The notes beneath the pieces were generated by a model that ran no database searches, was not told the origin of the DNA, and worked only from the letters and a program-made list of their open reading frames with translations. Below are positions 1 through 40,572 of a stretch of 40,572 nt of DNA, one piece after another; position 1 is the first letter of the stretch; each line of letters starts with the position of its first letter. Origin of the DNA: a virus. The DNA is taken from positions 1-40,572 of IMG/VR virus record IMGVR_UViG_3300049733_000051. One strand, written 5' to 3'. Position numbers and translations under genes: made by a program.

Positions 1-328
1 CCGCGATGCCCTCGCTGCCCGCGCTGCCCGCGCTGCCCTCGCTGCCCGCGATGCCCGCGATGCCCGCGATGCCCTCGCTGCCCGCGATGCCCGCGATGCC
101 CTCGATGCCCGCGCTGCCCGCGCTGCCCGCGCTGCCCTCGCTGCCCGCGCTGCCCTCGCTGCCCGCGATGCCCGCGATGCCCGCGCTGCCCTCGATGCCC
201 TCGATGCCCGCGCTGCCCTCGATGCCCGCGATGCCCGCGCTGCCCGCGCTGCCCGCGCTGCCCTCGCTGCCCGCGATGCCCGCGCTGCCCTCGATGCCCG
301 CGATGCCCTCGATGCCCGCGATGCCCGC
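1..328 (+). repeat. Left part of 9-bp coding repeat tract
   Basis: Thirty-six tandem 9-bp units fill 5-328, preceded by a partial unit. Each unit reads G-M-T-G-C-C-C-K-C, where only two bases vary (A/C at base 2, G/T at base 8). In the frame that continues into the downstream protein the unit encodes Asp/Ala-Ala-Arg/Leu. The same tract closes the other end of the window. It is in-frame coding sequence, not an intergenic satellite. Confidence 0.95.
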
Positions 329-988
329 GCCTTACATCGATTCGCGTCGTGGTGTGTCCATCGCGGCTGGTGGTGGTACTCGTGGGATTTGTCTTGGATC
401 ACGACCACGCTCATCGGGAGCCAGCAGACTGGCGTCACGATTCCGTGGTCGCGGCCCGTGTTCGAGGCCTACGTCGCGGGCGCGTGGATGTTGTTCTGGA
501 CGGAGGACACGCTGTATTGGGTGGCGAAACCGCGTATCCATGTGGAGCACGTGGGCGATCAGCGGCGTCTGCACTGTGAGACGGGGCCAGCCGTGGAGTC
601 CGACGTGGAGGACCTCTACTTCTGGCACGGCGTCTTGGTGCCGTCGTTTGCGGTGCTGCGCCCTGATCTCATCGAGCCCGCGCATGTGCAGCAGGAGGAG
701 AACGCGGAAGTCCGGCGCGTGCTGATCGAGCGCATGGGATGGGACCGCTGGCTGACGCAGAGCGGTGCCGTGCCGGTGCAGTCGGATCGCTTCGGTGATC
801 TCTATCGCGTGGAGATGGACGGTGCGGTCCTGGGCGTCGCGGTGGTGACAAACAGCACGCCAGAGCCGGATGGGTCAATCAAGAAGTACGCACTCCTGGT
901 GCCGAGCGAGCACGAGACGTGTCACAGCGCCGTGGCGTCCACGTTTGGGTTGACGGCAGCGCAGTACTGTCCAGTGGTGGAGACGTAA
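2..988 (+). CDS. DUF6745-type protein, C-terminal part (spans contig ends)
   Basis: This is the 3' part of a gene whose start lies at the right end of the window. The open frame runs through the Asp/Ala-Ala-Arg/Leu repeats to 328, then through a Trp-rich segment (RGWWWYSWDLSWI) and a C-terminal domain with LHCETGPAVE, LYFWHGVLVP and NAEVRRVLIERMG. I recognise these as the signature of DUF6745 proteins, which occur in phage and bacterial genomes and have no known function. An internal ATG at 389 could start a shorter product, but coding clearly continues upstream. The stop at 986-988 abuts the next gene's GTG. Family assignment is from memory of motif patterns; the function is unknown. Confidence 0.85.
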   Translation, partial: RDALAARAARAALAARDARDARDALAARDARDALDARAARAARAALAARAALAARDARDARAALDALDARAALDARDARAARAARAALAARDARAALDARDALDARDARALHRFASWCVHRGWWWYSWDLSWITTTLIGSQQTGVTIPWSRPVFEAYVAGAWMLFWTEDTLYWVAKPRIHVEHVGDQRRLHCETGPAVESDVEDLYFWHGVLVPSFAVLRPDLIEPAHVQQEENAEVRRVLIERMGWDRWLTQSGAVPVQSDRFGDLYRVEMDGAVLGVAVVTNSTPEPDGSIKKYALLVPSEHETCHSAVASTFGLTAAQYCPVVET

Positions 989-1435
989 GTGTCCGTCTCC
1001 GATCTCTTCGCGTGGTCTACGCCGATGTTCAAGCATCAGCAAGCCACCCGTGTGGATGCGCGATTGGAACGCGAGGCCCACGCCGCCAAGGACGAGCGCC
1101 GCTGGAACGCCGAGATCGACGCGCGAGATGGCCGGCAATGTCGGGCCTGCGGCAAGCACACGGACCCGGACGCGACAGGACTCCTGAGAGGGCATCGGGC
1201 GCACATCGTGTATGCGAGCGCGGGGGGCAGCATGGAGCCGAGCAACAGGGTCACACTCTGTGCCAAAGACCATTCTGCCGAGCACAAGGACGACCTGCGA
1301 TTCACGCCACTGGGCGGGCCATACGAAGGCGTGGACGCGAATCAGGGCATGGAATTTTGGCGCAGGGATGCTGAGGCTGGGTACTTCTATTTGTCGCGGC
1401 GAGAGCTGGCGCCGCATGTGGTGGAGAAGGATTGA
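989..1435 (+). CDS. HNH endonuclease
   Basis: A 148-residue protein with GTG start directly after the preceding stop; ATG at 1025 is an alternative. The HNH fold is visible: a CxxC zinc knuckle (C51, C54), the GHRAHIV segment (H69, H72) and a C-terminal EPSNRVTLCAKDH-x3-H block (N86, C91, H95, H99). Family members nick or cut DNA with a metal ion. Phages use them in packaging, as homing enzymes or against competing DNA. It lies away from the terminase here, so a packaging role is less certain. It is not a typical free-standing intron endonuclease because the gene order around it is tight. Confidence 0.8.
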   Translation: MSVSDLFAWSTPMFKHQQATRVDARLEREAHAAKDERRWNAEIDARDGRQCRACGKHTDPDATGLLRGHRAHIVYASAGGSMEPSNRVTLCAKDHSAEHKDDLRFTPLGGPYEGVDANQGMEFWRRDAEAGYFYLSRRELAPHVVEKD

Positions 1436-1536
1436 GCGTCCACGGGGTGCGCCATATTCGCGTGACGTTGACCGAGGGTGGCCTCGTGGTCGCCTTCACG
1501 TTGGACGGCTCCGTACAGTGGGAGAGGGTCGCGTGA
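1432..1536 (+). CDS. Small protein, TTG start, unknown function
   Basis: A 34-residue frame begins with TTG overlapping the HNH stop (TTGA). GGAG at 1423-1426 gives a Shine-Dalgarno spacing of 5. It ends in TGATG with the next gene, as expected for translational coupling. The sequence alternates hydrophobic and polar residues (HIRVTLTEGGLVVAFTLDG), suggesting a small beta-sheet protein. GTG at 1447 is a possible later start. I do not recognise a family. Confidence 0.5.
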   Translation: MSVHGVRHIRVTLTEGGLVVAFTLDGSVQWERVA

Positions 1537-1832
1537 TGGAAAAGATCCAGATGCGCGCTGGCGAATCCTTGCCCCTCTTCACCGACCCAGCCACCGCGTC
1601 GGCGGTCGTCGATGCCCCGGAAGAACCGTGCCTCGGTACCACGACCACCGAGCTGCTCACGGGCTTCTGTGTGGCCAACGGCGCCGGGTTGTTTCTCTGC
1701 GACGACATGACGTGGGCGAAGGAAGACGAGTGCGGGCGCGACCAGTTCGTGGCGGTGTTCAGTTGTTACGTGCGCGCGGCGAGGCGTGCGCGCTGGTGGT
1801 ATCCGTGGTCCTTCGTAGTGCCATGCCGATGA
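1536..1832 (+). CDS. Hypothetical protein
   Basis: A 98-residue protein chosen from ATG 1536 because it overlaps the upstream stop as TGATG; the open frame extends upstream without support. It has scattered cysteines (PCLG, LFLCDDM, DECGRD, FSCYV) and an aromatic, basic C-terminus (RARWWYPWSFVVPCR). No known domain is recognised. It sits in a tight early operon between a tiny ORF and another short gene. Confidence 0.65.
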   Translation: MEKIQMRAGESLPLFTDPATASAVVDAPEEPCLGTTTTELLTGFCVANGAGLFLCDDMTWAKEDECGRDQFVAVFSCYVRAARRARWWYPWSFVVPCR

Positions 1833-2035
1833 CGCGACAAGAGCAAGGGCGCTTGCGGACGCTGGCGTATCGCGCGAACACGCCTCAGGAGGTGCAGCGG
1901 CAGCATCTCGCGAAGGCGCGGGCCACGCGATGGATTCTGGAGGATCTCGGGAATCCTGACGCGAAGCCGTCACCGTCTCCGTTGTCGCTGCCGTATGTGG
2001 TGCGAGGGTTGAATGGGCGATCTGTTCGGACCTGA
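1823..2035 (+). CDS. Hypothetical small basic protein
   Basis: A 70-residue protein starting at ATG 1823 (or ATG 1829), overlapping the previous gene's end by about 10 bases. The N-terminal half is helical and basic (RQEQGRLRTLAYR, QRQHLAKARATRWILEDLG). The C-terminal half is proline/serine rich (PSPSPLSLPY). No family is recognised; the shape would fit a small nucleic-acid or protein adaptor, but that is inference. Confidence 0.6.
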   Translation: MPMTRQEQGRLRTLAYRANTPQEVQRQHLAKARATRWILEDLGNPDAKPSPSPLSLPYVVRGLNGRSVRT

Positions 2036-2465
2036 CATCAGCGACGCGCCGATCGAGTCGATCGAGGAAGTCGGCAACACGATCGACATCTGGTCGGCGC
2101 AGTTCGTGAACCGGTGGGTCTTTCTGAAGCATCAGCGTCCGGCGGCGTTGAAGGAGTTGCGCGAGTTGCTCGACGCGGCGAAGCAACAGTCAGCGGACGT
2201 TGACGCCAGCTCGGAACCTGACGCGGTCGCGTCCGGCGGTCGAGACGCCCGCGTGCGTCCACGCGCGGATCTGGATCGTGGTCCGGTGCATCAGCCGTTG
2301 ATCGGAGAACCAGCGCAAGTGTCGAAGACGGCTCTGTCCCCATCGGTCGGTGAGGCTCGATGCTCTGAGGCTGAGTCATCTGCCCCGAGCGGAGAACAAA
2401 ACGATCCTCGATCTACGTCAGGGGTGATCTCTCTCATGAGTGACCAGCAGCAGGGAGAGCGATGA
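2013..2465 (+). CDS. Hypothetical protein with disordered tail
   Basis: A 150-residue protein. The first ~65 residues are ordered (acidic start, then VNRWVFLKHQRPAALKELRELL, a likely helix). Residues ~66-150 are rich in Ser, Asp, Arg, Gln and Glu and look disordered. It starts inside the end of the preceding frame and ends in ATGA with the nuclease gene, so it belongs to the same operon. No function can be assigned. Confidence 0.6.
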   Translation: MGDLFGPDISDAPIESIEEVGNTIDIWSAQFVNRWVFLKHQRPAALKELRELLDAAKQQSADVDASSEPDAVASGGRDARVRPRADLDRGPVHQPLIGEPAQVSKTALSPSVGEARCSEAESSAPSGEQNDPRSTSGVISLMSDQQQGER

Positions 2466-2818
2466 GGCGAGCTGCCCGCGTTGATCGGAACCAGGCCGAG
2501 GTCGATGAAGCCCTGGAGGTAATGGGCTGGCTGGTGTGGCCCACGTCGCAGCTCGGGAACGGCTTCCCTGATCGCGTGATTGCGAAGCATGGACGGCTGG
2601 TGTTGCTCGAGGTCAAGGACGGCACGAAGCCTCCGTCGAAGCGGGCGTTAACCGAGGACGAAGCGCGGTGTCATGAGTTGTTCAGGCGGCACGGGATCCA
2701 CATTCACGTCGTGGAGAGCCTGGAAGACTTACAGCAACTCGATCGACACGCACGAGCCGTCTACGAAGGGATCCCAGAGCGGAACATGTACGAGAAGCCG
2801 AGTCTCAGTGAAGCGTGA
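2462..2818 (+). CDS. PD-(D/E)XK nuclease, VRR-NUC-like
   Basis: A 118-residue protein. The catalytic core is visible: D37 in NGFPDRVI, then E50 and K52 in LVLLEVKDG, preceded by an N-terminal helix with RNQAEVDEAL. This matches the compact VRR-NUC/Holliday-junction-resolvase-like arrangement found in many phages. Such enzymes cut branched or double-stranded DNA with a metal ion and usually serve recombination or repair. The C-terminus (HIHVVESLEDLQQL) fits the final beta-alpha element of the family. It is coupled by ATGA to the gene before and TGATG to the gene after. Confidence 0.8.
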   Translation: MRRAARVDRNQAEVDEALEVMGWLVWPTSQLGNGFPDRVIAKHGRLVLLEVKDGTKPPSKRALTEDEARCHELFRRHGIHIHVVESLEDLQQLDRHARAVYEGIPERNMYEKPSLSEA

Positions 2819-3159
2819 TGAACATCAGCCAAGAACGTCCCGCCGACGAAGTGAGCCCTGATCGCGCGGTGGACCTGATCGGGAATCTCCACGAGCGACT
2901 GCTCGACCGGTTGAAGACTCGCCCGATCCGTGAGCGGTTCGAGCTCGAAGGCATCGAGGCGACGCGCGCCGGCACAAAGGTGATTCTCGACGTGAAGTTC
3001 CGCACGCGGGAAGGACCGGCGGAATTGTCGTTCTGGGTGTCGGGTGACACCTATCAGTTCATTCGTCGGACGTTGACGGTCAAGGAGGTGGTTCCTGTGG
3101 GCAAGGGTAAAGGGAAAGGCGGCTACGGCAAGGGCAAAGGCAAGGGGTCGAACTGCTGA
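2818..3159 (+). CDS. Hypothetical protein with Gly-Lys tail
   Basis: A 113-residue protein from ATG 2818 (TGATG overlap; the in-frame GTG one codon earlier is less likely). Residues 1-90 are a mixed alpha/beta domain. The last ~20 residues are a GKGKGKGGYGKGKGKG tail, a flexible and strongly positive segment likely to bind nucleic acid. No family is recognised. It lies between a PD-(D/E)XK nuclease and a replication-terminator-type gene, so a DNA-processing role is plausible but unproven. Confidence 0.6.
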   Translation: MNISQERPADEVSPDRAVDLIGNLHERLLDRLKTRPIRERFELEGIEATRAGTKVILDVKFRTREGPAELSFWVSGDTYQFIRRTLTVKEVVPVGKGKGKGGYGKGKGKGSNC

Positions 3160-3350
3160 TGCCGACCTGGGATGTCGCGCGATCGCGGCGACGGCTCGAG
3201 CAGTTGCTCGACGCGCTCGATCGTCAGCGGGATCAGGCGTGCGCCTGGTTGCAGCTCGTGCGGGCGATCGAGCGTGACCCTTCGTTACTGCAGCAGTCAG
3301 GGATTCGACGGCAGTTGAAAGCGGTCTTTCCAAAACGGAAGGCAGGGTAA
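3159..3350 (+). CDS. Small basic helical protein
   Basis: A 63-residue protein sharing one base with the upstream stop. It is almost entirely predicted helix with charged residues (RSRRRLEQLLDALDRQRDQ, then RRQLKAVFPKRKAG) and a net positive charge. The look is of a small helical dimer or nucleic-acid adaptor. I do not recognise a family. Confidence 0.6.
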   Translation: MPTWDVARSRRRLEQLLDALDRQRDQACAWLQLVRAIERDPSLLQQSGIRRQLKAVFPKRKAG

Positions 3351-3353
3351 GCG

Positions 3354-3710
3354 ATGCAGAACGTGACATTAGACACGATCGGCGGCGGGGCGTTGCCCGA
3401 GTTGTTCGCCGCGGAACTGGCTCGGGTGCTGGCGAACATTGCCGACCCGAACACGAAGGCCGAGAGCAAGCGCGAGATCGCCATCAAGGTGACATTCGCG
3501 CCGAAGGCGGACCGCGACGTCGCGGACGTCTCCCTGGTGTGCAGCTCGAAACTCGCGGGTATCGTGAAGGTGTCCACGACGGTCTTCATGGGGAAGCAGG
3601 CCGGAAAGCTCGTGGCCGTCGAGAACGACCCGAGGCAATCGACATTGTTCGACGACCCGTCCGCGAAGCCGCAGCTCGCCGCGGTCGCCTCGATGAAGGG
3701 TGGTGAGTAA
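3354..3710 (+). CDS. Replication terminator family phage protein
   Basis: A 118-residue protein with the pattern T-x-GGGALPELFAAELARVLANIADPNTKAESKREI followed by basic beta strands and a C-terminal LFDDP motif. I recognise this from phage genomes, where it is usually named replication terminator protein; real biochemical support for that name is thin. A preceding GGCAGGGTAAGCG provides a modest ribosome site. It is coupled to the next gene (TAATG), and the two are commonly found together. Confidence 0.65.
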   Translation: MQNVTLDTIGGGALPELFAAELARVLANIADPNTKAESKREIAIKVTFAPKADRDVADVSLVCSSKLAGIVKVSTTVFMGKQAGKLVAVENDPRQSTLFDDPSAKPQLAAVASMKGGE

Positions 3711-4441
3711 TGGACGGCGAAGCGGTCAAGCAGTTGGCGGAACGGTTCCGCGCACCGATGGAGATCGCGGGCAACATCGCGTACCCGCAGGATTGGAAAG
3801 TGGTGGACCCGGCCACGATTCAAGGCCCGAAGCCTGAAACGCTGAAGGTCTACACGCTCGGCGCCGTGCGGGACTACTTGACGGCGAATCGTGACGATCT
3901 TGACCTTGGTAGCGTCTCGGTGCATGTCGTCAGTCCGCAGATCGTCACGGTTCACAGCATGTTGATGGGGGAGGCGAACATCAGGCACGAGTACGTGCAG
4001 GCGTCCGCGCTGAACCTCACCGATGGGTTCATCGGTAAGTTCATGCCGCTCGAAGAGTTCATCATCGGCCTACAGTCGCGATTCTCAGACGCGTTCGATA
4101 GGCCGGGCATCCTGCGATTGCTCGGCTCGGTGAAACAAGAAGCCGTCAAGACGACGACCGATGACGGGTACGCGCAGACGGTGACGGCGAAGGCTGGTGT
4201 TGCGCTCGTCACGGATGTGCAGATCCCGAATCCGGTCACCCTCGCGCCGTTCCGAACGTTCCGCGAAGTGCTGCAGCCGTCTTCTCCGTTCGTGCTGCGC
4301 GCGCAGGGCGGGAATCCGAATGCCTCGCCGCAGTTCGGTCTGTTCGAGGCAGACGGCGGCGCGTGGCGTCTCGTCGCGGTCGATCGCGTGCGGGATTGGT
4401 TGGTCGAGGCGTTGCCGAAGGACGTCGCGGTACTGGCCTGA
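3710..4441 (+). CDS. Conserved phage protein, DUF2303-like role
   Basis: A 243-residue protein. Conserved-looking stretches include PLEEFIIGLQSRF, KQEAVKTTTDDGYAQTVTAKAGVAL and NPVTLAPFRTFREVLQP. I recall closely similar unnamed proteins in many phages, next to the replication-terminator-type gene and analogous to DUF2303. No enzyme motif is visible. The TAATG and TGATG junctions place it in one transcript with its neighbours. The function is unknown; the pairing suggests a role in early DNA metabolism. Confidence 0.6.
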   Translation: MDGEAVKQLAERFRAPMEIAGNIAYPQDWKVVDPATIQGPKPETLKVYTLGAVRDYLTANRDDLDLGSVSVHVVSPQIVTVHSMLMGEANIRHEYVQASALNLTDGFIGKFMPLEEFIIGLQSRFSDAFDRPGILRLLGSVKQEAVKTTTDDGYAQTVTAKAGVALVTDVQIPNPVTLAPFRTFREVLQPSSPFVLRAQGGNPNASPQFGLFEADGGAWRLVAVDRVRDWLVEALPKDVAVLA

Positions 4442-4650
4442 TGCCGACTTGTGCCCTGGTGTCCTGCTCGGAAGCCTCATCCTGCTGTCTGGAAGGCGGC
4501 TGTGTGCCCGATCGTTTCGGGACGGAGGTAGAGCCCATCTTGCCACCGAACGAGCTCAGGGCGGACGCCAGGGCCTTGGCGGGCACGAAGCCGCGGCCGT
4601 CACGTGACCCGCACACGATCAAGCGCAAGCGGAAGGAGTTGACGCGGTGA
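4441..4650 (+). CDS. Small cysteine-rich protein
   Basis: A 69-residue protein. ATG 4441 shares TGATG with the upstream stop. Five cysteines lie in the first 21 residues (PTCALVSCSEASSCCLEGGC), suggesting a metal knot or disulfide cluster. The C-terminus is basic (PHTIKRKRKELTR). The combination suggests a small nucleic-acid-binding protein, but no family is recognised. Confidence 0.55.
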   Translation: MPTCALVSCSEASSCCLEGGCVPDRFGTEVEPILPPNELRADARALAGTKPRPSRDPHTIKRKRKELTR

Positions 4651-4757
4651 GCATCTTCGACGCGCCGCCGGTATCAAAGGCCGAGATTCGCGCCCATGAA
4701 CAGCGGTTCAAGCACCAACCACCACAGCCGGCGAGTGTGCTCGGGATGTTGGTATGA
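4647..4757 (+). CDS. Very small hypothetical protein
   Basis: A 36-residue frame with GTG start overlapping the upstream stop (GTGA). The upstream GGAAGGAG at about 4631-4638 is a good ribosome site. The sequence begins MSIFDAPPVSKAEIRAHEQRF. Its last codons overlap the extended -10 promoter at 4750-4758. Short but well placed; the function is unknown. Confidence 0.5.
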   Translation: MSIFDAPPVSKAEIRAHEQRFKHQPPQPASVLGMLV

Positions 4758-4758
4758 T
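4750..4758 (+). promoter_or_regulatory. Extended -10 promoter candidate
   Basis: TGG followed by TATGAT matches an extended -10 element (TGn plus one mismatch to TATAAT). No good -35 box is seen, which is usual for this class. Transcription would begin near 4765, just before the hairpin and the leader ORF that precede the replication initiator. Confidence 0.45.
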
Positions 4759-4775
4759 CTGGCGAAAGCTTCAAA

Positions 4776-4816
4776 GTCGGAGCGCGCGAGTGTTGAAGCA
4801 CCCGCACGCTCCTGAC
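4776..4816 (+). promoter_or_regulatory. Leader hairpin before replication initiator
   Basis: An inverted repeat pairs GGAGCG (4779-4784) with CGCTCC (4807-4812). A one-base bulge and three more pairs (GTC 4776-4778 with GAC 4814-4816) extend the stem. There is no T-run, so it is not a simple terminator. It sits in the predicted 5' untranslated region of the replication operon. Confidence 0.4.
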
Positions 4817-4840
4817 CACGCAACCTACGGGGAGGTCGCG

Positions 4841-4888
4841 ATGGCTGATAAACGATCATATCCAATATCGACCCGGAGGCTTAAATGA
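4841..4888 (+). CDS. 15-residue leader peptide
   Basis: A short ORF (MADKRSYPISTRRLK) is preceded by GGGGAGG with ideal spacing, and its stop overlaps the replication initiator start as ATGA. It uses codons rare in this GC-rich genome (CGA, TCA, CCA, ATA, AGG, CTT, AAA). The initiator's own ribosome site (CGGAGG) lies inside it, so ribosome movement here would set initiator translation. Read as a leader peptide; no homologue is known to me. Confidence 0.5.
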   Translation: MADKRSYPISTRRLK

Positions 4889-5688
4889 GCTACGTCCGAG
4901 TCGATTCCTCAGTCCGCACCAACCGCAAATTCCTCCAGGCTGGACCGGCCGCGTCGTGGCTCTGGCTCTGTGGCACCGCCTACTGTCAGGAGACGCTGAC
5001 GGACGGGTTCATTCCGTTCGAAGCACTCCGTTATCTCGGCGTCGAGCAACCGAAGCCGCTGATCGTCAAGTTAGTCAGGGCGCGATTATGGGAGGAGGTT
5101 GATGGCGGCTGGCGCGTCCACGACTATCTCGAGCACAACAAGTCAGCCGCAGACATCAAAACCATCAAAGAAGAAAAACGAAACTACGGGAAGAAGGGAG
5201 GCGAAGCATCTGGGCGAAGCAGAGTGCTGAAGCAAAGTGCTTCGGATGATTCAAGCACTCTGCTTAACCAGACGGTGAACCCGGTAGTAGCTGTAGCTGT
5301 AGCTGCTCCGGTGGTTGATGTTCTGGAAGGGGGTTCTCAGGGGGAAACCCTTCCGCCGCTCGACGTGTGGCTGCGCGAGTTGCAGCGGCAGTATCCCGAG
5401 CAGCGGGTCACGATCGGGCATCTCACGGAATCGGCGTTTCATCAGCAATTTCTGGAGGATCCGCGGCCTGCTGACGTGGTGTGGCGGGACATGCTCGAGG
5501 GCCTGACGAGCCAGAAGGGCGGCTACGAGTGGCGGGTTAAGGGCATGGTGCCATCGCTCGAGAAGTGGCTCCGCGAAGGCCGTTGGCGTCAGCGGCACGA
5601 CGAAGCGCCGGTGTCTGCGGTGGTCAGCGAGAAGACCTCAAGGACGCTCACGGCCGCCGCGGAGTTCATCAAGGGAGGCCGCTCGTGA
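4885..5688 (+). CDS. Phage replication initiator (O/DnaD-like)
   Basis: A 267-residue protein. Residues ~1-90 form a winged helix typical of phage replisome organisers (SSVRTNRKFLQAGPAASWLWLC, ALRYLGV, RARLWEEVDGGWRVHDYLEHN). A basic then Ser/Ala/Val low-complexity linker follows (~95-150). The C-terminal domain (~150-245) contains LREGRWRQR. The protein should bind the origin and recruit the helicase loader encoded next. Phage initiator genes often contain their own origin, and iteron-like repeats lie in the linker-coding DNA here. It overlaps the loader gene by GTGA. Confidence 0.75.
   Translation: MSYVRVDSSVRTNRKFLQAGPAASWLWLCGTAYCQETLTDGFIPFEALRYLGVEQPKPLIVKLVRARLWEEVDGGWRVHDYLEHNKSAADIKTIKEEKRNYGKKGGEASGRSRVLKQSASDDSSTLLNQTVNPVVAVAVAAPVVDVLEGGSQGETLPPLDVWLRELQRQYPEQRVTIGHLTESAFHQQFLEDPRPADVVWRDMLEGLTSQKGGYEWRVKGMVPSLEKWLREGRWRQRHDEAPVSAVVSEKTSRTLTAAAEFIKGGRS
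5217..5265. other. Candidate replication origin iterons
   Basis: Three copies of AAGCARAGTGCT occur in 49 bases: direct copies at 5217-5228 and 5230-5241 (13-bp pitch) and an inverted copy at 5254-5265. Copies 2 and 3 extend to AAGCARAGTGCTT. They lie in the low-complexity linker of the initiator gene, just after an A-rich stretch (about 5156-5190). GTAGCT hexamer repeats follow at about 5286-5307. This matches the arrangement of lambdoid origins inside the initiator gene. Confidence 0.55.
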
Positions 5689-6176
5689 CCCGCGACGAGT
5701 TCGTGGCGATCCTCTCGCCGCTGGTGCTCGGCATGCGCGCGGACTTCGATCAGCCGACGTGGTCGGCGTATTTCGCGGCGCTCCGGGACGTCCATCCAGC
5801 CCTGCTCGAGCACGCGGTAGCGGGCCTGTTGCGCGAGGCGCGCGAGTTCTTTCCGAAGGTGGGGGAGTTGCGCGCGGCGTGTGAGCGCGCAAGGCGCCAA
5901 CAGCTCGCGCTGAACCCGCATGAGGCGTGCGTGGAGTGCGAGCATTCTCGAGGCTGGCGCTCGGTCCGTGTCGGTGAGGATTCGCGCGTGGAACGATGCC
6001 CATGTGTGTCGCGGCATCAGGAGAAACTGAAGGGACTTGGGTTGCTCGAGGCGGTCGCGGCGTTGCCTGGCGAAGTGGAGCGCGAGAGCGAACAGGTGTA
6101 TCCGACGCTCGAGCAGTTGCCGGCGGATGTCCGTCAGAGGCTCGGGCAGATTGCCGGCCAGAAGGTGCTGCGATGA
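5685..6176 (+). CDS. Helicase-loader-like replication protein
   Basis: A 163-residue protein. The N-terminal helical half (TWSAYFAALRDVHPALLEHAV, AREFFPKVGELRAACERAR) follows the pattern of phage helicase loaders and replicative-helicase-loader/inhibitor proteins. Residues ~85-110 add a Cys cluster (CVECEHSRGW...RCPC) that probably binds zinc. GTG 5685 overlaps the initiator stop. No helicase is encoded, so it would load the host DnaB on the phage origin. The family call is from pattern only. Confidence 0.6.
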   Translation: MTRDEFVAILSPLVLGMRADFDQPTWSAYFAALRDVHPALLEHAVAGLLREAREFFPKVGELRAACERARRQQLALNPHEACVECEHSRGWRSVRVGEDSRVERCPCVSRHQEKLKGLGLLEAVAALPGEVERESEQVYPTLEQLPADVRQRLGQIAGQKVLR

Positions 6177-6586
6177 GCGCGTTGCCGACGAGACTCCGCG
6201 AGGCCGAAATGCTGGCGTACTTCTGGACGATGGTCCGCCGTGACGGGGACCGCATCAGATTGCTCGGGCAACTGGCCGGGGTCGTCATCGCGCGGCCGAG
6301 TGGTTGGAATCGCGGGGAGGTTCGCGCAGAGGTCTTACCGGCCGCCCCGCTCGAGTGTTTCTGTTGCAAACACCGCGGGCGCGTCATCGTGTGGCATCAC
6401 GTCATCCAAGTGCAGCACGGCGGCAGCTCGAGTCTCCTTAATCTCGTGGGCCTCTGCGGCCAGTGCCATGCGCGCGTTCATCCGTGGTTGCCGCAGACCG
6501 TCAGGCGTCGCGGGTGGGTCCATGTGCGCGAGTTGATCGTGCCGTTCATGGATTGGCTCGAGCGTCGATTCTCGAGGAGCGCATGA
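6173..6586 (+). CDS. HNH endonuclease-like protein
   Basis: A 137-residue protein starting in ATGA overlap with the loader gene. Motifs: CxxC at C62-C65 (ECFCCKH), HH at 75-76 (VIVWHHVI), N90, and LCGQCHARVHP (C95, C98, H99, H103). This is the zinc-supported beta-beta-alpha metal nuclease fold. Phage HNH proteins in replication operons may process recombination intermediates or be mobile. Tight operon integration argues against a recent selfish insertion. Confidence 0.75.
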   Translation: MSALPTRLREAEMLAYFWTMVRRDGDRIRLLGQLAGVVIARPSGWNRGEVRAEVLPAAPLECFCCKHRGRVIVWHHVIQVQHGGSSSLLNLVGLCGQCHARVHPWLPQTVRRRGWVHVRELIVPFMDWLERRFSRSA

Positions 6587-6753
6587 AAGCCCCCTTCTGT
6601 GCCTGTGGATGCCGGCGACGAGTCCGCCGCGATCGGTACGGGTACTGGGCGCTGTACTTTGATGGCTCGAGATGTGGGCGCTGGCGGTTGCGGAGATCGA
6701 TGGCGGGGCGGAAGCGGCCCCAGACACCGGACGCGCAGGAGGTAGGACGGTGA
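6583..6753 (+). CDS. Small zinc-finger-like protein
   Basis: A 56-residue protein with CACGC near the N-terminus (PFCACGCRRRVRRDRYGY) and one later Cys (SRCGRWRLRRS). It is strongly basic. It is ATGA-coupled to the HNH gene and overlaps the next gene by GTGA. It probably binds nucleic acid; no named family is recognised. Confidence 0.55.
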   Translation: MKAPFCACGCRRRVRRDRYGYWALYFDGSRCGRWRLRRSMAGRKRPQTPDAQEVGR

Positions 6754-6950
6754 GCGACTGGCAACCCATCGCGACGGCAAAAAACGATGGCAGGAGTGTA
6801 TTGGTCTGGTGGCCCGCGATGGACGATGAGCCGATGATCGCGTGGCAGAAGGACCTTCAGTGGCGCTCCGATGGCGTGATGTTTTATACGATTGGCCCGA
6901 CCCACTGGATGCCTCTTCCTGCTCCGCCCACGGCCGATGACCCGCGCTGA
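6750..6950 (+). CDS. DUF551-like protein
   Basis: A 66-residue protein from GTG 6750. It starts WQPIATAKNDGRSVLVWW and ends THWMPLPAPP, the two hallmarks of DUF551 and related short phage proteins. The function of the family is unknown. It lies between a zinc-finger-like gene and an HTH gene at the distal end of the replication operon. Confidence 0.7.
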   Translation: MSDWQPIATAKNDGRSVLVWWPAMDDEPMIAWQKDLQWRSDGVMFYTIGPTHWMPLPAPPTADDPR

Positions 6951-7149
6951 TCTCGCCAAGCCCGGCCCGGCGATTCGCCTCCGCGAGGTGTCGAAGCTGT
7001 CCGGATTTGGGCGCCAGAAGCTCTACGCTGACATCGATCGCGGGCTACTGGCGGCCCACCAGGTGCAGTGTGGGCGACTCTGGTACTGGTATGTCCATCG
7101 GCGCGACGCGCTGACGTACCTCCGCGAATACGCGCGGCTGGCCTCGTAA
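6937..7149 (+). CDS. Excisionase/MerR-like HTH protein
   Basis: A 70-residue protein overlapping the DUF551-like gene by 14 bases. The MerR/excisionase-type winged HTH is clear: LREVSKLSGFGRQKLYADIDRGLL followed by the wing AHQVQCGRLWYWYVHRRDALTYL. It should bind DNA as a small regulator. No integrase is present, so a transcriptional role is more likely than excision. It is the last gene of the replication operon; an 86-bp gap follows. Confidence 0.7.
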   Translation: MTRADLAKPGPAIRLREVSKLSGFGRQKLYADIDRGLLAAHQVQCGRLWYWYVHRRDALTYLREYARLAS

Positions 7150-7235
7150 TGCTTTCCCGTGAAACACAAGAATAACCTGCCGTTCCTGTAGAACCAGACA
7201 TCGCAATTTCCCAACTCAGGCGCACACTGCAGCCC

Positions 7236-7625
7236 ATGCGGATTCTGTTCGCGTTGGTGTGTCTGTTCATTGCGGCGCCGGTGTTCGCGCAGACCAACCC
7301 GGTCCCAGCTGGTCAGCCGTTCAACGTGGACTTCGACCACGACGGCCAGAACGTGACCGGATTCCAGTGTGTGCTCGACGGCAAGCCGCTCGGCGCGGTC
7401 CTTCCGGCGACCGCGCGACGCTGCGCGATTGCTGGACTGGCCGCAGGACCGCATACTGTGGCCGTCGAGGCGGTCAACGCCTTCGGCGCGACGGCAAGCC
7501 AGCCCTTGTCGGCGACGGCTGGTACAGCCCCTCAGGCGCCGACGAACTTGCGGATCGTGGTGCAGGTTGCCGTGCAGTCCAATGGGGACGTGACGTTGCT
7601 CTCGGCGTCCGTGTCGAAAGAGTGA
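7236..7625 (+). CDS. Secreted Ig/Fn3-like protein
   Basis: A 129-residue protein with a clear signal peptide (MRILFALVCLFIAAPVFA, cleavage likely before QT). The mature part is beta-rich, with two cysteines (FQCVL, RRCAI) that could form a disulfide. It ends in a fibronectin/Ig-type pattern (PHTVAVEAVNAFGATASQPLSA, APQAPTNLRIVV). It would be exported to the periplasm or host surface. Superinfection exclusion or a surface role is possible but inferred. The next gene starts inside its stop codon. Confidence 0.6.
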   Translation: MRILFALVCLFIAAPVFAQTNPVPAGQPFNVDFDHDGQNVTGFQCVLDGKPLGAVLPATARRCAIAGLAAGPHTVAVEAVNAFGATASQPLSATAGTAPQAPTNLRIVVQVAVQSNGDVTLLSASVSKE

Positions 7626-8272
7626 CGCCACTCGTCGAGCGGGAACGACAGACCTACGAGAACCTGTGGGCCGTCCCTGATTACGCGAAGAGCTCTCCGG
7701 GGGCGCAACTCCTACCGCAGTTCTTGGATATGTCCGGCGCGGTGCCGGCGGGCGATCCGCACTGGTATGAATCACTCCCCGCGAATCCGTTCAGGTCGAA
7801 GCACCTCACGCGCCGTATACCGCAGACGGTATTGGACGCGGGCTGCGGGTCTGGCAAAGGCGCGGTGGAGCTTGCCAGGCTCGGCTTCGACGTGACGCTG
7901 TGCGACCTAACGGACGGCGGGTTGATGGACGAGGCCAAGGCGCTGCCGTTCTTCAGCCAATGCCTGTGGGATCCGATCGCGGCACGCCCTGACCGGACGT
8001 TCGATTGGGTGTACTGCTGCGACGTGCTCGAGCACATCCCGCCAACGTTCACGATGCTGGTGGTGAGCCGACTGCTCGAGGCCTCGCGCAAGGGTCTGTT
8101 CCTCTCGATCGCGCTGGTGGAGGATCACTTCGGGGTGTGGGCGGGACGTCCGTTGCATCTGTCGATGCAGAACTTCGTGGCGTGGCGGGAGCAGTTGGGC
8201 GCGTTGGGTCGGGTGAAGGAGTCGCGAGACTTGCTGAACACGGGTCTGTATCTGGTGGAGCCGCGATGCTGA
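7622..8272 (+). CDS. SAM-dependent methyltransferase, class I
   Basis: A 216-residue protein from GTG 7622. Class I motifs are present: motif I VLDAGCGSGKG (70-80), post-motif acidic residue in CDLT (94-97), and DVLEHIPP (134-141), the Methyltransf_11-type signature. The substrate is unknown. The gene sits next to a DUF115 protein. Together with the glycosyltransferase and FkbM-type gene elsewhere, this suggests modification of sugars or small molecules rather than of DNA, but that is inference. Confidence 0.8.
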   Translation: MTPLVERERQTYENLWAVPDYAKSSPGAQLLPQFLDMSGAVPAGDPHWYESLPANPFRSKHLTRRIPQTVLDAGCGSGKGAVELARLGFDVTLCDLTDGGLMDEAKALPFFSQCLWDPIAARPDRTFDWVYCCDVLEHIPPTFTMLVVSRLLEASRKGLFLSIALVEDHFGVWAGRPLHLSMQNFVAWREQLGALGRVKESRDLLNTGLYLVEPRC

Positions 8273-9204
8273 ACACCGCGGACATTCCTGTCATCCCGCA
8301 GATCATCGACTATGCCAACGTCGGCGTGGCCCATGAAATGGCCAACGGGCAGATGAACACCACTGAGGATCGGATCCTTGCGAACATCGCCTATGCCATC
8401 CGTCAGGGACATCCGCAGATCCGGACGGACAAGACGCGGCCCGATCGCATCTGCCTGGTGGGCTCAGGTCCAAGCCTGAACGACACCCTCGAGGAGTTGC
8501 GTCAGTTGGTCTGGGAAGGCGCCACGCTCGTGACGCTGAACGGCGCCTATCAGTGGTGCATCGAGCACAACCTACGCCCGCAGACGCAGATTGTGATGGA
8601 CGCCCGCCCGAGTAATGCGCGCTTCGTCCAGCCGGAAGTCCCGCGGTGCAACTACATCGTGGCGAGCCAGTGCGCGCCGGAAGTCTGGGATGCCGTGGCG
8701 GGTCGGCCGCATGTGTGGATCTGGCATCCAGTGGTGAAATCGGCGGAAGAGAAACCCACGAAGCTGCTGGATGATTTCTACTTCGGCAACTGGATCGGGG
8801 TGGGCGGCGGGACCACGGTGGCGACGCGGGCGATGAACATGCTCCGCATCTGCGGGTACCTCCGCTTCGATCTCTTCGGGATTGATTGCTGCTGGAAGGA
8901 CAACCAGCACCATGCCCTGCCGCAACCGGAGAACGATGGCGACCGGCGCACGAAGCAGCGGCTCACGGTCAGTGTCCGCGGCTCTGACGATGTCCGCGAG
9001 TTCTCCGTGTCGGCGTGGCACTGCAAGCAGCTGCAGGATTTTCTCGAAACCCTGCACACCAACGGGCACTTGTATCAGTTGACCGTTCACGGCGATGGCC
9101 TGCTGGCGCATGTCATCAACCAACTCGGGACCGTGCCCGACGCACACGACCTCACGCTTGAAAGGACAGACGACGATGGCGGCACAGGCATTCAAGCTCT
9201 ATAA
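8266..9204 (+). CDS. DUF115/MptE-like Rossmann protein
   Basis: A 312-residue protein overlapping the methyltransferase by seven bases. It carries RICLVGSGPSLNDTLEELR (~65-83), TLVTLNGAYQWCIEHNL (~93-109) and QIVMDARPS (~115-123), the signature of the DUF115/6-hydroxymethylpterin-pyrophosphokinase-like fold related to Maf motility glycosyltransferases. A long C-terminal part follows, including GVGGGTTVATRAMNML and YLRFDLFGIDCCW. Phages carry such proteins near tail genes, possibly for glycan or nucleotide-sugar chemistry. The reaction is not known. Confidence 0.65.
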   Translation: MLNTADIPVIPQIIDYANVGVAHEMANGQMNTTEDRILANIAYAIRQGHPQIRTDKTRPDRICLVGSGPSLNDTLEELRQLVWEGATLVTLNGAYQWCIEHNLRPQTQIVMDARPSNARFVQPEVPRCNYIVASQCAPEVWDAVAGRPHVWIWHPVVKSAEEKPTKLLDDFYFGNWIGVGGGTTVATRAMNMLRICGYLRFDLFGIDCCWKDNQHHALPQPENDGDRRTKQRLTVSVRGSDDVREFSVSAWHCKQLQDFLETLHTNGHLYQLTVHGDGLLAHVINQLGTVPDAHDLTLERTDDDGGTGIQAL

Positions 9205-9628
9205 CCGGGCCATCCGCAAACTTGGCGCCGGCACCATCACCCTGCCGGGTGCGGTGCGGGTGGTGCTCGTGGGATCGGCGGGCAACTTCGCCACGCGCAC
9301 GCTGTCGCTGCTCAGTCAGATCACCGACGAGGTCACCGAAGGCAACGGCTACTCGTCCTCGGGCAAGGCGCTGGCGTCGGAGGTGTGGACGGCTGGCGCG
9401 AGCGCGGGGCAGATCAAGTTCGACGCGGCCGATCCGGTGTGGACGGCAACCGGTGGGGCGATCAACTCGATCAAGGCGTGCGTGCTGCCGATGTCCGGAG
9501 CGAGTGCGGGGGCGTGTCACCTGCTCGCGTTTGCGTCGCTGACGTCGAGCGCGTTCAACCTGTCGAGCGGCAACACGCTCACGCTGCAGTTCAACGCGTC
9601 GGGCATCTTCACGGCTGCGAATGCGTAG
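9176..9628 (+). CDS. Putative virion structural protein
   Basis: A 150-residue protein that starts within the end of the DUF115 gene after an AAAGGACAG ribosome site. It is rich in Ala, Ser, Gly and Thr with beta-strand periodicity. The pattern EVTEGNGYSSSGKALASEVW ... IKFDAADPVWTATGGAI resembles a common phage virion protein seen near tail genes. No enzymatic motif is seen. Confidence 0.55.
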   Translation: MAAQAFKLYNRAIRKLGAGTITLPGAVRVVLVGSAGNFATRTLSLLSQITDEVTEGNGYSSSGKALASEVWTAGASAGQIKFDAADPVWTATGGAINSIKACVLPMSGASAGACHLLAFASLTSSAFNLSSGNTLTLQFNASGIFTAANA

Positions 9629-9779
9629 ACCGTGGCTGCGTTCGCTGGCTGAAGGGGCCGGCAAGTACGCGGTGTCTGTGATTCGCGCCACGCCACGGCG
9701 GTGGCGCGAGACGGACGCGGATCTCGCGGGGTGGTGCGCACGATGGGCGTGGCATTGGGCGCGGCTGGCGTCGGAATAG
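9621..9779 (+). CDS. Small basic Trp-rich protein
   Basis: A 52-residue frame (MRRPWLRSLAEGAGKYAVSV...WCARWAWHWARLASE). The start overlaps the end of the previous gene by eight bases, as is usual here. It has five Trp residues and seems helical and amphipathic. No family is recognised. It overlaps the next gene by 37 bases if that gene starts at 9743. Confidence 0.45.
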   Translation: MRRPWLRSLAEGAGKYAVSVIRATPRRWRETDADLAGWCARWAWHWARLASE

Positions 9780-10018
9780 CGCATCCCAACGCGACCTATG
9801 TGCGGTGGGGGTGCCGGCGCTGCGGTCATCGCGGCGGCATGGCCAGGACGACCGTGCCCTTCGACTTCTCGTTGACGCAGCAGGACAGTGCCAAGGATGT
9901 GATGTTCAAGGAACTCATCAAGGCCTTGGTTCGGAAGCACTATCAGCGGCAGCGGTGTCTGGCGATTGAGGCGGACTTCATCGTGGAAGAGTGCAACCCG
10001 CACGGGGATCGGCTGTGA
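9743..10018 (+). CDS. Small protein with CxxC motif
   Basis: A 91-residue protein if ATG 9743 is used; GGGGTGG lies about 10 bases upstream. ATG 9839 would give 59 residues but would drop the CRRCGHRGG zinc motif and leave a rare gap. The C-terminal part (DFSLTQQDSAKDVMFKELIKALVRKHYQRQR) is soluble and helical. The start is uncertain. The end overlaps the following GTG. Confidence 0.5.
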   Translation: MGVALGAAGVGIAHPNATYVRWGCRRCGHRGGMARTTVPFDFSLTQQDSAKDVMFKELIKALVRKHYQRQRCLAIEADFIVEECNPHGDRL

Positions 10019-10377
10019 CGAAGTTGGTCTGCCGCCTGCTCGACGCGGAGAACCGTTTACTGGGCTGGTGCGCGCATGAAGCCGCGATTGCCGGTGATGG
10101 GTTCTTGCGTGCGGCCGGGCCAGTGGTGCTCACCGTTGACGTGAGTGGCGATCCGACCGAGGTGTCGATTCACTGGGCGGATCTGAACGTGGAGACGCGC
10201 GTGCCATTTCCGAAGACGCGCGTGTTAGACCGGATGCAACTCACCCTCTTTCAGCCGAACAGCCCGATGCTGCATGTGGGCGAGCCGCCGAAGCGACGTT
10301 TGCCTCCCGTGAGTACGCGGTGTGGGGCATCGATTCCTGTGCCGGTGGGTCAGGTGGGGTCGATGGGCTATGCCTAG
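10015..10377 (+). CDS. Hypothetical beta-rich protein
   Basis: A 120-residue protein from GTG 10015 (GTGA overlap). Strands such as KLVCRLLDAENRLLGWCAHEA and PVVLTVDVSGDPTEVSIHWADL suggest a beta-sandwich. The C-terminus is proline-rich. It lies just before the tail-spike candidate, so a small virion or appendage role is plausible. No family is recognised. Confidence 0.55.
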   Translation: MTKLVCRLLDAENRLLGWCAHEAAIAGDGFLRAAGPVVLTVDVSGDPTEVSIHWADLNVETRVPFPKTRVLDRMQLTLFQPNSPMLHVGEPPKRRLPPVSTRCGASIPVPVGQVGSMGYA

Positions 10378-12082
10378 CGTCCTCTTCCGCAACCGGCTCG
10401 ATCCGAACCTGCCCGTATTGCGCACGATGGGCCGGGGCGTCGTGTCGCATACGGGCTATGCCTCCACTCCCACGGTGCCTGTGGCTGCAGCGACGCTGTG
10501 GGTCAATGCCTCAACCGGGAATGACAACCTGACGCGCGCACAAGTGCGGGCGGGTGGTGGGTCGCTGGCGTGGGCGACGATCGGCAGGGCAGTGTGGGGA
10601 TCCAACGACAGAAATAATCCAGTGGCTCTCGAAGCAGCGGATGCGGGCGATACCGTCCTGATCGCCGCGGGCACCTACGGATCGAGCGTGCAGTTGAACG
10701 ATCGGCTCGGGGTGCTCTACAACTGCGTCAACAACGGGACCGTGGGCAATCCCATCACCTTCACGGCGAACGGCGATGTGCGGATCGCCGCACACGCGCT
10801 GAACGCGGGCGTCATCGGGTCGGTCGCGGGCGAATACATCAAGTGGTACGCAGACCGGGTGACCGGGACGTTTCTGATTACCTGCGACGGTCGGTTCACG
10901 AGTAGCCCTGTCAGCATCACCGGCAGTTCCGCCTCTAGTGGCGTGCTGACGATCACGGCACCGAATCATGGCCTGACCAACGGGCAAGTGGTCCTCATTC
11001 GCAATCACGCCTCAACGCCAGCCTTCCCCACTGGGGTCGGGAACGACACCCCTGTCACGGCCACCTTGGTCAACGCCAACACGTTCTCAGTGGCCGATCG
11101 GACCTACACGGCGGGCGGTGGGGCTACCGGGGACATCAGACCGTTCTACGACACCAAGGCCGACACGACGGTTGTGAACACCACCCCGGATACAGCCCCT
11201 ATCGTGCTGGTCGGGTCGGAAAACTGTTGGTTTGAGGGGTTCGATATTGACGGTGGGTCGCAAACGGACTATGCAGACAACTGGTCCGCGTTCCGGCTGG
11301 AGGGCACGCTCAACACAACGATTCGGAACTGCCTGATCGAGAACTTCCACAATATGTCGCTCTCCACCAACGGGTCAGGGATCAAGCACTACTCGTCGCA
11401 GGGCACGCTGGTGGAGTTCTGCACCATCAATAACACCGGCTCAGGGTTCAGCATCAAGGACAACGATGCGCTGACCTACGAGAACGGCTCGTACCTCTTC
11501 CGGCGCTGCCTCATCACGGATGTTGTCTCTGCGTTTTCGTGGTCGCAGACGGATGAACCCGGTGCTGGGGACATTACCGAGTGTCTCTGTACCGGCGACG
11601 GCACCGGGGACGCGTTGTTCATGACGGGCGGGGACATGAACAATGAGCGCGTCTTTAACTGCACGTTTGTCGGGTTCCGCGATGCGATCTACATCTCAAC
11701 GCCACAATCGTGGAATGGTGTCAAAATCTGGAACAACATCTTCGCCAGCTCGTCGTCAAGAAGCATCGAATACGAAGGACAAACGTGTCCTGCGGCGACG
11801 TTGTGCAGCTATCAGCACAACGTCTATCAGCAGACCGGCAGCTTCTACGCCGGGAGCGATGGGGCGCGGACGTTTAGTAGTTTCAACGCGGCCTATCCCA
11901 GCCAGCACGCGCTCTCCCCCGTGGCGGTGTCGGCGGATCCGCTGTTTGTCGGGGGCGGGAGCTATCTCCTGCAGGCGAGCAGTCCGGCCAAAAATCTCGG
12001 CAGGCACCCGGATACGTCCGCGGTCGTTGACGCGGGCTGTTATCCCAGCGGTGTCGAAACCACGATCGGGCTGGAGAACTAA
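10370..12082 (+). CDS. Tail spike/fibre, right-handed beta-helix
   Basis: A 570-residue protein from ATG 10370, overlapping the upstream stop. After a ~30-residue N-terminus it has LWVNASTGNDN and DTVLIAAGTY, the entrance motif of DUF1565/pectate-lyase-like beta-helices. Repeated rungs follow (WFEGFDIDGGSQ, TTIRNCLIENFHNMSL, GTLVEFCTINNTGSGFSI, RVFNCTFVGFRDAIYI, GVKIWNNIF). This fold is used by phage tail spikes that bind or depolymerise host polysaccharide. An internal Ig-like insert (~182-260, PNHGLTNGQVVLI) is a common fibre element. Catalytic residues cannot be assigned by eye. It is the best receptor-binding candidate. Confidence 0.7.
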   Translation: MPSVLFRNRLDPNLPVLRTMGRGVVSHTGYASTPTVPVAAATLWVNASTGNDNLTRAQVRAGGGSLAWATIGRAVWGSNDRNNPVALEAADAGDTVLIAAGTYGSSVQLNDRLGVLYNCVNNGTVGNPITFTANGDVRIAAHALNAGVIGSVAGEYIKWYADRVTGTFLITCDGRFTSSPVSITGSSASSGVLTITAPNHGLTNGQVVLIRNHASTPAFPTGVGNDTPVTATLVNANTFSVADRTYTAGGGATGDIRPFYDTKADTTVVNTTPDTAPIVLVGSENCWFEGFDIDGGSQTDYADNWSAFRLEGTLNTTIRNCLIENFHNMSLSTNGSGIKHYSSQGTLVEFCTINNTGSGFSIKDNDALTYENGSYLFRRCLITDVVSAFSWSQTDEPGAGDITECLCTGDGTGDALFMTGGDMNNERVFNCTFVGFRDAIYISTPQSWNGVKIWNNIFASSSSRSIEYEGQTCPAATLCSYQHNVYQQTGSFYAGSDGARTFSSFNAAYPSQHALSPVAVSADPLFVGGGSYLLQASSPAKNLGRHPDTSAVVDAGCYPSGVETTIGLEN

Positions 12083-12804
12083 TGGCGGCCACTCTGCGCG
12101 TACAGAACACGGGCGCGGTCGCGGTCGGCAATACGGGTAACTGCTCACTTGTTGGCGTGCAATCGGGTGACCTGATTGTCCTCGTCTTCCGCGAGGAGAA
12201 CGGCAACCCGATGGGCACGCCCTCAAGCGACCTCGATGGCAACCTGACGCTCGCGATCAGCAGGAATGGTACCTCCGGGGCGGCACACGCGGCGATCTGG
12301 TTCCGCAAGAACTGCCAGACGGGCACGCACGTGATCACGGTGCCGACCAATGGTGGCAACACGACGTACGACTGGAACGCGAGTGCCTGGGGCGGCTGTG
12401 TGACCACCGGGACCGAGGACACCGAGAACGAGAATGGAGGGTCAAGTACGACGACCCTCAATCATGGGTCGATTACACCCTCCGCGTCGGCGCTGGTGAT
12501 TGCGTGCTTGGGCTGCTCGCCTGACAACGGTGGCGAAACGCCAGGGGCCGACGGCATGACCGCGCTGGACATCAACGGCAGCGCCTCTGCCGGCAGGCAG
12601 TATTACCAGTACAAGGTGTCTCAGACGGCGGCGATTGACGGGGACCTCACGACCAGTAGTAGCGTGACCTACGACGCGGTGATCGCGGCATTCCTCGAGA
12701 CCGCATCCTCGCCGGTGACGATTGAGCCCGGAGTTGGTTCGCAGCCCCATACCGGGCAGCAGGTGACGTGTGGCCTGGGTATCGGGATGCCTGACGTGCC
12801 GTAA
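12082..12804 (+). CDS. Putative virion beta-sandwich protein
   Basis: A 240-residue protein sharing one base with the tail-spike stop. It has an all-beta look (LRVQNTGAVAVGNTGNCSLVGV, DLIVLVFREENG, AAIWFRKN) and an acidic Asn/Thr-rich middle, without enzymatic motifs. Similar proteins occur near phage appendage genes, where they serve as decoration or fibre parts. The tail (SSPVTIEPGVGSQPHTGQQ) resembles the repeat units of the next gene, suggesting the pair evolved or assembles together. Confidence 0.5.
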   Translation: MAATLRVQNTGAVAVGNTGNCSLVGVQSGDLIVLVFREENGNPMGTPSSDLDGNLTLAISRNGTSGAAHAAIWFRKNCQTGTHVITVPTNGGNTTYDWNASAWGGCVTTGTEDTENENGGSSTTTLNHGSITPSASALVIACLGCSPDNGGETPGADGMTALDINGSASAGRQYYQYKVSQTAAIDGDLTTSSSVTYDAVIAAFLETASSPVTIEPGVGSQPHTGQQVTCGLGIGMPDVP

Positions 12805-13817
12805 TGGCTGACATCTCCCTTCCCGCCGGGCAAATCAACATCAAGGGGCCACAGCAGCCCGACGTGGTGAATCGCTGGTTTGCCACGACCACGGGGATTG
12901 TCTTTACTGGCCTGGTCCTGACGCTGGGCATCGGGATTGATGTCCCGGCTGGGGCGCTCGTCCACACGGGCTACGCGGTCACGGAGGATTCATCCTTTTC
13001 AAATCCTGGGCGGATGGTGTGGCAAGGCCTGACGCCCAGCCTCGCGATTCAGAACACGCAGGTCACGGTCACGCCTGGTGCTGGGGCACTGACCCTCACG
13101 GGCCTCGCGCCTGCGCTGCGTATTGGCGACATCGCGTTCGACCTGCCCGCGGGCCAGATTGTCATCAAAGGCCCGGCGAGGCCGCAGGCGTTCTTTGCGA
13201 TGCCGGTGGGCTCGCTGGTCTACACCGGGCACGTGCTGGTGGCGCTGGTCGATACCCCCGGTGCGGCGCTGACGATTCCGGCTGGCTCGCTCGTCTTCAC
13301 GGGTCAGGCGCCGGTGCGGATCGTCAACCAGGATCTCGCGATCCCGGTTGGGTCACTGGTGCTCACGGGTGGGTATGTCGGCGTGCAGTTCATGCAGCCG
13401 GCGGCCGGCTCGCTGCAGTTCACGGGCCACGCCCCATCACTGGCGGCGCAGACGTACTTGATTCCGGTCCCACGAGGCCGCATCGAGTGGGGGCAGGCGG
13501 TCCTCGTCCCCACGGTGTTCCAGGCGCACATCCGTGCGCTGGGCGCTGGGCAGGTCGTCCTCACAGGCGAAGAGCTGAACGTCTCCACGCCGGGCACCAT
13601 TGTGTTGCCCACGGGGGCATTGGCGCTCACGGGCCAAGCGTTGACGATCGATTGGGGAACAGGCATTCCAAAGGGCTCATTGGTGTTCACGGGTCATGCG
13701 CTCTCGTTCCCAGCCACCAGCGTGGTGCACGAGATCGACGGCCGCGGCAGCTTTGCGCGGAAGATTTACGGACGAGCCTCGAGCACGACGGGCTCCAGTG
13801 GGCGAGGGTCATTGTGA
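12804..13817 (+). CDS. Repeat protein, ~25-residue P-x-G-S-L-x-x-T-G units
   Basis: A 337-residue protein built of about thirteen degenerate units with core (L/I)P-x-G-(S/A/Q)-(L/I)-V-x-T/K-G-x-A-P, for example IPAGSLVFTGQAP, MPVGSLVYTGHVL and IPKGSLVFTGHAL. The regular strand-turn pattern predicts a beta-solenoid or stacked sheet. The C-terminus ends in RKIYGRASSTTGSSGRGSL, a probably flexible tail. Its position after the tail-spike candidate suggests a virion fibre shaft or decoration. I do not recognise a named family. Confidence 0.6.
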   Translation: MADISLPAGQINIKGPQQPDVVNRWFATTTGIVFTGLVLTLGIGIDVPAGALVHTGYAVTEDSSFSNPGRMVWQGLTPSLAIQNTQVTVTPGAGALTLTGLAPALRIGDIAFDLPAGQIVIKGPARPQAFFAMPVGSLVYTGHVLVALVDTPGAALTIPAGSLVFTGQAPVRIVNQDLAIPVGSLVLTGGYVGVQFMQPAAGSLQFTGHAPSLAAQTYLIPVPRGRIEWGQAVLVPTVFQAHIRALGAGQVVLTGEELNVSTPGTIVLPTGALALTGQALTIDWGTGIPKGSLVFTGHALSFPATSVVHEIDGRGSFARKIYGRASSTTGSSGRGSL

Positions 13818-14179
13818 TCACGTTCAACATCGATGAAGACGACGATTTCTTCGTGGGCGAGGACAAGAGCCTGATTGTCACGGTGTATCAGCAGGACAAG
13901 CGTACCCTGCAGAACATCACGAGCTGGTCGCTCAGTTGGATGCTCAAGGAGCACCTGAGCGATGCCGACAACGTCGCGCTGCTGACCAAGACCACGAGCT
14001 CGGGCATTACGCTGACCACGCCCACCTCAGGCGTGTGCACGGTGAGCATCGCGGACACGGACACGGACAGCATCGTCCCGGGTCGTTACTATCACGAGCT
14101 CAAGCGCACGGATGCGGGAAACGAAACGGTCCTGAGCCACGGACGTTGCGTGCTCAGGCGGGGCGTGCACCGGTCATGA
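13814..14179 (+). CDS. BppU-N-like baseplate/appendage protein
   Basis: A 121-residue protein from GTG 13814. The arrangement DDDFFVGEDKSLIVTVYQQDKRTLQNITSWSLSWMLKE ... SGITLTTPTSGVCTVSIADTDTDSIVPGRYYHELKRTDAG matches the Ig-like N-terminal domain of BppU and related phage appendage proteins. It would be a small virion domain protein linking fibres. Overlap of GTGA and ATGA with neighbours places it in the appendage operon. Confidence 0.55.
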   Translation: MITFNIDEDDDFFVGEDKSLIVTVYQQDKRTLQNITSWSLSWMLKEHLSDADNVALLTKTTSSGITLTTPTSGVCTVSIADTDTDSIVPGRYYHELKRTDAGNETVLSHGRCVLRRGVHRS

Positions 14180-14403
14180 TGTTCACGATGGGCGTTGTCG
14201 TCGCCGTGGTGATCACACTCGCTGCCGGACTCGCGTATGCCGTGGTCGTTGGCGTCGCGTGGGCATGCTGGCAGGTTCAACGCTGGCACTGGCAGAGGTC
14301 GCGCGTGACCACAACAACATCACTGGATGATTCGGTGACGTGGCTTGGCAGCGATGGCACGGTCCGCCGGTGTTCAACGCGCACATGGTGGCAGATTCGC
14401 TGA
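14176..14403 (+). CDS. Small membrane protein
   Basis: A 75-residue protein. One strong transmembrane segment lies at ~3-33 (VVVAVVITLAAGLAYAVVVGVAWACW), followed by a basic, Trp-rich soluble tail (QRWHWQRSR, TWWQIR). ATG 14176 overlaps the previous stop. A holin-like or accessory membrane role is possible, but single-TM phage proteins have many uses. Confidence 0.5.
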   Translation: MMFTMGVVVAVVITLAAGLAYAVVVGVAWACWQVQRWHWQRSRVTTTTSLDDSVTWLGSDGTVRRCSTRTWWQIR

Positions 14404-14411
14404 GCAGTGAC

Positions 14412-14654
14412 ATGGCTGACCCGCAGACCTTCATCGACTACGAGTTCCACATGGACACCGGTGACGTCATCGCCATCAGCCAGCAGGATGGCCGCGACAC
14501 CGTCGAGTATGCCGAGGACGGCTCACGGACTACATTCAATGTGCTGACCGACAAGGACTTAACGGATACATGGGTCATCGTGAACGCCAAAATCGCGTGG
14601 GTCAAGCGCACCACACGCACGGTCAAGCCAGAGCCGCAAGTAGAGCGCAGGTAG
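14412..14654 (+). CDS. Hypothetical small acidic protein
   Basis: An 80-residue protein from ATG 14412; ATG 14385 is an alternative but overlaps the previous gene. The sequence (FIDYEFHMDTGDVIAISQQDG ... DLTDTWVIVNAKIAWVKR) looks like a small beta-barrel domain. No family is recognised. It precedes the small terminase candidate by nine bases. Confidence 0.5.
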   Translation: MADPQTFIDYEFHMDTGDVIAISQQDGRDTVEYAEDGSRTTFNVLTDKDLTDTWVIVNAKIAWVKRTTRTVKPEPQVERR

Positions 14655-14663
14655 AACCGCACC

Positions 14664-15050
14664 ATGCGAGGCAGAAAAACCGGCGGCCGGATCGCAGGCA
14701 CCCCCAATAAACGCACGCCAGAGTTCCGCGAGTTCGTCCAGCGCCTCCTCGGTCCACCCTCAGGACCCTACTGGAAAAAGGTCCAAGCCAAACTCGAAGC
14801 CGGCGAACTCCACCCCAGCTTGGAAGGCAAATTATGGGCCTACGCCCACGGAGAGCCAGACTCAGGCAGAACCGCCAGCACAGGTATCACCGTCAACCTC
14901 GGCTTCATGACCACAACCACACCAGAGGCGATCGCCCTCACCATCGACAGCCAACCCATCACCAGAACCACACTCGACAACATACAAAACATGCCGCCGG
15001 CGACTCGGGTTGCGATTTCTGATGGGCGAACTGACGATGAGCCTGGTTAA
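14664..15050 (+). CDS. Small terminase subunit candidate
   Basis: A 128-residue protein. The N-terminus RGRKTGGRIAGTPNKRTPEFREF matches the G-x-P-N-K-R-T start common in phage DNA-packaging small-subunit candidates and other short phage DNA-binding proteins. A basic helix and an acidic C-terminal tail (ISDGRTDDEPG) follow, typical for terminase small subunits. It sits upstream of the large terminase with one gene between. Its codons strongly prefer C and A at third positions, unlike the next two genes. The assignment rests on position and the N-terminal motif. Confidence 0.45.
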   Translation: MRGRKTGGRIAGTPNKRTPEFREFVQRLLGPPSGPYWKKVQAKLEAGELHPSLEGKLWAYAHGEPDSGRTASTGITVNLGFMTTTTPEAIALTIDSQPITRTTLDNIQNMPPATRVAISDGRTDDEPG

Positions 15051-15297
15051 CGTAATCAACTATTATGCGACGTAAGATGTTGATTTAGCTGGACTTTGCA
15101 CAGGTTAACCCATTGACATCGACAGGCGAAAGCGAAGCACGCGAGGCGAAAGGGGCTGGCGAATCCAGGGCCAGCACTCTCCACATCAGACATCCGCAAC
15201 CGATCTCCGGCCGGCTGGAATGCGCTGACAGGGCAGGTTCTGAATATCACTTACGGGAACTGTCCGGAATTGGGATTAGCGAAAACATTGAGGAAAA
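15051..15297 (+). other. Non-coding gap with repeats, before glycosyltransferase
   Basis: A 247-bp gap without a credible gene, unusually long for this genome. It contains the inverted repeat AATCAAC (15054-15060)/GTTGATT (15079-15085), two GGTTAAC words about 57 bp apart, a direct repeat AGGCGAAAG (15124 and 15144) and a hairpin GCTGGC/GCCAGC (15155-15160/15170-15175, 9-base loop). TTGACA at 15113 has no convincing -10. Possible uses are a promoter region or a terminase recognition site. The downstream gene has a GAGG ribosome site. Confidence 0.45.
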
Positions 15298-16005
15298 ATG
15301 CGAAGTGTCCACGGGTGGGAGAAAGCGCCTGTGGCTGTAAGTGTGCGGAGTGGGGTGTTTGTGGGGATCTCGACGGCGGAGGCGCCGCGGTATAGCGAGT
15401 TCTGGGTGGGTGTGTTGGGGTTGCGGGGCGTGGCGGAGGTGCGGATTGCGCACGGGACGAATGTCGCGGCGAACCGGAATGTGCTGACGGAGGCGTTTCT
15501 GGCGAGTGGGCGGGAGTGGGTGTTCTTCGCGGATGACGATCAGGTGTTTCGGCCGGACACGGTGGTGCGGTTGGTGGGGCATGGGGTGCCGGTGGTGTCT
15601 GGGCTGTATGTGTCGCGGCGGGTGCCGTTTCTGGGGCATGTGTTTGCGGGCGAGCGGAATGCGCATGGGGAGGCGCTGCGGCTGCGGTTGACGGGGGGGC
15701 ATCGCGGGCTGGTGCCGGTGGAGGCGACGGGGGCGGGGGCGTTGCTGGTGCATCGGCGGGTGGTGGAGGCGCTCGAGCCGCCGTATTGGCGACTGGGGCA
15801 GATCCAGCCGGAGGCGTGGGGGGACGACATTGATTTGTGTCGGCGGGTGCGGGCGGCGGGGTTTGAGATTGTGGTGGACGTGGAGACGTGGGTAGGGCAC
15901 AAGCGATCGGTGACGCTCTGGCCGACGCGGACGGCGGAGGGGTGGGGGACGTCGATTGTGGCGGAGCAGTGGGAGATCGGACGGATCCCGGTACCGGATG
16001 CCTAG
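15298..16005 (+). CDS. GT-A fold glycosyltransferase
   Basis: A 235-residue protein. The GT-A/family-2-like core shows WVFFADDDQVFRPDTVVRL (DDD at 79-81, metal/nucleotide-sugar binding) and WGDDIDLCRRVRAAGFEIVVDVETWVGH (acidic pocket at 175-179, H201). This is the form common in phages and GT-A enzymes acting on host or virion glycans. GAGGAAAA directly precedes the ATG. It separates the small terminase candidate from the large terminase, an uncommon position. Codons end overwhelmingly in G, as in the next gene. The sugar and acceptor are unknown. Confidence 0.75.
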   Translation: MRSVHGWEKAPVAVSVRSGVFVGISTAEAPRYSEFWVGVLGLRGVAEVRIAHGTNVAANRNVLTEAFLASGREWVFFADDDQVFRPDTVVRLVGHGVPVVSGLYVSRRVPFLGHVFAGERNAHGEALRLRLTGGHRGLVPVEATGAGALLVHRRVVEALEPPYWRLGQIQPEAWGDDIDLCRRVRAAGFEIVVDVETWVGHKRSVTLWPTRTAEGWGTSIVAEQWEIGRIPVPDA

Positions 16006-17464
16006 TCCGCTGGCGTTCACGGTGAATGGGGAGGTGTTTTACGACCCGCATCCGGGGCGGCAGGCGGAGATTCTGGCGTTATTGCGGCGGCGGGTCGCGA
16101 CGGAGGAGGCGGCGCCGCGGAACGTGTTCATTCGGGGGAATCGGGGTGGGGGGAAGAGCCGGTTGGTGCGGGCGTTTCTGCATGCGTGTGCGTTGGCGTT
16201 TCCGGGGTTCAAGTATGTGGTGGTGCGGCGGAACATGCCGGACTTGAACAGCAACCATTTGATTTACCTGGACGGGGAGATGCGGCGGTTGGGTGGGGAC
16301 TATGTGCAGACGCCGTTCCCGACGTGCCGGTATCGGAATGGGAGCCTGGGGTTTTACCGGCAGTGTGAGGACTTGAAGGACGTCGAGAAGATCGTCGGGT
16401 CGGAGGCGGCGGTGCACTTTGTGGATGAGGCGCCGCAGATTGCGTGGGAGCAGTTGCGGACGATGGCGCCGTCGCTGCGGGTGCCGAAGTTGGCGGATGG
16501 GCGGCAGCCGTACCGGACGATGTCGATTTACGGCGGGAACCCGATTGGGGAATCGATTGAGGAGTTGGACCGGTATTGCGTCGAGAAGGACGTGAGCCGG
16601 GAGGACGACCCGGAGTATGACCCGGCGGATTGGGCGACGGTGGAGCTCAAGCTGGAGGACAACCCGTCGTTGGATCCGGTGGAGTACCGGAAGCAGTTTG
16701 CGGGGGTGCCGGCGCATTTCCGGGCGGCGTGGGTGGATGGGGTCCGGATGGACGCGCGGACCTTGTTCCAGGTGCAGAAGACGAAGGACGGGCAGCCGTA
16801 TCACTACATCCAGGAGTTGCCGAAGGTGGCCGGGGTGCCGCTGCTGAAGGTGCCGTGGCTGCAGGTGTATCGGGCGTTTGACATGGGGTTTTTCCCGGAT
16901 CCGGCGGTGTGTGTCTGGCTGGCCGTGGTGGGGAAGCGGATTATCGCGATTCACGAGGGGACGTGGTTCAAGACGGTCGCCAAGGATTTGGCGGCGAAGT
17001 TGATCGAGACGCAGCGGGAGCTCGTGGGGGAGACGCCGTGTGTCATGACCTATGTGGACCCGCAGATTGACGTCCGGACGGGCTCGGATACGGTGACGGT
17101 GATGGATACCTTGGAGATGGCCGGGGTGCCGTGCGAGGCGTCGATCAATGACCGGGTGCTGTATGCGGACGCGATTCATGGGTTGCTCGGGGAGGAAGTC
17201 GAGCCGGGGGTGCCGCGGTTTCAGGTGTATGAGCCGGGGTGCCCGATGCTGGCGCGGTATCTCCCCAAGATGCGGTGGGACGAAAAGAACCCGCGGAAGA
17301 TGGCGGATCACCGGTGGGACCACTGGATTGTGGCGCTGGCGTATTTCGCGATCTCGAGCGGCGTGTTGGCGATGAGCAGTGAGAGTCGATCGGCGGCGGA
17401 GCCGATCTGGATGCAGTGGATGCGCGAGGCCGACGGGCGTCCGCGCGGGAGAGCACGAGCATGA
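15998..17464 (+). CDS. terL: Terminase large subunit
   Basis: A 488-residue packaging motor. ATPase: a Walker A-like RGNRGGGKS (K53), Walker B VHFVDEAP (141-146, D143/E144) and a coupling region near 178-185 (YGGNP). Nuclease: acidic residues in RAFDMGFFPDP (D295), YVDPQID (D354) and HRWDHWIVALAY (D441), fitting an RNase H-like resolvase fold. The enzyme docks on the portal, cuts concatemers and pumps DNA using ATP. The start overlaps the glycosyltransferase end; the stop overlaps the scaffold candidate (ATGA). Third codon positions are strongly G-biased. Confidence 0.9.
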   Translation: MPSPLAFTVNGEVFYDPHPGRQAEILALLRRRVATEEAAPRNVFIRGNRGGGKSRLVRAFLHACALAFPGFKYVVVRRNMPDLNSNHLIYLDGEMRRLGGDYVQTPFPTCRYRNGSLGFYRQCEDLKDVEKIVGSEAAVHFVDEAPQIAWEQLRTMAPSLRVPKLADGRQPYRTMSIYGGNPIGESIEELDRYCVEKDVSREDDPEYDPADWATVELKLEDNPSLDPVEYRKQFAGVPAHFRAAWVDGVRMDARTLFQVQKTKDGQPYHYIQELPKVAGVPLLKVPWLQVYRAFDMGFFPDPAVCVWLAVVGKRIIAIHEGTWFKTVAKDLAAKLIETQRELVGETPCVMTYVDPQIDVRTGSDTVTVMDTLEMAGVPCEASINDRVLYADAIHGLLGEEVEPGVPRFQVYEPGCPMLARYLPKMRWDEKNPRKMADHRWDHWIVALAYFAISSGVLAMSSESRSAAEPIWMQWMREADGRPRGRARA

Positions 17465-18429
17465 GTGGCGCACCTGAACAATCAACACCCATGAGCACGT
17501 CCGACATCGTCGCCGATGTCGTGGAGACGTCCGAGCGTACCGAGAGCGTGCCGGAGTCCTCGACACCGGAGCCGACCAGTACCCCGACTGAACCTGCCCC
17601 AGAACCGAGCGCGGCGGCGAAGTTTCTGATCGCCCAAGGGCACAAGATGGGCAAGCGCCCGGACGGCAAGACCGACCTGGCATGGCTGCCGTTCACCACG
17701 ATCGAGAAGGCCCTCGACCGGTATCTCGATCAGCACCGGACAACCTGGACCAGTGAGCGGACCTCGCTGGCCGGCGAGCGCGACACGCTCAAGCAGCAGA
17801 TCGACGCGCTGCGCGAGATGGCGGCACGGGACCCGAAGGCGTTTCTGACGGACCTGGCCAGCGTCTATCCGCAGTATCAGACGTTTCTGCAGCCGCAGCC
17901 GGCGCCGCAGGCCCAATCGCGCCCGGATCCTGACATCGATCTCGGGAACGGGCATCGCACCTACTCGCCGGATGGCTTGGCGAAACTGCTCGAGTGGCAG
18001 GTCGCGCAGATCGAGGCGAAGTACGAAGGCAAGCGCCAGCAGGAGACGCAGAGCGCGCAGGAACGCGAGCGCGCTCTGCAGAAGATCCACGAACGGTCGC
18101 AGGCCCAGATGACCGAGGCGCAATCGTGGCCCCTGTTTGGAACGTTCGCGGCCGATGGGTCGCTGACGCCGTTTCAGGAGGAGGTCTTGACGGCGCTCAA
18201 AGCGGACAAATCGCTGGATCTGCGCGGGGCCTATATGAAGGTGGCGATGCCGCGGCTGCTCGAGGACGACGCGAAGAAGCGCGAACGCTGGGCGGCGGAA
18301 GTGAACGCGGCCCCGAAATCGACCTCGGTCCCGCGCACCGATGGCATCCCCCAGAACACGGGCAAGCCGCGGGAGACGCGCGACGTCGTCCGGAGCGTGA
18401 TCGAGTCCTTGGAACGTCAAAGGTCTTGA
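17461..18429 (+). CDS. Scaffolding protein candidate
   Basis: A 322-residue protein with an acidic Ser/Thr/Pro/Glu-rich N-terminus (~1-55), a coiled-coil region (~95-130, SERTSLAGERDTLKQQIDALREM) and a long charged helix (~195-235, EAKYEGKRQQETQSAQERERALQK). Position between terminase and capsid, acidic/helical composition and a basic C-terminus (RDVVRSVIESLERQRS) are typical of phage scaffolds. Scaffolds guide coat assembly and leave the procapsid. No protease is seen, suggesting exit without cleavage. The identity is inferred from layout, not sequence motifs. Confidence 0.6.
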   Translation: MSGAPEQSTPMSTSDIVADVVETSERTESVPESSTPEPTSTPTEPAPEPSAAAKFLIAQGHKMGKRPDGKTDLAWLPFTTIEKALDRYLDQHRTTWTSERTSLAGERDTLKQQIDALREMAARDPKAFLTDLASVYPQYQTFLQPQPAPQAQSRPDPDIDLGNGHRTYSPDGLAKLLEWQVAQIEAKYEGKRQQETQSAQERERALQKIHERSQAQMTEAQSWPLFGTFAADGSLTPFQEEVLTALKADKSLDLRGAYMKVAMPRLLEDDAKKRERWAAEVNAAPKSTSVPRTDGIPQNTGKPRETRDVVRSVIESLERQRS

Positions 18430-18448
18430 CGTCGTCAAGGCCTTGACG
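18415..18448. promoter_or_regulatory. Two tandem palindromic sites CGTCAA-N4/5-TTGACG
   Basis: CGTCAA (18415-18420) pairs with TTGACG (18426-18431), and again CGTCAA (18433-18438) with TTGACG (18443-18448). The second is a perfect 16-bp palindrome (18433-18448). The half-sites overlap the scaffold gene's stop. They look like a pair of operators or a strong RNA structure ahead of the capsid gene. Confidence 0.5.
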
Positions 18449-18483
18449 GATACTCGACCGTAGCACGTTCGTAGGGGTACCTG

Positions 18484-18508
18484 CCTGCCCCTCATCAGCA
18501 GGGTTTTT
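18484..18508 (+). terminator. Weak terminator-like hairpin before capsid gene
   Basis: CCTGC (18484-18488) pairs with GCAGG (18498-18502) around a 9-base loop, followed by G and five Ts (18504-18508). The stem is short, so partial read-through is likely. Its loop is also one arm of the long-range repeat that covers the capsid gene's ribosome site. Confidence 0.4.
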
Positions 18509-18562
18509 GGCTCTCCTGGGCCTCACTCAGGACACCGACAACCCGTTTCTTCCTGATGAGGG
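18489..18562 (+). promoter_or_regulatory. Inverted repeat covering capsid ribosome site
   Basis: CCCTCATCAG (18489-18498) is perfectly complementary to CTGATGAGGG (18553-18562), 54 bases apart. The second arm contains the Shine-Dalgarno (GATGAGGG) three bases before the capsid ATG at 18566. The first arm overlaps the loop of the terminator-like hairpin, so the two structures compete. Confidence 0.45.
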
Positions 18563-18565
18563 CAT

Positions 18566-19507
18566 ATGGCAGTTCCATTTACCCAACTCGTGGCCTCCAC
18601 CTTCGATGCGGTGGCCAACGAGAAGAACAAGGCGGCCGACCAGTGGTCGGATTCGTCCTTCCTGAATCACCTCGAGAAAAAGGGCGGGGTCAAGCGCATC
18701 GCGGGCGGCGCCACGCTGCAGATGTCGCTCGACTACCGCGTGAACTCCGGCGCGGATTTCCTCGCGACGGACATCACCCCGACCTCCACCAGCAAGACCG
18801 ACATCCTGACGGCGACCGGCCCGTCGTGGGCCACGCTCGTGGTGCCGACGAACTGGACGTTCACGGATGAGGCACTGAACTCCGACACCAACCAGAAGGT
18901 CGATCTGCTGACCTCGCTGGCCGACAACGCGATGACCTCGCACGATTACACGATCGAGGCGGGGATGTTCGCGTCAGCCGCAACGGACGGCTTTGCCACC
19001 TTCGAAGAGCTGTTCACGGAGAACGGCGAAGGCACCGTGCAGGGCATCGTCTCCGGCACGGAAACGTGGTGGAAGAACCAGTTTCTCGATTGGGACACGC
19101 ACACGGGCGCGACCCTGCTCGCGGACTACAACACGCTGTACTTCCGCTGCGCGAAGGGATCGGACGGGCGTCAGCCGAACGTGGTCGTCACGAACTCCAC
19201 GCTGTACGGCGCGTTCCTCGGTGCGAACCAGGCCAATCAGCGGTTCCTCGAGGCCACCGGCACCACGCTGAAGTACGTCAAGTTGATGAACGCCGACTTT
19301 ATCTATTCGGCGGCCATCACCACGTCGCAGGATTCCGCGTGGATGTTCAACACCAATGACACGGCGCTCTTCGTCGTGAACAACGCCTTCCGCAAGCGGC
19401 GCGATCCGATCGACTTCTCGGCCGCAGCCATGGTCAACATGAAACTCTTCTCAGTGCTCCAGCTCGCGACCCGTAACCGGTCGCGCGGCGGGAAGCTCTT
19501 CACGTAG
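18566..19507 (+). CDS. Major capsid protein
   Basis: A 313-residue protein with the composition and order of an HK97-fold coat protein. It has an N-terminal helix (TFDAVANEKNKAADQW), an E-loop-like region with DYRVNSGADFLATDI, and an A-domain ending (DSAWMFNTNDTALFVVNNAFRKRRDP). It lies directly after the scaffold candidate and before a decoration candidate. No prohead protease gene precedes it, so maturation probably occurs without cleavage, as in T7 or P22. Strong regulation is suggested by the palindromes and inverted repeat upstream. Confidence 0.75.
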   Translation: MAVPFTQLVASTFDAVANEKNKAADQWSDSSFLNHLEKKGGVKRIAGGATLQMSLDYRVNSGADFLATDITPTSTSKTDILTATGPSWATLVVPTNWTFTDEALNSDTNQKVDLLTSLADNAMTSHDYTIEAGMFASAATDGFATFEELFTENGEGTVQGIVSGTETWWKNQFLDWDTHTGATLLADYNTLYFRCAKGSDGRQPNVVVTNSTLYGAFLGANQANQRFLEATGTTLKYVKLMNADFIYSAAITTSQDSAWMFNTNDTALFVVNNAFRKRRDPIDFSAAAMVNMKLFSVLQLATRNRSRGGKLFT

Positions 19508-19516
19508 GGGGACGAC

Positions 19517-19996
19517 ATGGCTGTCTGTGTTGACTCGCATCCTGCGGCCGGCGCGCACGACGAGGTGCATACCTCGCAACTCAATCCGCTCGGGGCCGTC
19601 CGGCTGTTTTCGGATGGCAACTACTACATTTACCTAAAGGGCGTCACCAGTTGCGCGGACGGCCTGACGGTGGTGTATCAGCCCGGTGTGTGGACGGCGG
19701 TCCTGATCGCCACCACCGTCAAGGGCAGCGTCGCGATCGCGCAGTCGGCGGTCGATGCGTCCACCAAGTACGGGTGGTTCCTGCACATCGGGTCGGACGT
19801 CATCACCGTGCGGACCGCGTGCACGTCCAACACGGCGCTCTTCGCGGGCGGCGTGGCGGGCTACGTGGACGTCGCCGCGGTGAAGGGCGACCAGATCATG
19901 AACCTGTGGATCCGCAACGCGGCCGGCGCGGTCGGCTCCGCACAGGTCCAGATCGATCGCGCGTTCATCGGGCAGTCGAACGAGTCCGTTGGATGA
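19517..19996 (+). CDS. Capsid decoration protein candidate
   Basis: A 159-residue protein preceded by GGGGGACGAC. Beta-rich, with strands such as AVRLFSDGNYYIYLKGVTSCADGLTVVY and AVLIATTVKGSVAIAQSAV. Position right after the major capsid protein and this all-beta pattern suit a head decoration or small head protein. The family is not identified. Confidence 0.5.
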   Translation: MAVCVDSHPAAGAHDEVHTSQLNPLGAVRLFSDGNYYIYLKGVTSCADGLTVVYQPGVWTAVLIATTVKGSVAIAQSAVDASTKYGWFLHIGSDVITVRTACTSNTALFAGGVAGYVDVAAVKGDQIMNLWIRNAAGAVGSAQVQIDRAFIGQSNESVG

Positions 19997-20664
19997 AGAG
20001 CGTCATCATGGGGGGCTACCGCCATACGGTGGAGTCCCCCAGATACCACTTTCCCGAGGCCGAGCTCTGGCTGCAATCCACGAGTGCGCGGGCGTGGGAC
20101 TGGATTCTCTACGACTGGTCGCGGTGGTTTGACATCCACACGATCGAGCCGCAATCGTTCTACCCCGGTATCAAAGCCATGCGGCCGGATGTGCTGTCGT
20201 GGTACCACAAGCAGGGGAGCGAGCGGCCGATCTACTTCACAACGACGTACCCGAACATCCTCGCGAGCCGCGCCTATCCGATCGACCAGATGATCGCGGA
20301 GTTCGGCCCCGGGTATTTCGGGTGCCAGCTCGATTACATGGCGGCGCTCGCGCTCAGCGAAGGCTTCGACCGCTGGATTCTGTACGGCATCGGGCAACCG
20401 TACGTGACGGATCGCACCGGACCGCAGGCGGCGAAGTGGTACCACTACCACTCGACCTTCCTGCACTGGCTGCGGCTCGCGAATGCGCGCGGCGTGGAAA
20501 TTCTGTTCGATACGCCCGCATCGAACCTGATCACGCCCGCGATGGTGCTGGACAGGGACCAGTACCCGACCCCGGCGCCGAACCCGCTGCGCTACGGCTA
20601 CGACATGGGCATCGAGCGGACCGCGGCGGCGCAGGTCGATGGGTACGCGTACGCACACCAGTGA
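19993..20664 (+). CDS. DUF115-like Rossmann-fold phage protein
   Basis: A 223-residue protein overlapping the previous gene by ATGA. The core YFGCQLDYMAALALSEGFDRWILYGIG ... YHYHSTFLHWLRLANARGVEILFDTPASNLI matches the C-terminal half of phage Rossmann-like proteins related to DUF115 (a methionine-rich helix, an acidic IYG strand, and an RGV strand). Such proteins are often found inside phage structural modules. The reaction is unknown; nucleotide or sugar binding is implied by the fold. It is the second such gene in this window. Confidence 0.6.
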   Translation: MKSVIMGGYRHTVESPRYHFPEAELWLQSTSARAWDWILYDWSRWFDIHTIEPQSFYPGIKAMRPDVLSWYHKQGSERPIYFTTTYPNILASRAYPIDQMIAEFGPGYFGCQLDYMAALALSEGFDRWILYGIGQPYVTDRTGPQAAKWYHYHSTFLHWLRLANARGVEILFDTPASNLITPAMVLDRDQYPTPAPNPLRYGYDMGIERTAAAQVDGYAYAHQ

Positions 20665-20675
20665 CGGAGGACGAC

Positions 20676-21098
20676 ATGGCGAAGAGGGACGAGGACGGCG
20701 CGAGCGATATGACGTCGCTCGGGCAGATCATCGGGCAGGCGGTGGCGCAGGGTATCGCCCAGATCGCCCCACGCAAAGAGATGCGCGAAGGCGATCCGGA
20801 GTACGTGGCGCACCTGGCGTCATCGGGGTGGTACGACACCTTCGAACATCCGGTGTTCCAGAACGGCTACGAAGCCGAGGCCCGCGGCCTGTCCGCCGAG
20901 GTCCGGCATCGGGCCAGCCATCTAGAGGCCGGCACGTACATCAAAGGCCGTGTCCGCGTGGAAGTCGTGCAGGATCGCGTGTTCCTGAACTACCCGACCA
21001 AGGGCGACGCGATGCTGATCAACCGGGATTACTGGCGAGACTTCCCGGATCTCATCAATCAAATCTGGGCCGAGATGCAGGCGAAGGTCGCAGCGTAG
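20676..21098 (+). CDS. Conserved head-region hypothetical protein
   Basis: A 140-residue protein from ATG 20676, supported by CGGAGG five bases upstream (in-frame GTG 20661 is less likely). The N-terminus is acidic and helical (SLGQIIGQAVAQGIAQIAP). The C-terminal half is a small mixed domain (GTYIKGRVRVEVVQDRVFLNYPTKGDAMLINRDYW). It lies between capsid genes and portal, so a minor head or packaging role is likely. No family is recognised. Confidence 0.55.
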   Translation: MAKRDEDGASDMTSLGQIIGQAVAQGIAQIAPRKEMREGDPEYVAHLASSGWYDTFEHPVFQNGYEAEARGLSAEVRHRASHLEAGTYIKGRVRVEVVQDRVFLNYPTKGDAMLINRDYWRDFPDLINQIWAEMQAKVAA

Positions 21099-21101
21099 TG
21101 C

Positions 21102-23018
21102 ATGGCCGACGAGCAGCAGGCGACCTCCGATCCGTGGGCGTCGTGGCGCAGTCGCATTCAGGCGTCACGCCGTCAACGTGAAGACCGGATCGCGGTCTGG
21201 CGTGAAAACGTCGATCGCCGCAAGGGAGAACCACGCTCAGGCTCCGGCCAGACCACGACGCGCGTCAACAAAGACTGGTCACTGACCAAAGCCAAGTGCG
21301 CGCAGCTCTACTCGCAGACCCCCGAGATTCGCCTCACGCCTCGAGAGGGAGCCCCGCCTCCCATCGTGCAGGCCGTTCCCGGCTTCGGGCGACGGCTGAA
21401 CGACACGCTCAAGGGCATGACGGTCGGCGACACCATCGGGGAGTGTCTGGTGGATGTGATCAACGCCTCCGGCATCGGGGGCGTGATCATCTCCTGCGAA
21501 AAGCTCACCGAAGTGCGGGAGGTGCCCGCCATCGATCCACAAATGGCGGCGATGAGCGGCATGCTGGACGTGCCGACCATGCCCGTGCAGGCGATTACGG
21601 ATGTCGCGTATCTCTCCGATCGCGTGAGTCCGGGCGATCTCCTGGTGCCGTCCGACTTCACCGGCAGCAACTACGACCACGCGCGGTGGTTGGGCCATGA
21701 CGGGCGGATGACGTGGCCGCAGGGCAAACAGAAGCTCAAGCTGACCGAGGAGCAGAAGGAAAAGGTGCTCAGCGGGGATCTGCGCCGGCGGAACAACGAG
21801 CAGACGTTGAACACGGACACCAACGCCTTTCACGATGGCGAGTACGTCCACTTTACCCAGCTCTTTTACTGGCGGCACTACTACCACGAAGAGGAAACCA
21901 ACTTCTACGCGCTGCAGCGGATGGTGTTTGTGGACGGGCTCGAGGAGCCGGTCATCAACGAGGAGTATCAGGGGCAGGCGCGGCAGCCGGACGGGTCCAT
22001 CGTCGGGATGCGGCGCAACCCGATCCAGGTCCTCACGCTGACGTACATCTCGGATGATCCGCTGCCGCCCTCGGACTCCACCATTGGCCGGCCGCAGGTG
22101 GACGAGCTCGAGGCCTCGCGCGATGCGATGGTGCAGCAGCGGAAGCACTCGATCCCGATCCGCTGGTTCGATCCCAATCGTGTGTCCGCCAATACCCGCG
22201 CGCTGCTCGAGAAGGGCACGTATCAAGGGCTGGTGCCGACCAATGGCCCCGGCGACCGCGCGATTGGCGAAGTGGCGCGGGCGACCTACCCGGCCGAGCG
22301 ATTCGAGTTCGATCGCGTGATCAACAGCGACCTCTCGGAAGGCTGGCAGGTCGGGAGCAATCAGGCGGGCAACTTCGCGAGCGGGGAACGCTCCGCGAGT
22401 GAAGCGCGCATCATCCAGCAGAACTTTCAGACGCGGGTGGGGCAGGAGCGCGACAAGGTCACGCGGTTCCTCGTCAACATCTCGGAGTGCATCGCGGGGC
22501 TCATCGCGATCCACGGCGGTGAATACGGCCTGCCGAAAGAGATCGCGGGGCAGGTTACCTACGACGTGCGCGTGGACTCCACCGTCCGGATGGACGCGGA
22601 GTCGCGGATCGCGCAACTCGATGCGTTCGTCAACAAGTGGGCGCAGAGCGGCTTCCTGAATCCCAAGGTCATCGCGCAGGAGTGGGCGGATCTGGCCGGC
22701 ATCCCGCCGGAGGCCATTGTCGATCCGCAACCAAAGGGACCGGAGCCGGTGAAGTTGAGCGTGAGCAAGGCCGAAGATCTGGCCTCGCCGCTGTTCCTCG
22801 CGTGCCTCATGGCGACCAATCAGGCGCCGTCTCCGGAACACATCGCCGCAGCGGTGAGGCTGCTTAACGAAGCGTCGATGGGGATCGTGCCCATCATCCC
22901 GCCACAGGCGCCCGAGAGCGAGCCGGTTGGCGACAACGTCAAGCGGCCCGGCATTCAGAACGCCGACTGGCAGGAACAGCCGCGCATCAACAAGCGCGAC
23001 GAGGATGGGGGCGCCTGA
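21102..23018 (+). CDS. Portal protein
   Basis: A 638-residue protein with podovirus portal features. The N-terminus is DPWASWRSRIQASRRQREDRIAVWRENVDRRKGE and then NKDWSLTKAKCAQLYSQTPEIRL. The central part has helical wing and stem regions (YVHFTQLFYWRHYYHEEETNFYAL) and a long helical C-terminal part (ARIIQQNFQTRVGQERDKVTRFLVNISECIAGLI). It forms the dodecameric ring for DNA packaging and adaptor binding. The gene order of portal, small zinc protein, adaptor and nozzle supports it. It shares one base with the next gene (TGATG). Confidence 0.8.
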   Translation: MADEQQATSDPWASWRSRIQASRRQREDRIAVWRENVDRRKGEPRSGSGQTTTRVNKDWSLTKAKCAQLYSQTPEIRLTPREGAPPPIVQAVPGFGRRLNDTLKGMTVGDTIGECLVDVINASGIGGVIISCEKLTEVREVPAIDPQMAAMSGMLDVPTMPVQAITDVAYLSDRVSPGDLLVPSDFTGSNYDHARWLGHDGRMTWPQGKQKLKLTEEQKEKVLSGDLRRRNNEQTLNTDTNAFHDGEYVHFTQLFYWRHYYHEEETNFYALQRMVFVDGLEEPVINEEYQGQARQPDGSIVGMRRNPIQVLTLTYISDDPLPPSDSTIGRPQVDELEASRDAMVQQRKHSIPIRWFDPNRVSANTRALLEKGTYQGLVPTNGPGDRAIGEVARATYPAERFEFDRVINSDLSEGWQVGSNQAGNFASGERSASEARIIQQNFQTRVGQERDKVTRFLVNISECIAGLIAIHGGEYGLPKEIAGQVTYDVRVDSTVRMDAESRIAQLDAFVNKWAQSGFLNPKVIAQEWADLAGIPPEAIVDPQPKGPEPVKLSVSKAEDLASPLFLACLMATNQAPSPEHIAAAVRLLNEASMGIVPIIPPQAPESEPVGDNVKRPGIQNADWQEQPRINKRDEDGGA

Positions 23019-23413
23019 TGCGGATGATCGACGCGCGCTGCGAGACGTGCGGGCGCACCTGCGAGTTTCTGCTGCGCGAGGGCACCGTCTATCCGGAGTG
23101 TTGCGGGGCGCCGATGGTGCGGGTCTATCTCCTGCGCGCGGCGAAGGTGCAGGGCGACGACATTCCCGGCGGCATCGAGATCCTGCACGGCATCTGCAAT
23201 GAAGACGGGACGCCGAAACGCTACTACTCGAAGTCCGCGATCAAGCAGGCGTGCGCGGTCAAAGGCGTGATGCCGTACCACGACGTGTATGCCGAGGGCG
23301 GCAATCAGACGCTCGCGGATGCGCGGCACCGTGACGACTGGCTGAAGACCTCAACCGCGCGACGCGCGAAGCGTGACCGGGACGAGGCACGACGGGAGAA
23401 GGCACACCGATGA
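23018..23413 (+). CDS. FmdB-like zinc-ribbon phage protein
   Basis: A 131-residue protein. An N-terminal zinc ribbon (DARCETCGRTCEF ... YPECCGAPM) like FmdB regulators is followed by the conserved phage pattern GDDIPGGIEILHGICNEDGTPKRYYSKSAIKQAC. The C-terminus is strongly basic (TARRAKRDRDEARREKAHR). Such proteins are often encoded next to the portal in podoviruses; the role is not established. It overlaps the adaptor gene by ATGA. Confidence 0.65.
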   Translation: MRMIDARCETCGRTCEFLLREGTVYPECCGAPMVRVYLLRAAKVQGDDIPGGIEILHGICNEDGTPKRYYSKSAIKQACAVKGVMPYHDVYAEGGNQTLADARHRDDWLKTSTARRAKRDRDEARREKAHR

Positions 23414-25077
23414 CCTTTGAGCAAATCAAAAAGGCCATCAAGGACTATTGCCACCTGCAAAGTCAGGAGGCCGATACCCGTGTTGGTGAGGCCATCAACC
23501 GCCACTATCGGCGCGTCACGTCCACGTGCAACATCGACACGGCGCGGTTCGTGACGCGATCAGTCTCGACCACGACCGGTGTCCGCACGGTCACGTTCAG
23601 CAACATCGAAAAGATTGACCGCGTCATTGACGCGACGGACTCTGATGCGATCCGGATGCTGAGCGAGATCAGCATGCAGGCGCAGCGGAGCCGCCAGCCG
23701 AGTGCGGGGCAGCCGGAGACCTGGGCGCTGCAGGCCTCCGGGGCGTCGTCAGTGACGATCCTGCTCGATACCGTCCCGCAGGAGGAGTACGACCTGCAGG
23801 CGGATGGCTGGTCGTCACTGGCCGATCTGCAGGCGAACGACGAACCCGCATTCCCGGAGTCCTTCCACGACATCCTCGTGTGTGCGGTGCTCGCGGAAGA
23901 ACTCTTGCGCAAAGAGAAAGCCGACCTCGCGGATCGGATGGAGGCGAAGTCCGAAAAGCTGCTCTCGGAGCTGCGGTACTTCCTCGTGGATACCGCCGAC
24001 CGCGATACGCGGCAGGGCAGCACGCCGGGTGGGCTGGGAACTGGTGGGACTGGCGGCGGTGGCGGCGGGTCGGTGGGTGGGTCAGCCTACACACAGACCG
24101 CGCTCGTCACCTTCGACCTCGGGGCCAGCGTAGCGCCGTTTGCGGTGGCGCAGGCCACGGCGGCGGTGGTCACCAATCTCGACGCGGACGAACTGGACGG
24201 CGAGCACGGCAGCTTCTATCTCGACCGCGCGAATCATACCGGGGCGCTGCAGGTCGAAGCCACCGATCTGGTGAACCTGACGACCAATACCCTGGTGGGG
24301 CGCGATACCGCCGGCACAGGGGCGGGCGAGCAGATCACGCTCGGGGCCGATCTCGAGATGAGCGGCGCGCAGGTCCTACGGGTGGCGGCGTTCACTGGTG
24401 ATGTCACGAAGACGGCCGGCAGCGTTGCGATGACGATTGCGTCGGATGCGGTGACGACCGCCAAGATTCTGGACGACAACGTCACCGACGCCAAGATCCG
24501 CAACAGTGCGGCGTGTTCGGTCATCGGGCGCAGCGCCAACAGCACCGGCAACCCGGCCGACATTACCTCGAGCACCAACAGCACGGTGCTGGCGCGCATC
24601 AGTGACGCGCTGACGTGGGTGGCTGGGCTCGTCTTCGACGGTGCCGGCAAGGTCACGCAGATCGCGTTTCCGGCCAGTCAGTCGGCGGCGTCTGACGCGA
24701 ACACGCTGGACGACTACGAAGAGGGCAGTCACACCCCGACGGATGCGAGTGGCGCCGCGCTGTCGTTCACGACGGCGGAAGGGGCCTACGTCAAGGTCGG
24801 GCAACTGGTGCACGTGTCGTGCATCGTGACCTACCCCTCCACGGCAGATGGGACGGCGGCGACGGTATCCCTGCCGTTCACGGTGCAGGACACCACGAAC
24901 GACATCTATACCGCGATCTGCGAGAACAACTCCGGGACCACGGTGCTGAGTGTGCGGGCGACGAATAACACCGCGGCGGTCACGGTGAAGAACGCGGCGA
25001 GTGGCGCAGCGATTACCAACGCGAATCTCTCGACGCTGACGATTCGGTTTTCGCTGACGTACCGGGCGACGGCGTAA
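23410..25077 (+). CDS. Head-tail adaptor fused to fibre domain
   Basis: A 555-residue chimeric protein. Residues ~1-205 are helical and match podovirus adaptor proteins (TFEQIKKAIKDYCHLQ, EAINRHYRRVTS, SFHDILVCAVLAEELLRKEKADLADRMEAKSEKLLSELR). A Gly-rich linker follows (~212-228). Residues ~240-430 hold fibre-type repeats (NLDADELDGEHGSFYLDRANHTGALQ, TTAKILDDNVTDAKIRNSA). The C-terminal domain (~435-555, DYEEGSHTPTDASGAALSFTTAEGAYVKVGQLVHVSC) resembles phage fibre heads. The frame is continuous, so one protein appears to dock on the portal and also carry a fibre. The next gene shares TAATG. Confidence 0.7.
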   Translation: MTFEQIKKAIKDYCHLQSQEADTRVGEAINRHYRRVTSTCNIDTARFVTRSVSTTTGVRTVTFSNIEKIDRVIDATDSDAIRMLSEISMQAQRSRQPSAGQPETWALQASGASSVTILLDTVPQEEYDLQADGWSSLADLQANDEPAFPESFHDILVCAVLAEELLRKEKADLADRMEAKSEKLLSELRYFLVDTADRDTRQGSTPGGLGTGGTGGGGGGSVGGSAYTQTALVTFDLGASVAPFAVAQATAAVVTNLDADELDGEHGSFYLDRANHTGALQVEATDLVNLTTNTLVGRDTAGTGAGEQITLGADLEMSGAQVLRVAAFTGDVTKTAGSVAMTIASDAVTTAKILDDNVTDAKIRNSAACSVIGRSANSTGNPADITSSTNSTVLARISDALTWVAGLVFDGAGKVTQIAFPASQSAASDANTLDDYEEGSHTPTDASGAALSFTTAEGAYVKVGQLVHVSCIVTYPSTADGTAATVSLPFTVQDTTNDIYTAICENNSGTTVLSVRATNNTAAVTVKNAASGAAITNANLSTLTIRFSLTYRATA

Positions 25078-27023
25078 TGGCGTTCACGATCACGTCACTC
25101 CGGGGCGGGATGAACGACACCGACCCGCCGACGGAGTTGGCTGAGGACCAGTGCACGGTGATGCAGAACGTGGAACTGCAGACGGCGACGATGGGCGAGC
25201 GGCGGCGCGGCGGGATCGGAATCGATCTCACCGGCAGTGCGCTGGCGGCCTGCGATCGCATCGTCTGGACGCATCGGCACCTGCCCACGACCGACCAGGC
25301 GGACGCGCAGTTCTGGGCGCTGGGGATTGATGGGACGAGCGCGGTCCTCGCCTACAAAGATACGAGCTGGCACACCATCACGATGGCCGATGCGCTGACG
25401 GTCGATGGAGTGCATGAGTACCAGATCGACGCCGTCAGTCTGCATGGGAAGCTGTTTATTGCCTACAAGAGCAGCGTCGATCGGCTACATGTGTTCGATC
25501 CGGCGACGTCCACGACGGCGCTCCGTCGTGTCGGGTTGGTGGAGCCGGGTGCCGCGCCGACCGCGGCGGACAGTGGCTCGGGGTCCTTCGCCACCACGCG
25601 CTATTACCGCACGCGCGAGACGGTGCAGGTGTCCGGCTCCACCATCTTGCGCAGTGAGCCCTCGGCCACGCTCACGAAGGCGCCGAGCGGCACTGGGTCA
25701 GGGCTGGACGTCACGAAGCCCGCGACGCTCAACACCAACTCGACCCATTGGGAGTTGGAAGCCTCGCTCGACGACGCCAACTTCTACGTCATCGCCACGA
25801 CGGTGATTGGGACGTCCACAGTCACGGACACCACGTCTGCGGCGACGGGCTACGCCACCGCGTTCGACCTGTCCGAAGACATCGGGGACTATCTGCCGCC
25901 ACACTCCGCGCGGTACCTGATCGCGGACGAGGATCGGCTAGTTGTTTTCGGCAGCTTCGAAGACGAAGACCGTGATTCGTCGATGTCATGGACTCCGGTC
26001 CATAACGCGACTGGTGTCGGGAATGACGAGCGCATCACGCTGGATCCAGTGAGCGTGTTGAATCTCGATGGCTTCGAAGGCGGGCGCATCTCGGATACGT
26101 GGTCGGCGGTGGCGGGTGAAATCTGGGTGTTCAAGGACTACCACACCTACAAAGTGAACCGCACCGGGATCCGCATCAACGCCTACGAGCCGCACACGAT
26201 CAGCAAGACGTGCGGGGCGATCGAGGGCTCTGTGGTCGAAGGGGTGGACGAGTCCGGGAACCCCTCGCTGTACTTTCTCGATCCCGCGATTGGTCCCTGC
26301 CGAGCCAGAAAGGGCGTGATCCAACGCTGCGGCAAAGACATCTGGCGCACGTTCCAGACCATCAACCTCGATGCCACGGTGGTGTGCCGGTCGCTGTTCT
26401 ACCCGACCACAGCGCAGGTGTTTTTCAACATCGCGACAGACGACAGTGACGTGCCGGACTTCGGGTTGACGCTGCAGACCAACGAACAGCGGCAGGCGCC
26501 GAACGGCGAAGCGCGGCGTGGCTGGACGACGCGCACCGGGCCCTCCTGCGGGTCGCTGACGATGGGCCTCTACTCCGACAACATCGATGACGACACGGCG
26601 CGGTCCAAGGTGCTCGTGCCGTTCATTGGTGTCGAAGGCGACGGCCTCGTGTGGCGGTTGGATACCGGCGACGACGACAACGGGACGGAGTACTCGGCCT
26701 CCATCGTGACAAAGCCATTTGCGCTGGCGGACCTGCAGACGGCCTTCGAGATCAAAACGGCCACCCTGGTGGCGAAGGCGCAGGAGGACGCGCGGCTGTC
26801 GGTGTCGGCCATCCCGAACTTCGGCACGACGGTCACGAAGTTGGCCGAAGAAGTGGACCTCACGCCGGCGGGTGATGAGGCGCACGTGACGCGGTTCATG
26901 GACGATCTCGGGCTGGCTGAATGCACGGTCGTGCAGGTGCAGTTCGCGGACACGGACACACCCGGAGAGCGGTGGGAACTGGCGCGGTGTGCGCTGACGG
27001 TGTCGGCGGGGCAGGGGGATTGA
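25077..27023 (+). CDS. Tail nozzle protein (P22/T7-type tubular)
   Basis: A 648-residue protein. It starts SLRGGMNDTDPPTELAEDQCTVMQNVEL, a hallmark of podovirus tail hub/nozzle proteins. It continues with beta-propeller-like blades (IWVFKDYHTYKVNRTG, LYFLDPAIGPCRARKGVIQRCGKDIW) and a C-terminal beta domain. It should form the hexameric nozzle below the adaptor, through which DNA leaves. Its place directly after the adaptor is the expected one. Confidence 0.75.
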   Translation: MAFTITSLRGGMNDTDPPTELAEDQCTVMQNVELQTATMGERRRGGIGIDLTGSALAACDRIVWTHRHLPTTDQADAQFWALGIDGTSAVLAYKDTSWHTITMADALTVDGVHEYQIDAVSLHGKLFIAYKSSVDRLHVFDPATSTTALRRVGLVEPGAAPTAADSGSGSFATTRYYRTRETVQVSGSTILRSEPSATLTKAPSGTGSGLDVTKPATLNTNSTHWELEASLDDANFYVIATTVIGTSTVTDTTSAATGYATAFDLSEDIGDYLPPHSARYLIADEDRLVVFGSFEDEDRDSSMSWTPVHNATGVGNDERITLDPVSVLNLDGFEGGRISDTWSAVAGEIWVFKDYHTYKVNRTGIRINAYEPHTISKTCGAIEGSVVEGVDESGNPSLYFLDPAIGPCRARKGVIQRCGKDIWRTFQTINLDATVVCRSLFYPTTAQVFFNIATDDSDVPDFGLTLQTNEQRQAPNGEARRGWTTRTGPSCGSLTMGLYSDNIDDDTARSKVLVPFIGVEGDGLVWRLDTGDDDNGTEYSASIVTKPFALADLQTAFEIKTATLVAKAQEDARLSVSAIPNFGTTVTKLAEEVDLTPAGDEAHVTRFMDDLGLAECTVVQVQFADTDTPGERWELARCALTVSAGQGD

Positions 27024-27024
27024 G

Positions 27025-27741
27025 ATGTATTCCCCCCAGAATGCCAGCGGCCTGCCGTCGGAAACGCTGTCGGAGTTTCAGTACCTCTCCGCGAAACTCC
27101 GGGCATGGGTGGCGGTGGATCACAACGAAGACGGGACACATCGAGTCACGTCGGCCAGCGCCTCCAATCGGCTCGTGGGTGAGATCGTGATGTGGGGCGT
27201 GGGGACGGCGCCGTCACTGTGGCGGCTCTTGGACGGCACGCCACTGTCGCGCACGTCCGAGCAGGCGCTCTTCGAACTCTGGGGCACCACCTACGGCGTT
27301 GGGGACGGCTCGACCACGTTTGGCACGCCGGACATGCGGCAACGGGTGCCGCTGGGCAAGGCGGCGTCCGGGACGGGCAACACGTTGGGAGCCACGGGCG
27401 GCTCGATCGATCACACGCACTCGTTCAGTGGGGCCACAACCGGGGCGGGTGGGAGCCACTCGCACACAGCGAGCACGGGATCGGCGTCCGACCACACGCA
27501 CACGTTTATCGCTTCCACGAGCGTGGAGAACGGCTTTGATACTCAGGCCGGCACGGGCGCGGATCGGACGACGACCCATCAGCACACGGTGAGCGGCACG
27601 ACGGATGCCGGCGGGTCGCACTCACACACGGTGACGGTGGACAGCGCCAGCGATCACACGCACTCGCTCGGGAGTGGGAGCACGGGCAGTGGGAATATGC
27701 CGTACCTCGTGGTGAACTTCATTGTGTACGTCGGGGTGTAG
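27025..27741 (+). CDS. Tail-collar fibre protein
   Basis: A 238-residue protein. The central domain (GEIVMWGVGTAPSLWRLLDGTPLSRTSEQALFELWGTTYGVGDGSTTFGTPDMRQRVPLGK, in segments) is the phage tail-collar domain (PF07484-like). After it come four HTH/HSH clusters separated by Gly/Ser/Thr (DHTHSF, SHSHTA, DHTHTF, HQHTVS, SHSHTV), which in T4 short tail fibres coordinate metal ions along the shaft. It ends with the conserved NMPYLVVNFIVYVGV. It is a likely receptor or tip protein. Confidence 0.8.
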   Translation: MYSPQNASGLPSETLSEFQYLSAKLRAWVAVDHNEDGTHRVTSASASNRLVGEIVMWGVGTAPSLWRLLDGTPLSRTSEQALFELWGTTYGVGDGSTTFGTPDMRQRVPLGKAASGTGNTLGATGGSIDHTHSFSGATTGAGGSHSHTASTGSASDHTHTFIASTSVENGFDTQAGTGADRTTTHQHTVSGTTDAGGSHSHTVTVDSASDHTHSLGSGSTGSGNMPYLVVNFIVYVGV

Positions 27742-27743
27742 AG

Positions 27744-28529
27744 ATGGCGACACGCGATCAGGCCAAGCAGCAATACGACGACTACATCCGGGGACGGAAC
27801 GGGGCGCCGAACGCCGACACCGAAGGCGATTTCTCGAACCTGTGGAATCAGTCCTCGGAAGCGGGGATGTACTCCGGGCAGGGCTACGGCAAGGGCTGGG
27901 ACGAGCTCTTCGGCGCGTTCAAGCCAACCCTGGATGCCAGGTGGAACGAAGGCCCCAAGAACGCCACGCCCGCGCAGCAGTGGAACGCGCAGCCGGGCGG
28001 CGGGACAGGTGCGGTGTCGCAGATGGGCGGCCGGAGCGACGAGCTCTACAAGACCCTGATGGACCGCGTGCAGGGTGGCATCAATGTGAACTCCAGCGAT
28101 CCGCTGGTGCGCGCACAGGTCGATCCGATGGTCGCGCAGCAAGAGCGCGCGATGCGCAACTACATCGACGACACCGCGGAACGCTCCGGGCCGCTGGCGA
28201 ACCTGCAGGGTGAACGGAGACTGGCAGCGGAGCGCATGGGCCAGCAGGCCGGGGCGTTCGAGTCCGAAGTCATCGGCCGGATGATCGAGGGCGAGCGCGG
28301 CGACATCAATCAGCGGCTCCAGATGTACGGCGATCTGCTGTCGAACGACCAGCGACTGGCCCTGCAGCGCGAGCTCGGGTACCTGGACGACGCGGGCCGG
28401 ACGAAGGATCGCGATCTCCAGCGGTACGGCATGGGGATGTCGAACGATCAGTTCTTGCGGCAACTCGCCTTGCAGGAATGGAATGACCGCAACAAGTGGG
28501 ATTACACCTGGGGCATGGGAGGAGAGTAG
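27744..28529 (+). CDS. Internal virion/ejection protein candidate
   Basis: A 261-residue soluble protein. The C-terminal two thirds are helical and charged (DPMVAQQERAMRNYIDDTAERSG, RRLAAERMGQQAGAFESEVIGRMIEGER). The position after the tail-collar gene and before two Gly-rich and coiled-coil genes matches podovirus internal or ejection genes. No enzyme motif is seen. The specific role is unknown. Confidence 0.5.
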   Translation: MATRDQAKQQYDDYIRGRNGAPNADTEGDFSNLWNQSSEAGMYSGQGYGKGWDELFGAFKPTLDARWNEGPKNATPAQQWNAQPGGGTGAVSQMGGRSDELYKTLMDRVQGGINVNSSDPLVRAQVDPMVAQQERAMRNYIDDTAERSGPLANLQGERRLAAERMGQQAGAFESEVIGRMIEGERGDINQRLQMYGDLLSNDQRLALQRELGYLDDAGRTKDRDLQRYGMGMSNDQFLRQLALQEWNDRNKWDYTWGMGGE

Positions 28530-28532
28530 GCC

Positions 28533-29144
28533 ATGGGACTGTGGGGCGCATTGGGCAAAGGACTCGGGGCGATCGGCGCCGGCGTGGCCGCGCCATTTAC
28601 GGGCGGGATGTCACTCAGCCTCCTGCCGAGCATCCTCGGGGCTGGTGGGGCGGCGGCCGGCGCGATGGGTCAGAGCAAGACGCAGAACCGCGACGCGAAG
28701 TTCAGCGGGCAAATGGACCTCGAGCGCCTGCTGATGGACCGTGACGCGCAGTCGCAGGGGATGCGGATCGACCGCGAGAAGGAAGGGCGGGAAGGCCGCA
28801 ATGACGCGTGGCGGGCGATGCTGCGGGCGTCGCGGACGCTGGACCCCGGCGCACAGCCGCAGCTGTCGCCGTATTCCATTGCGCCGAGGATGACGAGCGA
28901 CACGGAGAAGGCCGGCGCGCAGGCGATGCTGTCCGAGGTGATGAAACGCCTCGAAGGCGGGAACCCGATCCCCGAGGTGACGGAACGCCCGATGTCGGTG
29001 GATCCGCGGCTGCTGGATCCGTCCAAGGGGGAAAGCATCCTCGGCGGACTGGGCGCCGGACTGAGCGCGGCTGCTCCTCTCCTTGATGCCTTGAGGCGAC
29101 CACCGATGAATACGGCCCGCAGTATTGGCGGCAGGTACTACTAG
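28533..29144 (+). CDS. Gly-rich internal virion protein candidate
   Basis: A 203-residue protein. Residues ~1-46 are hydrophobic and glycine-rich (GLGAIGAGVAAPFTGGMSLSLLPSILGAGGAAAGAMG), as in podovirus ejected proteins that enter membranes. A charged helical region (~50-90) and a proline-rich tail follow. GGAGGAGAG upstream is the ribosome site. A pore-forming injection role is an inference from composition and position. Confidence 0.5.
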   Translation: MGLWGALGKGLGAIGAGVAAPFTGGMSLSLLPSILGAGGAAAGAMGQSKTQNRDAKFSGQMDLERLLMDRDAQSQGMRIDREKEGREGRNDAWRAMLRASRTLDPGAQPQLSPYSIAPRMTSDTEKAGAQAMLSEVMKRLEGGNPIPEVTERPMSVDPRLLDPSKGESILGGLGAGLSAAAPLLDALRRPPMNTARSIGGRYY

Positions 29145-29146
29145 CC

Positions 29147-30262
29147 ATGCCGCGCTATGGGTTCACCAATCCGGGGGCGAACGCTGGCAACGCCATCCAG
29201 CAGTTCCTCATGCAGCAGATGCTGATGGAGCGCGAGCGGCTGGAGCAGGAACGCGCGGCGCGCGAAGAGGCCGCGCGCATGCAGCAGCAGGCCGAACAGC
29301 GCAAGATGGCGCAGCAGCAACTGGAACTCCAGCAGCAGCAAGAGCAACGCATTGCGGCGGCGCAGCAGCAGCAGCAGGCCGATCTGGAGAACGAGCGCAA
29401 CTTCCGGCGCGCGACGACGATCGCGGATTCCGCCATGCCGGGTGATGCTGTCGATGCGCAGACCGCCGAACTCTTGCGCGCGCAGGGCTACGGCGGGCAG
29501 ATGACACAGGGCCAGCCGACACAGGGCGCGCAGATTGGCGAGGAGGAAGGGATCCCGCTGTACGACGTCATCCCCGGCGTCATGCAGATGCGCGGCGGGT
29601 CGAAGTATCTGGGCCAGCGACAAGCGGCCCAAGAGCGCGCGGACCTTGCGGCACAGGGGCAGGCGGCGGCGGCTGAACGCGCGGCGGCGGATCGGTCGTT
29701 CCGCGAAGAGATGGCGCGGATGCAGGCGGGGAACCGCGGTGAACTCGACTCCGCGCGTGCAGAGACCGCACGGCTGAACAACGAGATCGCGGGCGTGAAA
29801 CTGGAGCGCGAGAAGGCCGCCAACGAACAGGAGCGCGCGTGGCGCGACAAGACGGGTGAAGACTCGCGGCGGGTCACGGAGAATGCGCTGGCACTGGCGC
29901 GACGGGCGCGGAGTCATCCCGGCCTGCGGAAGACGCACGGGATCATTTCATCGCGCATCTCGGTGATCTCACAGGACGCCGCCGACTACAAAGGCATCCG
30001 CGATCAACTTGTGGCCGCGTTGACGCTGCCAAACCTTGGGGCACTCAAAGGCCCGATGTCCGACAAGGACGTGAAGTTCGTGAAGGATCTCGCCACACGA
30101 CTGGCGAACGACCAGATGTCCGACGAGGAAGCCGTGCGCGCGATTGATGAGGCGATCAGTTTCCTTGAAAGCAAACTGGCGGCATCCGGCGGTGGTGAAG
30201 ATGCAGGGCCGCGGAAGCCCACGGCGCAGGAATTGATCGACAAGTACAGGCCACCGCGATGA
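29147..30262 (+). CDS. Gln-rich coiled-coil internal virion protein
   Basis: A 371-residue protein dominated by a long Gln/Glu/Arg/Ala coiled coil (~15-85, runs of QQQ, MLMERERLEQERAAREEAA) and a second charged helical region (~155-260). The C-terminal part (~255-371) is more globular. The shape and position suggest an ejection-channel or internal scaffold protein of the virion. It overlaps the next gene by ATGA. Confidence 0.5.
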   Translation: MPRYGFTNPGANAGNAIQQFLMQQMLMERERLEQERAAREEAARMQQQAEQRKMAQQQLELQQQQEQRIAAAQQQQQADLENERNFRRATTIADSAMPGDAVDAQTAELLRAQGYGGQMTQGQPTQGAQIGEEEGIPLYDVIPGVMQMRGGSKYLGQRQAAQERADLAAQGQAAAAERAAADRSFREEMARMQAGNRGELDSARAETARLNNEIAGVKLEREKAANEQERAWRDKTGEDSRRVTENALALARRARSHPGLRKTHGIISSRISVISQDAADYKGIRDQLVAALTLPNLGALKGPMSDKDVKFVKDLATRLANDQMSDEEAVRAIDEAISFLESKLAASGGGEDAGPRKPTAQELIDKYRPPR

Positions 30263-30891
30263 ACCCCGAACTCGACGCGATCGTGCAGGCGATGATCGAC
30301 GCGGGCGAATCTGAAGAGAACATCGCCAGCGTCATCCAGGCCTATCAGCCGATGGCGAGCCATGAGCCGAGCACGCCGAAGTCGCCCATCGCGGCCGGTG
30401 TGATGGCGGCTGGGGCGATGGCTCCCGGCGTCGTGTCGATGGCGAACAAAGCGGCGGGGGGATTGAAGACGATCGCGAAGTCGCGGTTGGGTCGGCTCAC
30501 CCCCGGTGTCATCGCCTTGGATGCGCTCTGGGGTCTCAAAGACGGTGACATCGCCGGTGCCGCGAAGTCGGCGATCGGGTCCGCGGCGATGTCGCAGATT
30601 CCGCGGGCGCTGACGGCGATCCAAAAGGCCACAGAACCACTCAGCGGAGTCACGTCTACAGGCATCAAGTGGGCAGCCAAGCCGGGGGCCGGTCCACTGA
30701 TCTCGCGTGGGGCGAGTGGGTTGAGCAAGATCGCCGGGGCGGTCGGGATACCGCTCCAAGTGCTGTCGATGGCAATTGACGCCAACGAGATCACGCAGCA
30801 GATGATCGACGACCCGAACACGCCTCCCGAGCGCCGAAAGCTGCTGGAGGCTATGCAGGATCGTCATGCTGATCCGACGTGGATCCCATGA
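30259..30891 (+). CDS. Hydrophobic Ala/Gly-rich internal protein
   Basis: A 210-residue protein with repeated hydrophobic stretches (IAAGVMAAGAMAPGVVSMANKAA, IAGAAKSAIGSAAMSQI, ISRGASGLSKIAGAVGIPLQVLSMAI). Such Ala/Gly amphipathic segments are common in ejected membrane-interacting virion proteins. It is the last gene of the long structural run. Its end overlaps a short minus-strand frame. Confidence 0.5.
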   Translation: MNPELDAIVQAMIDAGESEENIASVIQAYQPMASHEPSTPKSPIAAGVMAAGAMAPGVVSMANKAAGGLKTIAKSRLGRLTPGVIALDALWGLKDGDIAGAAKSAIGSAAMSQIPRALTAIQKATEPLSGVTSTGIKWAAKPGAGPLISRGASGLSKIAGAVGIPLQVLSMAIDANEITQQMIDDPNTPPERRKLLEAMQDRHADPTWIP

Positions 30892-31015
30892 CGTGCACGA
30901 CGCCGATGACGATCACGAGGATAAAGGTCAGGCTCACGCGGATGAGCCGGTCCACGTCCACGAGCCAGAGGCCGATGAGGAGCAGGAGCGCCAGCACGTC
31001 GAAGTAACGGCGCAT
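30851..31015 (-). CDS. Possible minus-strand small membrane protein
   Basis: A 54-residue frame in the otherwise empty gap after the structural run. It is very hydrophobic (YFDVLALLLLIGLWLVDVDRLI, then VSLTFILVIVIGVVHVMG), reading as two transmembrane helices with a charged turn. It ends in an acidic tail. No clear ribosome site precedes it; TACACT lies just upstream as a poor -10. It could be a holin-like gene or a chance frame. The plus strand of this stretch holds only a Ser/Thr/Arg-rich frame that looks like its shadow. Confidence 0.35.
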   Translation of the reverse strand: MRRYFDVLALLLLIGLWLVDVDRLIRVSLTFILVIVIGVVHVMGSTSDQHDDPA

Positions 31016-31045
31016 AGGGGCGAGTGTACCACCAGGGCGGCCTGA

Positions 31046-31065
31046 CCGGGCGTGACAGCGCCCGG
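31046..31065 (+). terminator. GC-rich hairpin after structural genes
   Basis: CCGGGCG (31046-31052) and CGCCCGG (31059-31065) form a perfect 7-bp stem with a TGACAG loop. No T-run follows, so it is at best a Rho-assisted or bidirectional end of the late operon. Confidence 0.4.
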
Positions 31066-31107
31066 CCAGACCTGAGCACGACCCGCCAGTAAAGGAGCTG
31101 GCCGGCC

Positions 31108-31191
31108 ATGCCTGACGCGATCGTGAACAGATCAGCTATAGGCTTGCAAGTACGACGAAAGGCGTATGGTGGGCCCAGTGTCGGTGGTTGA
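31108..31191 (+). CDS. Possible 27-residue peptide
   Basis: A short frame (MPDAIVNRSAIGLQVRRKA...) preceded by AAAGGAG with a 10-base spacing, the best ribosome site in this stretch. It overlaps the next gene's start by 26 bases, so it may act as a coupling leader rather than a functional product. No family is recognised. Confidence 0.35.
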   Translation: MPDAIVNRSAIGLQVRRKAYGGPSVGG

Positions 31192-31477
31192 TGAACTCCT
31201 ACGCGTCTGGCCGATCCTGGCGGCGGTGGGCGCGGTTCTCTGGGGGGCCGTAATGTTTGGGCAAAACCTGCGGAATCGTGTATCCCGGCTGGGGCATCGG
31301 GTCGAAGCCGTGGCCCAAGAGCATGCCGCGCACGAGGACCTGTGCTCTGAGCGGTACGCGGCGATCGAGCGGCAGCACGTGGAACGAACCAAGCTTATTG
31401 ACGAGCGCCACAAGGAGAACCGGGAGCGGTTCGACCGGCTGGAGAGCAAGTTGGACCGCCTGCTGGATCTGCGATGA
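31166..31477 (+). CDS. Membrane-anchored coiled-coil protein (lysis candidate)
   Basis: A 103-residue protein. The N-terminal transmembrane segment is at ~14-33 (VWPILAAVGAVLWGAVMFGQ). The rest is a charged coiled coil (AAHEDLCSERYAAIERQHVERTKLIDERHKENRERFDRLESKLDRLL). An N-in membrane anchor with a periplasmic coiled coil is the architecture of i-spanins and of some holin-associated proteins. No lipoprotein partner is seen. The position after the structural genes fits a lysis gene, but the assignment is by shape only. Confidence 0.5.
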   Translation: MVGPVSVVDELLRVWPILAAVGAVLWGAVMFGQNLRNRVSRLGHRVEAVAQEHAAHEDLCSERYAAIERQHVERTKLIDERHKENRERFDRLESKLDRLLDLR

Positions 31478-31884
31478 ATGACGTCGTCAGGCTCCGAGAG
31501 GCGATCGACATGACCGTGACCATGTCTGATTCGCAACTCGCTGAAGCCGCGTCACCGGGGGCGTCTCCGTCGATCGTGCGGATGATCGCGCGGATCAAGC
31601 GCGAGGATCCCTACGGGTGGCGGGCGTTGCGTGCGGAGATGGCGGGGACGGATCGCGCCGTGCCCATCGAGCCAGAATCCGCTCGCACGTGGTCGCTGGC
31701 GGCGGAGTCCGTGCGGCTGGCGTTTGTGAGCTACGCGGAGATTCAGTCGGTGGCGTCCCGTCTGCTCGTGTCACGGGCCACGATCTATGACCACCTGAAA
31801 ACCTTGTCGGAGACATTCGAGATTGAGCGCAAGCGCGTCGGCCCGCGGTTGCAGTTCCGGATTGGCTCACGAAAGGCGGCCTGA
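31474..31884 (+). CDS. HTH protein, unknown regulator
   Basis: A 136-residue protein. The C-terminal half has a plausible winged helix-turn-helix (YAEIQSVASRLLVSRATIYDHLKTLSETFEIERKRVGPRLQFRI). The N-terminal half is helical (SDSQLAEAASPGASPSIVRMIARIKREDPYGWRALRAEM). It starts in the ATGA overlap with the previous gene. It may control late or lysis genes. No named family is recognised. Confidence 0.6.
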   Translation: MNDVVRLREAIDMTVTMSDSQLAEAASPGASPSIVRMIARIKREDPYGWRALRAEMAGTDRAVPIEPESARTWSLAAESVRLAFVSYAEIQSVASRLLVSRATIYDHLKTLSETFEIERKRVGPRLQFRIGSRKAA

Positions 31885-32078
31885 TGAAACGCATCCGTGT
31901 GGTGGAGGACTGTGGTGGAGAGCCGCTGTCCACGTCCTACGAAGCCGTGGTACTCGATGACCAGGACATGGCGGACTTCGTGCGGATGAAATCGGCGTTG
32001 CGGGACATCAGCCAGAGTCCGGACGGCACCCCGTTGACGGTGATCCGGCAGATGGCGCGGGAGGCGCTGCCACGATGA
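31884..32078 (+). CDS. Small hypothetical protein
   Basis: A 64-residue protein (MKRIRVVEDCGGEPLSTSYEAVV...). It appears to be one beta hairpin followed by two helices. It is coupled by TGATG to the upstream HTH gene and by ATGA to the next tiny gene. No family is recognised. Confidence 0.55.
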   Translation: MKRIRVVEDCGGEPLSTSYEAVVLDDQDMADFVRMKSALRDISQSPDGTPLTVIRQMAREALPR

Positions 32079-32164
32079 GCGACAAGGCGGGCTGCGCGCT
32101 GTTCGCGGCGTTACTGGTGCTCGCGGCGTACTTCGCCATCAAACTAGTGATGCACTTCTCTTGA
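32075..32164 (+). CDS. 29-residue membrane peptide
   Basis: A frame of 29 residues (MSDKAGCALFAALLVLAAYF...) forming one transmembrane helix with a short polar N-terminus. The start overlaps the preceding stop as ATGA. It is the last plus-strand gene of the late block. Small one-helix proteins of this kind occur in phage lysis regions, but no specific role can be shown. The 121 bases after it show no supported gene. Confidence 0.5.
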   Translation: MSDKAGCALFAALLVLAAYFAIKLVMHFS

Positions 32165-32285
32165 GTCCTGCACGACAAGTCGGCCTGATCGCTGGCGCGT
32201 GGCGCTGCTGGGAACCCGCGTACCCCCGCGCGGCTCGCTGCTGTGGTGGCAGTGGGGGCGCTGTGTGGCCAGCGACAGGCCGTCG

Positions 32286-33044
32286 TCATCCAACCACCAA
32301 CTGATACTCTGGTCGGGTCGGATCGTTGGGTTGATCGAGGGGATGCGGCAGCGATCCTCCAGGCACACACGTCACCAGTGATCGCCGCGCGAAGGTCAGC
32401 TCCAAGGTATCAGCCGGCGCACAGAAGTTGTTGGCGTGGACGTGGACGAGCTCGAACGACCGCCGCATCCCGCAGACAAACCGCTCGAGCGGCTCGAGGT
32501 GCTGATCGATCTCGTGGCACTCGATGATGAGCCCCACGAGCCGATCCTGATGCGCAAGGATGTCCGGCAGAATCTCCCACTCCGCTCCGTCGATGTCGAT
32601 CTTGAGCAGGAGCCGGAAGCCGGAGAGCCGAGAGAGGGCGGCGCCAACGTGTGTGGTGGCTGGTGCACGTGCCCCGATGCGCTCGCGGTAGTGGGTCGCG
32701 TGCTGTGAGAAAAACGCTTCGTAGTCGCGCCAACGATGCCAGCGGTTGCGCACATACCGCCACGGCATCCTGCCCAGCATCCACTCCGCGAGGTGCGCCA
32801 CGAAATCTCGACGCCAGCCCGCGCCAGAGATGGTGTGATCGTAGGCATGGACCGGCAGCGGCTTCATTCTGTGAACGTCGCGCTCAAAGGTCCAGTTCGG
32901 CCCGAGGCCCATGCTGACGAAGCCGTCCGCGTAGGTCACGAGCGACGCGGGCAACACATAGCCACCGTCGTGGTCGCTGCCGAGTCGGATCATGTGTTCG
33001 ACGGCGACGGGCGCTAACCAGGCTGGAAGAGAGGCTGCGGTCAT
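32286..33044 (-). CDS. FkbM-like methyltransferase
   Basis: A 252-residue protein from ATG 33044 (the open frame reaches a TTG at 33080). Motifs fit Methyltransf_21/FkbM enzymes: IRLGSDHDGGYVLP (19-32), LLLKIDIDGAEWEILPDIL (146-163, D150 and E155) and LIIECHEID (172-180). Such enzymes O-methylate sugars or other hydroxyls using S-adenosylmethionine. It is one of only two long minus-strand genes, next to the repressor, as expected for a gene expressed apart from the lytic set (a possible lysogenic-conversion gene). No clear ribosome site is seen. Confidence 0.75.
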   Translation of the reverse strand: MTAASLPAWLAPVAVEHMIRLGSDHDGGYVLPASLVTYADGFVSMGLGPNWTFERDVHRMKPLPVHAYDHTISGAGWRRDFVAHLAEWMLGRMPWRYVRNRWHRWRDYEAFFSQHATHYRERIGARAPATTHVGAALSRLSGFRLLLKIDIDGAEWEILPDILAHQDRLVGLIIECHEIDQHLEPLERFVCGMRRSFELVHVHANNFCAPADTLELTFARRSLVTCVPGGSLPHPLDQPNDPTRPEYQLVVG

Positions 33045-33085
33045 GGGCAGCACGAGAGCAAATCTGTCACCAGATCGCAAGCGTA

Positions 33086-33113
33086 AAACGTATGGGACGA
33101 TGGTCGTACGTTT
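33086..33113. promoter_or_regulatory. Inverted repeat AAACGTA-N14-TACGTTT
   Basis: AAACGTA (33086-33092) and TACGTTT (33107-33113) form a perfect 7-bp inverted repeat, with centres about two helical turns apart, upstream of the minus-strand methyltransferase. It looks like an operator for a dimeric protein. The adjoining ATCTG/CAGAT repeat (33062-33066/33071-33075) could be a second, weaker structure. Confidence 0.35.
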
Positions 33114-33199
33114 CAGCGCGAAGGTTCAGGCTGTGGAGACTTCGGTCTGACTGCTGAAATGGTTGTGCAAAAAATTTCGCGGATTAGCCCTGATCCCGA

Positions 33200-33229
33200 G
33201 TGACAGAAATATTAAATCCGTCTTAATGT
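33200..33229 (+). promoter_or_regulatory. Candidate promoter for small HTH-like gene
   Basis: GTGACA (33200-33205) matches the -35 consensus in five of six positions. TAATGT (33224-33229) is a modest -10 at 18-bp spacing in the most AT-rich stretch of the window. It would drive the frame starting at 33294 behind a strong AGGAGG. Weak support. Confidence 0.3.
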
Positions 33230-33293
33230 GTGCCACTCGTTACCTAAGCGATAACCCGTACGAAGTTTTCGCAAACCAGGAGGCGACTCTCCC

Positions 33294-33479
33294 ATGCGTC
33301 GTACTGATTCCCGTGTTCGGCCTCATCCCGATGCGCGTCTAGCCAGGCTGCGCGAACTGTTTCCGGCGCTCACGTCTCGACAGTTGAGGGTGGTTCTCGC
33401 TTGGGGGGAGCGATTCTCCGTCGCTTCAGTTGCGCGATCGTCTCAATCAGCAGGTCCCGGTCGGCGTCGTCCAGCCTGA
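33294..33479 (+). CDS. Small LuxR/sigma-like HTH protein (possible)
   Basis: A 61-residue frame with a very good ribosome site (AGGAGG, 10 bases before the ATG). Residues 12-48 (PDARLARLRELFPALTSRQLRVVLAWGERFSVASVAR) resemble a LuxR or sigma region 4 type HTH. The last ~36 codons lie antisense to the 3' end of the repressor gene. The resemblance could be chance, but the ribosome site and AT-rich leader argue for expression. Confidence 0.4.
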   Translation: MRRTDSRVRPHPDARLARLRELFPALTSRQLRVVLAWGERFSVASVARSSQSAGPGRRRPA

Positions 33480-33817
33480 GGACTTCACTGACGAGCGACC
33501 GATCAGTCAAGCGATGCGTCGCGATGGCTGACGGCGAGGTGTGGCTCACGCGGCGGTCCTGTCCAGAGCGGCGTTGCTTGGCGCGGCGCTCCGTGTAGGC
33601 GCTGATGCCGGGCTGCAGGAGTTGGTACGCGGAGATCCCGAAGAAGTCCGCCATGCGATCCCAGTACTTCAGCGGAAACTCCCGGTGATCTTCCTTCATG
33701 ATTTTGCTGATCCAGCTCTCACTTTTCCGGCACCAATCCGCCAAGTCCTTCCGCGTGAGCCGACGCCCTTTCAGCAAGGCGTCGATGTTCGCTTTCATCT
33801 GACGATTCGCCTGCATA
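33370..33817 (-). CDS. XRE-family repressor
   Basis: A 148-residue protein from ATG 33817 (the open frame starts at a TTG at 33861; ATG 33799 is also possible). A Cro/CI-type HTH spans ~18-65 (RRLTRKDLADWCRKSESWISKIMKEDHREFPLKYWDRMADFFGI). The C-terminal half is basic then acidic (SLVSEVLRLDDADRDLLIETIAQLKRR) and lacks the S24 LexA-like protease domain. It is divergent from the Cro-like gene, the usual arrangement of a phage immunity switch. It overlaps a small plus-strand gene at its 3' end. Confidence 0.75.
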
Positions 33818-33890
33818 GATGTCACTGGATCTATCACGAAAGCGCATGGCACCCGCGCCAAGGGCCGAATTTATTGCGTGAACAGAACTA

Positions 33891-33920
33891 TTGACACCAG
33901 CGCCAAGTCGCGCTTATACT
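33891..33920 (+). promoter_or_regulatory. Strong promoter of Cro-like gene
   Basis: TTGACA (33891-33896) matches the -35 consensus exactly and TATACT (33915-33920) matches the -10 in five of six positions, with an 18-bp spacer. The start of transcription should fall at about 33926-33928, at the ATG of the Cro-like gene, implying a leaderless or nearly leaderless mRNA. Confidence 0.7.
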
Positions 33921-33927
33921 CACGTCC

Positions 33928-34188
33928 ATGCAGTCAGGACCCACACAGTTCAAGGATTGGATGCATCGGCGCCGCTTCCTGCAACGGGAAGCGGCCGATT
34001 ACTTCGGCTGGCATGAGACGTACATCTCGCAGTTGCTCAGCGGCGCTCGCACGCCTGGACTGGACAACGCCGTCCAGATCGAGCGCCAGACGGGCATTCC
34101 TGTTGAGGCATGGATGCCAAGCGAGTTGGACAAAGCCAACGAAAACGGTGCCAAGAACGGCTCTAAAACCAAGTTGCACAAGGCGTAA
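33928..34188 (+). CDS. Cro-like HTH regulator
   Basis: An 86-residue protein. The XRE-type HTH is clear (DWMHRRRFLQREAADYFGWHETYISQLLSGARTPGLDNAVQIERQTGIPVEAWM). A short basic tail follows. It faces the XRE repressor across a ~110-bp shared control region, typical for Cro versus CI. Its promoter is strong and no ribosome site precedes the ATG, consistent with leaderless translation. Confidence 0.75.
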   Translation: MQSGPTQFKDWMHRRRFLQREAADYFGWHETYISQLLSGARTPGLDNAVQIERQTGIPVEAWMPSELDKANENGAKNGSKTKLHKA

Positions 34189-34194
34189 AGCGTC

Positions 34195-34317
34195 ATGCCA
34201 TTTGGTGTACATAACGTGTCCTATCGGGCGTCAGCCCACTTGGCATCGGCGCTAAGTTGCGGGATTTTCTTCGACAAACCGGCGGGTGGGCGCCTCACTC
34301 TAGCACGGGTGGCGTGA
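34195..34317 (+). CDS. 40-residue hypothetical protein
   Basis: A frame of 40 residues (MPFGVHNVSYRASAHLASAL...) that fills the gap between the Cro-like gene and the next gene, and ends one base before the next start. The middle is mildly hydrophobic. No ribosome site is clear, and the gap might instead be untranslated leader. No family is recognised. Confidence 0.35.
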   Translation: MPFGVHNVSYRASAHLASALSCGIFFDKPAGGRLTLARVA

Positions 34318-34318
34318 G

Positions 34319-34612
34319 ATGCCCTACCTCGACTCGCTGACGCCGGCCTTGCCCTTTTCTGAACCCACGACCTCGCGTGAGGCGGCGGTGGCGGCGCAGG
34401 ACTTTGCGGCCTCTCAGCGCTCGCGGGTGCTGGCGTGGCTGCGGGACCGCTGGTCGCATGGCGGGACGCAGAAAGAGGCGGCCGAGGCGCTGGACATCGC
34501 GCGGCAGAGTGTGTGCCCGCGGTTCGATGAACTGGAGAAGTCGGGGGACATCATCCGCTCGGTGTCTGAGCGCAGGCTGCGGTGCCGAGTCTACTTCGTG
34601 GTGAGGCGATAG
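34319..34612 (+). CDS. Winged-HTH DNA-binding protein
   Basis: A 97-residue protein. A winged helix covers ~36-95 (VLAWLRDRWSHGGTQKEAAEALDIARQSVCPRFDELEKSGDIIRSVSERRLRCRVYFVV). It is a small early regulator of a type found next to phage recombination and replication genes. It abuts the ParB-like gene. Confidence 0.65.
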   Translation: MPYLDSLTPALPFSEPTTSREAAVAAQDFAASQRSRVLAWLRDRWSHGGTQKEAAEALDIARQSVCPRFDELEKSGDIIRSVSERRLRCRVYFVVRR

Positions 34613-35587
34613 ATGCGAGTCAAGTTGGTGGACATCGTCTTCGGTGCCGGCACGCAAGTGCGCGCGGCCATCAACGATCAGCTCGTGACGGACTACGCCG
34701 AGCGAATGGCGGAGGGCGTGGTGTTCCCGGCGATCGTGCTGTTCCACGATGGCAACGCGCACTACTTGGCTGACGGGTTCCATCGGTTTCTGGCGGCACA
34801 GCGGAACCAGTTCCCAGACATCGACTCCGACGTTCACGCAGGCACCAAAGAAGACGCGCTGTGGTTCGCGTTGGGGGCTAACAGGGCCAACGGTCAGCGA
34901 ATGACGCTGCTCGATAAGCAGCACGCTGTTGCCATTGCGTTGAACACCTGGCCGAACAAGATGCAGCGCGAGATCGCTGAACAGGTCGGGTGTCACCCAA
35001 GCCTTGTCTCCGAGGTGTACCGAAAGTCTACCGGTAGTGAACCTGTACTGCGCGGCCGCGCGTTGCAAACCAAAGAGAAGCGTGACCGCGTGCGCGATCT
35101 GATTGCTGGCAGCAACATGGGCGCGGAGTCGATTGCCAGAGAGGCCAAAGTGAGCCGCACATTGGTGACGGACGTGCGCGTCGAAATGGGGCTGTCTCGC
35201 GTGAGCACGAAACCGGTCGATGTCTTGGCGCGGCGCGAGCGCATGCGCGACATGGCGGCTGATGGCTACACGTCGCGCCAGATTGCGAGCGAGATCGGGC
35301 TTGATGTTTCGACAGTTGGGCGCATTGCCAAAGAGCATGGCATCGACGTGCCGGCCGATCGGGTCGTTGGCAAGACCACGAAGAAGCACGACTCCAACCG
35401 CATCGTGCAACGCATGGTGATGGACGCAGAGAACCTCTGCGCCGACGTGAATCTGATTCAGTTTGCCGACTTGGACCGCTCGCAGATCGCGCACTGGGTG
35501 CAGTCGCTGAACGAGTCCCGTGACCAGTTGGGTGGCTTTATTCGACGTCTGATGAAGGAGCACAAGAATCATGGCGAAGCAGCCTAA
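34613..35587 (+). CDS. ParB-like nuclease-domain protein
   Basis: A 324-residue protein. The N-terminal ParB/sulfiredoxin domain is at ~1-95 (TQVRAAINDQLVTDYAERMAEGVVFPAIVLFHDGNAHYLADGFHRFLAAQR), with DGFHR as the conserved core. Two HTH segments follow (~118-140, NKMQREIAEQVGCHPSLVSEVYRK; ~165-190, IAREAKVSRTLVTDV) and a third near 215-245. Phage ParB-like proteins include nucleases, ATP-dependent enzymes and partition proteins. Repeated HTH units suggest sequence-specific binding. It overlaps the next ParB-like gene by 17 bases. No ParA is seen. Confidence 0.7.
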   Translation: MRVKLVDIVFGAGTQVRAAINDQLVTDYAERMAEGVVFPAIVLFHDGNAHYLADGFHRFLAAQRNQFPDIDSDVHAGTKEDALWFALGANRANGQRMTLLDKQHAVAIALNTWPNKMQREIAEQVGCHPSLVSEVYRKSTGSEPVLRGRALQTKEKRDRVRDLIAGSNMGAESIAREAKVSRTLVTDVRVEMGLSRVSTKPVDVLARRERMRDMAADGYTSRQIASEIGLDVSTVGRIAKEHGIDVPADRVVGKTTKKHDSNRIVQRMVMDAENLCADVNLIQFADLDRSQIAHWVQSLNESRDQLGGFIRRLMKEHKNHGEAA

Positions 35588-36389
35588 GACCGCCACCGCG
35601 CGCACGTCCAAGGTCGGGCGTGTCTCGATCGCGAAGATGCGGGTTCCGCCGGCTGGTGTCTCACAGCGCAAGTTCAGCAGGGCGCAGGGTGAAGAGATCG
35701 CGTCCAATCTCGATCTCGATAAGCTCGGGTTGCCCATCGTGAACGTGCGCGACGGGATCCCGTGGGTGCTCGACGGACAACACCGGATCTATGCGCTCAA
35801 AGAAAACGGCTTTGAGGCGTACGAGATCGAGTGCGAGATTTACGAAGGACTGTCGGACGCCGAGATGGCCGACATCTTCTTGGGCCGCGATGATCGGCGG
35901 CCTATCAACGTGTTCGAAAAGTTTCAGGTGGCGTGTACTGCGGAGCGCAAGCGCGAGACGGACATTCGCCGGACCGTGGAATCGCAGGGCCTGAAGATCA
36001 GCCAGACGAAAGATGCCGGGTGTATCGGCGCTGTTGGCGCACTCGGGCGCGTGTATGACCGCGCTGGCGCCGCCGTGCTCGGTCAGGCGCTGCGCACGAT
36101 TCGCGATGCCTACGGCGGCGATCCGAATGCGTTCGACGGGGAACTGATACAGGGGCTGGGCCTCATTTACAACCGCTACAACGGCAAGACCGATGAGAAG
36201 GCGCTGGCGACGGCGCTCAGCGCTGCGGCGCATGGCGTGCGCGGCCTGATGCGTCGCGCGGAAGCCCAGCGTGAGCGGACGGGCAATCAGAAGTCGCACT
36301 GCGTGGCGGCCACCGTGGTTGACATCTACAACAAGGGCCTCGGGCCTCGAGCTGGCAAGCGGTTGCCGACGTGGTGGAAAGAGGCCTAG
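35571..36389 (+). CDS. DUF6551/ParB-like protein
   Basis: A 272-residue protein. The core IPWVLDGQHRIYALKENGFEAYEIECEIYEGLSDAEMADIFLGRDDRRPINVFEKF is the hallmark of DUF6551 ParB-like phage proteins, with the DGQHR motif at ~67-71. A basic N-terminal tail (~1-20) and helical C-terminal half follow. Its start lies within the end of the first ParB-like gene. The two may act together on phage DNA; partition or nuclease function cannot be separated from sequence alone. Confidence 0.7.
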   Translation: MAKQPKTATARTSKVGRVSIAKMRVPPAGVSQRKFSRAQGEEIASNLDLDKLGLPIVNVRDGIPWVLDGQHRIYALKENGFEAYEIECEIYEGLSDAEMADIFLGRDDRRPINVFEKFQVACTAERKRETDIRRTVESQGLKISQTKDAGCIGAVGALGRVYDRAGAAVLGQALRTIRDAYGGDPNAFDGELIQGLGLIYNRYNGKTDEKALATALSAAAHGVRGLMRRAEAQRERTGNQKSHCVAATVVDIYNKGLGPRAGKRLPTWWKEA

Positions 36390-36393
36390 CGTC

Positions 36394-36633
36394 ATGGCTG
36401 ACATTTCCCCGGCGCGTCGATCAGCAATGGCGGACAGTCGCGGACGGCGGCCTCTGCCTCCAGGTACTGATCGAGTGTCGATCGCAGGGTCTCAAGGTCT
36501 GAGCGAGCAGGACGTGATCGCGGAGCTGTGCGGCGATCAGGTTTCTTTCGAAGGCTCGGCCGAAACGCAAGGACGTTTGATCGCCGAGGCGATTGTGGCG
36601 GCGGTATACGGGAGTCATCGCTCATATGAGTAG
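36394..36633 (+). CDS. Small hypothetical protein
   Basis: A 79-residue protein (N-terminus basic and disordered, C-terminal half helical: SEQDVIAELCGDQVSFEGSAETQGRLIAEAIVAAVYG). It overlaps the next start by eight bases. No family is recognised. Confidence 0.5.
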   Translation: MADISPARRSAMADSRGRRPLPPGTDRVSIAGSQGLSEQDVIAELCGDQVSFEGSAETQGRLIAEAIVAAVYGSHRSYE

Positions 36634-37039
36634 CTCACCCGTTCAGTCTCGCCGCACGCCCGATCTGAGCCAAGTGCGGACTTCGACGTTGCGGGCTGAC
36701 GTGCGTCGAAAATCGACGCCGCTCGAGAATGCGGCCGGAATCATCGAGATGACGCCACAGCAGATTGCCTCGGTGTGTTTTGACGAATCGGTGATCGGCG
36801 CGGGGTTGACGAACAAGGAGATCGCGGCGGCGCTGGACGTGAACGAGTCGATTGTCGGCCGCTGGCGGAACGTGGACGCGCGGGAGACGCCCTCGCTGTT
36901 CTACGTGTTGAAGCTCGGGCCGGACTTCACGCGGCTGTTATTTCGCGGCTTCTCACGGCGGTACGGCTGGGGGCAGAAGTCGCTGCTGGATGTCGTGGGG
37001 GCCCTCGGGGATCTGGTGGTCACGGTATCGGAGGAGTGA
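36626..37039 (+). CDS. HTH-containing hypothetical protein
   Basis: A 137-residue protein from ATG 36626. The middle contains an HTH-like segment (AGLTNKEIAAALDVNESIVGRWRNVDARETPSLFYVLKLG). The N-terminal ~40 residues are basic and polar. It is probably a DNA-binding early regulator. No close family is recognised. Confidence 0.6.
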   Translation: MSSSPVQSRRTPDLSQVRTSTLRADVRRKSTPLENAAGIIEMTPQQIASVCFDESVIGAGLTNKEIAAALDVNESIVGRWRNVDARETPSLFYVLKLGPDFTRLLFRGFSRRYGWGQKSLLDVVGALGDLVVTVSEE

Positions 37040-37042
37040 GCC

Positions 37043-37162
37043 ATGAACAAAGTCCTGTGGATGCCTGACGAGGACGATCCCCACGAGGGATCCGGGGCGA
37101 TCTCGTGGATGGCGGTGCTGATCGCGCTGGCGTTTGGCCTGATCGCGGTGCTGTGGCGATGA
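37043..37162 (+). CDS. 39-residue membrane protein
   Basis: A frame with a strong ribosome site (GGAGGAG) whose product has an acidic start (MPDEDDPHEGSG) and one C-terminal transmembrane helix (WMAVLIALAFGLIAVLW). It is ATGA-coupled to the next gene. A small single-pass membrane protein of unknown role. Confidence 0.55.
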   Translation: MNKVLWMPDEDDPHEGSGAISWMAVLIALAFGLIAVLWR

Positions 37163-37386
37163 GCGTCCATCCCTTTCGCAAGCCGGAGGTCGATCCGTGG
37201 CCGTCTGTGGAGGACGCCCGCGAGGACCTGTGTCCCTGGTGCGAAGCGATGCCGACAGAGCGGCACACGCCGCCGTGTCCGCTCTACGCCCCGGCCTTTG
37301 ACGAACTCTCGTGGTGTGACGCGTGCGGGACTGAATTTTTGACACGGTGTGCGTGCGATGGGCACGACGACTGCGAGGAGAGGTAA
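37159..37386 (+). CDS. Small zinc-binding protein
   Basis: A 75-residue protein with two metal clusters: CPWCEA...HTPPCP and CDACGTEFLTRCACDGHDDC. The rest is acidic. It shares one base with the Sak4-like gene start (TAATG). It probably binds zinc and acts as an adaptor; no named family is recognised. Confidence 0.6.
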   Translation: MSVHPFRKPEVDPWPSVEDAREDLCPWCEAMPTERHTPPCPLYAPAFDELSWCDACGTEFLTRCACDGHDDCEER

Positions 37387-38429
37387 TGGCTGGATTTCAA
37401 CGCGCGAAGGCTGAACAGGCCGCGATCAAGATGGGCATCTATGGACCTCCGGGGGCGGGGAAGACGTTTACCTCGCTGCTGATGGCCGAAGGACTCGCCG
37501 CGCTGAGCGGCAAGCGGATCGCCTACGTCGATACCGAGCGCGGGACGGACTTCTACTGCAAGGCGGTGGCGAATCGCGCGGTGCATCCGGAGGCGTTCGA
37601 CTTCGACGCACTCTATACGCGCAGCTTGACCGAAGTCGTGGCGGCGGTGAAGGCGCTCAAGCCGGACGTCTACGGCGTCGTGGTCATTGATTCCATTACG
37701 CATCTCTGGGAGGCCGCGATGGCCGCCTACACCGGAGCCAAGACGAAGCAGGGCGGGATTCCCATGCACGCATGGGGACGCATCAAGCGCCCGTACAAGG
37801 AACTGATGACGCTGCTGCTCAACTCGCCGATGCACGTCTTCATCCTTGGCCGTCAGGGCAACGTGTTTGAGGAAGACGAAGAAACCGAGGAACTCAAGAA
37901 GGTCGGCGTCAAGATGAAGGCCGAGGGCGAGACGCCGTACGAGCCGCACGTCCTCATTCGGATGGAGTCTGAGCGCCCGCAGAAGACCAACGAGGTCGCC
38001 ACGATCTACGCCTACGCCGAGAAGGATCGCACGGGTGTACTGTCAGGGCGCTCGTTCGCGAACCCGACGTACAAGACGCTCATCGAACCCATCATCGGAC
38101 TACTGGGTGGCACACAGGCCCGTACGGCCACTGAAGACGAGGCCGCCGTCATGGATGCCGAGGCGCTCGAGCGCGATGACCGGGACCGCGCCTCACGGTC
38201 CAAAGACCTGTTACGCACCATGAGCGCCAAGATCGACCTCGCTTCCACAGTGGCTGACGTGCGCGGGGTTGGGAAGGAAATCACGCCCAAGCTCAAGGCG
38301 CAGATGCTGCCGGTCGATGTCGCGTTGCTGCGCGAGCACTACTTGGCCCGAGAGAACGCCATCAAGGCGCAAGCGGCTGAGAACAACAAACTCGACGCGG
38401 AGATCGCGTCTGGCGAAAAGGTGAACTAG
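37386..38429 (+). CDS. Sak4-like RecA-fold ATPase
   Basis: A 347-residue protein. Walker A GPPGAGKT (20-27), AYVDTERGTDFY (46-57) and Walker B VVVIDS (98-103) define the AAA_24/Sak4 type RecA-like ATPase that supports phage single-strand annealing and recombination. Residues ~150-220 add GRQGNVFEEDEETEELKKVGVKMKAEGETPYEPHVLIRME, typical for phage versions. The C-terminal third is helical and charged. It is coupled by overlap to the NinB-like gene, supporting a recombination role. Confidence 0.8.
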   Translation: MAGFQRAKAEQAAIKMGIYGPPGAGKTFTSLLMAEGLAALSGKRIAYVDTERGTDFYCKAVANRAVHPEAFDFDALYTRSLTEVVAAVKALKPDVYGVVVIDSITHLWEAAMAAYTGAKTKQGGIPMHAWGRIKRPYKELMTLLLNSPMHVFILGRQGNVFEEDEETEELKKVGVKMKAEGETPYEPHVLIRMESERPQKTNEVATIYAYAEKDRTGVLSGRSFANPTYKTLIEPIIGLLGGTQARTATEDEAAVMDAEALERDDRDRASRSKDLLRTMSAKIDLASTVADVRGVGKEITPKLKAQMLPVDVALLREHYLARENAIKAQAAENNKLDAEIASGEKVN

Positions 38430-38863
38430 TGAGCCGGAGCCCGCAGTACCAGTTCGTGGGTCCGGTGGCGCTGGACGGCAAGCTGGATGCCGATGTGCGC
38501 GTGCAGGTCGCGGACTACATCCGGACATTTGCCGGCGAAACCATCGAACTCAACGTCCGGAAGTACAAGTCGAAGCGGTCGCTGGCGCAGAACGCGCGGT
38601 ACTGGGCGCTCTTGACGTGCGGGGCGATCTCGCTGTGGGAAGACCCATCACAGACGGAGGTCTTGCACGAGGAGATCGCGCATCTGCTGTTGGCGTTGCC
38701 GCCGTGCGAGAAGACCGGCCTTCGGCGCCGGATGCGGACGCCGAAGCTCAATACGTCGGAGTTCTCGGTCTACATGGAACGCGTGCAGGACAAGTTGATC
38801 GAGTTGGGGGCTGACCTGTCGGATTGGGACGACTACACACGACGCTTCGCGGAGGCAGCATGA
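38429..38863 (+). CDS. ninB: NinB-like recombination protein
   Basis: A 144-residue protein with GTG start. Features of NinB/Orf family proteins are visible: TIELNVRKYKSKRSLAQNARYWALLT and RTPKLNTSEFSVYMERVQDKLIELG. In lambda, this protein replaces RecFOR in loading recombinase on SSB-coated DNA. It lies directly after the Sak4-like ATPase, a common phage pairing. It shares ATGA with the next gene. Confidence 0.8.
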   Translation: MSRSPQYQFVGPVALDGKLDADVRVQVADYIRTFAGETIELNVRKYKSKRSLAQNARYWALLTCGAISLWEDPSQTEVLHEEIAHLLLALPPCEKTGLRRRMRTPKLNTSEFSVYMERVQDKLIELGADLSDWDDYTRRFAEAA

Positions 38864-39048
38864 CGAGACGCTACTGCGAGATGTGCGATGAGTGGTACGG
38901 CGCGGCGGTGCGTGAGTGCCCCGCGTGCGGCGACGAAACCGTGAAGGCCGACATTGAACCGCCCGAACCGGACGGCGAAGCCTTCCGCGGCGGGGAAGCC
39001 GCCGCGTACGAGCGCGAACAGATGTCAGCGGCTCAGAGGCTCAAGTGA
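38860..39048 (+). CDS. Zinc-ribbon small protein
   Basis: A 62-residue protein: CEMCDEWYGAAVRECPACGDE (two CxxC pairs) then an acidic helical tail. Probably a zinc-ribbon adaptor; no specific family. It is ATGA-coupled to ninB and GTGA-coupled to the next zinc protein. Confidence 0.6.
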   Translation: MTRRYCEMCDEWYGAAVRECPACGDETVKADIEPPEPDGEAFRGGEAAAYEREQMSAAQRLK

Positions 39049-39203
39049 CCCACGCGGAGCGGAAGAAGCGCGAGTACCACGCCTTGCGCGAGGAGCACGT
39101 CTGCGTCGATTGCCGATGTGCGGATGTCTATCGGCATGTGCGCTGCGCCTTGTGCCGGTGTATCCGGGCCATGCGGGCTCGAGCGAAGCGGAGGGCGGCA
39201 TGA
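39045..39203 (+). CDS. Zinc-finger small basic protein
   Basis: A 52-residue protein from GTG 39045. It contains CVDCRC and VRCALCRC pairs within a highly basic protein (ERKKREYHALREEH, RAMRARAKRRAA). The arrangement suggests a nucleic-acid-binding zinc finger. It follows a similar gene and precedes another. Confidence 0.55.
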   Translation: MTHAERKKREYHALREEHVCVDCRCADVYRHVRCALCRCIRAMRARAKRRAA

Positions 39204-39424
39204 CCAGCCACGATCTGACGGCGCGCGGGTTTCGGAAGCACAGCGTCTTGCCGCAGGCGTGGACCTACTGCCCCTCCTGCAAGGGTTATCGCTGGTTTGT
39301 GTGGTGGGTGGGACCGCAGCATGGGTGGACGGTGACGACGTGCGCGGGTTGCCAGCAGGTTGAGCATCACGATGAGGCCTTCGTGGCTCGGCAGCCGATT
39401 GTGCAGCACCAGAGGACGGCATGA
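39200..39424 (+). CDS. Zinc-ribbon small protein
   Basis: A 74-residue protein with CPSCKGYRWFVWWVGPQHGWTVTTCAGCQQ, two CxxC pairs on a Trp-rich beta framework (a zinc ribbon). The flanks are histidine-rich (QVEHHDEAF). The ATGA overlap joins it to its neighbours. The function is unknown. Confidence 0.6.
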   Translation: MTSHDLTARGFRKHSVLPQAWTYCPSCKGYRWFVWWVGPQHGWTVTTCAGCQQVEHHDEAFVARQPIVQHQRTA

Positions 39425-39762
39425 CCGAGGCTCTCGACTTTCTCGGAAGCTGGTTGGAGCGGCCTGGGATGGCGATCGCCTTCGGGTTGCTGGTGGGCCT
39501 GGTGGCCTACTGGGCGCTGTGTCGGCTGGCGGACGCGATCCGATCAGGGGAGGGCTACCGTGCGATGGTTCGCGATCTGGAAGGCCTGGAGAGAGGCGCG
39601 GTATCAGCGACGCCTCGGGTTGGCGTACCGCCCGCGGCCGTATGCGCTGAGTGTCTGGCTCGCGCCCGAGCGCCCGAGTGTCACTGCGACCTGTGTACGT
39701 TCCATCGCCGATTGGTTCGGGGATCGACGTACATCCAGGGCCGATCGGTGTCGGTGAACTGA
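39421..39762 (+). CDS. Membrane protein with Cys cluster
   Basis: A 113-residue protein with one transmembrane helix (~18-35, AIAFGLLVGLVAYWALC) and a C-terminal cysteine cluster (AVCAECLARARAPECHCDLC). The membrane plus zinc arrangement is unusual. It ends the run of tiny zinc genes. No family is recognised. Confidence 0.5.
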   Translation: MTEALDFLGSWLERPGMAIAFGLLVGLVAYWALCRLADAIRSGEGYRAMVRDLEGLERGAVSATPRVGVPPAAVCAECLARARAPECHCDLCTFHRRLVRGSTYIQGRSVSVN

Positions 39763-39801
39763 GGAGAGAACGATCAAGAAAGGGACACACGAGGTGATTC
39801 G

Positions 39802-40137
39802 ATGACGAAGCGAGATGTACGGGAACAGGGCCGGATCATTCTGGCCCACGGTGAGGCGACTGGACACTGCCATGAAGTCGTGGCGGTGGACACCGGCCTG
39901 CCGCCGTCGATGGAGGCGGCGCAGTTTTTCGAGGTTGATGGCCTGCGGACGTTGATCGTGCTGGCGCCGTGCGAACTGCGGCATCAGGAGCACGCGCCGA
40001 TCGCGCTGGATCCAGCGTCACCGATCATGTGGCGGCAGGGCGATGTCCTTGGGATCCCGACTGCGCCTGGAACATGGCGGATCGAGCGGCAGCGCGAACA
40101 GTACTCACCGAACGAGTGGCGTCAGGTCGCGGATTGA
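39802..40137 (+). CDS. Conserved phage protein, GHxH/EH family
   Basis: A 111-residue protein. The motifs HGEATGHCHEVV, LRTLIVLAPCELRHQEHAPIAL and WRIERQREQYSPNEWRQVAD form a pattern I have seen in widespread phage and bacterial genes next to DUF6745 proteins. His and Glu residues (H46-type GHCH, EH) could bind metal. No reaction is known. It precedes the repeat gene by two bases. Confidence 0.6.
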   Translation: MTKRDVREQGRIILAHGEATGHCHEVVAVDTGLPPSMEAAQFFEVDGLRTLIVLAPCELRHQEHAPIALDPASPIMWRQGDVLGIPTAPGTWRIERQREQYSPNEWRQVAD

Positions 40138-40139
40138 CA

Positions 40140-40572
40140 ATGGCCCGCACGCCCGACTTCGATCGCTACGTGGCAGCCTGTGACTATCCAGGCACCTTGG
40201 ACGAGGCCGTGGTGACGGCATCGCTCCAAGACTATCTTGGCGCGCTTGGCGTCTCGCGAGTCGTGCGCCGCCTGCCGGCGGGATGGGATCTGGGCACTGA
40301 GGAACCACTCAGGCGGTCTGTGTGGACCGTGCTCGAGGACATCGCGAAACGCTGTGGGTGGCCCGCCAGCGATGCCCTCGATGCCCGCGATGCCCGCGCT
40401 GCCCTCGATGCCCTCGCTGCCCGCGCTGCCCTCGCTGCCCGCGATGCCCGCGATGCCCGCGCTGCCCGCGCTGCCCTCGCTGCCCGCGATGCCCGCGCTG
40501 CCCTCGATGCCCGCGATGCCCGCGATGCCCGCGATGCCCGCGATGCCCTCGCTGCCCGCGCTGCCCGCGCTG
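40140..40572 (+). CDS. DUF6745-type protein, N-terminal part (spans contig ends)
   Basis: This is the 5' part of the gene that continues at base 2 if the molecule is circular. ATG 40140 is followed by a ~77-residue domain (LDEAVVTASLQDYLGALGVSRVVRRLPAGWDLG, a helical segment seen in the same type of proteins), then by the Asp/Ala-Ala-Arg/Leu repeat from 40371 to the end. Joining the ends exactly would shift the frame by one base, because the repeat unit at the junction is one C short. The complete protein would be about 470 residues. Confidence 0.75.
   Translation, partial: MARTPDFDRYVAACDYPGTLDEAVVTASLQDYLGALGVSRVVRRLPAGWDLGTEEPLRRSVWTVLEDIAKRCGWPASDALDARDARAALDALAARAALAARDARDARAARAALAARDARAALDARDARDARDARDALAARAARA
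40371..40572 (+). repeat. Right part of 9-bp coding repeat tract
   Basis: Twenty-two complete 9-bp units (G-M-T-G-C-C-C-K-C) and four extra bases run to the end of the window. They encode (D/A)A(R/L) in the frame of the gene starting at 40140. Together with the left tract this gives about 59 units. Exact numbers are unreliable because assembly breaks inside the tract. Confidence 0.9.

What the first reader, a model, noticed from the sequence alone, without database searches (positions are those of the whole stretch)
40371..40572. Two-bit 9-bp repeat tract encoding (D/A)A(R/L), split across the contig ends
About 59 units vary only at two bases per unit (A/C and G/T), switching Asp/Ala and Arg/Leu independently, while all other bases are nearly invariant. 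A pure recombination tract would drift at other third positions too, so the near-perfect DNA identity suggests recent amplification, gene conversion or a selected DNA role. The encoded three-residue period within a phage protein could form a long helix or fibrous spacer with an adjustable charge pattern.
Basis: partly seen in the sequence, partly recalled or inferred. Interest (0 to 1): 0.65.

Follow-up and report, generated by a model that had tools for sequence, protein, structure and literature searches.

The report
Hypervariable two-letter repeat in phage proteins
A phage gene carries about 55 copies of a 9-letter DNA unit in which only two letters ever change, each switching an amino acid's charge on or off; about 90 distantly related virus genes of the same family carry the same kind of rewritable string, a pattern hard to explain without selection or targeted change at those positions.

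Summary
The window's ends share a 35-bp overlap inside the tract and join in frame into one 461-aa protein: N-terminal part, 55 units of G[A/C]TGCCC[G/T]C = (D/A)A(R/L), then DUF6745 (PF20530, E 3.5e-32). No base other than the two bits varies. The tract is a family hallmark: clade-1 arrays average 0.95 and 0.99 bit at the two codon-2 sites and at most 0.07 bit at silent sites. Silent bases are fixed within an array but differ between phages. Distant DUF6745 proteins have 12-bp units of the same design (44 arrays, 1,101 units). Near-identical M. abscessus prophages (99.98% flanks) carry different arrays. Recent amplification plus gene conversion explains the uniform frame, not the two near-maximal positions. 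The same switch (acid to small neutral; Arg to neutral) is made by different base changes in different phages, which points to protein-level selection. Best reading: a rewritable charge-patterned, probably helical, interaction or spacer domain, shuffled by unit-scale recombination. A diversity-generating retroelement is unlikely (no reverse transcriptase in 12 carriers). The function of DUF6745 is unknown; no paper on it was found.

The parts
39802..40137 (+). small upstream gene (111 aa, ends QREQYSPNEWRQVAD); its family precedes DUF6745 genes in bacteria and other phages
   Evidence: phrog_27831 E 5e-9; no Pfam hit
40140..40370 (+). N-terminal part (77 codons before the first whole unit) of the DUF6745 protein, ATG at 40140
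   Evidence: joined ORF; conserved ACxYPGxLDE..V..L..YL.ALG in relatives
40371..40572 (+). right part of the tract: 22 whole 9-bp units plus GCTG
1..328 (+). left part of the tract: 36 whole 9-bp units (5-328); bases 1-35 repeat 40538-40572
338..988 (+). C-terminal DUF6745 region and stop codon
   Evidence: PF20530 E 3.5e-32, profile 54-206; AlphaFold mean pLDDT 84
1..35 (+). terminal direct overlap, left copy
   Evidence: exact match to 40538-40572
40538..40572 (+). terminal direct overlap, right copy
   Evidence: exact match to 1-35

Best explanation
The tract encodes a tandem-repeat domain between a conserved N-terminal part and DUF6745. At DNA level the array is remodelled by unit-scale recombination or slippage, which changes unit number and order and keeps the frame bases uniform within each phage. 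At protein level one residue is fixed (Ala) and two are held polymorphic: acidic versus neutral at residue 1, Arg versus neutral at residue 3. Each phage therefore carries its own charge string on a probably helical rod, most likely a fast-changing interaction surface, or a spacer that must stay heterogeneous, presented by the DUF6745 protein. Shown: the sequence pattern, its recurrence, the turnover between near-identical prophages, the DUF6745 context. Inferred: helical form, selection as the cause, and the interaction role; the partner is unknown.
For: Pooled clade 1 (46 arrays, 1,488 units): minority amino-acid copies 579 and 660 at residues 1 and 3 against 7 at residue 2; minority silent copies 23, 12 and 16. 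The middle Ala codon is fixed as GCC, GCA, GCT or GCG in different phages. The switch is made by different changes: D/A by A-C, D/G by A-G, D/N by G-A; R/L, R/M and R/I by G-T, R/Q and R/H by G-A, R/S by C-A. Clade 2 with 12-bp units: 44 arrays, 1,101 units, 593 and 417 minority amino-acid copies against 33 silent in all. Turnover: prophiGD102-1 and L098 differ by 1 SNP in 5.3 kb of flank but have 45 and 18 units in different order. In a toy simulation equal rates give bit entropy 0.01-0.03; matching the data needs about 100-1000 times more change at the bits than at silent sites.
Against: No function or partner is shown. Some arrays use Gly, Trp, Asn and others, so charge alone is not the rule, and clade-2 residue 3 uses nearly every outcome of NGG. 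The simulations are simple single runs with arbitrary rates. Most arrays come from metagenome contigs, probably short-read assemblies, which cannot hold long exact repeats. The window's nearest relative L015 (99.99% over 14.2 kb) has the same first 14 units, so turnover is not seen in that pair. No unrelated coding minisatellites were analysed as a control.
Confidence: 0.5

Rival explanations
1. Length-variable helical spacer under a composition constraint only: any order of D/A and R/L works as long as the helix stays soluble and roughly charge-balanced. Recombination shuffles the units and no specific recognition is involved.
For: Arrays run from 8 to 76 units with no fixed order; charge is near balance on average (mean D fraction 0.57, R fraction 0.52); helix predicted.
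Against: In the toy simulation composition-only selection with block copying gave longer internal repeats (longest run 9-26 units) than the roughly 5 seen, and adjacent duplication of one or three units gave strongly positive lag-1 correlation, while the data are slightly negative. Clade 2 uses Trp and Gly, not just a charge balance.
Confidence: 0.27
2. A targeted mutation process strikes two bases per unit, for example a retroelement, a deaminase or a structure-dependent polymerase error.
For: Bits near maximal entropy with almost no silent change and near-random order. In arrays with CKC GMC the two bits are symmetric on the two strands around CG.
Against: No RVT_1 reverse transcriptase in 12 carriers, with positive controls ringing; the base changes differ between arrays (A-C, A-G, G-T, G-A, C-A), while the amino-acid outcome is similar.
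Confidence: 0.13
3. Ordinary recent amplification of a short seed that happened to hold the two polymorphisms, without selection.
For: Uniform silent bases; about a quarter of arrays show block duplication beyond shuffles; L023 and L024 differ by a clean 19-unit indel.
Against: The same two sites are polymorphic in about 90 arrays on different silent backgrounds and in two unit lengths; neutral sites should be equally variable.
Confidence: 0.07

Closest known systems
DUF6745 (Pfam PF20530) proteins of bacteria and phages
   Same: C-terminal domain, small upstream gene and place of a variable middle region
   Different: Streptomyces members have no tract; a Deinococcus member and a proteobacterial one have what reads as leucine-rich or other long repeats there; the phage members have 3- or 4-residue arrays
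Coding minisatellites / VNTR with concerted evolution
   Same: Uniform unit, length change between isolates, block indels
   Different: Variation confined to one or two non-silent positions per unit and kept near maximum across a whole superfamily
TALE-type repeat proteins (variable residue pairs in an invariant repeat; from general knowledge)
   Same: Two variable residues per otherwise fixed unit
   Different: Units of 3-4 rather than about 34 residues; no known target; no sequence relation found in Pfam scans
Diversity-generating retroelements (general knowledge)
   Same: Hypervariable positions in a phage protein
   Different: No reverse transcriptase found; change is not adenine-specific

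Membership tests
DUF6745 (PF20530) | Profile match over Pfam's gathering score (27 bits) | tested here: met
   111.8 bits, E 3.5e-32
Coding minisatellite (VNTR) | Head-to-tail units of uniform length in an open frame | tested here: met
Coding minisatellite (VNTR) | Copy number differs between near-identical isolates | tested here: inconclusive
   met in relatives: 45 vs 18 units with 99.98% flanks, 19-unit indel L023/L024; for the window itself only 14 units could be compared, identical
Diversity-generating retroelement target | Reverse transcriptase in the same element | tested here: not met
   0 of 12 carriers with PF00078, the window's record included
Diversity-generating retroelement target | Adenine-directed change with a template repeat | tested here: not met
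   scaffold adenines (CAG) never vary and variable bases include G/T and C/G/T; a template repeat was not searched for
TALE-type repeat | Repeats of about 34 residues forming a nucleic-acid-binding superhelix | tested here: not met
   units are 3 or 4 residues; nucleic-acid binding not testable here
Single alpha-helix rod | Stable isolated helix over the tract | tested here: inconclusive
   AlphaFold helix, pLDDT about 45-70 in the tract

The most novel reading that the evidence does not exclude
The arrays are a rewritable recognition code: each 3- or 4-residue unit presents one of a few side-chain pairs, the string determines which host partner the DUF6745 protein binds, and it is diversified by selection or a dedicated process. 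This would be a minimal-unit analogue of modular repeat recognition proteins, spread across many phages.
Probability: 0.17. Interest if true: 0.88.

Novelty: new variant of a known kind. Interest (0 to 1): 0.62.

Why it matters
About 90 phage and prophage arrays of an uncharacterised protein family show variation confined to one or two residues per 3-4-residue unit, with silent sites almost frozen. That is an unusually clean natural case in which selection or targeted change on repeat arrays can be separated from neutral homogenisation. If the string specifies interactions, it would be a very compact modular recognition system; if it is only a spacer, it still shows what a repeat must keep variable. 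Carriers include prophages of M. abscessus, for which many isolates exist, so direct tests are possible.

Tried and rejected
Chance: excluded by the exactness and length of the tract. Codon bias as the cause of uniform silent bases: rejected for the window, because residue 1 Ala is always GCT and residue 2 Ala always GCC. DGR: no reverse transcriptase. Known defence system: no PADLOC hit. Solved-structure relative of DUF6745: none by Foldseek in PDB (best E 0.21); in viral models only two other DUF6745 proteins are significant. Local charge coupling between neighbouring units: only weak signals (R-R lag 1 and lag 6 slightly negative), not pursued. Literature: no paper in the library names DUF6745, and searches on hypervariable tandem repeats in phages found nothing relevant. 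Exact C-flank of the window in other viral contigs: none. DUF6745 is rare in Pseudomonadota genomes (3 of 398).

Full report
The tract. The window begins and ends inside one array. Every whole unit (22 at 40371-40568, 36 at 5-328) is G[A/C]TGCCC[G/T]C, read as (D/A)-A-(R/L), with no exception at the other seven bases. Bases 1-35 equal 40538-40572, so the contig closes on itself within the array. Joined with that overlap removed, the frame from ATG 40140 runs through 55 units to the stop ending at 988 and gives 461 aa. Because the overlap lies in a repeat, 55 is best taken as a minimum. The joined protein ends in DUF6745. The contig is a tailed phage: large terminase at 15956-17464, major head protein at 18566-19507, replication initiator at 4885-5688, Sak4-like protein at 37347-38429.

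The family. A search with the C-terminal domains found 54 viral loci and one metagenome-assembled Caulobacteraceae contig with the same architecture. In the arrays the middle residue is almost always Ala, the first is mainly Asp or Ala, and the third is Arg or an uncharged residue (Leu, Gln, Met, Ser, Ile, rarely His or Gly). Over 50 arrays the mean entropy per base is 0.95 bit at the second base of codon 1 and 0.99 bit at the second base of codon 3. At the three silent third bases it is 0.07, 0.05 and 0.07 bit. With near-duplicates removed (46 arrays, 1,488 units), minority amino-acid copies are 579, 7 and 660 at residues 1, 2 and 3, and minority silent copies 23, 12 and 16. The silent bases are not the same everywhere: the consensus middle Ala codon is GCC in 25 arrays, GCA in 10, GCT in 6 and GCG in 5. 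Each lineage has therefore replaced its frame as a whole while keeping the two positions polymorphic.

A second clade. Mycobacterium phage prophiGD102-1 gp38, a spring-water siphovirus (MW202476) and further viral loci (60 found) carry DUF6745 with a related N-terminal part. Most have 12-bp units such as CAGCTC[G/C/T]GGG[A/G]C (QL-G/R/W-D/G), QV-W/R/G-D/A, SV-W/R/G-D/A or SSL-G/E/W/R. Across 44 arrays (1,101 units) the two scaffold residues, which were used to find the arrays and so cannot vary in amino acid, show only 25 silent minority copies. The variable residues show 593 and 417 amino-acid minority copies. One proteobacterial genome carries a QL-W/R-G/D array. A few members have no array (L110, L111, L113, L117-L121), as do the Streptomyces proteins. 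Deinococcus has leucine-rich-looking repeats in that place.

Turnover. prophiGD102-1 and L098 differ by one base in 2,766 upstream and none in 2,500 downstream, yet have 45 and 18 units in different order. L099, identical downstream, has at least 20. L100 (93.7% and 98.4% flanks) has 61 units whose order is no closer to prophiGD102-1 than a shuffle. L023 and L024 (99.3% flanks) differ by one clean 19-unit indel with a roughly 49-bp repeat at the junction. L037 and L039 (about 90% flanks) have unlike arrays. The window's own near-twin L015 (2 mismatches in 14,197 bp) keeps the same first 14 units before its contig ends. So turnover is fast in some lineages and not visible in this pair. Some of these assemblies are probably short-read and could be collapsed, so length differences need long reads.

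What the pattern requires. In about three quarters of arrays the order is as unrepetitive as a shuffle; the rest show block duplications. A toy simulation of copying and point change with equal rates at bits and silent sites gives bit entropy 0.01-0.03 and longest repeated runs of 45 or more units. Matching 0.95 bit, 0.02-0.04 silent bit and runs of about 5-6 needs 100 to 1000 times more effective change at the bits. Selection on composition alone keeps the entropy but leaves runs of 9-26 units. These are single runs with arbitrary rates and serve only as orientation. Either diversifying selection or targeted change at the bits is needed. Targeted change is less likely: no reverse transcriptase was found in 12 carriers, and the same residue switch is produced by different base changes in different phages. 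I infer protein-level selection.

Structure and context. AlphaFold on relative L020 gives a confident N-terminal part, helices through the tract with weak confidence, and a mixed alpha/beta C-terminal domain. The window's DUF6745 domain alone is modelled at mean pLDDT 84, without a convincing PDB match. A small gene whose product ends QRE[Y/W/Q]... lies upstream in the window, in 13 of 28 clade-1 loci and 12 of 46 clade-2 loci by a strict motif, and in Streptomyces, Skermanella, Deinococcus and Mycolicibacterium. In two Streptomyces records and one Deinococcus record the pair lies next to STM4011-STM4015-family genes. The biochemical role of neither protein is known.

Verdict. The feature is a superfamily-wide hypervariable repeat design. 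The mechanism proposed (recombination shuffles, selection keeps two residues diverse) is the best supported; the interaction role is an inference.

Noticed in passing
window 39802-40137: Small gene of the 'QRE..' family, a conserved partner of DUF6745 genes in phages and bacteria; no Pfam family; phrog_27831 of unknown function.
   Followed up: partly
window 989-1435: HNH endonuclease-like gene directly downstream of the DUF6745 gene (PF01844 E 5e-5).
   Followed up: no
L093 1868-2869; L097: DUF6745 fused to leucine-rich-looking or other long repeats in Deinococcus taeanensis and a proteobacterial genome, so the middle of the protein is a repeat region in some cellular members too.
   Followed up: no
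L089 (Nocardia farcinica plasmid 3) 1-1932: QV-W/G/R-A/D array whose frame is broken by shifts between N-part and DUF6745; either a decayed gene or assembly errors in the repeat.
   Followed up: no
L107, L115, L139, L149: Variant alphabets: arrays using Asp/Tyr/Arg/His/Gly at one position (NRC codons), i.e. two variable bases in one codon.
   Followed up: no
L056 and L064 (contig IMGVR_UViG_3300031820_000004, both ends): One phage contig carries two DUF6745 genes with different arrays (R/L type and R/M type), near its two ends.
   Followed up: no
L095 (Lactococcus plasmid pFI430) 1978-2448: Unrelated-looking TPIL tetrapeptide repeat without variable positions, a possible control for the variability argument.
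   Followed up: no
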